Source: Spiroplasma tabanidicola
GTDB taxonomy: Bacteria; Bacillota_I; Bacilli_A; Mycoplasmatales; Mycoplasmataceae
Length of the DNA: 64,000 nucleotides
Assembly: GCF_009730595.1 (NCBI RefSeq)
Contig: NZ_CP046276.1
Coordinates: 930,001-994,000 of the forward strand
Direction: 5' to 3'
This document shows, one piece after another, positions 1 to 64,000 of this stretch (positions are counted from its first letter, which is position 1; each line of letters begins with the position of its first letter). Both the position numbers and the translations under genes were made by a program. The notes beneath the pieces were generated by a model. It had not been told where the DNA came from. It ran no database searches and worked only from the letters and a program-made list of their open reading frames with translations.

Positions 1-719
1 AAAATTTTATCTATTCCAATTGGTTTTGAGATTTTTTTAACTAATGTTTCTTTTGCAAAAAATCCTATTTCTAATGTTTTAATATTTCAATCTACTAACG
101 CAGAAGGTTCTTTAAAGTTTTTTTCTTCAATACATTGTTTTGCAAGAGCATATGTTTGAATATATTTTGCTAATATATTTTTTTCACATTTTTGAACAAC
201 TTCCATATGTGAATCAACAACTTTTTTATCTAATGTATAAGCTTTTGCATACATAGCGACACTATTTGCAATCATCCCAACATTAATTGAATTTCTTCTG
301 TCTTTATTATTTAAAACATATTCATAAGGTCTAACGTTAATTACAACTGTGTTTTCATTTTCATTAATTACAACTGCATCTTTATATAGTTTTTTAATAT
401 GTTCATGAGTGATTATTTTTTTATCATTATCAATAATTATGTGAAGATTTGTTTGAGCAATTTTTAAAGTTTTAATCGGATATACTATGCCAACATTGAT
501 AATTTTTTCATTGTAGGTATTTTCATATTTTCTTATCAGCTTTGATAAATGCTGTTTTGCACTATTTATGTCTAAAACTTCATCATTTTCATTTAATCAG
601 TTTCCTTTGACTCTTTCTTTGAAAATAACTTTTAAACCAAGATTGTTTCGATATTTACCTACGATAAATCTAATGTCTTTTTTTGTTATTTCAACAACTG
701 CATATATTTCGTTTTCCAT
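1..719 (-). CDS. ftsA: FtsA-like cell division ATPase (N-terminal part, cut by window edge)
   Basis: About 239 N-terminal residues are visible; the gene runs off the left edge of the window. Start ATG at 719 follows an AAGAAGGTG ribosome binding site. The protein starts MENEIYAVVEITKKDIRF, like the first beta strand of the actin-fold FtsA family, and a later SALVDWNIKTLEIGFF stretch sits where FtsA has its second phosphate-binding segment, although the usual DIG-G glycines are missing. FtsA tethers FtsZ to the membrane. The gene is third in mraZ-rsmH-ftsA, 22 nt after rsmH, the place ftsA takes in related Mollicutes. The assignment leans on context as much as on the weak sequence match; it could be a diverged FtsA paralogue. 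Confidence 0.65.
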
Positions 720-741
720 ATTATCACACCTTCTTTATTGC

Positions 742-1665
742 TCACAATTTTGCACTATGTGCTCTTCTATTAATTTTTAATTCATCATCACTTGGTAAAA
801 TTGGTTTTTTAGTTAATAATTTAAACTCTTTTTCTTTGATTAATCCCTCAACTGGTAACTTTGATAAAAATTTATCTTTTATATCGGTAGTTTTAGTCTT
901 AAAAATATCTTTAATTATTTTTTCTTCTAAAGAATGAAAACTAATTATTACTAATACTCCATCTTTTTTTAAAAGTTCTAAAGCTTGAATTAAAGATTTT
1001 TTTAAAACTTCTAGCTCATCATTGACACAAATCCTTAAAGCTTGAAACACTTTTTTTGCTGGGTGTTTTTTTTGTTTTAATATTTTTTGAGGTAATGCTG
1101 ATTTAATAATTTCAACCAACTCAAATGTTGTATTAATTGGTTTTTCAACTCTTGTTTCAATAATTTTTTTTGCAATTTGATAACTTAGCTGTTCTTCACC
1201 ATATAATTTAAAAATATGATTCAACCCTTTTAAATCATATTTGTTTACAATATCTTTTGCGGTTAATTTGTTGTTTTTTAAATCCATCCTCATATCAAGA
1301 TCGCTATCAAAACGATAACTAAATCCACGAGATCCAACATCAAATTGCGGCGATGATACTCCTAAGTCATATAAAATACCATCAACTAAATTAATGTTTT
1401 TTAATGCTAGTAAAGCCTTTAAATATACAAAATTACCTTCCAAAATAGTAAAATTATTTGAAACTGCCCTAAGTTTCATTTCACTATTTTGGATGGCTTC
1501 TAAATCCTGATCAACTGCATACAAATGACCAGCTTTCAATCTTTTTAAAATCTCAACACTATGTCCAGCACGGCCCAACGTGCAATCAACATAAACTCCA
1601 TTTGGTTTAATATCTAACAAATCTATTGATTCATTTAATAAAACCGATATGTGTTCTTGCGTCAT
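742..1665 (-). CDS. rsmH: 16S rRNA (cytosine-1402-N4)-methyltransferase RsmH (MraW)
   Basis: A 307-residue protein, normal length for RsmH. It uses SAM to methylate N4 of C1402 in the decoding centre of 16S rRNA. Family motifs are visible: the start TQEHISVLLNE, the SAM-binding segment VDCTLGRAGHS (glycine-rich loop with one Gly replaced by Arg), ILYDLGVSSPQFD, the FSYRFDSDLDMRMD block, and VISFHSLEEKIIK near the C terminus. The ATG overlaps the TAA of mraZ by one base, so the two are translationally coupled. It sits in the usual mra order and is presumably driven by the promoter upstream of mraZ. Confidence 0.96.
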   Translation of the reverse strand: MTQEHISVLLNESIDLLDIKPNGVYVDCTLGRAGHSVEILKRLKAGHLYAVDQDLEAIQNSEMKLRAVSNNFTILEGNFVYLKALLALKNINLVDGILYDLGVSSPQFDVGSRGFSYRFDSDLDMRMDLKNNKLTAKDIVNKYDLKGLNHIFKLYGEEQLSYQIAKKIIETRVEKPINTTFELVEIIKSALPQKILKQKKHPAKKVFQALRICVNDELEVLKKSLIQALELLKKDGVLVIISFHSLEEKIIKDIFKTKTTDIKDKFLSKLPVEGLIKEKEFKLLTKKPILPSDDELKINRRAHSAKL

Positions 1666-2096
1666 TAATTTTCTCCGCCCAATTTTTCAGCAGCTGCATA
1701 AATTTCATTTTCATTCAAATCTTCTAAAGATTTTTCATATGCAACCTTGTCTCAAATTTCTAGTCTATCTCCTAGCCCTAGGATATAGACATGTTTTGAA
1801 ACCCCTATTTTTTCTAATAAATTTGTGGGAATTTTTATTCTGCCAGAAGAATCAACTAATAACTCATCTGAATTAGATAAAATTAAACGTTCAATTGTTC
1901 TAGTAGAAGCGTTAAAACTACTTTTATGCCCTAACTCTTGAAGTAGTTTATTAAAATTATCTGGGGTTCTTATTTCCAAAAAGTTCCCTATCCCTTTTGA
2001 AACAAAGATAACATCACCCAGTTTATTTCTTAATTTAGATGGAATAGTTATTCTACTTTTATCATCTAAACTATGTTCAAAGGTGCCAAGTAACAT
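1665..2096 (-). CDS. mraZ: Transcriptional regulator MraZ
   Basis: 143 residues once one in-frame UGA (after GDRLEI) is read as Trp. MraZ is a DNA-binding protein of the AbrB-like fold with two repeats; here repeat one is the start MLLGTFEHSLDDKSRITIP and repeat two contains LLVDSSGRIKIPTNLLEKIG. Both carry the conserved D-x-x-x-R-I-x-I-P core. The start is set at 2096 because MLLGTFEHSLD is the canonical N terminus; an in-frame ATG at 2129 would add 11 residues overlapping the promoter. In Mollicutes MraZ controls its own operon through repeated GTGG-containing boxes, and such boxes lie directly upstream. Confidence 0.95.
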
Positions 2097-2103
2097 ATTT
2101 TTG

Positions 2104-2180
2104 CCCCACTTTCTCCCACACAAATACAATTATATACACTTTTAAGATTATTTCAACATTTTTTTTAATTTCTCTCCCAC
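2104..2180 (-). promoter_or_regulatory. mra operon promoter with MraZ-type boxes
   Basis: Reading the minus strand there is a -35 TTGAAA (2156-2151), a 16-bp spacer and a perfect -10 TATAAT (2134-2129), placing transcription start near 2122, only ~25 nt before mraZ. Around it lie AAAGTGT (2142-2136), GTGTGGG (2121-2115) and AAAGTGGGG (2112-2104), plus GTGGG farther up at 2180-2176. Published MraZ targets in Mollicutes are AAAGTG[T/G] repeats; these copies straddle the -10 and the start site, fitting autorepression. Occupancy is inferred. Confidence 0.75.
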
Positions 2181-2195
2181 AAAATAAAAAAATCA

Positions 2196-2501
2196 TTAAT
2201 GCATGATTTTCTTTTGTAAATTTGAAACACATTTTATATACATTTTTTGCTCCAGTTTTTGAATATCAATTGATTCAATATCTCTTTTCAACAAGCTTTT
2301 TAATTGATTTTTAAAATTTGTATAATGATAATAAATTGAGTTTGTTACATTAAGACTTAAAACAGGATCTAGCTTGTCTAAGATATCTCCTAATTTATAA
2401 ATCTCATTATTGATAAGGTTTAAATCTACTTTGTTTTCAAATAAAGCTAAACAAATTGATGAATTTAAAATTTCTGTTTCGATATTTTCTTTTGAAATCA
2501 T
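2196..2501 (-). CDS. Small hypothetical protein upstream of mraZ
   Basis: 101 residues, no recognisable domain. The start MISKENIETEI at 2501 is chosen because GGAGGT lies 6 nt upstream; an earlier in-frame TTG (giving MEVN) lies inside that ribosome binding site. The composition is helical and charged (EILNSSICLALF, KRDIESIDIQKLEQKM), with no signal peptide or membrane segment. It lies between the rpmF-operon terminator and the mra promoter, so it is likely a single-gene unit. No function can be assigned. Confidence 0.7.
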   Translation of the reverse strand: MISKENIETEILNSSICLALFENKVDLNLINNEIYKLGDILDKLDPVLSLNVTNSIYYHYTNFKNQLKSLLKRDIESIDIQKLEQKMYIKCVSNLQKKIMH

Positions 2502-2553
2502 ATTTACCTCCAATAAATATATCGATATTTTTAAAAAAAAATTTATCTTATAT

Positions 2554-2603
2554 AAAAAAAAAAAAAAAATAGTTTTCCAAACTGTATTTATTTGGTCAAC
2601 TAT
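2554..2603 (-). terminator. Intrinsic terminator after the pheST-yceD-rpmF operon
   Basis: On the minus strand, just after the rpmF stop, ATAGTT...CCAAA pairs with TTTGG...AACTAT (stem 2569-2603, loop of about nine bases), followed by a run of 15 Ts. This is a strong rho-independent terminator separating the operon from the small gene at 2196-2501. Confidence 0.85.
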
Positions 2604-2621
2604 ATTTTATTAATTGTGAGA

Positions 2622-2798
2622 TTAATCTTTTTTTACAACTTCTTTATTTTTGTAATATCCACATTCACGACAAACTCTATGTGGTTTAATTGTTGCTCCA
2701 CAATTTTGGCATGTCATAAGTGATGTACTTACCAATGCTAAATGACTTCTTCTCTTATTTTTTGCAGCCTTGCTGGTCTTTCTAAATGGTACAGCCAT
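2622..2798 (-). CDS. rpmF: 50S ribosomal protein L32
   Basis: 58 residues, too short for most ORF filters. It starts [19 protein letters not shown], the classic L32 N terminus, followed by two zinc-knuckle pairs CQNC and CREC. L32 is a structural protein of the large ribosomal subunit near the peptidyl transferase centre. A ribosome binding site lies just upstream (GGAGGTG). It is the last gene of pheS-pheT-yceD-rpmF and is directly behind yceD, the standard yceD-rpmF pairing in bacteria. All four zinc cysteines are present, so this is the zinc-binding type. Confidence 0.97.
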
Positions 2799-2815
2799 AT
2801 TTACACCTCCTATAA

Positions 2816-3310
2816 TTAAAACTTAAACTCTTTTAGTTTATCCCATCTTGGGTCTTGTTTTTTTTCTTGCTCTTGTTGGTATTCTTCTTCTGACATAAAT
2901 GTAAAATCTTTACCGACAAATGAGATTTTACCATAATTATTTGTAAAATTAATAGGAATATTTAAAACAATTTGTTCAATTGCATATTCTAAAATGTCAA
3001 ATTCAGCTCCTAAAACGACATTTACTTGATCATTGTTAATTTCTTCAAAAAAATACTCATCATTTCAATCATACTCTTCATTTTTTATATTAATTAATTT
3101 ACCGTCTCTTGCATCTATTAAATCTATATCTGTGATTATTTTTGCTTCAACTTTTAAACATTTAATAGTTTCTTGGTATTTTAATGCTCCTAAAACTTTA
3201 ATTTTATTGATTTTTTTTAATAATGCATGATTGAAGTTGTTAATACTATCACAATTAAAAACTTCATCAATTTTTATCGTTTTTTTAAGCTCAATATCTT
3301 TTTTAAGCAT
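2816..3310 (-). CDS. YceD/DUF177 family protein
   Basis: 164 residues after reading one UGA as Trp (between NEEYD and NDEYFF). The C-terminal [10 protein letters not shown] is the DPRxxKLKEL-like tail that marks the YceD family, which is almost always encoded immediately upstream of rpmF, as here (17 nt gap). In plants and some bacteria the family is linked to 23S rRNA accumulation. The molecular role in Mollicutes is not known. It starts one base after the pheT stop, so it is cotranscribed with pheST. Confidence 0.85.
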
Positions 3311-3311
3311 A

Positions 3312-5729
3312 TTATTTTACCTCTATTTTTAATTTTTTTATTTTATCAAGTATTTTTTGTCATTCACTAGACACTTCTTTATCGGTTAACTGTTTTTCAT
3401 TTGAATTAAACTCAAATCCAACACTTATAGCTGATTTTTGCTCATTTGCAAGTGTTTCATCTTGATAAATATCTAATAAACTAAAATGTGTAAGATAATT
3501 TATATCTTTTGTAATATTTTTAATTACTTCATTGTAATTATCACTTACAGATAATAACATTGTTACATCTCTTGATGTTTTTTGAAATTTTGAAGCTTCT
3601 TTGATAATATTTTTTCTTTCAAATAATTTTTCAATCTCACTTAAGCTAAGTTCTATTACAAAAGTATTAGCAAGTTTATTTGCTTGTTCATATCTTGGAC
3701 TAAGTTTGAAAATAAATCCTATTAATATATCTTTATATTTAACTTGTGCATTAATAAATGGATGAATTTCATCAATTGGTTTTGACATATTTTGAATGTT
3801 TAAATCATTTAAATCAATTTGATAAATTGATAAAACTTCATCCAAAATCCCTTTTAAGTATGGATAAGAAGAAGAAATGTTTAAATTATAAGCTTTTTGA
3901 TAAAAAACTTCACCGCTTGTAAGAACTGAAAGTCTTTTATCTCTAATTCCTTTTAAATTATAAACATCTGCGATTTCATATAGTTTCAAGTTTTTATTAC
4001 CTCTTGAACTATTTAAATTTGCAATTTCAATCGCACTTTGAGCTATACTTAATCTATAACTTTCTCTTAGATTACTTAAAGGAGACATTAAATCTATTGG
4101 ATCTTTTAAGTTAAATAAATCTCATCTTTCAACAACTTTTTTATTCATCAATGAATAAGTTTTAATATTATTAAACCCATTATCTATCAAGTAATTTTCA
4201 AGTTGTTTTAATAATTTATTTTCAAGTTGTTTTTCTTTTAAAGTTGCTTCTATAATTTGAGGTTTTGATTCAATTTTGTTATATCCATATAATCTAGCAA
4301 TTTCTTCAATAATATGTGCTTTATGACTAATATCTGTTCTAAATGGATCAACTTCGAATTTTAAAACTTCTTTTTTTGATTCACTGATCTTAAATTCTAA
4401 ATTTTCAAATAATTTTTTAACTTGATCTACTTTTAATTTAGTTCCTAAAAATTCATTAATATAATCAAGACTCACTTCAACTTTTTTTAATGAATCAACT
4501 GGTTCAACTTGAACTTCAACTTCAGTATTTGCAGAGTAAAGATTATATTGATCAAATCAATAATGTAATCTTTTACTTGCTAATGAATATAATCTTGAAC
4601 TTATTGGTTTAATTCATCTTTGTAATAAAGCTGAATTTGAATTTGCAAACTTCTGATGTTTTCTCATTAAAATTGGGTTTAATGATAAATAAACAGCAAT
4701 AACTTGTTTACTTTTTGCACTTGGCAAGAAATATTTATTAAAATCAACACCAAGAGTACTTACAACTTCATCAGCGCACATTAATTGATAATTAATTGGT
4801 TTTTTGTCTGTTGGATTATTTTGAATATGTAATTGTGTTTTTAATTTTTCAGGATCTAAAAATAAAATTGGTTGACCAGTTTCAATAGCAATTACATTAG
4901 CTAAATCTAGTCAGAAGTTTTCTTGAGATTTAAATCCACAAAACTTTAATCATATATCTTGAAATGAGTAAATATTTGGTTCAGTTTCATTTTCATGAAT
5001 ACTGTGAACTTCTTTTAAATCAAATAACTCCATTGCACAACTTCTAACAAGTTCTTTGCTTTCTTCAGTCTCTTTTAATGAAACTGAAACATGATAAATT
5101 GAAGGAATTTGTTTTAAATTTTTTGTATAGTCTTTGACATCCTTATCAAAATAATTTGCTAATTCTTTTACAATTTGCATTGCACCAAGTGCATCACTTC
5201 TATTTAAAGTTAAATCAACATCTCAAACGACATCATTAAATCCAATTATATTTAAAACTTCATTGCTTCCAATTAGTGAATAAGGATCAGTTTTTGTAAA
5301 AATTGGATAAATCCCTTCCAATTCAACTTCTGTTTGAACATTTTGATCTACACCAATTTCAGTTAAAGAACAAATCATTCCTTCTGAAATTTTTCCTTGT
5401 ATTTCTTTAGTTTCTAACGTTAAACCTGTTGAAATAGTTTTTCCTGGACTTGCAACAATTACATATTGTCCTTCTTTAACATTATTTGCTCCACAAACAA
5501 TCGGACTTACCAAATCTTCTCCTTTATCAACAAAGCAAAAGTTTAATTTAGTTCCTTCAATTGGAGCAACACTTCCAACATGCCCTAAAGTAAGTTGATC
5601 ATTTAAGTCTCTATACACTCTTTTTGCATCAACTTCAAATCCTAGCGAGTTTAAAGCGACAGTTATTTCATCACTTCTAATACCTTTAATATCTATAAAA
5701 TTTTTTAATCAATTTCTTGTAATAACCAT
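3312..5729 (-). CDS. pheT: Phenylalanine-tRNA ligase beta subunit
   Basis: 805 residues, full length for bacterial PheT, assembled through several UGA-Trp codons (for example IGFNDVV-W-DVDLTLNRSDAL). The N-terminal WLKNFID start, the EMAP/OB-like tRNA-binding region (PIVCGANNVKEGQYV) and the B3/B4 editing region precede the DLTLNRSDALG block of the B5 region and a C-terminal anticodon-binding-like domain. With PheS it forms the alpha2-beta2 enzyme that charges tRNA-Phe; the beta subunit edits mischarged tyrosine. Start ATG at 5729 is preceded by AGGAGGTAAAT that overlaps the pheS stop region. No T-box leader was seen ahead of the operon. Confidence 0.96.
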
Positions 5730-5738
5730 ATTTACCTC

Positions 5739-6791
<1,053 letters not shown>

Positions 6792-6812
6792 AGTTTTTCC
6801 CCTTCTAAATAG

Positions 6813-6835
6813 TTAATTAAATTATACTAAATAAA
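6813..6835 (-). promoter_or_regulatory. Putative pheS operon promoter (-10 box)
   Basis: A perfect TATAAT (6826-6821) lies 30 nt upstream of the pheS ATG, overlapping the stop codon of the preceding gene. No convincing -35 was seen; AAGGGG serves as ribosome binding site. The leader would be about 20 nt, too short for attenuation. Confidence 0.55.
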
Positions 6836-7408
6836 CGCTTTGTTTTTGGCATTGTTTATTAATACATCAATTTGCTTTATTTGATCTTTAACTTCACTAA
6901 TAATATAGTCATATTCTTTGGTTTTCTTGTTAATTGATAATAGTAAGTCTTTTTTAGCTACTAATATTGATCTTTTAAAATCTAAAAACTTTCATTTATA
7001 AAATTTATCATTATCATAATAATTATTTTCAAAAAAAATATCACCATGAATATAATTGAAAAAAATATAGTTGAAAAATGCTATATTTATAAAATCTCTA
7101 ATATTTTGATAAAAACTTGCTAGAAATTGAGTATAAATATTTTTATATTCATCTAAATTATTAGTTTTTAACAAACAAGTCTGACTTTTAAAAATATCTC
7201 TTATTTCATTAATTTTGTAAAAAATATCATCATACTCAACTTTGTTAAAAGTTAATTTTAATTTTGTTTCAATTGATGTAATCAAATTATTTATATTTAT
7301 AATTTCTGGAAAACCAACAAACTCTCACATAAATTTAACACCGTTAACTTCACTAAACTGGTTTTTTTTAGTAACTTCATGATTAACTTCTTTCAAAAAT
7401 TCTTTCAA
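6827..7408 (-). CDS. Hypothetical protein between 5S rRNA and pheS
   Basis: 193 residues reading two UGA codons as Trp (KFM-W-EFVGFPE and KFYK-W-KFLDFK). The start is taken as TTG at 7408 because AAAGGAG lies 9 nt upstream; the first ATG is at 7330 and lacks a good ribosome binding site. The sequence is helical, aromatic- and Lys-rich, with a C-terminal stretch (LVAKKDLLLSINKKTKEY) that may form a coiled coil. No signal peptide or recognised domain. It lies just past the rRNA terminator, so it needs its own promoter or readthrough. Confidence 0.6.
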
Positions 7409-7478
7409 TTTTAATAACTCCTTTATAAAAAGCAATAGTATTTTATAATAACAAGATAAAATATACAAAACTTTATAA

Positions 7479-7510
7479 TAAAAAACACCTCTTTTTAAGA
7501 GGTGTTTTTT
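7479..7510 (-). terminator. rRNA operon terminator
   Basis: On the minus strand AAAAAACACCTCTT and AAGAGGTGTTTTTT form a near-perfect stem just after 5S rRNA, ending in a T-run. It is the intrinsic terminator of the rRNA operon. Confidence 0.92.
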
Positions 7511-7518
7511 AAATTTCT

Positions 7519-7625
7519 GAACTGGCAACGTCCTATTTTCGCATGATACTATCTTCGGCGCAGCTAGCCTTAACTTCTGTGTTCGGCATGGGAACAGGTG
7601 TGACCCTAGCGCTATTGTCACCAGA
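7519..7625 (-). rRNA. rrf: 5S ribosomal RNA
   Basis: About 107 nt. The minus strand holds the conserved 5S segments CACACCTGTTCCCATGCCGA and GAAGTTAAG, and the 5' and 3' ends pair. It lies about 110 nt after 23S and immediately before the terminator. Ends are estimated to within a few bases. Confidence 0.95.
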
Positions 7626-7672
7626 TCTGAAATTTTTTTGAGAGTGTTGGGTTATATAAATAACCAAATCAT

Positions 7673-7696
7673 CCTCTCAAAACTGAATATTAGATG
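7673..7696 (-). other. 3' arm of the 23S rRNA processing stem
   Basis: This 24-nt segment in the 23S-5S spacer is the reverse complement (18 contiguous bases, core CATCTAATATTCAGTTTT in the transcript) of 10773-10796 in the 16S-23S spacer. The two arms would fold 23S into a loop closed by a long duplex, the usual substrate for RNase III. Confidence 0.8.
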
Positions 7697-7735
7697 TATA
7701 GATTTATAATACAAAATGTTTTTCTGGGTTTCTTT

Positions 7736-10645
<2,910 letters not shown>

Positions 10646-10772
10646 TAAAAAGAAATCCTATTTTGCATTATAGATAATCTAATAAATATGAAATTTCAGT
10701 TTTTCTTAGTAATTATAAAGTTACTATTTTACGTTTTTTATGAAACGTAAGAAAAATTAAAATGTCTTTTTT

Positions 10773-10797
10773 CATCTAATATTCAGTTTTCAAAGAA
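10773..10797 (-). other. 5' arm of the 23S rRNA processing stem
   Basis: In the transcript this reads CTTTGAAAACTGAATATTAG and onward, complementary to 7673-7696 beyond the 3' end of 23S. Together they form the RNase III duplex enclosing 23S. Confidence 0.8.
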
Positions 10798-10833
10798 CGA
10801 TTCTCAGAAATCAAAAACGCTTTGTAGCGTCCA

Positions 10834-10857
10834 CGATCTCTGAAAACTAGATAGAAC
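10834..10857 (-). other. 3' arm of the 16S rRNA processing stem
   Basis: 24 nt complementary to 12538-12561 upstream of 16S with only one G-U type mismatch. It folds 16S into a loop closed by a duplex for RNase III cleavage. Confidence 0.82.
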
Positions 10858-10927
10858 CAGAATATAATCAAAAGCTGTTTTATCGATTCGCTCAGCTTTT
10901 ATATCTCTACTATGATTAACTCCATAG

Positions 10928-12447
<1,520 letters not shown>

Positions 12448-12537
12448 AAAATGCGAATATTTTGATTCATGACTATATCTGTTTATTTACTCAAAAAATT
12501 GAATGTATGTATGTACAATAATAATTTGGTTGTTGTT

Positions 12538-12561
12538 GTTCTATCTAGTTTTCAAAGATCG
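12538..12561 (-). other. 5' arm of the 16S rRNA processing stem
   Basis: Transcript reads CGATCTTTGAAAACTAGATA and onward, the partner of 10834-10857. The core TTTGAAAACT is shared with the 23S arm, so both stems derive from related sequence. Confidence 0.82.
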
Positions 12562-12603
12562 TTATTTTATGACTCTCTTTTTTGCAAAGCGAGCACATAG
12601 ATA

Positions 12604-12632
12604 AATATATAATATTTTAAAATTTAATACAA
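12604..12632 (-). promoter_or_regulatory. rRNA promoter P1 (proximal)
   Basis: Minus strand: -35 TTGTAT (12632-12627), exact 17-bp spacer, -10 TATATT (12609-12604). It lies about 150 nt upstream of mature 16S. The -35 is preceded by AAAAAGAC, identical to the second promoter upstream. Confidence 0.7.
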
Positions 12633-12730
12633 GTCTTTTTGACATTTTTTTTAAAATATTTTTATTTTTTTTACCACTTCTCTAAAAGGCCATAAACATT
12701 AGTTTTTACCTTAACTTGAGCGGCTTTCAT

Positions 12731-12759
12731 ATAATAATACTTTATTAGTACAAATACAA
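12731..12759 (-). promoter_or_regulatory. rRNA promoter P2 (distal)
   Basis: Minus strand: -35 TTGTAT (12759-12754), 17-bp spacer, -10 TATTAT (12736-12731). It shares the string AAAAAGACTTGTAT with the proximal promoter, which argues for a duplicated rRNA promoter. Its A/T-rich upstream region, UP-element-like, is the sequence duplicated by the neighbouring IS insertion. Confidence 0.65.
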
Positions 12760-12787
12760 GTCTTTTTTTAAAAAAAGTGAAAAAATT
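12760..12787. repeat. Left target-site duplication of the IS1202-like element (28 bp)
   Basis: GTC-T7-A7-GTG-A6-TT, identical to 14267-14294 at the other end of the element. The match can be slid by one or two bases, so the true length is 28-30 bp. Confidence 0.85.
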
Positions 12788-14266
12788 TGTCAATAACATA
12801 TGATATTTTCCCTATATATAACAAATAAAAATTTCCCAAATATATAATTTATAATGGGGGATTTAAATATGAGGAGATATTTAAAAATGAATGAAAAAAA
12901 TAAAATGGAAATAATTAAAGCTGTAATTGATGAAAAACTATCTAAAAAAGCTGCAGCAATAAAAATCTGTCAAACAATAAGAAATGTTAACTTATTAATT
13001 AACAAATATAAAAAGTATGGTTACACAGCATTTATCCACAAAAATACTGGAAGAATATCAAATAAAAAAATAAAACATCAAATAAGTGATCAAATTATTG
13101 ACTTGTACATTAATAAATATGAAGAATATAATTATAAACACTTTTTAGAAAAGCTTTGATCAAACCATCAAATAAGTGTTTCATATACTTACTTAATCAA
13201 TTTATTAAAAAAGAATAATTTATATTCACCAAGAATTCATAAAGTAACTAAAAAAATGATTAAACAAAAAATTACTAACTTATTAAAAAATGAAAATATT
13301 AAAAAACTTGAGAAACGAGAGTATTTAAATACTTTGCTTTCAATAGAAAATATTCATCCTATGCAAAATCGAAAAACAGAGTTTGGTGAGCGCTTGCAAA
13401 CTGATGCATCAGTCCACTACTGAGTTGATAATGAGAAATGGTATTTACATGGTTTTATAGATGATGCAACAGGTAAAGTTTTAGCTTTATATTTTGATAA
13501 AGAAGAAACTCTTATGGGATACTACAATATAACAAAAAAAGTTTTATTGGAGTATGGGATTCCAAAGGAGATAATTACTGACAAAAGGACTGTATTTTGA
13601 AGTCAAAAAGAAAAAGAGTCAGACCTTCACTCTGACTCTTTAACACAATACGGATTCTTATGTCATAACTTAGGAATAAAGCTAACAACTTCAAGTGTTC
13701 CTCAAACAAAAGGCCGTATTGAAAGGTTGTGAAATACACTTCAAGATCGCCTACCAAAGGAACTCAAAGAAAATAATTTATCAGATATAAATGAAGCAAA
13801 TTCATTTTTAAATGAATATATTAAAAGATATAATTCACAGTTTTCCCTTCAATTAAATAATATCATTAACTCTTTTTCTATTTTTAAAGAACATAAAAAC
13901 ATAGACTTTTATTTATCAAGAAGATTTGAAAGAACTATTAATAAAGGATCTACAATAAAATACCAAAATAAATTTTATTTACCACATTCGAATGGCGAGC
14001 CAGTCTTTTATAAAAATAAAACAAAAATCTTTGTAGTAGAAACTTTTGATGGGCAATTATATTCAAACTCATTTAGTGAATGAATGCCTTTAATTGAAGT
14101 TCAACAAAACTCAACTTATAAAGAAGCTTATGAAGATAAAAGTGTTTCTGATATACAAAAAACACATAAGCAAATTAAAACCAATAGTCCATGAAAATAT
14201 ACTAATTGAATATTTTACAAAAACTCTAAAAATAAAGTTTTGGGAAAAATTGATTAGTTATTGACA
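12788..14266 (+). mobile_element. Intact IS1202-like insertion sequence (1479 bp)
   Basis: The ends TGTCAATAAC (12788-12797) and GTTATTGACA (14257-14266) are perfect 10-bp inverted repeats, extending to about 25 bp with 20 matches (both reach TTTTCCC). It is flanked by identical ~28-bp direct repeats. One uninterrupted DDE transposase fills it. Long target duplications (about 23-30 bp) are known for the IS1202 group, unlike the 2-10 bp of most IS families. It is inserted between the terminator of the 14.3-kb gene and the rRNA promoters. Identical duplications and an intact gene suggest a recent, active insertion. Confidence 0.88.
12887..14257 (+). CDS. DDE transposase, IS1202/ISNCY type
   Basis: 456 residues using UGA-Trp. 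An N-terminal helix-turn-helix (KAAAIKICQTIRNVNLLINK) is followed by the RNase H-like catalytic core: D173 in LQTDASVHYW, D232 in IITDKRTVFW and E279 in PQTKGRIERLW, a D-x58-D-x46-E spacing. The start at 12887 is chosen because AGGAGA lies 9 nt upstream; ATGs at 12854 and 12869 are in frame, but the first overlaps a TATAAT that probably is the promoter -10. The stop codon lies inside the right inverted repeat. All three catalytic residues and the reading frame are intact. Confidence 0.9.
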
Positions 14267-14294
14267 GTCTTTTTTTAAAAAAAGTGAAAAAATT
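14267..14294. repeat. Right target-site duplication of the IS1202-like element
   Basis: Exact copy of 12760-12787. It contains the palindrome CTTTTTTTAAAAAAAG. Confidence 0.85.
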
Positions 14295-14314
14295 TTTCAT
14301 TTTTTTTAAAAAAT

Positions 14315-14353
14315 ATAAAAAAACAAAAAAAATGACGACTTTTACTAGTCGTC
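14315..14353 (-). terminator. Intrinsic terminator overlapping the stop codon of the QP-repeat membrane protein gene
   Basis: Minus strand GACGACT and AGTCGTC pair around a 6-base loop, followed by ATTTTTTTTGTTTTTTT. The left arm encodes the last codons GAC GAC and the TAG stop, so the final residues are part of the terminator stem. Confidence 0.88.
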
Positions 14354-15694
14354 TCATTCTATTGTTGCTGATTTTTCTTCATTTTCATCATTAATTGGGT
14401 CAAAAATTTTATTTGTATCTATTTCTAACGTTCTTGTTTTTTCTTTTTGCAAATTATCTAACATGTTAAAGTTATCATTATTTGCTAAGTTTTTTTTAGG
14501 TTGAATATTACGGTTTTGTTTTTTTAAAGCTTCTCAGATTCTATCTCCATCACCTAAAAAAATCTTATTTTCATAATTCATATCAACCTTAGGTTGTTTT
14601 CTTTCAGTTTGAGGTTTACTTGCTATTTTTTGGGGAATATTTCCTATTGGATCTTTATAAATACTTGCTTTTTGTGCAACAAGTCTTCTTGGTACTATTG
14701 TTTGTTTATAAGGGTCTTTTGGCTTATCAGAAAATAAATACTCTTGTACAGTATTTGATAATTGCTCTTCTTGGACACCCACAGGTCTATCTGGACGTTT
14801 TATTCTTGGTTGTTGACTATTTGATTGGTTTTGTTGTTTAAATTGATTAAACATAATATCTTGTTGTTGATTTTGAAAGTTTTCTTGATCGAAATTATTT
14901 TCTTCTTGAGTTTGATCATAATTTTCTAAATTAGGTACATCAAAATTTTGATCTTGAACACTTTCGTCGTGATCTTCTATGTGCATATTTTCAAAATCAT
15001 TTTCAGATAGATTATTTCTTAATTTTTGAATTTTATCTGCTATATTAAATGTTTCATCATTTGGAGTTGAAGTAAATGATAAATCATCATGCGCCTGATT
15101 CATATTATTTACTTGTTGTTGCATGTTAAATTGAGGTTGTGGTTGAAATTGAGGTTGTGGTTGAAATTGAGGTTGTGGTTGAAATTGAGGTTGTGGTTGA
15201 AATTGAGGTTGTGGTTGAAATTGTTGATTAAACTTATTTGAAGTAACATTTTTATTACCATCTTCATTATTTGATTTAACTATAGCAACAATACTCAATG
15301 CAGATCTTACTATGAAAATAATTATAGGAAAAACTATAAACAGCACTATAGAAATTATAAGATAACTGCTACTTCCTAATAATTTTATTACAACATCATA
15401 TGTCATAAAATAAAATGATATAGATATAATTATTGCTAAAATTGATGCTAATAAATCAAAAATTGAAATATAAGGATTGTTATTGATAAAAAAACAAACC
15501 ATAGTAGCAATAAAAGCAATAATTGCCACAAGAATTAATAAATATTGCAATCAATGAGCATATTCACTATTAAACATTGAATAAGCATGCATTTTTTCGC
15601 CTGGAATACTAATAATAATTAAAGATGCAGACATAAATACAAATAATGCTCCAAAAATTCCAAGCACTAAGTTCATAATTTTAATTGCTTTCAT
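14345..15694 (-). CDS. Four-helix membrane protein with QP-rich repeat and long disordered tail
   Basis: 449 residues after reading UGA as Trp near both ends. Residues ~5-130 hold four hydrophobic segments (GIFGALFVFMSASLIII; YLLILVAIIAFIATMVCFF; DLLASILAIIISISFYF; YLIISIVLFIVFPIIIFIV). Then comes a tandem QPQFQP repeat (five copies) and a tail rich in Q, N, D and E, ending with a basic patch (IKRPDRP, KQTIVPRRLVAQK). It starts at 15694 after GGGG. This is probably a membrane anchor with a cytoplasmic interaction tail, as in division or cytoskeletal scaffolds; that role is a guess from architecture. No homologue is recognised. Confidence 0.7.
15131..15220. repeat. Tandem 18-bp repeat, five copies
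   Basis: Five perfect copies of TTGAGGTTGTGGTTGAAA on the plus strand, encoding QPQFQP on the minus strand. Perfect identity points to recent slippage expansion; copy number may vary between strains. Confidence 0.93.
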
Positions 15695-15796
15695 AAAATA
15701 ACCCCTATCTTTTAGCCCTACATTAATATAATTTTAGCATATTATCATTGTAGTTTTTTACAATTTTTATGCACAAAACTAATAAAATAGTCTGAT

Positions 15797-17212
15797 TTAA
15801 TAGTTTATAACTATACCTTTATATCTTGTCATACTTATTAATGACTCTCTAATTCCTTGAACACCTTCTCCAGAATCTTTTATTCCTAAAAAAGGAAAAC
15901 AATCAGGCCCTCGTTGAGATTTTGAATTAATATTTACAGTTCCTGTTTCAATTTGTTTTGCAACATTTATAGCTGTTGAAATATCTTGACAAAATACACT
16001 TGCTTGTAATCCAAAGTTTGACTTATTTGCAAGTTTAATCATTTCTTCAATACTATTTACTCTCAAAATTGGCAAAACTGGTCCAAACGGTTCTTCTCAT
16101 GCTAATTTCATATCAGGAGTAACATAATCAACTAATGTTGGTCACATTAGATTTTTTTCTCTTTTATCTCCAAATAAGATTTTAGCACCTTTTTGTTTTG
16201 CATCATCAATTAATCCTTGAATAAAATCACTTGATTTTTCATCAATGACTGGTGTTATAAATGCATTTTGTTCTGGTGTTCCAACACTTAATTTTTCTAC
16301 ATGTTTTTTTATAATTGGTACTAATTTATCTGCAATTTGATCATTTACAAATACTCTTTTAATTGCAGTACATCTTTGTCCAGAATATCCAAAAGCTCCA
16401 GTTACAATTTCTGAAGCATATTTTTCTAAATCGCGATCATCTAAAACTAAAGCTGGATCTTTTCCTCCAAGTTCAAGTACTAAATCAGTTGAACTACCTT
16501 TTGCTCTAATTTGATTTCCAATACCAACACTTCCTGTAAATGAAATCATATCAATTTCAGGATTTGAAGTAATTATATCTCCCACTTCTCTTCCTCTACC
16601 AGTCACAACATTAAAAATGCCTTTTGGAAAGTCTGCTTCAATTGCTAATTTTGCCATATAAGCGCCAGTTAAACTTCCTGCAGTTGCTGGTTTGAATACA
16701 ACTGTGTTTCCCATTACAAGTGCTGGAATAATTTTTGCTAATGCTAAATTAAAAGGATAGTTAAAAGGTGAAATTGCTAATATAACTCCTTTTGCTACTC
16801 TTTCAAATATTCCTAATTTATTTTTAGCACCCATTCCCTCACCTGTCATAGCAAGCGGATCCATTCTTTTTGCTTCTTCAAATGTATAATCAATTATTTC
16901 TACAGTTCTTAAAACTTCAGCTAGTGAGTCTTTTAAATTTTTTGCAATTTCTTCACTCATTATTTTTGCTATTTCATCTTGATGTTTTAAAATAGCATCT
17001 CTAAATTTTTTTAAAATACTAATTCGTTCTAATAATGCTAATTTTTCTCAATCTTTTTGTGCATTTCTTGCTGCGCTATATGCTTTATTAATGTCTTCTG
17101 CTTTTAATGCAGTTACTTTTCCAGCCGGTAAAAGTGTAGTAGGATTAATGATTTCTAATCATTCTCCATTATTAATAAATTCATTATTAATAAATGCTTT
17201 TAGTTCTCTCAT
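15797..17212 (-). CDS. gapN: Non-phosphorylating NADP-dependent glyceraldehyde-3-phosphate dehydrogenase
   Basis: 471 residues through several UGA-Trp codons, the usual GapN length. An aldehyde dehydrogenase fold is clear: ISPFNYPFN and FKPATAGSLTG (cofactor binding), FTGSVGIGNQI, the general-base Glu in LELGGKDPAL, the catalytic Cys in GYSGQRCTAIKR, and EEPFGPVLPI. GapN oxidises glyceraldehyde-3-phosphate straight to 3-phosphoglycerate with NADP, giving NADPH rather than ATP; it is a common NADPH source in Mollicutes. A TATAAT (17239-17234) precedes the ATG. It appears to be a single-gene unit between two operons. Confidence 0.93.
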
Positions 17213-17256
17213 TTTTTGATTCCCTTCAACTGAATTATAACTATAAAATTTTAAAA

Positions 17257-18003
17257 TTAATTTTCATTTGATAATTTAAACATTATTATCGATCCTGCTA
17301 CTGCAATATTTAAACTTTCCACTTCTTTATTTGTTTCTAATAAAAAGTTTTTGTCACATATATCAACAATACTTTGTTTAATTCCTGAACCTTCATTTCC
17401 TAAAACTAATGCTAAGTGTTGTTTTTTTGCAACTTGAGATTTGTCAAAATTATTTTCTTTACTTAAGCTAGTAGAAATTAGTAGATAATTTTGTTCTTTT
17501 AAGTTTCTAATTGTTTTATCTAAATCTACATATTCAATATTTAATTTAAAATGATTTCCTTGGGCTGCACGCAAAACCTTAGAATTATACACACTTACAC
17601 TGTTTTTTGAACAAATAATGTTTTTAAAATCAAATGCAATTGCACTTCTTAAAATGGTTCCTAAGTTTCCTGGATCTTGAATATCATCTAGAATTAAAAC
17701 ATTAGATTTTTCAATAAATTGAGTTTTCATATTACAAATCGCAAAAACTTCTTGAGAGGTTTTTAAGTCACTTAATTTATTTGCAACATTGTCACTAATT
17801 TCAATTACATTATCATACTCTCTAAACTCATTAATTGTTTTTTTAGTAACTAAAATAGTATCAACTAAGTGATACTTTAAAGCTTCTCTGACAATATTCA
17901 AACCTTCAACTAAATATTTTTGTTCTTTAAATTGAACTTTTCTATCTTTATATTTTAAAATCTTGATTATTAAATTATTATTTACTGATGTAATCTTTTC
18001 CAT
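17257..18003 (-). CDS. TrmH/SpoU-family RNA 2'-O-methyltransferase
   Basis: 248 residues. A short N-terminal substrate domain (EKITSVNNNLIIKILKYKDRK...YLVEG) precedes the SPOUT trefoil-knot domain with motif 1 LDDIQDPGNLGTILRSA, motif 2 LALVLGNEGSGI and motif 3 VESLNIAVAGSIIMF. The family transfers a methyl group from SAM to a ribose in rRNA or tRNA. The N-terminal layout resembles 23S rRNA RlmB-like or TsnR/YsgA enzymes rather than tRNA TrmH, but the target nucleotide cannot be told from sequence. It is the last gene of dut-like/unknown/methyltransferase. Confidence 0.88.
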   Translation of the reverse strand: MEKITSVNNNLIIKILKYKDRKVQFKEQKYLVEGLNIVREALKYHLVDTILVTKKTINEFREYDNVIEISDNVANKLSDLKTSQEVFAICNMKTQFIEKSNVLILDDIQDPGNLGTILRSAIAFDFKNIICSKNSVSVYNSKVLRAAQGNHFKLNIEYVDLDKTIRNLKEQNYLLISTSLSKENNFDKSQVAKKQHLALVLGNEGSGIKQSIVDICDKNFLLETNKEVESLNIAVAGSIIMFKLSNEN

Positions 18004-18021
18004 TTTAAGAACCTTTCTTAA

Positions 18022-19137
18022 TTATTCAACATATGTAAAACCAATTTCATATAGTTTATTTTCAGGTTTTATATAATCTTTTCCTTTATATTTAGGATCT
18101 TGCACAGGATATCCATGAACTCCTTGCGCTCTTCTTGGTGGGTCTAATAATTTTGCTTGAATTGAAGCTAATGGACTTACACGTTCACCCTTTGCCTTTT
18201 TTTCTCTTGTTTCATTCATTAAATCTTCAATATCTCTAACTTTTTCTTGTTTAACTAAAATTCAAATCTTATTTTCATCTCATCATTTAACAATTTTTCG
18301 ATATTCATCTCATGTAAATTTTTTAGGTGTATCTCCAACAATGAATCGATTATTTTTTTGATTTCAATCAATTACAAAATCTTTTCATACAACATCACCT
18401 GTCCTTGTAGAAACAGTTAAATCTTTTGCTTTTTGAATACATTCGTCAAGTGTTTTGTTACCATATCCTATGAAAGTATTACCATTTCAATATGTTATAT
18501 ATGAATATTTTCTTGGATTTCAAACTTCTTCAAATATCAACGTACTAACTCAATATCTTCCATCAGAGTTATTTTTAAAGAACTCAAATCCATACTTACT
18601 ATACTTTAAAACTACTTCTTTTTTTGTAACTTTAACAACTTTATAAGTGAAAGTTTCTACAATTTTATCAATTTCTTCTTGAGTAAAATTATCTCTTGCA
18701 TGTCTACTTGCATCTCTTAATTTTGTTTTTGGATCTTTAAATACTTTTGTGTAATCTTCAAAATTAGCTTTTGGTCTCCCATATAATCTATTTTCACTAT
18801 TAGGGTCTGGCATAACTACTTTACCACCCTTTTCAAGTTGTTCATCTCTTTGTTCTTTTTCTTCTAATTGTCTTTTTAATCTTGCAATTATACTTTTTGC
18901 ATCATTTTTATTATTTTCTAAGTTTTGATTTTGGGTTTGGTCTTCTTCATTTGTTTTTATTGGACTATTATTTGTTTCAGTATCATTATTTAAATCAAAT
19001 CTATCATACGTTTTAGTATAATTTGTTTTATCTTCATCTAAATCAATACTTTCATCCAATGTTAAAGTAGGACGTTTAGGGTCAAACTCTTGACTTGGTT
19101 TAAAATCTGCAACCTTTTTATTTTTTTTATCATCCAT
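18022..19137 (-). CDS. Trp-rich hypothetical protein in the dut operon
   Basis: 371 residues; the frame crosses many UGA codons, all read as Trp. Residues ~1-70 are acidic and probably disordered; ~75-110 form a charged coiled coil (SIIARLKRQLEEKEQRDEQ); ~120-371 look globular and are strikingly rich in Trp, Tyr and Phe (KIVKWWDENKIWI). The C terminus has LLDPPRRAQGVHGYPV. No signal peptide or membrane segment. It sits 23 nt after the dut-like gene and 18 nt before the methyltransferase, so the three are cotranscribed. No function is recognised. Confidence 0.75.
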
Positions 19138-19160
19138 AAATAGACCTCCCTAATTAATTA

Positions 19161-19661
19161 TTAATAATTATTATCTTGTCTTTCAAAATTCACTTTATTT
19201 TTTTCAATATATGCTTCAATTATCTCTTTTTCGCTAAAATCCAAAATTTTTGCTATTGAAAAAAATGCATCTAACATATTTGTAAAAAACTGTACATTTC
19301 TATTTTTATTAAATTCTCCAACTTTTTGTAAACAATTTAAATAAGCATCAATAATAGTATTATTTTGAAAAGCAAAATTATAATCTTCTGGTTTAAAACC
19401 TGTCAAATAACCAATAGAAACAATAAAATGAATACCATCAATATATTCTTCTAAAAGAATATTTTTCTCGCTTGGTTTTTTATTTGATCAAAATTTAAAT
19501 GCTCTTTGTTCATTAATAAATTCACATATTTCTACATATAAAGCAACTATTTTTTTTGACAAAATCTCTTCATTATTTGTTATATTCCACTTTGTTTCTA
19601 TATATTTATCTAATTCTTTTTGCTTATCAATGATGAAATTAAGGTTTTTTTCATTAAGCAT
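19161..19661 (-). CDS. dut: Dimeric (all-alpha) dUTPase-like protein
   Basis: 166 residues with two Trp, one encoded by UGA. It shows the metal-binding signature of the dimeric dUTPase/MazG superfamily: LYVEICEFINEQRAFKFW followed by EEYIDGIHFIVSIG, giving an E-x-x-E ... E-x-x-D acidic cluster. Such enzymes hydrolyse dUTP to dUMP and pyrophosphate, keeping uracil out of DNA. Start ATG at 19661 after AAAGGAG. It heads a three-gene operon. A related nucleotide pyrophosphohydrolase specificity cannot be excluded. Confidence 0.8.
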
Positions 19662-19691
19662 ATTTTTTCTCCTTTGCTTATAATTTTAAAT

Positions 19692-19722
19692 AAAAAAAGT
19701 AACTTTTAAAATTACTTTTTTA
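19692..19722 (-). terminator. Intrinsic terminator after the GH32 cluster
   Basis: Minus strand AAAAAAGTAA and TTACTTTTTT pair around a short A/T loop and end in T7. It closes the GH32 operon before the dut-like gene. Confidence 0.75.
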
Positions 19723-19741
19723 ATTCTTTTAATTTTTATTT

Positions 19742-21310
19742 TTAAATATCTAAATTATAATAATCCATAGAAATTTGATAATTATTTTGCATAATAATAC
19801 TTAATTTTTCGTCATTTTTTGTGCCTAAAAATTTAGACATTGTAAAAGTATAACCATTTGGGAATTCTAATTCAATTATTCTTTTATCTAAAAAAATCTT
19901 TAGTATGTCATTTTTTGAGAACTTAACATTAAATTCTCTTGTTTTAATAAATTCAGATCTTTCTTGCAAAATTTTGTAACTTGTATTTCTTTTTATGCAT
20001 ACCTTATTTTTTTTAAAATCTAAATATATATCAATTTTATAAAAACTGTCAAAAAAGCTAAAAGTTATTGCTTCATTAAAGTCTTGTACATCTTTTAAAT
20101 TAACATTTAACTGATATGCACCACTAAGATTATTGAAATTTGTTGAGTTTGAAAATATCTTAGTCTTAGTTAAACCACTATTTTCATAATCGATTATCTT
20201 TGAACTAATAAAATAGTCATTTTTTGATTTATTTAGTTTTAAATTTCTCGCTAATGACATAGCCCCATATCTTCCATCATTAGGGCTTTGATAAATATAT
20301 GATCAATTACCAATTCAACCCGTTGTAACTAAACTATTGATATTTTTTATGCCTTTATCCTTTTTCATAAAATTTGCAGCGTAATAATCAGGTCCAAAAT
20401 CTAATCTTTTTGATGTAAAGTTTTTATCTGGTATAAAAACATAATTATTATCTATATCTCCAATTGTGTAGTATGTACCTACAGAATAACCATCTTCATC
20501 TTTACCTCATGAACCATTTCCGCCATAAAATAAAACTCATTTTTTTTCATTACTTCCAAAAACATTCATTTGATATAAGTTCGGACATTCTAGCATAGGG
20601 TGTGGAACAGTTATTTTCCCAACTTTTTCAAAACCACTTGTTGGATTATCAGATACTCATACTCCAAAATATTCATTTTGAGCTAAATATACGACATACT
20701 TATTATCCATTTTAAAAAAATATGGATCTCTAAAATCACTTCTATTTTCAGGAATTTCTTGATTTATATTAATAATTGGTTCTTGTTTTATAGGTAAAAA
20801 ATTATACCCTCCATCAGTAGAATAATAACCTAAAATATTTTGGCCCTCATCAAAAAAACTTGAGTTAATAGATATTATTGCGTCATTTCCATATCCAAAT
20901 CAATTATCCAAATCTTCAAAAATAGTTCCAGAAGAAATATCAGCATATCTTGTCATATTTTTTTTAATAGCAATGCCTTCATATTCTCAGTTTAATCAAT
21001 CTTTTGTTGTAACATGATAAACATTGGTTCCCAGCTCACCAAATTTTCATCCTTTCGCATTAAATCTAATTTTGTCACTGTATAAAAAATATACATGTCA
21101 AGTTCCATCTCTATAAAAACCACCTTGAATATCGTTCATCATTCCCGCTTTTTTCATATCAACGTGAAACTTATTAGAAAATCTTTGTTGTAAAGGTTGT
21201 AAAGGTTTATTAACATATATCATTGAAAAAAAATAAATTACAAATAAAACAAAAATAAACAAAAAAGAAAAAATAAATTTACTAACCTTAGATAATAAAT
21301 ATTTTTTCAT
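19742..21310 (-). CDS. GH32 fructosidase/levanase-like protein A, membrane-anchored
   Basis: 522 residues. An N-terminal hydrophobic segment (FSFLFIFVLFVIYFFSM) has no lipobox Cys, so this copy is held by a transmembrane anchor, unlike its two neighbours. The five-bladed propeller carries all three GH32 signatures: nucleophile D60 in MMNDIQGGF (most GH32 have NDPNG), FRDPYFF, and the acid/base Glu in LECPNLY; a C-terminal beta-sandwich follows. GH32 enzymes release fructose from sucrose, inulin or levan. It starts 4 nt after gene B, so it is the last gene of the operon, and a terminator follows. Substrate unknown. Confidence 0.87.
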
Positions 21311-21314
21311 AATC

Positions 21315-22904
21315 TTAATCCTGTACAATTTGATAATACTTGTAATTAATAGATTCTTTTTCTGAAGTTAATTTTACTTTTTCTTTTGTAACTCCATCTG
21401 GATATTTAAGCATTGTAAATGTAGAACCGTCTAAAAATTTAAATTCTAAAATAGTTTTGTCATTATATATTTCTAAAATACTTTTATCATTAACGTTTTC
21501 TCTATTTATATCAAATACTCTTTGTTTTTCAAATGCTTCTTTTCCAAAGTGAAAGTCTTGATTTATTGATCTTGTAACTGCAATTTTATTATTTAAAAAA
21601 TCAATTATGACATTTACATCATATTGTTCATCTCCAATATATAAGTTTATTTTGTCTTCTGTGCTTTTTAAATTATCAAATAATAAATCTAGTTTATAAA
21701 ATTGTCCTGCTAAATTTTCTTTTTCTATCAAATCAGAATCGTTACTGTATTCACCTTCTTTTGTAACTTTATAATCGTCAAAACCTAAGTAACTAGAATT
21801 TATGTAATAAACTGGTTTTTCAATTGAACCTTGATTGACTAATTTTAATTCTCTTGCTAAAGACATATTTCCCAATCTACCATCATTTGGTACTGAGAAA
21901 TTATAATTTCAATTGCTAACTCACGCTGTTGCAATTAAGCTATCTAAATCGACATTTGAACTACTTTTAGTAACAAATTTTGCTGCATAAAAATCTGGAC
22001 CAAAGTCTATTCTTTTATAAGTTTGGTCTTCATCTGGTTTAAAAATATATGTATTTTCATCAAGAGTTCCTGTAATGTAATAAGTTCCTGTTGATAATCC
22101 ATCTGCATTATCACCTCATTCACCATTACCTCCATAAATAGCTACTCACTTTTTTGCACATTCATTATTTGAAACATTCATTTGAAATAAATTTGGGCAT
22201 TCTAACATTGGGTGGTCAGCTTTAAATGAACCAGTTTTTTCAAATCCACTAGTAGGTTTATTTGAAACATATACTCCAAATTCATTTTCTTCTGCAATAT
22301 ACATAATAAACTTATTATCTTTTTTGAAAAAGTATGGATCTCTAAAATTTTCATTTGTTTTTTTGTGTAGATTTCATAAAATTGGTTCTTCTTTTACAGG
22401 ATCAAATTTATATCCTCCATCAATAGAATAAAACATCATAATGTTTTGACCTTCATCACTATATGATGTTGTGACTGCAATAATAGCTTTTGAACCATAT
22501 CCAAAATCGTTATTTACATCTTCAAAAAAAGTTCCAGAAGCTTGATCTCCATATTTTGTAGTGTATTTTGGGACAGCTGGACCTTCATACTTTCAATTAA
22601 TTCAATCGGTTGTTGTTACATGATATCAAACAGAACCAAACTTTCCGTGGTTATATCCTGATGGATCAAAAATACCATCTGCATTTTGCAAGAAATAAAT
22701 ATGTCATTTATTATCTCTAAAAAATCCACCTTGAATATCATTCATCATCCCTGTTGTTGGGTTTTGAACGTGAAAACGATTTGTATATTTTGCATCATCA
22801 ATTGGTGGTAATTTATAGTTTGGATAACTTTTACATGCAACTGAACCAAAAGAAAAACTTGTTCCTAAAAATCCAACAAAAATTGCTTTTAATAATTTTT
22901 TCAT
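21315..22904 (-). CDS. GH32 fructosidase/levanase-like lipoprotein B
   Basis: 529 residues. The signal peptide ends in a lipobox GSVAC with Cys24, so the mature protein is lipid-anchored outside the cell. Catalytic signatures: D56 in MMNDIQGGF, FRDPYFF and LECPNLF, all intact. The C-terminal beta-sandwich (NMSLARELKLVNQ onward) matches those of A and C. It lies 20 nt after gene C and 4 nt before gene A. The paralogues most likely differ in chain length or linkage preference, but this cannot be read from sequence. Confidence 0.9.
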
Positions 22905-22924
22905 AAATGTTTTTCCCCTAATGC

Positions 22925-24595
22925 TTATTTTTTAATGTTACTATAGTAATTCATATCAAATTTTAACTTACTTGATAAAGAATCAATTTTAAGTTTTTCT
23001 GGTGTTTTTCCGTCCCTAAACTTAATCATAGAAATAATACTTCTATCAGGTAAAACTGCTTCAATAGTTGTTGTGTCTACTATTAAAGTTATACGAGAAT
23101 CATTTTCTAAATTTAAATTTGTACTATATGCTCTTTCCTGAGTAAATCCTTTATTACCTTTTAATGTTTTATCAAGAGAAGATCTTTGAGTCATAATTTG
23201 ATTATTTTTAAAGTCTAATTTCAATATATTTTTATAAGTTTCATCATTAAATACAAATTGGATAACATTATCAGAACTTTTTGTACTTTTGAAGACAATA
23301 TCCATTTTATAGCTTCCTCCATCAATTTTTGAAGGGTTTATAGCATCTGAGTTAGTTGAAATACTTTTATCTCAATCATTTACTCCTAAAAATTCTTGAT
23401 TCATGCAGTATTTTCCAGTTCCATCTTGAGAAAGTCTAATTTTTCTTGCCAATGACATATTTCCTCAATAACCAGTATTTGGAACTACTCTATTGTAATC
23501 TCAACTGCTCATTCAACCTGTTCCTATTAAGTGATCGTTTTTTACACTTGAACTATCATCTTCAAAGAATTTTGCAGCATAAAAATCTGCTCCAAAATCA
23601 AGTCTTTGAGGACCTTGCTCTTCTACAAAAACAAAATCTTCATTTAAATGACCAACCGAATAATATGTTCCAGTTCCTAAATTATCAACTGATTTTGCAT
23701 CATTATTCTTGTTGTTCCCGTTACCTCCATAAATAAATACATATTTTTTATTTTCTGAGTCTCCATTGACGTTTAACTCAAATAAATTTGCACATTCTAC
23801 CATAGCATGTTTTACATAATAATCGCCTTTATGTATATATCCAGATAATGGTTTATCAGAAACATAAACTCCAAATTTATCTAATTGAGATACATACATA
23901 ACAAATTTTCCGTCCTTTTTAAAGAAATGTGGGTCTCTAAAATCAGGATAAGTTCCTTCTGGTTGCCCATTTTTTAAAATTGGCTCACCATCATTTAAAA
24001 CATTAAAATTATATCCAAAATCATTGCCATTTCCTTCTTTATCTCCAGGACTTGAGTAATAAGCTAAAATGTTTTGTCCTTTTTCTCCACCATATGCCGT
24101 TGAAATAGCCACTCTACCATTTTTTATTTTATTTTCCTTAAAATCTCCATCTTTGTCGACAAATAAAGTTCCTCCAGCTGCATCCCCTCAGCCTTTAGCG
24201 TTTCATTTTTTTACAGCTAAACCTTTATATTCTCAATTTATAAAGTTTTTAGTTTGCATATGGTATCATTCAGTACCATTTTCTCCGATTTGTTCTCCCT
24301 TTTCGTCATATTTTGCATCTTTATTATATAAAAAGTAAATATGTCAATATGTTCCGTCAAATCATCCACCTTGCATATCATTTAACATACCTTTATAATC
24401 TGGTGCATCAACATGAAAATTATTATGATATTTATCATTTTCTTCTGATGAATTAAAGTTAGTTCCATTTATTATTTCAAAACTTTTTTCAACATCAAAA
24501 GATTGATCAATTGGTCTTTTTTTACAAGACATTAAAAAAGATGATGAACTTGCTGACAAAGCTACAACACCTAATATGTTGAATAATCTTTTCAT
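22925..24595 (-). CDS. GH32 fructosidase/levanase-like lipoprotein C
   Basis: 556 residues, first gene of the cluster. The signal peptide has lipobox FLMSC with Cys24. Catalytic signatures: D73 in MLNDMQGGW, DFRDPHFF and VECANLF. It has an extra linker (residues ~25-60) rich in acidic and polar residues. It is the most divergent of the three (NDMQG rather than NDIQG; ECANL rather than ECPNL). Expressed from the promoter region at 24633-24670, which includes a perfect palindrome. Confidence 0.9.
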
Positions 24596-24632
24596 TTTTT
24601 TTATTCCCTTATCTATTGTTTTTTTTAAAAAC

Positions 24633-24670
24633 AATATTATAATTTTATAATATTTTTTTGTAAGGTTCAA
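24633..24670 (-). promoter_or_regulatory. GH32 operon promoter with overlapping palindrome
   Basis: Minus strand -35 TTGAAC (24670-24665), 17-bp spacer, -10 TAAAAT (24647-24642). A perfect inverted repeat with 10-bp arms, AATATTATAA-AA-TTATAATATT, covers 24633-24654 and overlaps the -10, a position suitable for a repressor. In this AT-rich genome a chance palindrome is possible. Confidence 0.5.
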
Positions 24671-25084
24671 ACAAATAATATTATAACTAGAGATATTAAA
24701 AAGCACTTAAATAGAGTATTTAGAAACTGGTCTATTATATTAGAAATATAAATATCTAAAAAAATGATATAAATGTTATAGAGTATTTATTTGCCTTGAT
24801 AAAATGGAAAACTTGTTTTAGCAAAGTAACCATAATTCATTGTAAAACAATTACTAAAAACTATATCTAAACTCATATAGCAAATAAAAACCTTTCATAT
24901 AAATTAAAACAATTAATTAAAGAAGGTCACGTAGATAAACTACTATAAAATATAAAAAACTTAAAATCTTTTAAATAGTTAATAAGCAAAGAAATAAAAA
25001 AAAAATATTTTAAGATATATCTGAAAAATATATTTTAGAAATGCTTTGTAATTAACATAATTTTTTTATAGATAAATAGAATTT
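24671..25084. other. Intergenic region without recognisable genes
   Basis: About 410 nt of AT-rich DNA between the divergent GH32 operon and the ABC ATPase gene. Both strands are broken by many stops even with UGA as Trp. No RNA fold or known repeat was recognised; it may be decayed coding DNA. Confidence 0.5.
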
Positions 25085-25112
25085 TTGCTTAAATTATTTA
25101 ATAATATATAAT
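25085..25112 (+). promoter_or_regulatory. Promoter of the ABC ATPase gene
   Basis: -35 TTGCTT (25085-25090), 16-bp spacer, -10 TATAAT (25107-25112); GGGAG ribosome binding site follows at ~25140. Confidence 0.6.
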
Positions 25113-25151
25113 AATTTAGTAAAAAAAAGATTATTTTAGGGAGATAAAAAT

Positions 25152-25847
25152 ATGATAGTTATTGATAAAGTTAATAAATATTACGGTAAAAAACAAGTAT
25201 TAAAAGATATAAATTTAACAATTAAAGATTCAGAGTCAATTGCATTTTTAGGTTCAAATGGAAGTGGAAAAACTACATTAGTAGAAATAATTGCTAAGTT
25301 GCTAAAGCCAACAAGCGGTTCAATAAAATATACTGATGAGTCAAATTCTGAAGTACAAAAAAGAGTTGGGATGCAATTTCAAGATGGAAGCTGACCACCA
25401 GGGACTAAGGTATTAGATTTAGTAAGCTTTTATAAAAATAAAACATTTTTAAAAACAAAAGAGTTTGAAGAATTAGTAGAAGCATTTAACTTAAATGAGT
25501 TTATTAAAAAGCCGATTGATTCATTATCTGGAGGTCAAAGACAAAGAGCTAATTGCTTCTTATCAATTATAAATGAACCACAAGTATTAATTTTAGATGA
25601 GTTAATCACCGGTCTTGACCTAGAGATGCAAATAAAATTAATCAACTTTTTTAAAAGTTATAAAAAAAATAAAAATTTAACTCTTTTAATTGTTTCTCAT
25701 ATTCCTGAAGAAGTTGAAGATCTTTGCGATAGAATTGTTATTCTAAAAGATGGTGAGGTTTATGAAGATAAAAACATAAAAGAAGTTAAAGAAAAATATG
25801 GTAGTTTAAGAAAAAGATTAATGGATTATTATGAAATCAAGAATTAA
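25152..25847 (+). CDS. ABC transporter ATP-binding protein (ABC-2 exporter type)
   Basis: 231 residues, one UGA-Trp (after MQFQDGS). Walker A GSNGSGKTT, Q-loop MQFQDGS, signature LSGGQRQR, Walker B VLILDELITGLD and H-loop SHIPEEVEDL are all intact. The D-loop region reads DELITGLD rather than DEPTTGLD. Lone, short ATPases of this type pair with ABC-2 permeases; the only permeases nearby are on the opposite strand at 26285-27121 and 29823-30677. An IS relic lies between, so an inversion may have separated them from one ancestral operon. Substrate unknown. Confidence 0.9.
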
Positions 25848-25879
25848 AAAATAAACATTTAATTTAAACTAGACTCAAA

Positions 25880-26268
25880 ATACTTATATTTTAAAAAATA
25901 CTCTCAAAATTTTTTTGAGAGTATTTTTTATTTTGCACTTTACTTATTAATTTTTAATTATTTTCATAAACTTTTAACTCTTATTTATTAATACAAACTC
26001 CAATTTTGCCTAATTTATCTTTTCTTGGTCTCTTCGCATCGATAAAGATAACAATCTTTTTTTGTCTATTAAGATTTCATAAAAGTTAAATAATTGCTTA
26101 TAGTTTAATACTATATTTTAAATATAACTTTTTTGCACTTATATAGATAATTATAAACTCTTCTCTTATCTTCTTTTTTATCTAACATTAAATATCTTAA
26201 TATATGAAAAAACCAAACTATATAAAATCATATGCATAATTTTATATAGTTTGGGTTGACTTTTAAAA
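25880..26268 (-). mobile_element. Internally deleted relic of the 46-kb IS3-family element
   Basis: The left part (25893-25935) matches the inner left end of the IS at 46153-47491. The segment 25980-26200 aligns with the start of its orfA (shared TTTAATA-TATATTTTAAA, CTTATAT, TAAACTC and TTATCTTCTTTTTT blocks). The right part (26213-26260) keeps the terminal AAACTATAT...ATAGTTTGGG hairpin and GTTGAC. Most of orfB is missing and the rest is full of stops. A cross-copy alignment would settle the exact ends. Confidence 0.6.
25892..25929. terminator. Bidirectional terminator-like hairpin
   Basis: AAAAAATACTCTCAAAA pairs with TTTTGAGAGTATTTTTT, with A and T runs outside, so it works on either strand. 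It follows the ATPase gene. The same TACTCTCAAAA...GAGAGTATTTTTT hairpin is found at the inner end of the IS3-family element at 46.2 kb, so it probably came with that IS. Confidence 0.75.
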
Positions 26269-26284
26269 TATAATTGCTTATATT

Positions 26285-27121
26285 TTATTTTTTAATTGAA
26301 ATATTGAAATTGTAATAAGATAAAAGACCTATTACAGGTATAATTGCAACCGAAGAAAATAATGGTGCAAATAAATTTGTAAATGGGAAAAACGCTTCTA
26401 CATTCTTTAAAATCTTATATATACTTGCAGAGTTTGTATAAGTGTTTGTATACGATGTATAAAAAATTCAATTTAAATACTTTTGAGGATTTAAAAAACT
26501 AAACATCTGATAATAAAAACTTTGTGTAAACTTGTAATCTAACAAATAATCACCTGTTAATATCAAAAACATAACAACCAGTACAAATAAAGCATTAATT
26601 AAATAAACATTTCTAAAAAAGCCTGCAATTAATATTGCAATAAAATAGACAAATGCAATATTTAAAATGATACCAATAAATATTAATAAAAATGAAGGTT
26701 GAGTAAAAACATTACCAAACATTTGCAATACTTTTTTATCAAAACTAAAGGCATCAATTGTTGAAATAACACTTGAAATGATTATTAATGAAATCATTGA
26801 GTAAGTAAAAAACACTACAAGCAAAGAAGTTAAAAATGTTAAATTATTTATTCCAAAATTTTTGATCTGTTTTATAAAAATAGTTTCTCTTCATGAGCAA
26901 ATTGAGTTTGTTACAAATAACGAATTAAAAATAATAGTTATGAAAATTAGTGGTCCACAAACAATCGCTCTATTTGATATAATGTTTTGCTTAATCAAAT
27001 AAAAGTAAATAAATAACTCGATTAGAAAAGGGATAATAAAGATAAAAATATGAGTAAATATAGATCTAAAAGTAATTTTAAAGGTATAACGTATAACTTT
27101 ATCTAATTTTTGAAAACGCAT
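26285..27121 (-). CDS. ABC-2 type transporter permease (second in GH85 locus)
   Basis: 278 residues with UGA-Trp codons. About six transmembrane helices, for example FIFIIPFLIELFIYFYLI, LVVFFTYSMISLIIISSVIS, LLIFIGIILNIAFVYFIAIL and ALFVLVVMFLILTGDYLL. The SFLNPQKYLNW motif recurs as GYLNPAKYFVW in the other permease of the locus, suggesting paralogous halves of a heterodimeric channel. It starts 11 nt after the GH85 stop, so it is translated from the same message. ABC-2 permeases export lipids, polysaccharides, peptides or drugs; which one here is unknown. Confidence 0.82.
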
Positions 27122-27132
27122 GTTTTTTTCTT

Positions 27133-29823
27133 CTATAAATTAATTTTAAATTTATAGATATCTCCTTTCTTACCAGTAGATTTATATACAGGTCTCATTC
27201 CTATTTCTATTCCATTATCACTTAATAAGTCTTTTAAGTAATAAGCTGTTTGACTAGTTTCTCCAATTCTAAATCATTTATTATCTTTAAATACATAAAT
27301 TTGATAATAATCTACTAAGTTTTCATCAGAAACTTCTCAATTAAATCTAATACTATTTTTTACTTGATCTTCATAGTTCCTATAGATAACATATTCAGAT
27401 TTAGGATTGAAGATTCTAAAGTTTTTTTCTTGTTGATTTGTAACAAAATTATTACTTTGTACATTTAATTCACCAACATTAAATTTAAATTTTTCTGACT
27501 TAGGTTTTATATTTAAACCAATTCTAGCTAAAACTTTATTTTCATTTAGTCCTAAATTTTCTTCTGCTAGATTAATAGTTATTCTTTTTCAATCATTAGA
27601 AAGATTTTCTATTTTTTCTGTTTTATATACCTTAGATTCATCTTGATAAATGGGTTTCCCTTCACTGTCAGCAAAAGTTAATCTTATATTCACATCAGAT
27701 TTAGATTCAACTGGTGCATTATCTTTATAAACCAAACTTAAAGTATTGTTATCTTTTTTAATATTAGTTCCGATAATATCTCAACCATAAGTTTTATTTG
27801 TATCTCATGTAGCAGGTAATATTTTTCCTTCTTGGTCAAAACCAGAACCTATTACAATAGAGTTACCTTTATTGTAAATATCATAATAATCATAACCTCC
27901 AGCTATTTCATCAATTGGTAAAGCTGTATCGGGGGATTTTGTGTCAAATATTCTCCATTTATAAGTTGGTAATATATCTGTCAATCTTCTATTTAATCAT
28001 GGATAGTTTTTAAAAACTGTATTTTGATCCTCTACAAAATTTACTCCGCCACCAGTAGAAAAATTAGTTTTTAAAAATGAGTTTTCTATATTTTTGTCTA
28101 TAAAAACTGTTTTTTCTCTTACAAAACTACCGATTCCTAAACTACTTGTGTTTGTTTTTGAAGCATTACTATTATAATTAAATATTTTTTCGATCATATC
28201 TACATTTTGTTTGGGTTTGTTATTTCAATGAATTCTAGGATCTACTGAAATTGCTTCTGAAGCAAAGTTACTTAAACTTCTTACTTTCTCTCCATATTCG
28301 CTTCCATTTAATCCTTTATCAGAATTACTAATAAACATATTTGTTCCGCTGTAAATAATATCGTTATATAAAGCATTAATCTGATTTTTTAGTAAGTATC
28401 TTCCAATTGTTCCTTTTTTTTCTTTACCTAATATATTATCAACTGCTTCTGCAAATTTTGCTGATCCACCATCATAAAAACCTGAAAAACTACTTGGTCT
28501 AGTTTTATCATATGCTTCACTTCCATTTAAATTAAAAGGATAAATTAAGTTTTTATAATTATATGTTCCATGAATAAATACGTTATAACCACCATCAATA
28601 ATTGTATAAATATCAGAACTCTTATAATCAGGATTTTCTCTTAAAAAGCGATCATAACTACCTGGAGAATGTCCAAAGTCAAGTTGTAAACTTGTCAACT
28701 TGTTAATATTATTATCTTTATAACCAGACTTACTAAATTTGGCAAAGTTATAATTAGTATATGATTCTGAGGTTTCATCATATTCTAGATTTGCTCATGA
28801 TTGATAGTAGATTATATTTAAATCTCTTATTTTTTTATCTTCTGAAAGACTTGTTTTTCTATTAAATTCTTGAACTATTTTTAACATGTCATTAGTATTT
28901 AAAATAGTTCCATCTGCAGCAAAACCATTTGCTTCATTGTTGATAAATCAACCATCAAATCCAAAATAATTAGCAATTTCAATCAATTTGTCAACAATTA
29001 AGAAATTGCCTTGTTCATCTTTTTTTAAAAAGCCCTGTAACATTTCTTTTGTTAATCCATGAAAACCATCCAAAAAAATATTTCCATAAATTTTTGCACC
29101 TTGTTTATGTGCTGATTCGATATTATCTGCAGGTGGTGGAATAATTGGTCCTTCATATCATGAACCAGATCATCCAACAAAAACGTTGTTGAATTGTCAA
29201 TTAAGCTGAGTAGTTTCAAATGGATTTTTTGATCCTACAATTGTATTACGATTCGTTGATGGACCTTGAGAGTTATAACTTAATAAGTTAAAGTTAACAC
29301 GATCATCTTGCGAATCAGTTGTTTTTGCAGCTACAAATTCTCTATCACGAATATCAAAATTAGACTTTGCATATTTTGCATCCATATCTTTTTGAGGATC
29401 AAAGTTTAGCAACTCATTCAATCGACGATAATATTGTGCTGGAGATTTAATACCAAAATCACTTGCGACATTCCCATTTGGCATAAAACCTTTATTCAAT
29501 GGCACACCAGTTGAAACTTGTTTTTCTATATCTTTTGGTCATTTAAAACCTGTACTAAAATTTTCATAATCAAGATATGTTTTATAATTATCTGGATTTA
29601 TACTTCCTAAATCATTCATGTTTGATTGAGAACTATCAATTTGGTAATTAATATCATATGGATCATATTCGATTCCATCACCATTTTCTTGATTTGATCA
29701 TTGAAAATTGCTAAATCCATTCAAAAAGCTATTTATATCTTCTTTAACTTTACAAGAAACAACCTGAGTAATAAAAGTAGAAGGAATTGATAAAAGCAGC
29801 ATTGCATTAAGTAATTTTTTCAT
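27133..29823 (-). CDS. GH85 endo-beta-N-acetylglucosaminidase lipoprotein
   Basis: 896 residues with many UGA-Trp codons. Signal peptide with lipobox VVSC (Cys24), so it is anchored on the outer face. The GH85 TIM-barrel spans ~residues 180-560: WQFNNVFVGWSGSWYEGPIIPP, the VFLGN-like KIYGNIFLDGFHGLT and the catalytic FDGWFINNEANGF with the N-x-E dyad. A beta-sandwich and a fibronectin-like C-terminal domain (WEVSDENLVDYYQIYVF) follow. GH85 enzymes cut the chitobiose core of N-glycans, freeing the glycan from protein. The ATG overlaps the stop of the upstream permease by one base, tying it to the exporter operon. Confidence 0.92.
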
Positions 29824-30677
29824 TATAATTTATACCCCCATTTAAATAAAAAATAATATCCACATAGAGAAACACCTAAAAATATTATAGCCGGTATTAA
29901 AGTTTGATATATATTTCAAAAAGGCGCAGGACTTCCATAAAAATAATCTGGAATTATTTGAGTAAGTCCATATATATCATAAATGGAATAAGAAGTAACA
30001 AGCATGGTAAATCAAACAAAATATTTTGCAGGATTTAAGTAACCTAGTATTCTAAAAACTTTAAAATTACTTGTCATGCTCGGTTGTACAACAGAGTCTG
30101 ATAAACTTAAAGAAAATATTAAAAATAAAATAACAAAAAATATTGATAAGGCTACATTTTTAGTAATTGAAGTTAGCAATAAATTTATCGCAGTTAAAAA
30201 CATAATAAATATAAAAGTGCATAAAATATATAATATTCAAATATACCATTTTAAGTTTTGTAACACTTCGTTATGAATAACAACTGTTGTTGAATAAACT
30301 AAAATATTATAAGTTATAATGTTTAATATAATGTTTGTTGTAGAAATTATAAGATTTATAAAAAATACAGACAATAAGAAGCTTATTCTGTTAACTTCTC
30401 CAATCTTTAGCTTAACTAAATAATTTCTTTTTTTTCAATCAATCACAACAAGTCCAATGTACATCGATGAAAAAAATACGCAACTTGTTATAATTGAAAC
30501 TATAAATGGAGGCATAGGTAAATTTGCAGAATTTTTAAATCATACAATAAATACTAAAATAAATGTCGCTATAGAAATGACATATGTATAAAAATAAGTT
30601 TTATAGTTTAAAAATACTCCTTTTGCCAAAAGTCTGAACACTTTATTAAAATTGCTTACTTCGCTTTTAAATTTCAT
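29823..30677 (-). CDS. ABC-2 type transporter permease (first in GH85 locus)
   Basis: 284 residues with UGA-Trp. Six hydrophobic segments, including TYVISIATFILVFIVWF, FIVSIITSCVFFSSMYIGLVVI, FFINLIISTTNIILNIITYNI and LALSIFFVILFLIFSLSLS-like, plus the LNPAKYFVW motif shared with the permease at 26285. The stop codon overlaps the GH85 start (TAATG). It follows the membrane protein gene at 30712-31467 by 34 nt. Probably forms a heterodimeric transporter with the second permease and the plus-strand ATPase at 25152. Confidence 0.8.
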
Positions 30678-30711
30678 TTTCTTTTTTCCTTTATCAAATT
30701 ACTATTATTTT

Positions 30712-31467
30712 TTAATTATGTTTTTCTATAAACACATAATCATAAAGATCGTCAATAAAACTTTTCATAACTGAGTTGGCTTCAACTTTTACATCTGCTG
30801 GGTAGTTTGCTAAATCTTCTTCAGATGGCCCCTTAGTTCAATCACCATCTTGAACATAGTTTCCAAAAGTGTAGAAATTAATATCAAGTGCAAATCCAAC
30901 AATTTCTCATAAGTTTGAGTTTCATTCTCTAACGGAGTCATAGTAAGTTATTGCATTGAAATATTTTAAAGCTCATAAGATAATAAATGAATTACTATCA
31001 ATTAAACTACTCCCTGTTTTTTTAATTTTGTTAATTCTAGATTCAATGTATAAAGATTTTAATGTTTGTGCTCCAAACATTTGAATATCATCAGAGTCAC
31101 AAACTTCTTTATAGATTTTTTCAATTTCAAAATTCGGTATTCCTCTATTATCACAATTTTGATTACATGAATATGGATTATCTTTATAGTAATACAATAA
31201 TTTTGTATAGTTTTTCAAATAATCAGATTTTATCTTTTGACTTATATCATTTAGTTCTTGTGCAGATTGTGTGTGCATACTTTGTCAAGTGCTTAAATAT
31301 TCATCTGTTTCATCCGGTCAATTTTTATTATAGTTGAGTTTTTTTTCAATTTTTGATTCAATTTTAGGATTAATATTTTTAATATAATACGCTACACAAA
31401 TTCCAAAATTAACTATAAATATAAAAAAAAGACATAAAAACAATAAATAAATTCTTTTTTGTTTCAT
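30712..31467 (-). CDS. Membrane-anchored hypothetical protein, head of the GH85/ABC operon
   Basis: 251 residues. One N-terminal transmembrane segment (IYLLFLCLFFIFIVNFGICVAYYI) is followed by an extracellular-looking helical domain of ~210 residues with four Cys in the middle (NPYSCNQNCDN, EVCDSDD). Start ATG at 31467 after GGAGAA. No domain recognised. As first gene ahead of permease-GH85-permease it is likely an accessory component of the exporter or its substrate. Confidence 0.7.
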
Positions 31468-32070
31468 AAACTTTTTCTCCATTTTTAATTTTTTTTAAAT
31501 TTTACTTATACATTTTAACAATATATTGATTAAAATGATACATTTAAAAACTTTTTTTCTATTATTACTTTTTTATTAAATACTTGGTTATATTAAACTT
31601 GAAGCCAAAAGTTTACAAAACATTTAATAGTAGTTTGATCTTTTAAAATACGATAATAAGATAGTTAAATCAATATATTCTAAGAGAATAAAATTTAATA
31701 ACAAAAATATCAAGGCATTGAATTTAATTCAGAAAGTTTTAAAAGCAAAGAGTATTTTAAAGTTTTTCATAATAATAGTATTTTTTCTTTTTAATGCAAG
31801 GAAACTCAAAATTTGAAAATTGAATAAAATTTTTTATCTTTTTTTATAAAAATATACTTATAGAAAAAATTCATATGCGGAAGATAAAATATGTAATTAT
31901 TAATAAACATAATTTTTTTACAGAATTAAGTTTTTTATCTTTAAATAAAAATTATTATAAAACTTAATTGAAAGATTTATGTTAACTCTATATTTTTTGT
32001 AAATATAGATTTTATATCCTTTAGACATATATAATTGTGTAATTATTGGTTTAAATTTAACAAAATAAGC
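31468..32070. other. Intergenic region without recognisable genes
   Basis: About 600 nt at very high AT between the GH85 operon and the pgi terminator. The promoter of the 30.7-31.5 kb operon should be in the first ~100 nt but no clear -35/-10 pair stood out. No coding frame longer than ~40 codons, no recognised RNA. Confidence 0.5.
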
Positions 32071-32106
32071 AAAAAATTACTAAATTATCTAATTTAGTAA
32101 TTTTTT
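32071..32106. terminator. pgi terminator (perfect stem, bidirectional)
   Basis: AAAAAATTACTAAATTA and TAATTTAGTAATTTTTT are perfect 17-bp complements around TC. It lies 25 nt after the pgi stop. Confidence 0.88.
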
Positions 32107-32131
32107 ATATTCTAAAAGTATTTAATTATGA

Positions 32132-33412
32132 CTAATAACCAGGTTTTTTAAGTAGTTTAAACATGTTATTTTTGTAAATTTCTACTCCAGGTTGATTGAA
32201 TGGATTAATTCCAAGTAAATATCCGCTCATAGCAACAGCTAACATAAATCAGTATATTGCATAACCGAACATTTTTGCATCCATTGTTTCAAATTCTAAA
32301 ACAATATTTGGAACTTGACCGTCATTTGCATGAGCATCAATTACTCCTTGAAGTGCTGTTTGATTAATTTTGTGGAATGAATTTTTTGTTAAATAATTCA
32401 ATCCATCTAAATTTTCTTTATTTTCTGGAACATTTATATCTTTTGTTGGATGTTTTACATCAATAATTGTTTCAAATAAGATATTTTTTGTTCCTTCTTG
32501 TATAAATTGTCCTAAAGAGTGTAAATCAGTTGAAAATACACAGCTTGTTGGGAATAGTCCCTTACCATCTTTTCCTTCTGATTCACCAAATAGTTGTTTT
32601 CATCATTCGCTAAACATTTGCATTTGTAGTTCATAACTAACCAAAGTTTCTGCTTTAAAGCCTTTTTTAGTATTTAAAATGTATCTTGCAACAGCATATT
32701 GATATGCTTGATTGTTAATATCTTTTAAATCTTCATAAGCTTGTTTTGATCCTGCGAATAATGCATCTGTATCAATCCCTGCTACTAATAAAGGGAAAAC
32801 TCCAACTGGTGTAAATACACTAAATCTTCCTCCAATATCGTCTGGAATTGTAAAAGTTTCATAACCTTCAGCAGTTGCTAATTCTTTTAAAGCACCTTTC
32901 GCTTTATCAGTAACTGCTACAATTCTTTTTTTTGCTATTTCTTTTGATTTTGTTTCTACTAAAAGTTTTTCAAAAACTCTAAATGAAATTCCAGGTTCAG
33001 TAGTTGTTCCAGATTTTGAAACATTTACAATTCCAAATTCTTTATCTTTTACATAGTTTACAACTTGATCAATGTAAGTTGAACTCATTGTATTTCCAAT
33101 ATAAATTAATTCAACTTTATCATTTGGATATAAACCTCTAATCATTTCATCAGCAGCTCTTGCTCCCAAATAGCTTCCACCAATTCCAATAACTAAAAGT
33201 ACTTCAATTTCTTGACGCAGCTTTTTTGCAACTTCTTTCATTTTGTTATATTCATTTTCATCATAGTTAACAGGTCAATCAAGTCATCCTAAAAAATCAC
33301 TACCTTGTCCTGTTTTGTTTCTAATCATTTCATCAACTTTTTTAATTTTTTCTTTATCAAATTCTTTAATTTCTTTTTCAATCTTAGAATTAGAAAAGTT
33401 CACTTTTATCAT
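32132..33412 (-). CDS. pgi: Glucose-6-phosphate isomerase
   Basis: 426 residues with UGA-Trp, the short bacterial type found in Firmicutes and Mollicutes. Motifs: [35 protein letters not shown] (sugar-phosphate SIS fold), the [19 protein letters not shown] signature, and the C-terminal [12 protein letters not shown] with the catalytic Lys region. It interconverts glucose-6-P and fructose-6-P in glycolysis. It follows the S1-domain gene by 24 nt and is probably cotranscribed with it. Confidence 0.97.
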
Positions 33413-33436
33413 ATTTAAATACCTCTTTTTTATGTA

Positions 33437-33763
33437 CTATTTTGTATCTGCTACAACATTTTTTAAATTATCAAAACCTTCTCCAGTTTCTTTTATTTTA
33501 GATTCATTTTCTTTTAAAAGTTCTGGTCTAATGCGTTTATAACTTAATTTTACTTGATTCTTATCATTTATAAATTCAATAACCTCAACATCAACTTCAT
33601 CACCAATATTGACAAATTGAGTAATATCACCAACAAAGTAATCTGAAAACTCAGATATGTGGATCAATCCTTTAATAACATCAGATTCATCTGTAACTTC
33701 ACAAAAGGCACCATAGTTAACAATACTTGTTATTTTTGCTTTAACTTTTTGTCCTTTTTCCAT
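33437..33763 (-). CDS. S1 RNA-binding domain protein (GSP13/CvfD-like)
   Basis: 108 residues. A single S1 OB-fold domain (GQKVKAKITSIVNYGAFCEV ... GLIHISEFSD) fills residues 4-75, with a charged C-terminal tail. Small one-domain S1 proteins of this kind (general stress protein 13, YugI/CvfD) bind ribosomes and act in post-transcriptional control. The ATG at 33763 is chosen after AAGGA; the longer frame starts from a TTG upstream of that site. A TATAAT on the minus strand at ~33796-33791 probably drives it with pgi. Confidence 0.85.
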   Translation of the reverse strand: MEKGQKVKAKITSIVNYGAFCEVTDESDVIKGLIHISEFSDYFVGDITQFVNIGDEVDVEVIEFINDKNQVKLSYKRIRPELLKENESKIKETGEGFDNLKNVVADTK

Positions 33764-33851
33764 TATTTCCTTGCTCTCCTTCAATAAAAATTATAAACTT
33801 ATTTTAGGAAATTATAAAGGGGTTTAAGAATAAAATTAAAGTTGGTAAAAT

Positions 33852-34100
33852 ATGGAAAAAAATAAAGACAAAAGTTTAGAACAAAAAGTAATCGATGTCA
33901 TAGATCAACTAAAAATGTATGTTCGTCAAGATGGTGGAGATATGGAATTTGTAGCCCTTAAAGATAAAATTGTTTATATTCGACTTTTAGGAAATTGTGT
34001 TGGTTGCGGACTAACAAATATGACTTATAAAGAGGGAGTAGAGAGTATTTTATTTGAAGAATTTCCCTATGATATTGATGGTGTAGAATTAATTTTATAA
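33852..34100 (+). CDS. NifU-like C-terminal domain (NFU) Fe-S scaffold
   Basis: 82 residues, all of it an NFU domain: VIDQLKMYVRQDGGDMEFV, then LLGNCVGCGLTNMTYKEGVE with the CxxC that holds a labile 4Fe-4S cluster, which NFU hands to target enzymes. It partners the Suf machinery encoded 3 kb away. It is divergent from the S1-pgi operon and probably cotranscribed with the next gene (20 nt apart). Confidence 0.92.
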   Translation: MEKNKDKSLEQKVIDVIDQLKMYVRQDGGDMEFVALKDKIVYIRLLGNCVGCGLTNMTYKEGVESILFEEFPYDIDGVELIL

Positions 34101-34120
34101 TTAGAAAAGGTAGGAGAAAA

Positions 34121-34600
34121 ATGATAATACTTGCAGATAATGTTAGATTTATAGATGCTTATAATGCGGCAATTGCAACAATTTCAACAATAACAGTTAT
34201 TTTTGCAACATTAATTATTCCAATATTGGTTAAAAAAAGTAGTAATCGAAAAATTAAAATGGATGCAGCTCAAGAAGCAATAGATAGTGCATTTGATAAA
34301 TATCATTCAGATCAATCAAAAATAAATGATTTTGATTGATATTTTGCAGAAATTTGTGCAGTTCAAAAAAAATATGATGTGACTTCTATTAGATGTTTGA
34401 ACTGTAGTAAGGTAAGTAGTTGTGATAAATACAATGAATGATTTAAGACAAGATTAAGAAATGTTCCTGAAGTTAATAATTTTAGTTTTAAGTCAGGAAA
34501 ACTTAACTTTAAAATTCAATTATCAGTTTTACTTTGTTATAACTGTGTTAATGATAAAAAAGTCAAACCTTTTATCGATAAAGAAAGTGTAAAAAAATAA
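34121..34600 (+). CDS. Membrane protein with Cys-pair motifs, cotranscribed with NFU
   Basis: 159 residues with two UGA-Trp. One transmembrane helix near the N terminus (AAIATISTITVIFATLIIPIL), then a soluble domain with CLNC, SSC and CYNC cysteines that could bind zinc or an Fe-S cluster. Start after GTAGGAG. No family recognised. The placement behind NFU, together with the Cys pairs, suggests a metal or Fe-S link, but that is inference. Confidence 0.7.
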
Positions 34601-34634
34601 AACGTTATTTATTAATAATAATTAACGTTTTTTT
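34598..34634. terminator. Terminator shared by convergent genes
   Basis: AAAACGTTA and TAACGTTTT arms separated by an A/T loop, T7 on the plus strand and A-run on the other side. It closes the plus-strand NFU unit and overlaps the end of the minus-strand membrane protein gene. Confidence 0.75.
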
Positions 34635-35457
34635 ATTCAATATTTTTAGTTCTTTTTTTAGAATCTTTTGCTACTTTTCTAGGTTTTTTTTCATTTGCTA
34701 AATTATTTTGTTTTGCATAAACTAAATTAGAAGTATAGTTGAAAAATACTGCAATTAATCACAATGCAACATACAATCCAATAATACCAACAATAAACAC
34801 TCCTACTCCAACTTTTTGTCAATCCAATTGTGGATATGGAAACGGATTATATCCCATGCTCTCATCTCGAGCTCCTGGATAATATTTTATTTCTAATGCC
34901 GCTCTAGTAATCGCAAAAGTTACATACATAGTTAAAAATATGTAATTTAATCAGCTATATTTTTTCATATAGTCTTTATCTTTTACAATTGATTTTGGAA
35001 ATAAATAATAAAATGTGAACATTAAAATTGGTGTTAACATATGCTCTAGAATTGATTTAATGATGTTATATCATGTATTGAAACCAATAGTTTGTTTATT
35101 TGTTGACTTTTGATAAATTAAATTTAAATTATAAACAAGAAACTGCACAAACGTTACCGCTATTAAAGCTGTAAAAAAATTTTTATTTACAACTCATTTT
35201 GGCATTGCGTCAGGTTTAAAAAAAGCAATTGTATTAATAATTCCATAAATAGATGTTAAAGCTCCAACTCAAACAGATAAATAAATAGATTGAGCCATAA
35301 AACTAATGTCAAAATCTCTTGTTCTAAGACCAAATGGTGGTACATCAACTGGATTTGTAATTGATAAGATTAAATCTAAACCAATGCAAAAAATCGGCAC
35401 AATTGCTAATCATAAATAAAATCCAAGTTCTAATTTCTTAGGTAATTTATATTTCAT
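34633..35457 (-). CDS. Multi-pass membrane protein, DUF1600-like of Mollicutes
   Basis: 274 residues with UGA-Trp. About six to seven helices, including LWLAIVPIFCIGLDLILSI, VWVGALTSIYGIINTIAFF, FFTALIAVTFVQFLVYNL and VGVFIVGIIGLYVALWLIAVFF, with a Lys/Arg-rich cytoplasmic tail (KPRKVAKDSKKRTK). The PVDVPPFGLRTRDFDISFM loop and the EHMLTPILMFTFYYLF helix fit the Pr6Pr/DUF1600 membrane family. Function unknown. Confidence 0.65.
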
Positions 35458-35516
35458 TTTTTAAATTTCACTTTCTATTTTTATAATATTTAACATTTTA
35501 CATTTTAAAGAAAATA

Positions 35517-35565
35517 AAAAAAAGCAAAAAAAAATTATTTTTTAAATAATTTTTTTTTGCTTTTT
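35517..35565. terminator. Terminator after the lipoprotein gene
   Basis: A perfect stem: AAAAAGCAAAAAAAAATTATTT pairs with its complement ending TGCTTTTT, directly past the stop codon at 35564. Works on both strands. Confidence 0.85.
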
Positions 35566-36022
35566 AATCAATATTAACTGTTTTTGTAAATAATGCATTC
35601 CAAGTATATTTACCATCATCTGCAGTTACTTTTTTTATTATATATATGTCAAAATTATTTTGATTTTTTTTACCTTGAGCGCTCAAAATATATTCAATAT
35701 TAACCTCTAATGTTATCAATGATAAATTTTTAAAATACTTTTTCATTTCTTCAAAATTGTTTGATATTTGTTTTCCTGTATTACCAAATACAATTTTTGG
35801 GTTACTTAGATCATTTTTTTCATTTTCTAAGCTTTCTTTTAAAACCCTTTTCTCTAAATCAATATATTTTAAAAAAACTCCATCATCAAAATTTTTAATA
35901 AAATTTGAATCATTCATATTATCTACATATGTAAGTTTATTTATTTTTTCACATGAAGACAATATAACTGTAGTATTTGATATTATTGTTGTTGAAACCA
36001 TTAAACTTATTATTTTTTTCAT
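35564..36022 (-). CDS. Small hypothetical lipoprotein
   Basis: 152 residues. Signal peptide with lipobox ILSSC (Cys24). The mature part is polar and helical with a C-terminal beta-rich end (TADDGKYTWNALFTK). No domain recognised. It starts 15 nt after the J-like gene and is probably cotranscribed with it. Confidence 0.75.
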   Translation of the reverse strand: MKKIISLMVSTTIISNTTVILSSCEKINKLTYVDNMNDSNFIKNFDDGVFLKYIDLEKRVLKESLENEKNDLSNPKIVFGNTGKQISNNFEEMKKYFKNLSLITLEVNIEYILSAQGKKNQNNFDIYIIKKVTADDGKYTWNALFTKTVNID

Positions 36023-36037
36023 ATTTACCTCTATAAT

Positions 36038-36796
36038 TTATTTATTACTTTTAAATTTCTTTTCTATTTCATCCATAGCTCATTCGATTTGTAAATATTT
36101 AATTCTTAAAGATTCACTTTCTTGATTTTTATATACTTGTGAAATTTGATAATATATTTCTTTAATTTCATCTAAATTCATTTTATCATCAACACCCAAA
36201 ACCAAGAATGGATCAACAGTTTTATCAAAATCAAGATCCATATTTTTTAACTTCTCTGCTTTAACAAATTGTTGACCCACTTTTTTTTGTTTAAGTTTAA
36301 TCAATAAACTTTTAATATTATTTTCTTTTTGTTCAATTTCTTCAGCAAAAACACTATAATATTTTTGATAATCTTTATAGTATTTAAAATTACTAAGTAA
36401 TTCTTTTCTAATTTCTCAAATTTCATCAACTTCATTTTTATATCCATTATGTAAATAATTATATAAAGTGTCAAATTCAGATTCAAAATTTGTTACATAT
36501 CAAGGGTGTTTTTCGAAATTTTCATATGGAAATAAGTATATACGATTATTTTTTTTCAATAATTTTAATCAATCCCGCTTATTTTCTCTTGTCAATGTCA
36601 TTAACTCTTCTAAATTAACATCTTCACTATTTTTATATGTTTTTTTGATTTTATTTTTTTTATTAATATAAAAAGTTAAACATACCAAAATGATTGCAAT
36701 ACCAATAATAGCAATAACAAAAGTAATTAAAGATGATTTTCAATTAAAATTATCAAAAATACCATACATAGTAACTTTAAAAAATAAGTTATTCAT
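36038..36796 (-). CDS. Membrane-anchored protein with a J-like domain lacking HPD
   Basis: 252 residues with UGA-Trp. Near the N terminus is one transmembrane segment (SLITFVIAIIGIAIILVCLTFYI). A cytoplasmic helical region follows, and at ~residues 190-245 a DnaJ-like stretch: DPFLVLGVDDKMNLDEIKEIYYQISQVYKN. Helices I and II of a J domain are clear, but the HPD tripeptide that stimulates DnaK ATPase is absent. It may be a structural J-like fold used for binding or membrane tethering. Start MNNLFFKV at 36796. It heads a two-gene unit with the lipoprotein. Confidence 0.68.
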
Positions 36797-36829
36797 TTTT
36801 TTACTCTATCTTTCTTTCAATATTATAAC

Positions 36830-38242
36830 TTAACCAACAGAACCTTCCATATCCATTTTTATCAATTGATTTAACTCAACTGCATATTCTAAAGGTAATT
36901 CTTTTGTAAAAGGTTCTAAAAAACCCATAACAATTAATTCCAAAGCTTCTTGTTCACTAATACCACGACTCATTAAATAAAATAATTGTTCTTCACTTAC
37001 TTTTGAAACTGTTGCTTCATGTTCTATTTGCGACTCATTATTGTGAACTTTATTTTGAGGAATAGTGTCAGAATGACTTTGGTTATCTAAAATTAAAGTG
37101 TCGCATTCAACTCTTGCTTTTGAATTATATGCATTTGGACCAATAAAAGCTAAACCTCGATAATTTGCTGTTCCACCTTGAAAAGTAATTGATTTTGAAA
37201 CAATCTTAGATTTAGTTTCTTTTCCTAAGTGTATCATTTTACTTCCAGCATCTTGATAAACACCTTTTTTTGCAACAGCAATTGATATAGTATCTCCTTG
37301 TGCTCGATCCCCTTTTAAAATACATGACGGATATTTCATATTAATTTTTGATCCAATATTTCCATCAACTCATTCCATTCTTCCATCTTCTTCAACAAGA
37401 CTTCTTTTTGTAACTAAATTTAATACATTATCACTTCAATTTTGAACAGTTGTGTATCTAACATGACTTCTTTTACCAACAAATATTTCTACAATTGCTG
37501 CATGTAAATTGTTACTTGAATAAATTGGTGCAGTACATCCTTCAACATAATGAAGTTCTGCATCATCTTCAACAATTATTAATGTTCTTTCAAACTGTCC
37601 TGATTTTTGAAAGTTAATTCTAAAATATGCTTGTAATGGTCTTTCAACTTTTACTCCTTTTGGAACATATATAAAAGTTCCTCCAGATCATACAGCACTA
37701 TTTAAAGCAGCATATTTATTGTCATCATTTGAAACTAATTTCCCAAAGTATTGTTTAAAAATTTCAGGATATTTTTTCAAAGCAGTATCACAATCTGTAA
37801 AAATTACTCCTAAATCTGCAATTTCACTTTGTAATTGTTCATAAACTGGAGTTGCATCTCATTGAGCATTTATTCCCATAAAAAAGTTTTTTTCAGCTTC
37901 TGGAATTCCTAAACGATCATAAGTTTTTTTAATGTTTTCTGGTAACTTTTCTCAACTGTCAACTATTTCATCAGTCCCTCTTGTGTAGTAATAATAATCT
38001 TGAAAATCAATAAAATTCAAGTCTGGTCCAAAATCAGGTTGAGGACGAGCATTAAACTTTTTCAAACTATCTAAACGAAAATCAAGCATTCATTCAGGTT
38101 CATTTTTAATTTGAGAAATTTGACTAACTATTTTTTCGTTTAATCCTTTTTCTACTTTAAAACTTGAAGTTTCTCCTTCATTAAATCCATATTTATAATT
38201 ACTTATTTCTTTAATTTCTTTTTCTTGTTTTAATTTTTTCAT
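36830..38242 (-). CDS. sufB: Fe-S cluster assembly scaffold SufB
   Basis: 470 residues with several UGA-Trp, the normal SufB length. Motifs: an N-terminal [10 protein letters not shown] block, the [20 protein letters not shown] beta-helix entry, [23 protein letters not shown] with the conserved Cys, and the [23 protein letters not shown]...VMGFLEPF C-terminal signature. SufB is the scaffold where SufBC2D builds 4Fe-4S clusters from sulfur donated by SufS/SufU. Its ATG overlaps the sufU stop by one base (TAATG). Last gene of sufC-D-S-U-B. Confidence 0.97.
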
Positions 38243-38682
38243 TACTTAACCTCACTTTCTAATATATTTTTTAAGCCATCTGCACCAAGTAAGGCACAAT
38301 TAATACGATTGCCTTGTTGATAGATTTGATAAAAAATAATTAACTCATCCAATATATCTTCATTATAATTTTGTCCAACAATCATATTATGATAATTTGA
38401 CAATATATTTAAAGCTTCTTCTTTTGATTTATTAATAATTTGATTGCATAAAATATCAATTGCAGCTGTACTGATTGCACAACCAACTCCTTCAAACTTT
38501 GCATTTTTAACTTGATTATTTTCATAAGTTAATTGAACATCAATTGCATCTGCACAAGTTGGTGAATCTTGATATTTTACATAAATATTTTTTTCATTTT
38601 CAATTAGTCCTTTATTTTCTGGATTTGTAAAGTGTTCCATAATTATAGAACGAAGCAATAATTTGTCATTTTTATCTATCAT
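38242..38682 (-). CDS. sufU: Zinc-dependent sulfurtransferase SufU
   Basis: 146 residues. The zinc ligands of SufU are present: SPTCADAID (C43, D45), GVGCAISTAA (C68) and INCALLG near the C terminus. SufU accepts persulfide sulfur from SufS and passes it to SufB. The start at 38682 has GAGGAG 7 nt upstream, inside the end of sufS; the longer frame lacks a ribosome binding site. Gram-positive SUF systems use SufU in place of SufE. Confidence 0.93.
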   Translation of the reverse strand: MIDKNDKLLLRSIIMEHFTNPENKGLIENEKNIYVKYQDSPTCADAIDVQLTYENNQVKNAKFEGVGCAISTAAIDILCNQIINKSKEEALNILSNYHNMIVGQNYNEDILDELIIFYQIYQQGNRINCALLGADGLKNILESEVK

Positions 38683-38695
38683 ATATATCTCCTCA

Positions 38696-39910
38696 TTATA
38701 ATAATTCATCAATTCAACTATCAGCATCTTGTAAAGCAATTATTAATTTATCAATATCTTCTTTGTTATTATAAATTGATAAACTTATTCTAATTGTTGA
38801 TTCGCTATCAATTAAATGTTTAGCTAATCGAGCACAATGTTTTCCTGTTCTTACTAAAATATTGTATTTTTTATTTAAAAATGATCCAAAATCTTGAGCA
38901 TTTACATTTTTTAAATTAAACAAAATGATTGGTTCATGATTATTAATATTATAAAACTCAAACTTTTCCAATTCGATTTTATTAATGTTTGCTATGAAAT
39001 ATTTTTTTAAATCTCTTAAATAGTTATTTATGTTTTCAATATTATGCTCTTCAATAAAATCAATTGCCGCTTTTAAACCAGCAATAGCACTTAAATTTAA
39101 AGTTCCTGCTTCAAATTTGTAAGGCACTTTTGCAAGAATATATTTTTCGTATTCAATTGAAGAGTTATTTCCTCCACCATACATAATTGGATCTAAGGAT
39201 TCTAATAATTGTTTTTTTCCTCATAAAACCCCTAAACCAAAAGGACCAAACATTTTATGTGCTGAAAAACAAAAAAAATCAATATTTCAATCATTAACAT
39301 TAGATTTAATATGAGAAACCGATTGAGCTCCATCAACTATAACTATAATATTTTCATTAATACTCTTTATAATACTTGTGATTTTTTTAACATCATTAAG
39401 CGAACCCATAGTGTTAGAAACATTTGCAAAAGAAACTATTTTAGTATTTTTATTAATTTTATTTTTTATATTATCAACATCAATTGTTCCATCAGAATTC
39501 AAATCTAAAAAGTTAATTTTTATTCCAATTTGCTCTTCTAATATTTTTCATGGTAGTAAATTTGAAGAATGTTCTAAAATAGTTAAAAGAATTTCATCAT
39601 CTTTTTTTAAAACTTTTTTCAATCCAAATGCCACTTGATTCAAAGAATGGGTTGTACCACTTGTAAAAATAATTTGTTCATAATTGCTTGTGCCAATAAA
39701 ATTTGCAACTTTTTTTCTAGTTTCAATAAGCATTTCATTTGCAATATAAGCGTTTTTGAATAAATTATTATGAGTATTTGCAGCGATTTTTACATTATAT
39801 TCATATTCTGCATCTAAAACTTGCTTTGGTTTTAAAGCTGTTGCTGCTGAATCAAAATAAATATCATCTTTATTAAAATAAAAATATGGAAAATGTTTTT
39901 TATAACTCAT
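38696..39910 (-). CDS. sufS: Cysteine desulfurase SufS
   Basis: 404 residues with UGA-Trp. A PLP aminotransferase class V enzyme: YFDSAATALKP start, VANFIGTSNYEQIIFTSGTTHSLN, EHSSNLLPW, VDGAQSVSH, PLP-lysine in FSAHKMFGPFG, FEAGTLN, and catalytic Cys in RTGKHCARLAK. It strips sulfur from cysteine as a persulfide for SufU. It starts one base after the sufD stop region; TAA stop lies 13 nt before sufU. Confidence 0.96.
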
Positions 39911-39911
39911 A

Positions 39912-40679
39912 TTAAATCATTCCTTTTAATATATCTTTTAAATGCATAGCTATATTATCATTTTCTAAATTAATAAAAACAGGTTCAAAATATCCCATTA
40001 AAATTAATTCTTGTGACTGTTGTTTTGTTAATCCTCTTGAACGCAAATAAAAGATTTGATCTGGGTCTAACATACCAATTGCATTTGCATGACTTGCAAC
40101 GATATCATTTTCATCAATTAATAAAACTGGATCTGAATTTGCTTTTGCTTCTTTATCTAAAACTAACAATCGTAATTCTTGATGCGCTTCACTTGAACTA
40201 GAACCATTTTTAATATCGCTTATACATCTAATAAAACCTTTTGACTTGTTTTTTAAAACTTCATATGCACAAATATTAGATTTTGTATTTCTTGCTAAAT
40301 GACATACTTTTATAATTGAGTTTTTTTTGTATTCTTGGTTTGCAATTGAAGCACTATAATACTCAACTGAACTATTTTCATCTCTTAAATTAATTGAGAT
40401 ATTATCATCACAATCATATTTAGTTAAATTAGCAATATTTAAAACCAAATTAGCATATTTTTCTAAATTAATAATTATATTAAAAGTTTTTTTGTCAAAA
40501 TTATTGTTTGATACAAATATAAAATGTAGATTAACATTACAACTTTCTTTTATATTGATTTCTATATCACCTTGAATATCGCTTAAAAAAATGATTTTTT
40601 TATCATCATTTTCAAAAACTAATTGATTATCAATCTTGCTAGAAAAATCTATAACTGTTTTTTCATTTAAAAAAACCAT
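39912..40679 (-). CDS. sufD: Fe-S cluster assembly protein SufD (short form)
   Basis: 255 residues, shorter than the ~400 of typical SufD. The C-terminal half matches SufB/SufD: SEAHQELRLLVLDKEAKANSDPVLLIDENDI, ASHANAIGMLDPDQIFYLRSRGLTKQQSQELILMGYF. The N-terminal domain is reduced. SufD pairs with SufB in the SufBC2D complex and supplies a conserved His (in the DIVASHANAIG segment) used in cluster building. Start lies one base after the sufC stop. Assignment as SufD rather than a second SufB rests on length and gene order. Confidence 0.88.
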   Translation of the reverse strand: MVFLNEKTVIDFSSKIDNQLVFENDDKKIIFLSDIQGDIEINIKESCNVNLHFIFVSNNNFDKKTFNIIINLEKYANLVLNIANLTKYDCDDNISINLRDENSSVEYYSASIANQEYKKNSIIKVCHLARNTKSNICAYEVLKNKSKGFIRCISDIKNGSSSSEAHQELRLLVLDKEAKANSDPVLLIDENDIVASHANAIGMLDPDQIFYLRSRGLTKQQSQELILMGYFEPVFINLENDNIAMHLKDILKGMI

Positions 40680-40680
40680 A

Positions 40681-41421
40681 TTAGATTAACTCCTTAACTC
40701 AGTTATAACCTTCTGAATTAATTTTATCAACTATTTCTTTTCCTCCACTAGTTATGATTTTTCCATCAATTATGACATGAGCATGAGTTGGTATAACTTT
40801 TTTAAAAAAACGATCATAATGAGAAACAATAACCATACCCATTTTTGAAAAATCTAAAGCATTTAAATTTTTTGAAACCACTTCTAAAGCATCAACATCA
40901 AGTCCTGAATCAATTTCATCAATTAAACTAAATAATGGATTTAACATTTTCATTTGTAAAATTTCGTTTTTTTTCTTTTCTCCACCTGAAAATCCATCAT
41001 TTACAAATCTTTTTAACATATTTAGATCAAAATCTAAATCTTTTGCTTTTGTTCTGATATCTGACATTATGTCTTTTAATTTTTGTTTTTCTTCACTATG
41101 GGCATTTACCACATATTTTAAGTACTCAAGATTACTTACACCTGGAATAGTTTGAGGGTTTTGCATAGCTAAAAATAATCCTAATTTACTTCTTTCATCA
41201 ACTGATAAATCTAAAATACTTTTATTATTAAATAAAATATCTCCTTTTGTTATTTCATATTTCGGGTGACCCATAATTGCCATTAACAAAGTTGATTTTC
41301 CATTACCATTCGGTCCCATCAAGGCGTGAATTTCTCCAGACTTTATTATTAAATTAATTCCTTTTAAAATTTCTTTTTCTTCAATTTGAACATGTAGTTC
41401 TTTTACTTCAATAGTGTGCAT
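40681..41421 (-). CDS. sufC: Fe-S assembly ATPase SufC
   Basis: 246 residues with UGA-Trp at the C terminus. Walker A GPNGNGKST, Q-loop AMQNPQTIPGV, signature FSGGEKKKNEILQ (the SufC-type LSGGE variant), Walker B FSLIDEIDSGLDVDAL and H-loop SHYDRFF. SufC drives conformational change in SufB-SufD. The start MHTIEVKEL at 41421 follows AGGAG; the TTG start farther up is excluded. Promoter -10 TATAAT sits at 41449-41444, with TTGACA 22 bp upstream, longer than normal spacing. First gene of the suf operon. Confidence 0.96.
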
Positions 41422-41598
41422 ATAAAGTTCTCCTAACAAAATAATTATAATTTGATTTGATGAAAAATAATTGTCAATTTAATAAACTATAAAAAAGTTA
41501 AATTTTAGCAGATAAAGTAAAACTTTCAAATTAATCATATTATTTTTATTTTTTTCTTTATAATTATTGTGATAAACAAAATTCAAGGAGTGAATAGT

Positions 41599-43899
41599 GT
41601 GAAAAAATTGTTAACACTACTAGGAAGTTTAACACTTGTGTCAAGTGCAGCGAATGTTGCAGTTGCGTGTGGAACTTACGACATAAAAGACAACGGTAAC
41701 TCAGTTATCGTACAATTTCTAAATTCTTTAGACGGTAAGGCTCATATTGATGCATCTCATGTATTAGTAGACTTAATCAATGCTTCAGGTCCAACAAATA
41801 GAGAAGCGTTTTTAATTGAAATGCTTCAATTAATGAATGTATCATTATTAGCAAATTCAAATACATTTTTTGGAGCTGAAGGTACATTAAAACTTGATGA
41901 AAGCAATACTGCTTACAACAAAAATTTAGGAGAAACTTTATCTTATAGATGAGATTCTTTAAATAAAGCTGTGGATCAACAAATTGAACGTGAAAAAGAA
42001 ACATACAAAGTAAAAAACGGTAAAAAATGAGAATCTAAATGAAAAGATATGCTATATGAAAAATACACAGTATATCAAAACAAGAAAAAAGAAATGGATT
42101 TAGATTTCTTAGAAAAAAAATATAAAGCAAATATTTTATTAACAGATACTACAAACAATGCTACAAAAGCAATTTTAGATGTTTTATTAAATACAGATAG
42201 TTATGGAGTTACTTGAGTAACTGCGCAAACAGTTAAAAATAAACTATCTAAATTATTAGAAGTTATTAATGATGATGCTAAATTTAGCTCAGTTTATGAA
42301 GCTGATAAAAATGCAGTTAGTCAAATTATAAATGCTCAAACAATGGATTCAAAAAATTGAAAAGCACCTGCCGACTTAGATGTTGCAGCAGCTAAAGCAG
42401 CTGTTAGAAATATTACAAGTGATAAAATTATTTGTGATGTTCCAGAAGACATCAATCAATGAGTTGCAACATCAAGTAATACAAGATCAGGAATGTTAAG
42501 TAACTCACAACTTTTCTTTTTAGAGAAATATTTTGAAATTAAAGCACCACTTGCAATTAGTGAAATTACAATTCCGTTTGCAACAAATGGTAAATTTGAA
42601 GATGGAATCTCTTACGAAGACTTTAAAGGTGATTTTGATGTAACTGCAAAAGATATTGATAAACTTTTAGTCAAATTAACACCAGATAAACAAGAACCTT
42701 TAGCTGAAAGTTTTTGAAATGAAGCAGCTAGAAACTCAAGTAAGTTAAACATCGGGTCAATTAAAAAGTATGATAAATTGCTTACTTTACAATCAACTGA
42801 TTTTTCAGATTCATTAAAAAACGTAGTTTACGATTATGTTTTAGGAAGTGAATATGAAAAACCAGAAGAATTAAGTTTTGACGGAAAAGATTTTGAAGCT
42901 GATATTAAAAAAATAACTAACAAACTTACAAGAGCGGAAAGTGTTGGATCTCCATCATTAGAATCAAGAGCTGCAGCTGCTTCTAAGGGTGCAAATGTAT
43001 TTTATGGTACTTTAAAAAATAATCCAGGTAAATTATTATATATTGATACTGATGGAATGCATATAGTTTCAATTGATGGGTATGATCAGTTAAAAAATAA
43101 AACAGAGAATAAATTCAAAGATTTAACACCTCTTGCTCAACTTCAAGCATTTAATGATTTCCATAAATTATCAGATAACCAAAAAATCTATTATATGCAA
43201 CACGATACAGAAACTACTTCAAATAGTGAAAATAGAAACTATATGAATATCTTAAATAACTCAATCAAAAACAATTATTTAAGATATCTTGTGAATAACT
43301 CTTTGATTAGTGGAATTTCAGATGCTCCTGTATCATTCGACATAGTAAATGAGTTAAAATCATGAGTTTCAGTAACAAGTGCAACAGATAAAGAAACTTT
43401 TTGAATGACAGCAGTTTTTGATTATTTCAAAAATGTTACAACAAAAACTAAAGAAGATTCAAATTCTCTTGAAGATGTTGAAATCTTCCTTAAAAAATTA
43501 GTTGTTTTTGGAGAAGAAAATCCTACAAATAAAGAGTTTGAAGAAATTGCGAAATCTATGCAAGGATGAGTTGCAAGCAAAATTAAAGTAGCTCAAATTA
43601 ATATATCAGTTGCACCTCAAATAGCATTTTCCGAAAAACATACTGCATGAGTAAAAACAATCAAATCAAATACAACAACAAACTATCCAAAAGCAGTAAT
43701 TGAAAACTCTAATTTCTCTATTGAAAAAATTGGTGGAGCAATCCAAAAAATATGACCAGCAAAAGGCGCAATTTATACCGAAGGTGCTGCAGCTATTTCA
43801 AGTCCAATTAGTATGAAAAGCTTATTAGAAAGTGATTTAATTAAAAATAATTTTATCAATAGTTATTTAGAAGCTAAAAAAATTGGAGGTAAAAAATAA
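41599..43899 (+). CDS. Large surface lipoprotein
   Basis: 766 residues with many UGA-Trp codons. Start GTG at 41599 after AAGGAG (the ATG at 41569 lies ahead of that site). Signal peptide KKLLTLLGSLTLVSSAANVA with lipobox AVAC. The mature protein is acidic, helical and repetitive in amphipathic segments without a known domain. Such proteins are typical of Entomoplasmataceae and Spiroplasma surface lipoprotein families, often in tandem paralogues, and the next gene overlaps it by one base. TATAAT at 41559-41564 is a likely -10. Role (adhesion, substrate capture) unknown. Confidence 0.8.
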
Positions 43900-45707
43900 T
43901 GAAAAAATTATTAGGTTTCCTTGGCGCTATTACCTTAATTACTTCAACTAGTAGTTTAGCAGTAGCTTGTGATAACAAACCAGATAGAGTTTCAAAAGTA
44001 AGCTTAAATCCAGAACTTGCAAAACAATTAATTGCTGCTCTTGCAGGAGATCCAAGTCTTGCAAATAAAGACTTCGGAGATATATTCTCAAGTTCTGATG
44101 CAACAACAATTGTTGTAAGAATTATTAATGAATTAATTGCTAAAAAATTTGGTTATGATTCAACAAATAATAACTTAGAAAAATTAGGTTTAAAAAAATT
44201 TGATGATGAAAACTCAGAAGGTTATTTGCCCCAACAATTCATTGATACATATAAAAATCAAGCAGGAACAGTTGCAGAAGATTTATTATTTACAGAGTAT
44301 ACAAGTTCAATTTCAAGTACAAGATTAGACTTTAGTCAAATTAATACAAAATTATATTCTTTAAATCCAATAGAAGAAGTAAAAAGTATAGTTGATTTAA
44401 ATGGTAAATCATTTAATGTTATAAAGGGTGCAAAAATCTCATTTAATAAAGACGGAGACAAAGAATGAACAATTTTAGCAGAGGGAGATAACAAACAACA
44501 AAATCTACCCGAACTTTCTGATTTAACAAATCCAAAAAGTATTTTCTTTATTGATGGTAAATATACATCTGATAACGCAAAACATCAAATATCTCCAAAA
44601 ACTGCTTTAAGACTAAGATTTCAAGATTATTTCGATAATGAATTAGTTAAAAACATTATTTCTAACCTATTAACAATGTCATATATGGATGCTAATAACT
44701 TTTCTATCTTACCTTCATCTGAAAGTCAAGAAGATTCAACTATGAGTCCATTTATAAATACTAGTTCACCATTATTTTCAAAAACACAATCATGATTTAC
44801 AACTAACACAACTGGTGAAAATAGAAATTGAACCACTAATGTTAGAATGGTTTGGTCAATAAAGTTTAGAAAAGATAACGAAAGTAAAGTTAGAGATGAA
44901 TTAAAAAAACATGACATTAATAGCGGTTCTGATAAAGTTGTTGACTTTTCAAACGGTAACTTAAAACAAGGATCTTCATTAATTAAATTGATGTCAGATA
45001 TTGCTAAAAGTTTAAAAACAGAAGAAGAAAGCGGGGTTATTTATAATGAAGATAACTCAAATGCTTACGACTCATTCTTTAGAGCACAAGGATATAAAGG
45101 ATTTACAATATTTGAAAATGGTAGTGCAATTGGTAATAACCCAATTTCAGGAAAAAACTATGAAAGTGCTGTAAAAGAGGCTAAAAAACCAAGTATTTTA
45201 TTAAAATCTGGTAGTCCCTTCTTTGAAGATAATGAAGATAAAAACATTGAAGAAATCGTATTTACATTACCAATTTATATGATTGAATTATTAGGAGCTA
45301 GTGCTGAATCTAATGATAGTTATATATATCAAATTAAAGGCGCTGATGAAAAAGGTAAAGATATCGAGTTTGGTTGATCTGGATATGGATCAAGTAAAAC
45401 TAAATATAAAGATATTTGAAACCAAGATAATAATAAAGAGTACCACTCAGTTGACGTTCAAAATTTAATATCAGGTAAAGATATTGAAGACTCATCACAA
45501 GTTTCTACACAAGAGTCAAATTATAATTCAGCTGGTTATGCAATGATTAACCAGATAAAATATATGGTTTCTCAAGACTCTACTATCTCAGAATTAGCAA
45601 AAACAGTTCTATATACTAAATATCTAGATGCGGATCACATTTATTATGCAGGTTTATACGATCAAATTGGTAAATATATTAAAAATAATAAAGATGCAGA
45701 CGATTAA
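43899..45707 (+). CDS. Second large surface lipoprotein
   Basis: 602 residues with UGA-Trp. Signal peptide MKKLLGFLGAITLITSTSSL with lipobox AVAC. ATG overlaps the stop of the upstream lipoprotein (TAATG), GGAGGT being the ribosome binding site. No known domain. The signal peptide is close to that of the upstream gene but the mature sequences differ; both contain stretches such as SNNxL and Asp/Asn-rich turns. Likely cotranscribed surface partners. Confidence 0.8.
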
Positions 45708-46152
45708 AAAATAGCATATAATGTGATATATCAAAAAAATATTCTATTAAAAATAGTAAATATAATTCTCTAAGTATACATTATGTTTAAAAAAACATAA
45801 AATTATACAAGGAGAATTTTTTATATGGCCACCTTCAAATAGATATATCATATTTTTTTATATTTTGATACTTAAAAATGATAAATGAATGTTTTTAAAA
45901 ATACTTATGTTATAAAGATTTATAAAATATGTATATTTTTTTATTCGGCAGTTTGAAGGTTGTGTATATATCGAGAAGCTTTTAGAGATAACTAACGCAT
46001 TTAAAAAACTACAAACATGATAAGCACAATGGAAAATATGAATTAATTTAAAAAATTAATAGATAAAAAAATGCAAAGCTTAAAAAAATAAATGACCAAA
46101 AATAGAAAATTTGGTTTTAAAAAGTTTAATAAATAAATATAATTATAATAAA
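45708..46152. other. Intergenic region with hairpin, micro-ORF and an inverted repeat
   Basis: About 445 nt. A hairpin (45774-45808, TTATGTTT and AAACATAA arms within GTATA/TATAC) is followed by AAGGAGAA and a five-codon ORF (MATFK, 45825-45842). CCACCTTCAAA (45828-45838) is mirrored by TTTGAAGGTTG at 45952-45962. The rest is AT-rich without a reading frame. It looks like a decayed small element or leader, not a gene. Confidence 0.45.
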
Positions 46153-46165
46153 GGGTCACACCAAA

Positions 46166-47130
46166 CTACATATATTTTAACAAATTACTCTCAAAAATTT
46201 CTTTGGGAGTATTTTTTAATTTGTTTATTATTCTATTATTAGAATAATTTCATACACAATCTTTCATTCAATTTATAAAAGTTCCATCATCTTCAAACTT
46301 ATAACCTACATAATAATTTTGTTTTATGCTTTTAAAAAATGTTTCTACTATCGAGTTTTGTCAAGAAGCATATCCGTCTGTCATGCTTTGAATAATATTG
46401 TAATTGTTACAAAATTCTTTCATAATTAAGCTCCTAAATTGTGATCCTCTATCCGTATGGATAATGCTATTTTTTACATCATATTTAGCAACTAAAAGTT
46501 GCATACTATTAATAAGTTCTTCGTTTGTTTGATTGTTTGCAAAATATGTTATTAAAGGTAGTCTAGAATATATATCAATATAAACAAATAAGTAAATTTT
46601 TTTGTTTTTTATTTTTAACTCCGAAATATCTAAACAAATTTTTTCTAACGATTTATTTGCAATAAACTCGATTTTATTTGTTTCTTGGTTTTTTAATAAA
46701 TTGGGAGCTGTATTTATTGGATCTTTGCTTTTTTTAGTATAAGCTTTTCATTTTCTACTTTTTTCACAATTTTCAGGAACTAGATTTTGTGCTTTCATAG
46801 AACTCAAGACCATTTTTAGACATAAACCAAATTTTAGTGCAATTTTTTTATGCCCTCATTTTCGATGAGTTCAATATTTTGAATCTTTATCGTAAAAAAC
46901 TTTGTTTATAAATAAGTCATAACTTGTGTCTCTTTTGTCATATATTCTTTTGAACCATTTGCTAATCATTTATTATAAGCTTTTAGATTAATATTTAAAA
47001 GATTAATTAGTCATGATAATGCTATATTTTTTCGCTCGTAATTTTTTGCTATTTTATACAATTCGATATTTACTTTTTGTTTTTTTATTCCTTGACTAGA
47101 GATGCTGTATACTTTTCCATAACTTTTACT
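46166..47130 (-). pseudogene. IS3-family transposase OrfB, frameshifted
   Basis: The integrase core is present: IYLFVYIDIYSRLPLIT, SIIHTDRGSQFRS and GYASWQNSIVETFFKSIK give the D, D, E residues (D in YIDIYS, D in HTDRG, E in IVETFF). The 5' part (VNIELYKIAKNYERKNIALS) ends in a TAA after TYL, and the remainder continues in another frame from YDKRDTSYDLFINK. The break lies in the CAAAAG run at ~46947-46952, so one base has been gained or lost. UGA is Trp throughout. Confidence 0.82.
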
Positions 47131-47429
47131 TTACTTGTTAGTTTTTTATTCTTTTTTTCTTTAATTTGCATCTCTCTTCTTAAATGTTCCAACTCTTGTT
47201 TCGTTTTTTCAAACTCAACTTCTTTATTAATTTTAGCTTTTCTACCTCTCTGTGCATCAATTAGCCCAGCAATTCCTTTTTGTTTATAACGATTTTGTCA
47301 AACATAAATAGTTGATGTTTGTTTAATATTATATTTTAAAGCTAACTTTCTTGCGCTTATATCTGTAGTTGTAAACTCATCTATTATTTTCTTTTTTTCT
47401 TCAGCACTAAATAAAATAGTTTTTGCCAT
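47085..47429 (-). CDS. IS3-family transposase OrfA
   Basis: 114 residues. HTH start MAKTILFSAEEKKKIIDEF, DISARKLALKYNIKQTSTIYVW, then a Lys/Glu-rich leucine-zipper region (FEKTKQELEHLRREMQIKEK). OrfA binds the inverted repeats. OrfB opens in the -1 frame about 50 codons before its stop region, so a fusion would need frameshifting. Confidence 0.85.
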
Positions 47430-47491
47430 AAAAAAAAATCACCCCTCTATAAAAACTATATACATAATTTTTATGTAGTTTGGGGTGACCC

Positions 47492-47868
47492 TTTAAGATT
47501 ATATTAGATTTCTTTATTTTAACTTTATTAATATTAGATTATAATAAATTTATTTTTAATGTCTTTTTTACTATAAATATTAATCTCCCAAGGTAAATAG
47601 TTCAATTCATTTTTTAATTATTATTATATTTTTTACTCCTTTTATTGTTTGAACTTTTTGTCTTTGACTTTCGGTATATAAAAACAACCTTTATATAAAA
47701 ACTAGTTATTTAAATTATTTTGAATAACTCGGTCTTTTATAGGTTGTCTATTCTATTTCTTATTTACATATTCTTCTTATAACTCAAACTTATTTTTATT
47801 ATTTTAATAAAGCTTTTTTATTGTTTATAAATTTTTTTTAAGAAAATTATTAATTACAGTTTTAAGAA
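47492..47868. other. Intergenic region with an imperfect hairpin
   Basis: About 375 nt of AT-rich DNA. ACAACCTTTATATAAAAAC (47680-47700) is partly complementary to AATAAC..TTTTATAGGTTGT (47725-47751), an imperfect stem that could terminate the flavodoxin message, although its T-run is weak. No coding frame. Confidence 0.45.
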
Positions 47869-48483
47869 CTATTCTAAAGTTTTAACTTTATCTAAATATG
47901 TGTTTGCAAGTCAATTGTCCACATCGTTTCTACTACTTGAATAAACTTCTTTTTCTATAATGGCATCTTTTGATGAATTATCTCTTAAAAAGTTTAAAGC
48001 TCTAGTTAAATGTTCACTTAAATAAGCAGAAGATCTAATAAATGGAAAAATACGTTTATTATCTAAGTTATAGTGCTCTAAAAATGAACCTATTATCATA
48101 GGTGCAACATGTCACCATATAGGAAAACCTAACAATATATAATCATAATTATTTATATATTCTGGATATTCTTTCATTTTTGGTCTTAAGTTATTTACCG
48201 CTTCATTTCTTGCATCTTTTGATAATTCTGAGTAATTTGAAGAATATGGCAATTCTCTTTCAATTTTAAATGTTTTTACATCAAGTTTGTTTGCGATATA
48301 ATTTGCCATAGTTTCAGTGCCATTAGATCAAGAAAAATAAACCACAATTGTTTTTGATTTTGTATTTTCATTTATCTTGTTGTCAAATTCGTTATTTATA
48401 TCAGATGTTGAACAACTAACGGTACCAATTGATAAATTTGAAATTAGCGCGATACTAAATACTCATTTTAAAATTTTTTTCAA
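47869..48483 (-). CDS. Flavodoxin-like lipoprotein
   Basis: 204 residues with UGA-Trp. Start is TTG at 48483, five bases after GGAGG; no ATG fits. The signal peptide (KKILKWVFSIALISNLSIGTVSC) has a lipobox ending in Cys24, so the protein should be displayed outside the cell. Then TIVVYFSWSNGTETMANYIA resembles the flavodoxin phosphate loop (SxTGxT region), and YDYILLGFPIWWHVAPMI is the flavodoxin_4-type FMN-binding GxPIWW block. The family reduces quinones or supplies electrons with FMN. It lies downstream of a MerR-type promoter. Confidence 0.82.
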
Positions 48484-48531
48484 AAATACCTCCTTATATA
48501 TAAAGTTTAAATATTTTAACTTTATAATATA

Positions 48532-48562
48532 ATGATAAAACATTAGAGCAACACTAATGCAA
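48532..48562 (-). promoter_or_regulatory. MerR-type promoter of the flavodoxin gene
   Basis: Minus strand -35 TTGCAT (48562-48557), 19-bp spacer, -10 TATCAT (48537-48532). The spacer contains the imperfect dyad TTAGTGTTGCTCTAA (48557-48543). Overlong 19-bp spacers with a dyad are typical of promoters turned on by MerR proteins that twist the DNA. Confidence 0.72.
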
Positions 48563-48574
48563 TACAAATTTATA

Positions 48575-48940
48575 TTAAATTAAAATTTTTTGAAAAATTT
48601 TAATTTTATTTTTTAAAAACTCTATTTGATCATCAATATCTTTTCGCATTTTTATTGCTAATTTTAATTGTTTATCTATTATTTTAAATCTCTCTAACAT
48701 TGTAGTATCACCTTGCTCTATAAGTTGCAAATATCTTTGAATATTTTTTAGGCTAAGTTTTGTTTTTTTAAGGCAAATTACAAGTTCTATAAATCTAAGA
48801 TCTTTTTCTTCTACATAACGATATCCATTAGCATCTCTTTTAAAACAACTTAAAATGTTTTTTTTATCATAATATCTGAGTGTATGTTCAGATATAGAAT
48901 ATCTTTTTGAAATATTATTTATATAATATTTTTTATTCAT
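48575..48940 (-). CDS. MerR-family regulator (AdhR/NmlR-like)
   Basis: 121 residues. N-terminal winged HTH: INNISKRYSISEHTLRYYDKKNIL, then YRYVEEKDLRFIELVICLKKTKLSLKNIQRYL and a coiled coil dimer helix. Cys56 in LVICLKKT stands where the AdhR/NmlR subgroup has its conserved Cys for sensing reactive electrophiles or oxidants. It is divergent from the aldo-keto reductase gene and directly upstream of flavodoxin; both have near-identical dyads in 19-bp spacers. Likely an activator of both, responding to aldehyde or thiol stress; the inducer is inferred. Confidence 0.88.
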   Translation of the reverse strand: MNKKYYINNISKRYSISEHTLRYYDKKNILSCFKRDANGYRYVEEKDLRFIELVICLKKTKLSLKNIQRYLQLIEQGDTTMLERFKIIDKQLKLAIKMRKDIDDQIEFLKNKIKIFQKILI

Positions 48941-48994
48941 AAAATCACCTATTAAAAATATAGCATATAAAATAAATTTTTTTAATAAAATGTA

Positions 48995-49025
48995 TTGACT
49001 TAGAGCAACTCTAATGATTTATTAT
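48995..49025 (+). promoter_or_regulatory. MerR-type promoter of the aldo-keto reductase gene
   Basis: -35 TTGACT (48995-49000), exact 19-bp spacer, -10 TATTAT (49020-49025). A perfect dyad TTAGAG-CAA-CTCTAA (49000-49014) lies in the spacer. It matches the operator ahead of the flavodoxin gene. Confidence 0.82.
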
Positions 49026-49062
49026 ATAAATAATTACAAATGCGTAATTAGGAGGAAAAATT

Positions 49063-49932
49063 ATGAAAAAAATCAAATTAAATGATGGTAATGAAATGCC
49101 TTTTATATCTTTTGGTACATATCAAATAACAGATTTAGAACTATGTGAAAAAGTTGTTTTAAATGCTTTGGAAGTAGGATATAGAGCAATTGACACAGCA
49201 CAAAGTTATTTCAACGAAGAGGCTATAGGTAATGCCCTAGAAAAAACAAATGTTGCAAGAAAGGACATATTTTTAACTACAAAAATATGAATTAGTAATT
49301 ATAATTACAATAAAACAATTGAGTCATTTTATAATTCTTTAAAAAAATTGAAAACAAATTATGTAGATTTAGTTTTAGTTCATCAACCTTTTGGTTATTA
49401 TAGAGAAGCGTTATCTGCACTTTTAAGTCTTAAAAAGTTAGGTTATATAAAATCAATAGGTATATCAAATTTTTACGATGATAAATTGGCTGATTTATGC
49501 TTATTTAATAATAGCGATTTTATTCCAGTTATTAATCAAATAGAAGTGAATCCATTTTTTCAAAGAGACAACACAATAGAAAATAACATAAAATATGGAG
49601 TAAAACCAATGGCATGAGCTCCATTTGCTGAGGGAAAAAATGATATATTTAATAACTCAGTATTAAAAAAAATTGCAAACAAACATAACAAATCAGTAGC
49701 ACAAGTTATTTTAAGATGATTATACGAACAAGATATCCCATTTATCACAAAAAGTATTAATATTGAAAGAATGAAAGAAAATATTTCTATATTTGATTTT
49801 AGTTTATCTAACGAAGATAAAGAACAAATCAAGTCTTTAGATAAAGGGGTTTCTCAGTTTTTTAATCATAATGATATTGATGGTGTTGAAATGATATATT
49901 CGTTAGTGAAAAAGAGAAATGAAATTAAGTAG
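49063..49932 (+). CDS. Aldo/keto reductase
   Basis: 289 residues with UGA-Trp. The catalytic tetrad of the AKR superfamily is complete: D44 and Y49 in IDTAQSYFN, K74 in LTTKIW, H107 in LVLVHQPF; IGISNFYDD and PVINQIEVNP are also typical. It reduces aldehydes or ketones with NADPH (probably detoxification of reactive aldehydes, given the MerR control). Ribosome binding site AGGAGG. Its NADPH could come from GapN. Confidence 0.93.
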
Positions 49933-50561
49933 TTAAAATTGTTTTGTAAATTAAACATAAATGAGTTAAAAAAGCAAATTGAGTAGGATTGTCTAAAATT
50001 AGTCTTTTATATTAGAAAAAAATTTAAAAATGAATTTCTTAAAAAAATGAAAATTAAAATAATGCAAGTAAAAATACTTTAAAATATTTAATATTCTTTG
50101 TAAACCTAATTTAGAGTTTAAATATCGATCTAGTTTTATAAGAAGTAAAATTGAATAGAACTTTTAGATAAATAAAAAACTATAACAAAGTTAATACAAA
50201 CAGCGGCAGGTTTTATTTTGATTAGAAAATAAATTTTGGTAAATAAAAGTATTAGGGTATCTGAAAAATAATTAGAAAAGATAGACATTTATTAAGCTAG
50301 TCATTTTAAGGAAAATTTTTATATTAGTAATGATTTGATTGAATAACTTATGAAATATCTAATCTTATTTGTTTAATTTAACTAAATCTAAGTTTTTTAT
50401 AATAAAAATATAATTAAATAGATAAAAAAAATTTTTTGCATTATATGTAGGTGAATTTTAAATTGAAAAAAAGTTTTTACAATATAAAATATATATTCCA
50501 AATATATAAAAAAATTACTTTAGTGAGGTCCTTTTATTTAATAAATTTTAATAACGATATT
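49933..50561. other. Intergenic region without recognisable genes
   Basis: About 630 nt, high AT, interrupted by stops in every frame. It looks like decayed coding DNA next to the degraded IS but no family could be named. Confidence 0.5.
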
Positions 50562-51838
50562 CTAAAGGGCAACACCGAAATAAATATATTTCAACAAAAT
50601 TACTTTAAGTTTCTATTTGGGAGTAATTTTTTTTATTATTCAAATATTTTCATATACAATCTCTTATTCAATTTATAAAAGTTTCATTTTTTTTTGCAAG
50701 CTATAACCTACATAATAATTTTGTTTTAGACTTTTAAAAGATGTTTCTCTATCAAGTTTTGTCAAAAACATATCCTTATGTAATGCTATGTATAGTATTG
50801 TAATTATTAATATTTTTTTCATAATTATGCTTCTAAATTGTTATTCTATATTTCTATTAATAATCCTATTTTTATATCATATTTATTATTTGCAATTTAA
50901 TATTACTAATAAGTTCTTCATTTGTTTTATTGTTTGCAAAACATATTATTAAAGGTAGTTTAGAATATATTAATATAAGCAAATAAGGGAGTTTTTTTAT
51001 TAATTATTTTAAACTTTGTATATATAAACAAATTTCTTCTAATGGTTTATTTGCATAAAGTACCAATTATTTGTGTTTATCGTTTGATAAACCATTAACT
51101 ATATTTATTGAAGTTATGCTTTTTTAGTATAAGCTTTTTATATTCTACTTTTTTAGCAATTTTTCAGTAAAAATAATTTTTATGCTTTCATAGAACGTAT
51201 ATTCTTTTTTCGACCTAAATGAAATTTTAGTTTTGTTTTTTTATGTACCCACTTTCGATATGTTTCATATTTTTGATCTTTAATATAAAAAACTTAGCTT
51301 ATAAATAAATCATAACTTATGTCTATTTTGAATACATACTCTTTTTAACCCTTTGCTAATCATTTTTTATAAGCTTTAGGATTAATGTTTAAAACCTCAA
51401 TTAGTCATGATAATGCTATATTTTTTACTTATAATTTTTTGCTATTTTATACAATTAAATAATTATTTTTTGTTTTTTCATTCCTTACTAAAGATGATGT
51501 ATGCTTTTCCACAATTTCTACTTTACTTGTTAGTTTTTTAACTTTTTTTATATTGCATCTCTCTTCTTAAACGTTCCAACTCTTGATTTATTTTTCACTC
51601 CTACCTGTTTGCGCATAAATTAAATTAATATTTATTTTTGTTTATAACGATTTTCAAACATAAATAGTTGATTTTTGTTTAATATTGTATTTTAATAATC
51701 AAAATCTTGGGATTATATCTGTACTTCTAAATTCATCTGTTGTTTTCTTTATTTCCTCAGCTCTAAATAACATTGTTTAGCAATAAAAAAATCACCCTTT
51801 TACAAAAATTATATGTTTGATTTTTGTAGAGACTTGAG
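50562..51838 (-). mobile_element. Decayed copy of the 46-kb IS3-family element
   Basis: It runs parallel to 46153-47491 along its whole length: left end AAAGGGCAACACCGAAAT (intact copy AAAGGGTCACACCAAACT), then orfB blocks (the GTTTCTCTATCAAGTTTTGTC and CCTACATAATAATTTTG segments) and orfA blocks, ending near 51838 at ATCACCCTTTTACAAAAATT. Every frame is broken by stops and indels. A clear fossil, older than the 46-kb copy. Confidence 0.85.
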
Positions 51839-51948
51839 CAATTATTCTAATAAAATATTTTATAAACTTAAGTTCATAAAATATTTTTTATTTTACATAA
51901 AAGCTAATTTTTTTTATAAAATATATGTGAAAGATAAGAGACAACTAT

Positions 51949-52362
51949 ATGAATAATTGTATATTTTGCAAAATAATTAAAAAAGAGATACCGTCAAAAA
52001 TAATATATGAGAATGATTTTGTATATTCATTTTTAGATATTACACCAAATTCTGACGGACACTGCCTGATAGTCCCTAAAAAACATTATGAAAATTTTGA
52101 GCAAACAGATAAAGATTATTTACATCATGTACTAGACGGAAAAATTGAAGTTTTAAAAATATTAAATACAAAATTACCTAAGAAACCATTAGGCTATAAT
52201 TTCGTTACAAATCAAGGGGAAGAGGCTTTCCAAACAGTTTTTCATTACCATGAACATATAATTCCTAAATACAAAAAAAATAAAGGTTACACTTTTTTGA
52301 TCAAGAATAATCCTGATGATTTAAGCGATTTAGATGTTTTATACTCATATTTTAAAAAATAA
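51949..52362 (+). CDS. HIT-family nucleotide hydrolase
   Basis: 137 residues. HIT signature FHYHEHIIPKY with H99, H101 and H103; an N-terminal CIFC (Cys4, Cys7), with FVYSFLDITPNSDGHCLIVPKKH, fits the zinc-binding HinT branch. It hydrolyses nucleoside phosphoramidates or related nucleotides. It has its own ATG at 51949 and lies between two IS remnants. UGA is not used within it. Confidence 0.93.
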   Translation: MNNCIFCKIIKKEIPSKIIYENDFVYSFLDITPNSDGHCLIVPKKHYENFEQTDKDYLHHVLDGKIEVLKILNTKLPKKPLGYNFVTNQGEEAFQTVFHYHEHIIPKYKKNKGYTFLIKNNPDDLSDLDVLYSYFKK

Positions 52363-52400
52363 AAAGAGAAATAAATTGAACTTGTCAATTAAAATTGACA

Positions 52401-53287
52401 TTAAAAAGGTACTTTCTCCATACGAATTTCGTATGGAGTTTTTTTATGTTTCAACATAGGTCTAACATAATTATAAAAATCAATATAATCTGAAATTATT
52501 GTATAGATATTTGAATAATTTAACTCTTTTATTTTATAAGTATAAATACATTCATTTTTTATTGTTCCAAAAAAAGATTCGCACGCTCCGTTATCAGGAG
52601 AGTTACCTCTTTTTGACATGAATATACTTATCTTGTTTTCATCTCATAAACTTTTTCAAGTTTCATTTGTATAAGGACTACCTTGATCAGAATGAATAAT
52701 ATCAGGAGCGCCTCTCTTTTTGATTGCAAAAAATAAGGTTTGTATAACATAATTTGCCATTAGGACTGTTAGATAATTTTCAAACAACAATTTCTGAATT
52801 ATATAAATCTTTTATAACAGATAAATATGCATTTCCTGAGGCTGTCTTTATGCAATTTACATCTGTAACTCATTTTTGATTTAAACAATCTGCATTGAAA
52901 TTCCTATTCAATAAGTTTTCATATCTCAAAGGACAAGTTTTGTCATATTTTGGCACTCTTTTTTTTCGAAATGCTTTTAAATTATTAATTTTCATATATC
53001 TATAAACTACTCATGGTTTTAAGTTTTGATTAAAATATTTGTTTAAAAGTAAAGTTATCACGTTGTAACCTAAACGTTTTTTAAACAAATAAAAAATAAA
53101 TTTGATTTTTATAGCAAGAACTCGATTGTAGTTTTTATTTATAGGTTTTCCACTTTTTAGTCATTTTAAATAACCAAATCTTGAATCGCCTAAATATTTA
53201 CAAATTAATGTTAAAGTAAACTTTTTAGAACAATTAAAAATAGCGAAGTACTTTTCCTTAGTTGTCTTCGCCAAATGCTTTTTTTAG
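52401..53287 (-). pseudogene. Transposase OrfB of the second IS3-family element, frameshifted
   Basis: 5' part encodes EKYFAIFNCSKKFTLTLICK, YVITLLLN-like and VVYRYMKINNLKAF, and KWVTDVNCIKTASGNAYLS with the first catalytic Asp. An extra base near 52750 shifts the frame; the second part reads GAPDIIHSDQGSPYTNETW (second Asp) and FMSKRGNSPDNGACESFFGT (Glu). The frame ends with the stop at 52401. All catalytic residues survive but no single frame carries them. Confidence 0.8.
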
Positions 53288-53566
53288 AGCTCGTTCCAAT
53301 TTTAAAGCTTCTCTTAATTCTTCTGTTGTCATATCGTCAGGGTCTTTAAAAATTCATTCAAAAGATTTAAATTTCTTAATATTTCCTTTTGTTTGAATTC
53401 CGTTCCTTCATTCAAGAGCGCCTTTACCTTTAGTTTTGATTTCTGATTTGCATCTTTTGACTGTACTTGTGCTAACATCATATTTTAATGCAGCATCTGT
53501 TATTCCAAATTTTTTAGATTCTTCAATAATATTAATTTTTTTATTTTTTGATTTTTAATTTACCAT
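53258..53566 (-). pseudogene. Transposase OrfA of the second IS3-family element, nonsense at codon 4
   Basis: The frame starts ATG GTA AAT TAA: an in-frame TAA is at codon 4, then it runs on to the stop at 53258 (KKINIIEESKKFGITDAALK, YDVSTSTVKRCKSEI, TTEELREALKLERALK). HTH and leucine-zipper regions are recognisable. An internal start after the TAA cannot be excluded. Confidence 0.65.
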
Positions 53567-53654
53567 ATAAAAAGAACACCTTTCAATAAAATTTTAACTA
53601 TAAAAGTACTTTTTTACTGTCAATTTTATTTTAGATGTTCAATAAATCCTCTTT

Positions 53655-54623
53655 TTATTTTTTTTTATGATGTTTTAAAAATGCTCTTCCGCCTTCTGTT
53701 AAAATTCTTCCGGTTCAACCTTCGCCATCAACTTTAGAAAGTTCTTCATTTACTTTATATATCCTTGCGTCTAGAGCATCTAGGGATGAAACTATAATTG
53801 CCTCTAACATGCTTGGTTCTACTGGAGATCCAAATTCATGCTTACCGTGACTCGAGAGTACTATATGTTGCAATTTAACACTTTCTTCATATTCTTTTTC
53901 CGAAAGTTTTAAACTATTTGATGCATGACTTATGAAAGCGCTTCCAATTGTTATATGGCCTAATAGTTTTCCTTCATCCGTATAATCTGATGCATTTTTG
54001 CCTTTCATCTCAACAATTTTTCCTATATCATGTAAAACAGCTCCACAATAAACTAATTCTCAATCAACATTGGCATACTTATAAATATCTTTCAAAGAAA
54101 TAGCTCCTTTTAATAATGAAAAACTATGTCAAAATAATCCACCTAATACATTATGGTGAATTGATGTTGCTGCTGGATAAGTTTTAAATTTTTTTTCATT
54201 ATCTTTTATAATTTTTAAAGTAATTTTTTTATATATCGGATTTTTCAACTCTTCAATAGTTTTTATAAGCCAATTATAATGTTTATCTATATTTAAAGGG
54301 GCTGATATGAAAAAATCGCTCTGATCAATACCGTATTTGTTAAATTCTTCTTCAACTATTATATGGTATTTACTAATTTTAAGTTGTAATTGTTTACGAT
54401 ATAAACTGATTAATCCTTCTACTTTTATAATAGATCCTTCTTTAATTATTTCTTCATCTTCCGGATCACAATTTCATAATCTAGCTTCAATTCTACCCGT
54501 TTTATCAACTAAATAAATTATTAAATAATTTGCACCATTGTTACCAGTGGAAACTGACACTTTTTCAACTCTAGCTATAAAATCAATACTTTTGGAATCA
54601 CTCTTAATTTCGTTAATTCACAT
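53655..54623 (-). CDS. yhaM: 3'-5' exoribonuclease YhaM-like, OB plus HD domain
   Basis: 322 residues with UGA-Trp. N-terminal OB fold (IDFIARVEKVSVSTGNNGANYLIIYLVDKTG) and a C-terminal HD domain: AATSIHHNVLGGLFWHS, AVLHDIGKIVEM with the HD pair, and HIVLSSHGKHEFGSPVEP. YhaM trims RNA 3' ends and is conserved in Gram-positives. Start ATG TGA ATT (MWI) at 54623 after GGTAAAT. Single gene between the IS and the terminator of the 54.7-kb gene. Confidence 0.92.
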
Positions 54624-54653
54624 ATTTACCTCGCTTATACTTAATATAATATC

Positions 54654-54678
54654 AAAAAAAAATAACCCTTAATAGGTT
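54654..54678 (-). terminator. Terminator after the E2-like gene
   Basis: AACC and GGGTT arms around TATTAA, followed by ATTTTTTTT on the minus strand. Short stem, moderate support. Confidence 0.6.
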
Positions 54679-54687
54679 AGTTTGTTT

Positions 54688-56856
54688 TTAAATTAATAAT
54701 CCTGGGTTTGAAATTAAACTTGTAAACTCTTTACCAAAATTTATTGCATCATTTAGATTTATTACATTTGAGTCATAAATAATTGTCACCATAACGTAAT
54801 TTGACAATATCATATCCCCTTTTAAACGAGATTGATTATCCCCAATTGAAATTGACAATAAAACATCTTCATTAAGTTGTATATTTGAAGAAATGATATT
54901 AAAGTGTGATAAATCAAATAATACTACTTTACTTAATTTTTCACTTATTTTATTTTTTTCAACTTCCATAGCTATTTCCAATATTGAGTTTTTTTCATTT
55001 ATTTTTACATCAACAAAATTAAAATTATCTTTAATATTTTTGTAAACTGATACTACTTGCTTTTTAAATAAACCTATATTTTTAAAATTTGTTAAAATTA
55101 AAGCTAGTGCTTTTAAATAAAAACTATTTAAATTTAAAATTATGCCTTTATCCAAAATAGAATCATACATAATAGTATGTAAATTCAATAATGCAGTAAT
55201 ATCAGCTTCAAAACTAATAGTATTTGCTTTTCTTAATTCCTTAGAATTGTCTATTTTTTTAGAATTAACTTCTTTTTTTTCTAAATTAACTAATTGATTT
55301 TTTGCTTTTAAAAAGTCTTCTCTCAATAATTCAAGTTCTTTTTCGATGCCACTAATTATTACATCTTTATTTTCAACGCTACTATCTTGATCTTCTATTT
55401 CTTCATTAATTACTACAGTTTCTTCTAAAACTGCAAAAGCAGATAGTTCTTCAATAGAGTCATCATTTTGTTTTAGCAACTCATCTGTTTCAAAATCTTT
55501 AGTAATTGCGTTGTTTATTTCTTTATTTATTTGACTATAATCTTCGTTAATTTTAGAAAAATCTTGTTTTATTTCACTAACTTCTTCAATCGAATAACTA
55601 CTTTTTACAATATTTAACTTTTGATTTACTTCTTCTTGTTGTTGAAATTGAGATAAAAACTGAGAACTTTCAACTTTTCTTTGCAACTCTGTTTCACTAA
55701 ATTCTGTTTTATTTTTTTCTGCTTGATCATTAGAATTTTCTTGAACTAATTCATTTAAATTAATTTCTACTTTTTCTTGATTTGAGAGCTTATTTTCATA
55801 CTTAGATGTTTTTTCATTTTTCTCATTACTATCTTTATTAAAAAAGTCATTATTAATTTCTTCTATAACTTTTGAGCTTGATTCTTCTTTTTCAATTTCA
55901 GGTTTAAATAAATTTAAATTTTTTAATTCTTCTGTAACCCCATCTGTCTCAATGGGTTTATTATTAATATATTCATTTGCACTTTTTTTTGTATCACCAA
56001 TACTTCTCGGCATATTATTTGTATAATCTACTTCTTTTTGTTTTTCTTTTTTATCATCTAAGTTGTTGCTAAACAAAAAGTCATTATTAATTTGATCTAG
56101 TGATTGAGTTTTTGAAATCTCAGTTAAACTTTCTTTGCTTTTTAAAGCAAAATTATTTAATTCTTGAGTTAAACTATTTGTTTCGATTGGTTTTACAACA
56201 ATATCTATTTTTTCATTAATTATTACTTTTTTATTTTCTTCGATAATCAAATCCTTATTATTGTGCTCATTTTGAATATTAGTTTTGTTTAAAAAATCTT
56301 CATTTAATTGCTCTATTGCATGAGTTTTTGAAACCTCAATATCTGTTTCTTTTTTTAAAAACTCAAGACTTTCAAGTTCTTTAGTGATGTTACTAGTTTC
56401 GACTGGTTGATTTAAATTAGTATTATTTTCGTGTTTAATTTCTTTACCAATACTTTCTGGCAATTTATCAGAATAATCAATTGTATGAGTCAATACTTCA
56501 GTATTATTTAAGTTTATATCCATTTGAACTTCATCTAATGTTTCATCTAAAAAACCAAAATCAGTTAAAGCATCTTTTAAAGTATCACTCATTTCAGAAG
56601 GTCTTCTTAAAATAGTTTCTAATTCTTTATTAGAAATAATATCAAAAATGGTATCTCCATGAGACACTATCAAAGAATCAATAACATATACATTTCTTAC
56701 AACACCATCAATTGGTGATTCTAAACTAATTCTTTCAAGTTGAGTTGATATTTGAGCTAAAATGTCACCTTTGTTTACAGGTTGGCCATCTTTTACAAAT
56801 ATTTTTTCAATAATTCCTTTGTATTTTTTTGCATTCTTAAATTTTATTTTTTCCAT
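54688..56856 (-). CDS. Long E2-like pseudo-acyltransferase without lipoyl lysine
   Basis: 722 residues. Residues ~10-75 form a lipoyl/biotinyl-like hammerhead (IFVKDGQPVNKGDILAQI, SLESPIDGVVRNVYV), but the lysine of the DK turn is replaced by Leu40 (ISTQLERIS). Residues ~125-340 hold three imperfect repeats of ~60 residues with PxET-xxx-T-x-EL and NxDF cores. A long acidic, disordered stretch and a coiled coil follow. The C-terminal ~160 residues look like an E2 acyltransferase domain (FGKEFTSLISNPGLLI) lacking the DHR catalytic motif. So it is probably a structural, non-catalytic relative of PDH E2. Start MEKIKF at 56856 after AGAAGG. Confidence 0.7.
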   Translation of the reverse strand: MEKIKFKNAKKYKGIIEKIFVKDGQPVNKGDILAQISTQLERISLESPIDGVVRNVYVIDSLIVSHGDTIFDIISNKELETILRRPSEMSDTLKDALTDFGFLDETLDEVQMDINLNNTEVLTHTIDYSDKLPESIGKEIKHENNTNLNQPVETSNITKELESLEFLKKETDIEVSKTHAIEQLNEDFLNKTNIQNEHNNKDLIIEENKKVIINEKIDIVVKPIETNSLTQELNNFALKSKESLTEISKTQSLDQINNDFLFSNNLDDKKEKQKEVDYTNNMPRSIGDTKKSANEYINNKPIETDGVTEELKNLNLFKPEIEKEESSSKVIEEINNDFFNKDSNEKNEKTSKYENKLSNQEKVEINLNELVQENSNDQAEKNKTEFSETELQRKVESSQFLSQFQQQEEVNQKLNIVKSSYSIEEVSEIKQDFSKINEDYSQINKEINNAITKDFETDELLKQNDDSIEELSAFAVLEETVVINEEIEDQDSSVENKDVIISGIEKELELLREDFLKAKNQLVNLEKKEVNSKKIDNSKELRKANTISFEADITALLNLHTIMYDSILDKGIILNLNSFYLKALALILTNFKNIGLFKKQVVSVYKNIKDNFNFVDVKINEKNSILEIAMEVEKNKISEKLSKVVLFDLSHFNIISSNIQLNEDVLLSISIGDNQSRLKGDMILSNYVMVTIIYDSNVINLNDAINFGKEFTSLISNPGLLI

Positions 56857-56945
56857 AAACACTTAGCCCTTCTCAATATAAAAATGTGTTTCGCCCAAAA
56901 CACTACTTTATTATTTTATATCAATTTAATAATCTTTAAAGAATT

Positions 56946-58238
56946 TTAAAAAATTTTTTCAAGATAATTTTTTATTATTAACATGCTGTTTTCATATATA
57001 TAGTCATACTTTTCAGTTTTTGTGTCAAATTCTTTATCTACTTTGACAATACCCATATTTGCTTTCATTGGTTTTAATTTTTTTAGCTTTTTATTTGTTA
57101 TATAGTTTGTTAATGCACCTAAAATAGTTTGATCAGGAAAAGGAATAAACTTTTTATTTTTAAACTCAGAATATAAAGCAAAGAAAACAATAAATGCAGA
57201 AGCAAATGATTCTATATATCCTTCTACACCCGTTACTTGACCTGCAAAATAAACTTTTTTATTTCTCATTACTTGTAATTTTTTATTCAAGATTTTTGGT
57301 GAGTTTATATAAGAATTTTTATGCATAACACCATATCTTGCAAACTCAGCATTTTCAAGACCAGGTATTAACTGAAATACTCTTTTTTGTTCAGGTCAAG
57401 TTAAGTTAGTTTGAAATCCTACAATATTATATAAACTATCAATAGCATTATCTTTTCTAAGTTGAATAACTGCATATGGTTTATTATTTTCGTGTTCTAA
57501 TCCATTTGGAGACATAGGTCCATTTATAAGATTTTTTTTAGATTGAATAGCTATTTGTTCAATAGGCTGACATCCTTTAAAAAAAATTTCTTTTTCAAAA
57601 TCTTTTAATTTAACTTTCTGAGCATTTATCAAATTAATATAAAAATTTTCAAACTCATGTTTATTTAGAGGTGCACAAATATAACTATTATCATTTGAAT
57701 GTCTTGAACTATAATAAACTTTTTTAAAATCAATAGAATCTTTTTTGATTATTGGAGAAGATGCATCTAAATAAAATAGTTTTTGATTACCAACAACTCT
57801 ATCTATTTCTTTTTTAAATTCATCACTAATCAAAGGTCCACAACATATTACATAAATTTTATCTGCATCCAATATTTTTAATTCTTCATTAAAAACTGTT
57901 ATATTTTTTTGTTCTCTTATTTTTTTATCCACTAGTTTTGAAAAACTAATTCGATCAACCGCTAAAGCGTCATCGCTAGGTATTTCAGTTAGATATGCAC
58001 ATTTCAAGATAAATGAGTCTAATTGCTCTAATTCTTTTTTTAAAATTCCAACTGCATTTTGTGTAGACTTACTTCTAAAAGTATTTGAACAAACCAATTC
58101 TGCAAATGTATCTAATTTTTGAATCTCATTTTTTTCAATATTCTTTTTTTCATATAAATTAACTTTAATTCCCTTTTGTGCTAATTGATAAGCTAATTCA
58201 CAACCAGCTAATCCAGCACCTATAATATTTACTTCCAT
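56946..58238 (-). CDS. trmFO: Methylenetetrahydrofolate-tRNA-(uracil-5-)-methyltransferase TrmFO
   Basis: 430 residues with UGA-Trp. Rossmann start VNIIGAGLAGCELAYQLAQKG, ELVCSNTFRSKS with its Cys near the active site, YVICCGPLIS, and near the C terminus VYFAGQVTGVEGYIESFASA. TrmFO uses FAD and methylene-THF to make ribothymidine at tRNA position 54. This folate-dependent route is typical of Gram-positives and Mollicutes. It follows metK by 40 nt and precedes the E2-like gene. Confidence 0.95.
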
Positions 58239-58278
58239 ATGTTCTCCTAGTATAAAAAAATAAAAATATTAGATACTT

Positions 58279-59418
58279 TTATTTTAAATATTTTTTTAAC
58301 TCTCTTAGTTTATCAAGTTTTTCTCAAGTAAATTCTTTTTTACCAAAATGACCGTATTTTGCGGTTCTAAAATAAATTGGTTTTGTTAGATCTAAGATGT
58401 CAATTATATTTTTTACTTTAAATGAGAAATTTTCATTTAAGGCTTTATAAATTATATCCATAGGAACTTTATTTGTTCCAAAGCATTCAATAAAGATTGA
58501 TAATGGGTCTGGTTTACCAATTGCATAACTGATTTGAACTTCAATTTTAGATGCCAATCCAGCTGCTACCATATTCTTAGCTGCATATCTTGCCATATAC
58601 GCAGCACTTCTATCAACTTTTGAAGGATCTTTTCCTGAAAAAGCTCCTCCACCGTGTCTTGCATGACCACCATATGAATCTACAATAATTTTTCTTCCTG
58701 TTAATCCAACGTCACCTAAAGGACCTCCAATTACAAACTTACCAGTTGGGTTGATCAAAACTTTAAAATCAGTATTTAAACCATGATTTTTTGCAACTGG
58801 AATCATAATGTTCTCTTTAATAAAAGTTTCAAATTCTTCTTGATTGTAATCTTCGTCGTGTTGCACTGACATTAAAATTGTTGAAATATGTGGATTTTTT
58901 GGATTTGTATAATTCATAGTAACTTGTGATTTCATATCAGGTTGAGCATATTTAAATGCCCCTGTTTTTCTTAATCTACTAGCCATATGAACTAAATCAT
59001 GAGCTAATTGAATTGAATAAGGCATATAAGTATCTGTTTCATCAACTGCATAACCGAACATCATTCCTTGGTCTCCTGCGCCCATTTCTAAGTCATTATC
59101 AACACCTCTAGCAATATCAATAGACTGCTTGCTTAGTTTTATGATAATTTCGCAATTATTTGGGTCAATTCCAGTATTAGCATCTTTATAACCAACTTTA
59201 TTTAATATTCTTCTAACTTGTTTTTCGCAATCTACTTTAGCAGAAGAAGATATTTCTCCTGTTACTAAAACGAAATTTTTGCTTGCTACAGTTTCACAAG
59301 CTACCCTTGCATTAGGATCTTGTTCCAAATATGCATCTAAAATTGCATCAGAAATTTGATCACAAAGCTTATCTGGATGTCCCTCTGACACAGATTCACT
59401 AGTAAAATAATTTTTCAT
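58279..59418 (-). CDS. metK: S-adenosylmethionine synthetase
   Basis: 379 residues with one UGA-Trp near the C terminus. Motifs: FTSESVSEGHPDKLCDQISD, GAGDQGMMFGYA (the signature), and GGGAFSGKDPSKVDRSAAY. MetK makes SAM from methionine and ATP; this SAM feeds the methyltransferases in the window (rsmH, the SpoU enzyme). Start at 59418 after AAGGAGAA; the longer frame begins inside the riboswitch terminator. Controlled by the upstream SAM-I-like riboswitch. Confidence 0.97.
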
Positions 59419-59442
59419 AAATTTTTTCTCCTTATTTGTTAT

Positions 59443-59570
59443 AAAAAAGACCCAAAAAGGGTCTTTTTTAAGCATATAGATTTAAACTCTTATTGCTGGT
59501 TTCCCCTGATTTAAGCACCTAATTTAATAGGTTGCTACTACTTCTACGAGTTTACTCTCTCAATAGTTCT
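59443..59570 (-). promoter_or_regulatory. SAM-I-like riboswitch with intrinsic terminator upstream of metK
   Basis: Minus strand aptamer 59570-59485, terminator 59470-59443. Sequence matches to the S-box consensus: AGAGAG near the 5' end, GCAACC (59535 region) and GGTGCTTAAATCAG (about 59519), then CAATAAGAG closing the stem; AACT..ATTG pairs with CAAT..AGTT as P1. The terminator AAAAAAGACCC/GGGTCTTTTTT lies between aptamer and metK. TAAACTC in the aptamer is complementary to GAGTTTA after P1, an alternative pairing. It is shorter (~85 nt) than usual SAM-I aptamers. Confidence 0.7.
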
Positions 59571-59591
59571 TAATAAAAATGTTTATCTTTA

Positions 59592-59603
59592 ATATCATAA
59601 CAA
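59592..59603 (-). promoter_or_regulatory. Putative metK promoter with extended -10
   Basis: TG-T-TATGAT on the minus strand about 25 nt ahead of the riboswitch: an extended -10 without clear -35. It overlaps the stop codon region of the upstream hydrolase gene. Confidence 0.4.
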
Positions 59604-59607
59604 AAAA

Positions 59608-60564
59608 TTAGATTTTTGAAATAATATTTTCAAAGTTTTGTTCATTGTATTTATATAATCAAAAATGTTTACAATCTTTTAAAGTGTTCAATTTATACTT
59701 TTGTTTATCTAACTTATTAATAAATTTTGCTAATTTTTTTTGTTTTGTATATATATCTAAATTAGGCAAAATTAAAGTAATTTTACACTTAGCATTATTA
59801 ATATATTTTTTAGTTCTTCTTTTGATAATATAATTTTGTAAGGTTTCTCTAAAAGTATAAGTTCCTTTTTCAAGATGATTTACATCAATTTCTTTACTGA
59901 TTTTTTCATCATCAATTAAATCAATACCATTTAACTTATCTTTTAATTTTATTTTTTGATAAAAAATAAAACCAATTATACATTTAATTATATTTGAAAT
60001 ACCATTTCTATAACCTTTATTTATTTTGAAACTTGTTATTATTATTTTTTCTATTTTTGGATTGCTGCTAAAATATAAGGCCATATGAGAACTAAATCCA
60101 GAAGTTAACAAAATAATCTTTTTTTTAGGATATTTTTCATTTATCGATTCAATAATTTCATCCAAATCAGATATAAAAGTTGCTTGACTAGCATCTTTAT
60201 AAACGGCGTTTTTTCCACAACCCCTTTGGTCATAAGCAATAATATCTATATCTAAATTTTTTTTAATAAAATAACTAATTAAATTATCATACTCATTTTT
60301 TGTTGATTTAAAATCATGAATGCTAATGATTATTTTTTTATTTTTTTTATTAATTTGACCATTTAATGACAAATCATATCCATCTTTTGTTTTATAACTT
60401 TTTAAATCAACAAACTCACCTCTTTGTTTTGCTTGTGTTTTAAATTTCAAACTACTCATTTTAATAAATCTATGTAGAAAATATAAAAAAATAAAAAATA
60501 AAAATGTTGCTCCAATAATATAAAAAATTGGAGTTATTAGTTCCAATAAAGGTTCTCAAACCAT
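59608..60564 (-). CDS. Membrane-anchored alpha/beta hydrolase
   Basis: 318 residues with UGA-Trp. N-terminal transmembrane segment (IIGATFLFFIFLYFLHRFI); then an alpha/beta hydrolase core: IIISIHDFKST (oxyanion region), IIAYDQRGCGKNA, the nucleophile elbow LTSGFSSHMALYF (Ser in GFSS), and a C-terminal His in DCKHFW. Several Mollicute hydrolases of this kind act on lipids or small esters. Start MVWEPL at 60564 is preceded by GGGGGT. Substrate unknown. Confidence 0.83.
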
Positions 60565-60635
60565 TAATGTACCCCCTTTAGCATATTGATTTTAACATAA
60601 AAAAATACAACAAAGGTTGTACTTATAAATGCTAA

Positions 60636-61001
60636 CTAATCCCCATGTGAAAGATCTAAGGCATATACATCAAATTGACCCATAAATCAAAATGCAAAAA
60701 TAACGTTTTGCTTTCTTACGATAAACTCATCGTTACCCATAACATTAATTGATTCATAAATAACATTCCCAGCATCTTGTTCTAAGTTTATACGCATTCT
60801 TTCAAAGTCATAAATAGTAGATCTACCATACATTTCGTTTTTACGTTCAAATTCTACTTCTGTTAAAATTCTTTCATAGGTATCTCTATATTTAGCCACT
60901 GTTTTCAAACGTGTCTCTAATCCTCTACACACATTTTTAACTTCTTTATCTAGGGCAAACAATGCTTCATGTAAATTTCTAAGTTTATCATGTCTTTTCA
61001 T
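60636..61001 (-). CDS. Conserved-looking hypothetical protein
   Basis: 121 residues with one UGA-Trp. Start MKRHDKLRNLHEALF at 61001 with GGGAGAA 9 nt upstream. Charged and helical (LETRLKTVAKYRDTYERIL), then a C-terminal beta-rich end (VIFAFWFMGQFDVYAL). No signal peptide, no recognised domain. Promoter -10 TATAAT-like at ~61050. Confidence 0.75.
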
Positions 61002-61120
61002 CTTTTATTCTTCTCCCACATTAGGCCAACTTCTAACCTTGATATATTATATTATATCATAAAAATTATTTTTTTATTAAATATGCTATAATACTACGTT
61101 TTAATAGCCTATATTTAAAA

Positions 61121-61882
61121 TTAAATAACTTGAATTCTTTCAATACTTTTTGCTTTTTTATTTTCAAATCTAATTATAACAGCTTGTAACTTCCCTGCAT
61201 TTTCTGATGGAATAAACTTTGTTGGTAATCCTGTTTTTTCTTTATAGATTACTTCATCTGGATTTGCTCCTATTATTGAATTTATTGGACCCGTCATTCC
61301 TATATCAGTTATAAAAGCCGTTCCTTTTGGTAAAATTCTTTCATCTGCAGTTTGTACATGTGTATGAGTTCCTACTAAAGCACTAATTTTACCATCGTAA
61401 TTTCAAGCAAAAGCTATTTTTTCAGCACTTGCTTCTGCATGAAAATCAACAATATGGATATCACTATTATCATTTTCGAGTAATTTATCAAGAACTTCAA
61501 ATGGACTATTTGCATGATCCATAAAAGTTGTTCCAAGTAAATTGGTAATTCGGATTTTAAATCCATTTTTTTCAAATAAAACAGTTCCCTTTCCTGGTAA
61601 ACTTTCATACATATTTAAAGGTCTTAATAAATCATTTGTTTCTATTATAAATTCTTGAGTTTCTTTTACTTTAAAAATGTGGTTACCTGAAGTAATAACA
61701 TCCACTTTTAATTGTTTTAAAAAGTTATAATGATTTTTATTTATCCCCTTACCATGAGATATATTTTCAGCATTAGCAACAACAAAATCAATATTATTTT
61801 TAGCTACAATATTATTTAAATGTTTTTTTAAAACATCTCTACCTGATTTTGAGTAAATATCTCCTATTATTAATATATTCAC
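61121..61882 (-). CDS. ymdB: Metallophosphoesterase of the YmdB family (TIGR00282)
   Basis: 253 residues with UGA-Trp. Metal-binding motifs: ILIIGDIYSKSGR, ANAENISHGKG, ITSGNHIFK, HIVDFHAEASAEK and ALVGTHTHVQTADE. Family members are phosphodiesterases with activity on 2',3'-cyclic nucleotides and RNA in B. subtilis. Start GTG at 61882 overlaps the stop of ylxM by one base, an unusual but well-coupled start. Part of ftsY-ylxM-ymdB. Confidence 0.93.
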
Positions 61883-62199
61883 TAAATTTCTTCCTCTATA
61901 TTTCTAATTAATACTTCAATATTTATTTTACTCTCTTTAAAGTTATCGATTTGTTGTTTTATAAAATCATTTTTTTCTTTTATATGAAGTTTATTTTCAA
62001 AATCTTTTAGATTATTTATTGTTTTATTTATACTATCAAAAACAGCATTTTTTGAAATTCCTAGCTGTTCTCCAATTTCTTGAAATGTTAAATCTTCAAA
62101 ATAATATAGCTCAAAATACTCTTTTTGTTTTTCGGTCAATAGTTCTTTGTAGTAATCATATAAACTACTTATTTCTTCATTTTTGTTAATATTACTCAT
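61882..62199 (-). CDS. ylxM: SRP-associated DNA-binding protein YlxM
   Basis: 105 residues. Helix-turn-helix of sigma-70 region 4 type: LLTEKQKEYFELYYFEDLTF, QEIGEQLGISKNAVFDSINK. The YlxM/p13 family is found next to ffh or ftsY in Gram-positives and binds the SRP. Its start overlaps the end of ftsY by 8 nt (ATGAGTAA), and its stop overlaps ymdB. Confidence 0.93.
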   Translation of the reverse strand: MSNINKNEEISSLYDYYKELLTEKQKEYFELYYFEDLTFQEIGEQLGISKNAVFDSINKTINNLKDFENKLHIKEKNDFIKQQIDNFKESKINIEVLIRNIEEEI

Positions 62200-63172
62200 C
62201 TAAATCCTCTTCCATAAAGTCACTTGCCAAATCTCAAATGTAGTCATCTAAATCAAATTCTTTAATATCTTCAACTTTTTCGCCATAACCAACTAATTTA
62301 ACTGGAATATTTAAAATATCTTTAATTGCAAGAGCAATTCCACCTTTACTTGTTCCATCCATTTTAGTTAAAACAATTCCTGTAACATTTGTTGCTTCTG
62401 AAAAGGCTTTTGCTTGATTTACACCATTTTGTCCAGTTTGAGCATCAATTACCAATAAACGTTCATGAGGTCCATCTTCAACACTTTTTTTAACAATCTT
62501 TGTCATTTTTTCAAGTTCTCTCATTAAATGCTCTTTATTTTGTAATCTTCCTGCGGTATCAATTAACAAAAGGTCATAACTATTTTCTAATCCTTTTTTA
62601 ACCCCATCAAAAACAACACTAGCTGGATCTGAAGAATTTCCTTTGATTAAATCAACACCTTTTAATCTTTTTGAACATCATTCTTCCAATTGTTCAACAG
62701 CTCCTGCTCTAAATGTATCTGCTGCTACTATTAAAACTTTTTTCCCCATTTTTGAATAATAGTTGGCAATTTTGGCAATACTTGTTGTTTTTCCAACACC
62801 ATTAACTCCAACCATTACATAAATATTTAAACGATTATCTTTTCAGTTTAATTTAATATCATATTTTCCTGAATCATTATATGCATAATATAACTCTTCT
62901 GCAAGAATTTCTTTAATATCATCAAAATTATGTTTTGGTTTAACTCTTTTTTGAACTGCATTAGATATTTCTAAAACCATTTTCATACCCATATCAGTTT
63001 TTATCAAAACATTTTCTAACTCTTCAAAAAATTCACTATTTGCGCTTTTGTATTTTTTACTTAATTTTTTTATATCACTTGAAAAAGTTAAAGTATTTTT
63101 ATGTTCTTTTAAGTGTTTTTTTTGTGTTTTTTTTATTTTTCTTCTTTCTTTTAAATTTGCTCAAAATCCCAT
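62192..63172 (-). CDS. ftsY: Signal recognition particle receptor FtsY
   Basis: 326 residues with UGA-Trp. A short basic N-terminal region, a four-helix N domain ([22 protein letters not shown]) and the G domain with [56 protein letters not shown]. Binds GTP and docks SRP-bound ribosomes at the membrane. Start ATG GGA at 63172 after AAAGGGGAC; heads ftsY-ylxM-ymdB. Confidence 0.95.
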
Positions 63173-63208
63173 AATATTGTCCCCTTTTGCTATATAATAA
63201 TTTTATAG

Positions 63209-63224
63209 TATTTTTATACTATTT
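63209..63224. other. Palindrome between divergent ftsY and the 63.2-kb gene
   Basis: TAGTAT-TTTT-ATACTA lies in the 72-nt divergent region and overlaps -10-like TATAAA/TATAAT sequences on both strands. It may be an operator or a shared promoter core; chance is possible at this AT content. Confidence 0.3.
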
Positions 63225-63244
63225 AGAGTTTTAGGGTGATATTT

Positions 63245-63895
63245 ATGAAAAAATGATTAAAAGTGTTATTTGCATTAAATATGAACGCAACTCCTTTAAA
63301 AGAACTTTACAGTATAACTGAAAGAAAAAGTAATAAGTACAAAGGCTTTTTACAAGATTCAGAAATTGATTTATACATTAAAAAAGATTTATCTTTTATT
63401 GGTAGCGACAAAGATTTTGTATTGCAAAATTTAGACGATATGATTAAAGAAAACTTTGCTGATTATGACTTAGGCGAAGAATTTTTAAAACTTACAAATT
63501 ATGAATTTATAAGTTATGATAATTATCAAGTTACCTTAAAATTTTTTGATAAATATGGTGAATCTTGCTTAGGAAAAAGTGTAATTAAAACATTTGATGT
63601 ATTAATTTATAATTATGATAATTTTGAAAAATTACAAAATGAAGTTCTTTTAAATAGCAAAGTTGTAATTCCTGTGAATATAGTGAATTTAAAAGAAGTT
63701 GTTGATTATGTAAGTAATATGTATAAAGAAGAATTTAATAAAATAGCAAGTGAAAATATTTATCTAAATGATGAAAAAGACTTTTTCAACTATTTAAGCT
63801 TTTTTGAAATTGATGATTATGGGAACTTAAAAGCAGAATTTTTAGGTTCAAATATTTTATCAATTCCACTATATCAATTATCAGTAACTATTTAA
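63245..63895 (+). CDS. Hypothetical soluble protein
   Basis: 216 residues starting ATG AAA AAA TGA (MKKW) at 63245, reading UGA as Trp. Starts after GGGTGAT. Acidic/aromatic, mixed alpha/beta (DDMIKENFADYDLGEEFL, VTLKFFDKYGESCLGKS, LKEVVDYVSNMYKEEF). No signal peptide or known domain. Divergent from ftsY, ends at a strong terminator. Confidence 0.75.
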
Positions 63896-63921
63896 AAACA
63901 CTGCAAAAACAGTGTTTTTAT
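63894..63921. terminator. Terminator between convergent genes
   Basis: AAAAACACTG and CAGTGTTTTT form a perfect stem around CAAAAA, with T-run on the plus strand; on the other strand it overlaps the end of the gene at 63918. Confidence 0.88.
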
Positions 63922-64000
63922 TTACTTATTATTTTATTTAAAAATGTATTTATATCTTGATAAATTTTGTAGTATCCATATTCACAAAGACTATTATGTC
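63918..64000 (-). CDS. C-terminal end of a gene cut by the window edge
   Basis: Only about 27 codons are visible (HNSLCEYGYYKIYQDINTFL and on), with a TAA stop at 63918. The His followed by an aromatic-rich helix is what the C terminus of an alpha/beta hydrolase often looks like, but this is weak. Identity undetermined. Confidence 0.4.
   Translation of the reverse strand, partial: HNSLCEYGYYKIYQDINTFLNKIISK

Follow-up and report, generated by a model that had tools for sequence, protein, structure and literature searches.

An E2-derived protein family without lipoyl lysine or catalytic histidine in Spiroplasma and its relatives, probably a non-enzymatic scaffold

The Spiroplasma tabanidicola DNA analysed here (64,000 nucleotides, referred to as the window) encodes an E2 relative, pE2a, which by its sequence lacks the residues that an E2 normally uses for catalysis and for carrying lipoyl, and which does not need PDH. 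Our preferred explanation, to which we assign a probability of roughly 0.7, is that pE2a is an E2 turned into a non-enzymatic multivalent scaffold; the plainer statement that it is a non-enzymatic scaffold is the safer of the two, and we consider it highly probable. An E2 relative stripped of both lipoylation and catalysis was also what the original prediction, made from the window alone, had proposed, and the family supports this: among 37 members (36 extracted homologues and the window member), none has a lysine in the attachment column, where L, M, V, G, R, N, S or F is found instead, and none has a histidine in the catalytic column. The statement that no function had been described agrees with our finding no description of pE2a in the open-access literature, in which the Spiroplasma work on E2 or dihydrolipo proteins covers only the true PDH E2.

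The coordinates first given for the gene (54688-56856) are correct, and its strand is minus (Table 1). Its open frame extends to a GTG (54688-56862), and the AGAAGG ribosome-binding site has a spacing that is compatible with this start as well, but the ATG start fits most homologues, whose N termini begin with MEKIKF. The genome has a size of 1.28 Mb and reads TGA as tryptophan (code 4), since TrmFO, MetK, and similar frames of the window are whole only under this code. On the minus strand the gene order is MetK, TrmFO, pE2a, and YhaM, with Hint on the opposite strand; next to the Hint gene, two adjoining frames (52401-53274) resemble, by eye, a split IS3-type transposase. YhaM is noted as a neighbour of pE2a, and its membership of a system with pE2a is a candidate one only.

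Table 1. Positions of pE2a, its parts and neighbours in the window, and of pE2b elsewhere in the same genome
Feature	Coordinates	Strand	Details
pE2a gene	54691..56856	-	722 aa coding; stop 54688-54690; alternative GTG at 56862 gives 724 aa
Lipoyl-type N-terminal domain, residues 1-76	56629..56856	-	Pfam Biotin_lipoyl 4e-7, Biotin_lipoyl_2 3e-10
Conserved segment after lipoyl domain, residues 77-110, DTLKxxL...FGFL	56527..56628	-	P86, T92, L93, L97 invariant in window genus
Acidic, probably disordered linker, residues 111-527	55276..56526	-	93 D/E, 51 K/R; net negative in 37/37
Linker repeat 1: PVET, ITKEL, LNEDF	56287..56487	-	self-alignment, motif positions
Linker repeat 2: PIET, LTQEL, INNDF	56071..56229	-	self-alignment, motif positions
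Linker repeat 3: PIET, VTEEL, INNDF	55822..56037	-	self-alignment, motif positions
C-terminal E2 CAT domain, residues 528-722, without catalytic His	54691..55275	-	profile vs PDB E2 cores 9e-18
YhaM-type 3'-5' exoribonuclease, next gene downstream	53655..54623	-	NCBIfam PRK13480 1.5e-69
TrmFO, upstream neighbour	56946..58238	-	Pfam GIDA 1.6e-82
pE2b, outside the window	1131311-1134352 (L126:6809-9853)	-	1014 aa; DQRIIDAAEAG for DHRxxDG

In its general build pE2a resembles PdhC (E2; PF00198 and PF00364), with an N-terminal lipoyl-type domain, a flexible linker, and a C-terminal acyltransferase-type (CAT) domain, and the relationship is one of profile homology. At the lipoyl turn, Leu40 (56737-56739) occupies the position of the attachment lysine, as had been predicted: the hairpin reads ISTQLER in pE2a versus VETDKVNS in the true E2 of the same genome and in a second lipoyl protein encoded next to it, so that STQLER stands for ETDKxx. 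Positive controls were these two proteins in the lysine comparison and real E2s in the histidine comparison. The long acidic linker of the prediction is likewise present, and from its composition and fast evolution it is probably disordered. Its PxET and NxDF repeats are real, with a self-alignment score of 182, whereas 40 shuffled versions score no higher than 105, but their spacing of 72-78 aa (PVET/PIET/PIET at residues 151, 223, and 301; NxDF at 185, 257, and 335) gives a pitch of ~75 residues rather than the ~60 originally proposed. Short peptides are also strongly enriched, with 28 occurrences of [VIL]T.EL vs. 1.8 expected and ~20 of the DSxTxEL type (DS[ILV]TxEL) vs. 0.1 expected. Other carriers of the latter were sought with a strict DNA pattern of the DS[ILV]TxEL peptide, and this pattern, detected in four genomes, is confined to pE2a in each of them. 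Repeats and motif are weak, decayed, or absent in the S. citri-type genus g8 and are thus not essential to the basic function of pE2a.

The predicted C-terminal acyltransferase-like fold without DHR was borne out as well. YDSN (54766-54777, in the stretch YDSNVINLN) takes the place of the DHR of DHRxxDG, and the pE2a family profile matches solved E2 cores with an E value of 9e-18. PF00198 is matched by 32 of the 37 members, at 4e-4 by the window member alone and at 6.5e-45 by the best homologue. Neither of the outcomes named beforehand as contradicting the prediction was seen, as E2 and lipoyl matches are present by profile and every homologue is without a lysine at the turn. The fold gives weaker support for the E2 relationship: E2 cores make up all top Foldseek matches of the window CAT model, which is a low-confidence monomer built from a three-row alignment (pLDDT 53), and a single-sequence AlphaFold model of the whole protein reaches a pLDDT of 32. 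Differences from PdhC go beyond the two missing residues, as none of the 37 members has a match to the peripheral-subunit-binding domain (PF02817), and the pE2a CAT domains group together (support 100/99, with long branches flagged), separate from the true E2s that these genomes encode and from a second family, pE2b. On this tree, the pE2a family is of single origin.

The distribution of pE2a was assessed in 60 genomes of the family that includes the window genome, Spiroplasma phoeniceum, and S. poulsonii, together with 238 genomes from other families of the order. Matches of at least 146 bits were obtained in 39 of the 60 family genomes, among them the degenerate copy of G054, and a further, divergent copy with unchanged gene order is present in G024; in all, pE2a is intact in 39 genomes and degenerate in one. 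The G024 protein (L079:5775-8006) is very divergent, with 743 aa, a long coiled-coil-like middle, and no lysine at the lipoyl turn. In G054 (L082), the gene is a decaying pseudogene whose N-terminal part is gone and which has a frameshift near the C terminus; this genome is also without PDH E1 and lipoate ligase. The best match in the 238 genomes from other families was at most 93 bits, which is the level of true E2s. A profile search of genome contigs with the window-genus alignment returned no match, and the same search with the g8 alignment matched S. phoeniceum (two records) and S. poulsonii.

In a strict protein search, the second dead E2 family, pE2b, was present in precisely those 40 genomes that carry pE2a. 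Like pE2a, it combines a dead CAT domain with a lipoyl-like N terminus and a long middle, but its CAT domain is far closer to true E2s (PF00198 9e-65) and forms a separate clade on the CAT tree, it has a size of ~1000 aa with a very long low-complexity middle, and no sequence relation between the linkers was noted. The full-length orthologues examined share the DQR-type change with small variations, and the lysine of the lipoyl-like hairpin is lost in nearly all of them, the window's genome (LDDKS) being an exception. In genus g11, which lacks pE2a, pE2b is short (533 aa in L131 of G029, 656 aa in L132 of G036) and its lipoyl-like domain is gone. Together, the identical 40-genome distribution and this shortening suggest that pE2a and pE2b work together.

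Conserved gene order could point to a different role for pE2a, namely that of an RNA-decay scaffold that would, much like the scaffold arm of RNase E, be a multivalent partner of YhaM. Almost every genome with pE2a, in several genera, has the gene directly upstream of yhaM; in the window, the gap is 64 bp. However, YhaM is encoded in all 60 family genomes, including those without pE2a, and the enzyme therefore does not need pE2a. In G018, G019, and G053 the two genes are no longer adjacent, and the MetK-TrmFO-YhaM-Hint block is conserved with pE2a cut out, which indicates general synteny; the MetK-TrmFO-YhaM order minus pE2a is seen at most examined loci of the genomes without MreB, all 18 of which retain YhaM. 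Such a role is thus improbable in our estimation.

As an E2 derivative, pE2a might also be an accessory subunit of PDH that co-assembles with PdhC and tunes the composition of the core. Besides the common ancestry, this would have a precedent in E3BP/protein X, a dead E2 paralogue within the mitochondrial PDH core (PMC10156792), and in g8 the pE2a gene is located ~4-5 kb upstream of lplA-pdhA-pdhB-pdhC. In the window genome, by contrast, the separate true pdhC whose presence was to be checked is encoded at 762701-763384 (motif DHKVIDG), ~220 kb from pE2a. E3BP also has an inactive CAT domain, but it keeps its E3-binding domain and its lipoyl lysine and acts inside PDH, whereas pE2a has neither and persists in genomes that lack PDH E1-alpha or an intact true E2. 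This INDEPENDENCE from PDH is seen in G048, G053, G056, and G057, which retain intact pE2a and pE2b. PDH E1-alpha gives only background scores in G048, G053, and G057 and is truncated in G056; a true E2 was not found in G048, G053, and G056, and the copy in G057 carries stops. A lipoate ligase is missing from G053 and G057, and the one in G048 is broken. The 85% complete genome G025 was left out of this PDH-loss count. Conversely, 16 of the 18 genomes without MreB keep PDH E1, all of them without pE2a. The occurrence of pE2a without PDH and of PDH without pE2a is the strongest evidence against an accessory role, which we rejected on this distribution and regard as very improbable.

Selection has acted unevenly along the protein. 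In eight homologue pairs with a CAT dS above 0.1, the CAT domain has dN/dS values of 0.01-0.17, the lipoyl domain of 0.03-0.33, and the linker of 0.17-0.45, making the CAT domain the most constrained part of pE2a; the corresponding values in the PDH-less lineages are uninformative, as the pairs are too close. Judged from these rates, the family is under purifying selection, and the low values in the CAT and lipoyl domains indicate that both "dead" domains are kept by it. The constraint on the CAT domain would also fit another enzymatic or ligand-binding job, for instance as a CoA or acyl sensor with a purely structural lipoyl domain, but a shared active site is hard to reconcile with a catalytic motif whose loss took a different form in every clade (DSN, NQN, NEA, and NCE) and a CAT identity of 20-30% between genera, and we give this little credence.

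Within the scaffold explanation, the CAT domain would still trimerise or build a larger core, alone or with pE2b. From such a core, several flexible acidic arms would extend, each tipped by a lipoyl-type docking domain, and the T-x-E-L and NxDF peptides on these arms may bind a putative partner. The polar hub PopZ of Caulobacter combines an oligomerising C-terminal domain with an expanded acidic disordered linker (PMC9512792). The likeness of pE2a to PopZ is one of layout, by analogy only and without homology, and the oligomerisation domain is helical in PopZ, compared to an E2 fold for the putative one of pE2a. The working mode would be PopZ-like, with an oligomeric core, an acidic disordered linker, and a client-binding end, but built from an E2. 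As a dead E2 paralogue, pE2a would be a bacterial counterpart of E3BP that no longer belongs to its enzyme complex at all.

Variability in the distribution of MreB offers a hint as to the client. Fibril and MreB1-5 are the known filaments of Spiroplasma swimming, and the polar "dumbbell" and the regulators of this machinery are poorly defined. MreB-type matches number 6-8 per genome in the window genome, as in the spiroplasma-like family members. Strong MreB matches are present in 42 of the 60 family genomes, and pE2a is found in 40 of these 42 and in none of the remaining 18, with the same counts for pE2b. The two MreB-bearing genomes without pE2a both belong to g11, and together with the degenerate copy in G054 they speak against such a tie. 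In a tree of neighbouring genes, from which most g8 genomes and some others were left out owing to missing data, the MreB-less members with a placement fall into a single clade (support 1.0). The co-loss of MreB and pE2a is therefore a single event of little statistical weight, and this co-loss on one branch suggests a link between the two. Against this link, a protein with the size or annotation of pE2a is not listed in the S. eriocheiris tables for the ribbon and Triton-insoluble proteomes (PMC5289999, PMC9582952), but pE2a may be a minor or detergent-soluble ribbon partner. The fibril gene was not located by a PF01048 match in the genomes searched. Of the "scaffold or cytoskeletal" role originally put forward, the scaffold is the best supported part, and the cytoskeletal part is suggested by the loss of MreB on one branch and finds no counterpart in the ribbon proteomes.

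As a further, weaker step, the absence of pE2a and pE2b from the clade without MreB leads us to propose a client from the MreB/fibril helical-motility or polar apparatus. We consider a tie of pE2a to an MreB-dependent apparatus possible, at somewhat less than even odds. More tentative still is the proposal that duplicated PDH cores gave rise to paired non-enzymatic scaffolds, pE2a and pE2b, that organise an MreB/fibril swimming machine or a polar anchor; if true, a metabolic multienzyme core would have been recruited to bacterial cell architecture. As both proteins were lost together with MreB, are not obligate parts of PDH, and are conserved and apparently unstudied, they lend themselves directly to knockout and localisation.

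These findings also call for caution in genome annotation, as the genes that match PF00198, and for which an annotation as "dihydrolipoamide acetyltransferase" is therefore likely in these organisms, include two dead families. Second E2-type matches also occur outside the family of the window genome, in G067 and G078 (family f9, genus g20), where the frames of 570-589 aa encode long E2-like proteins.
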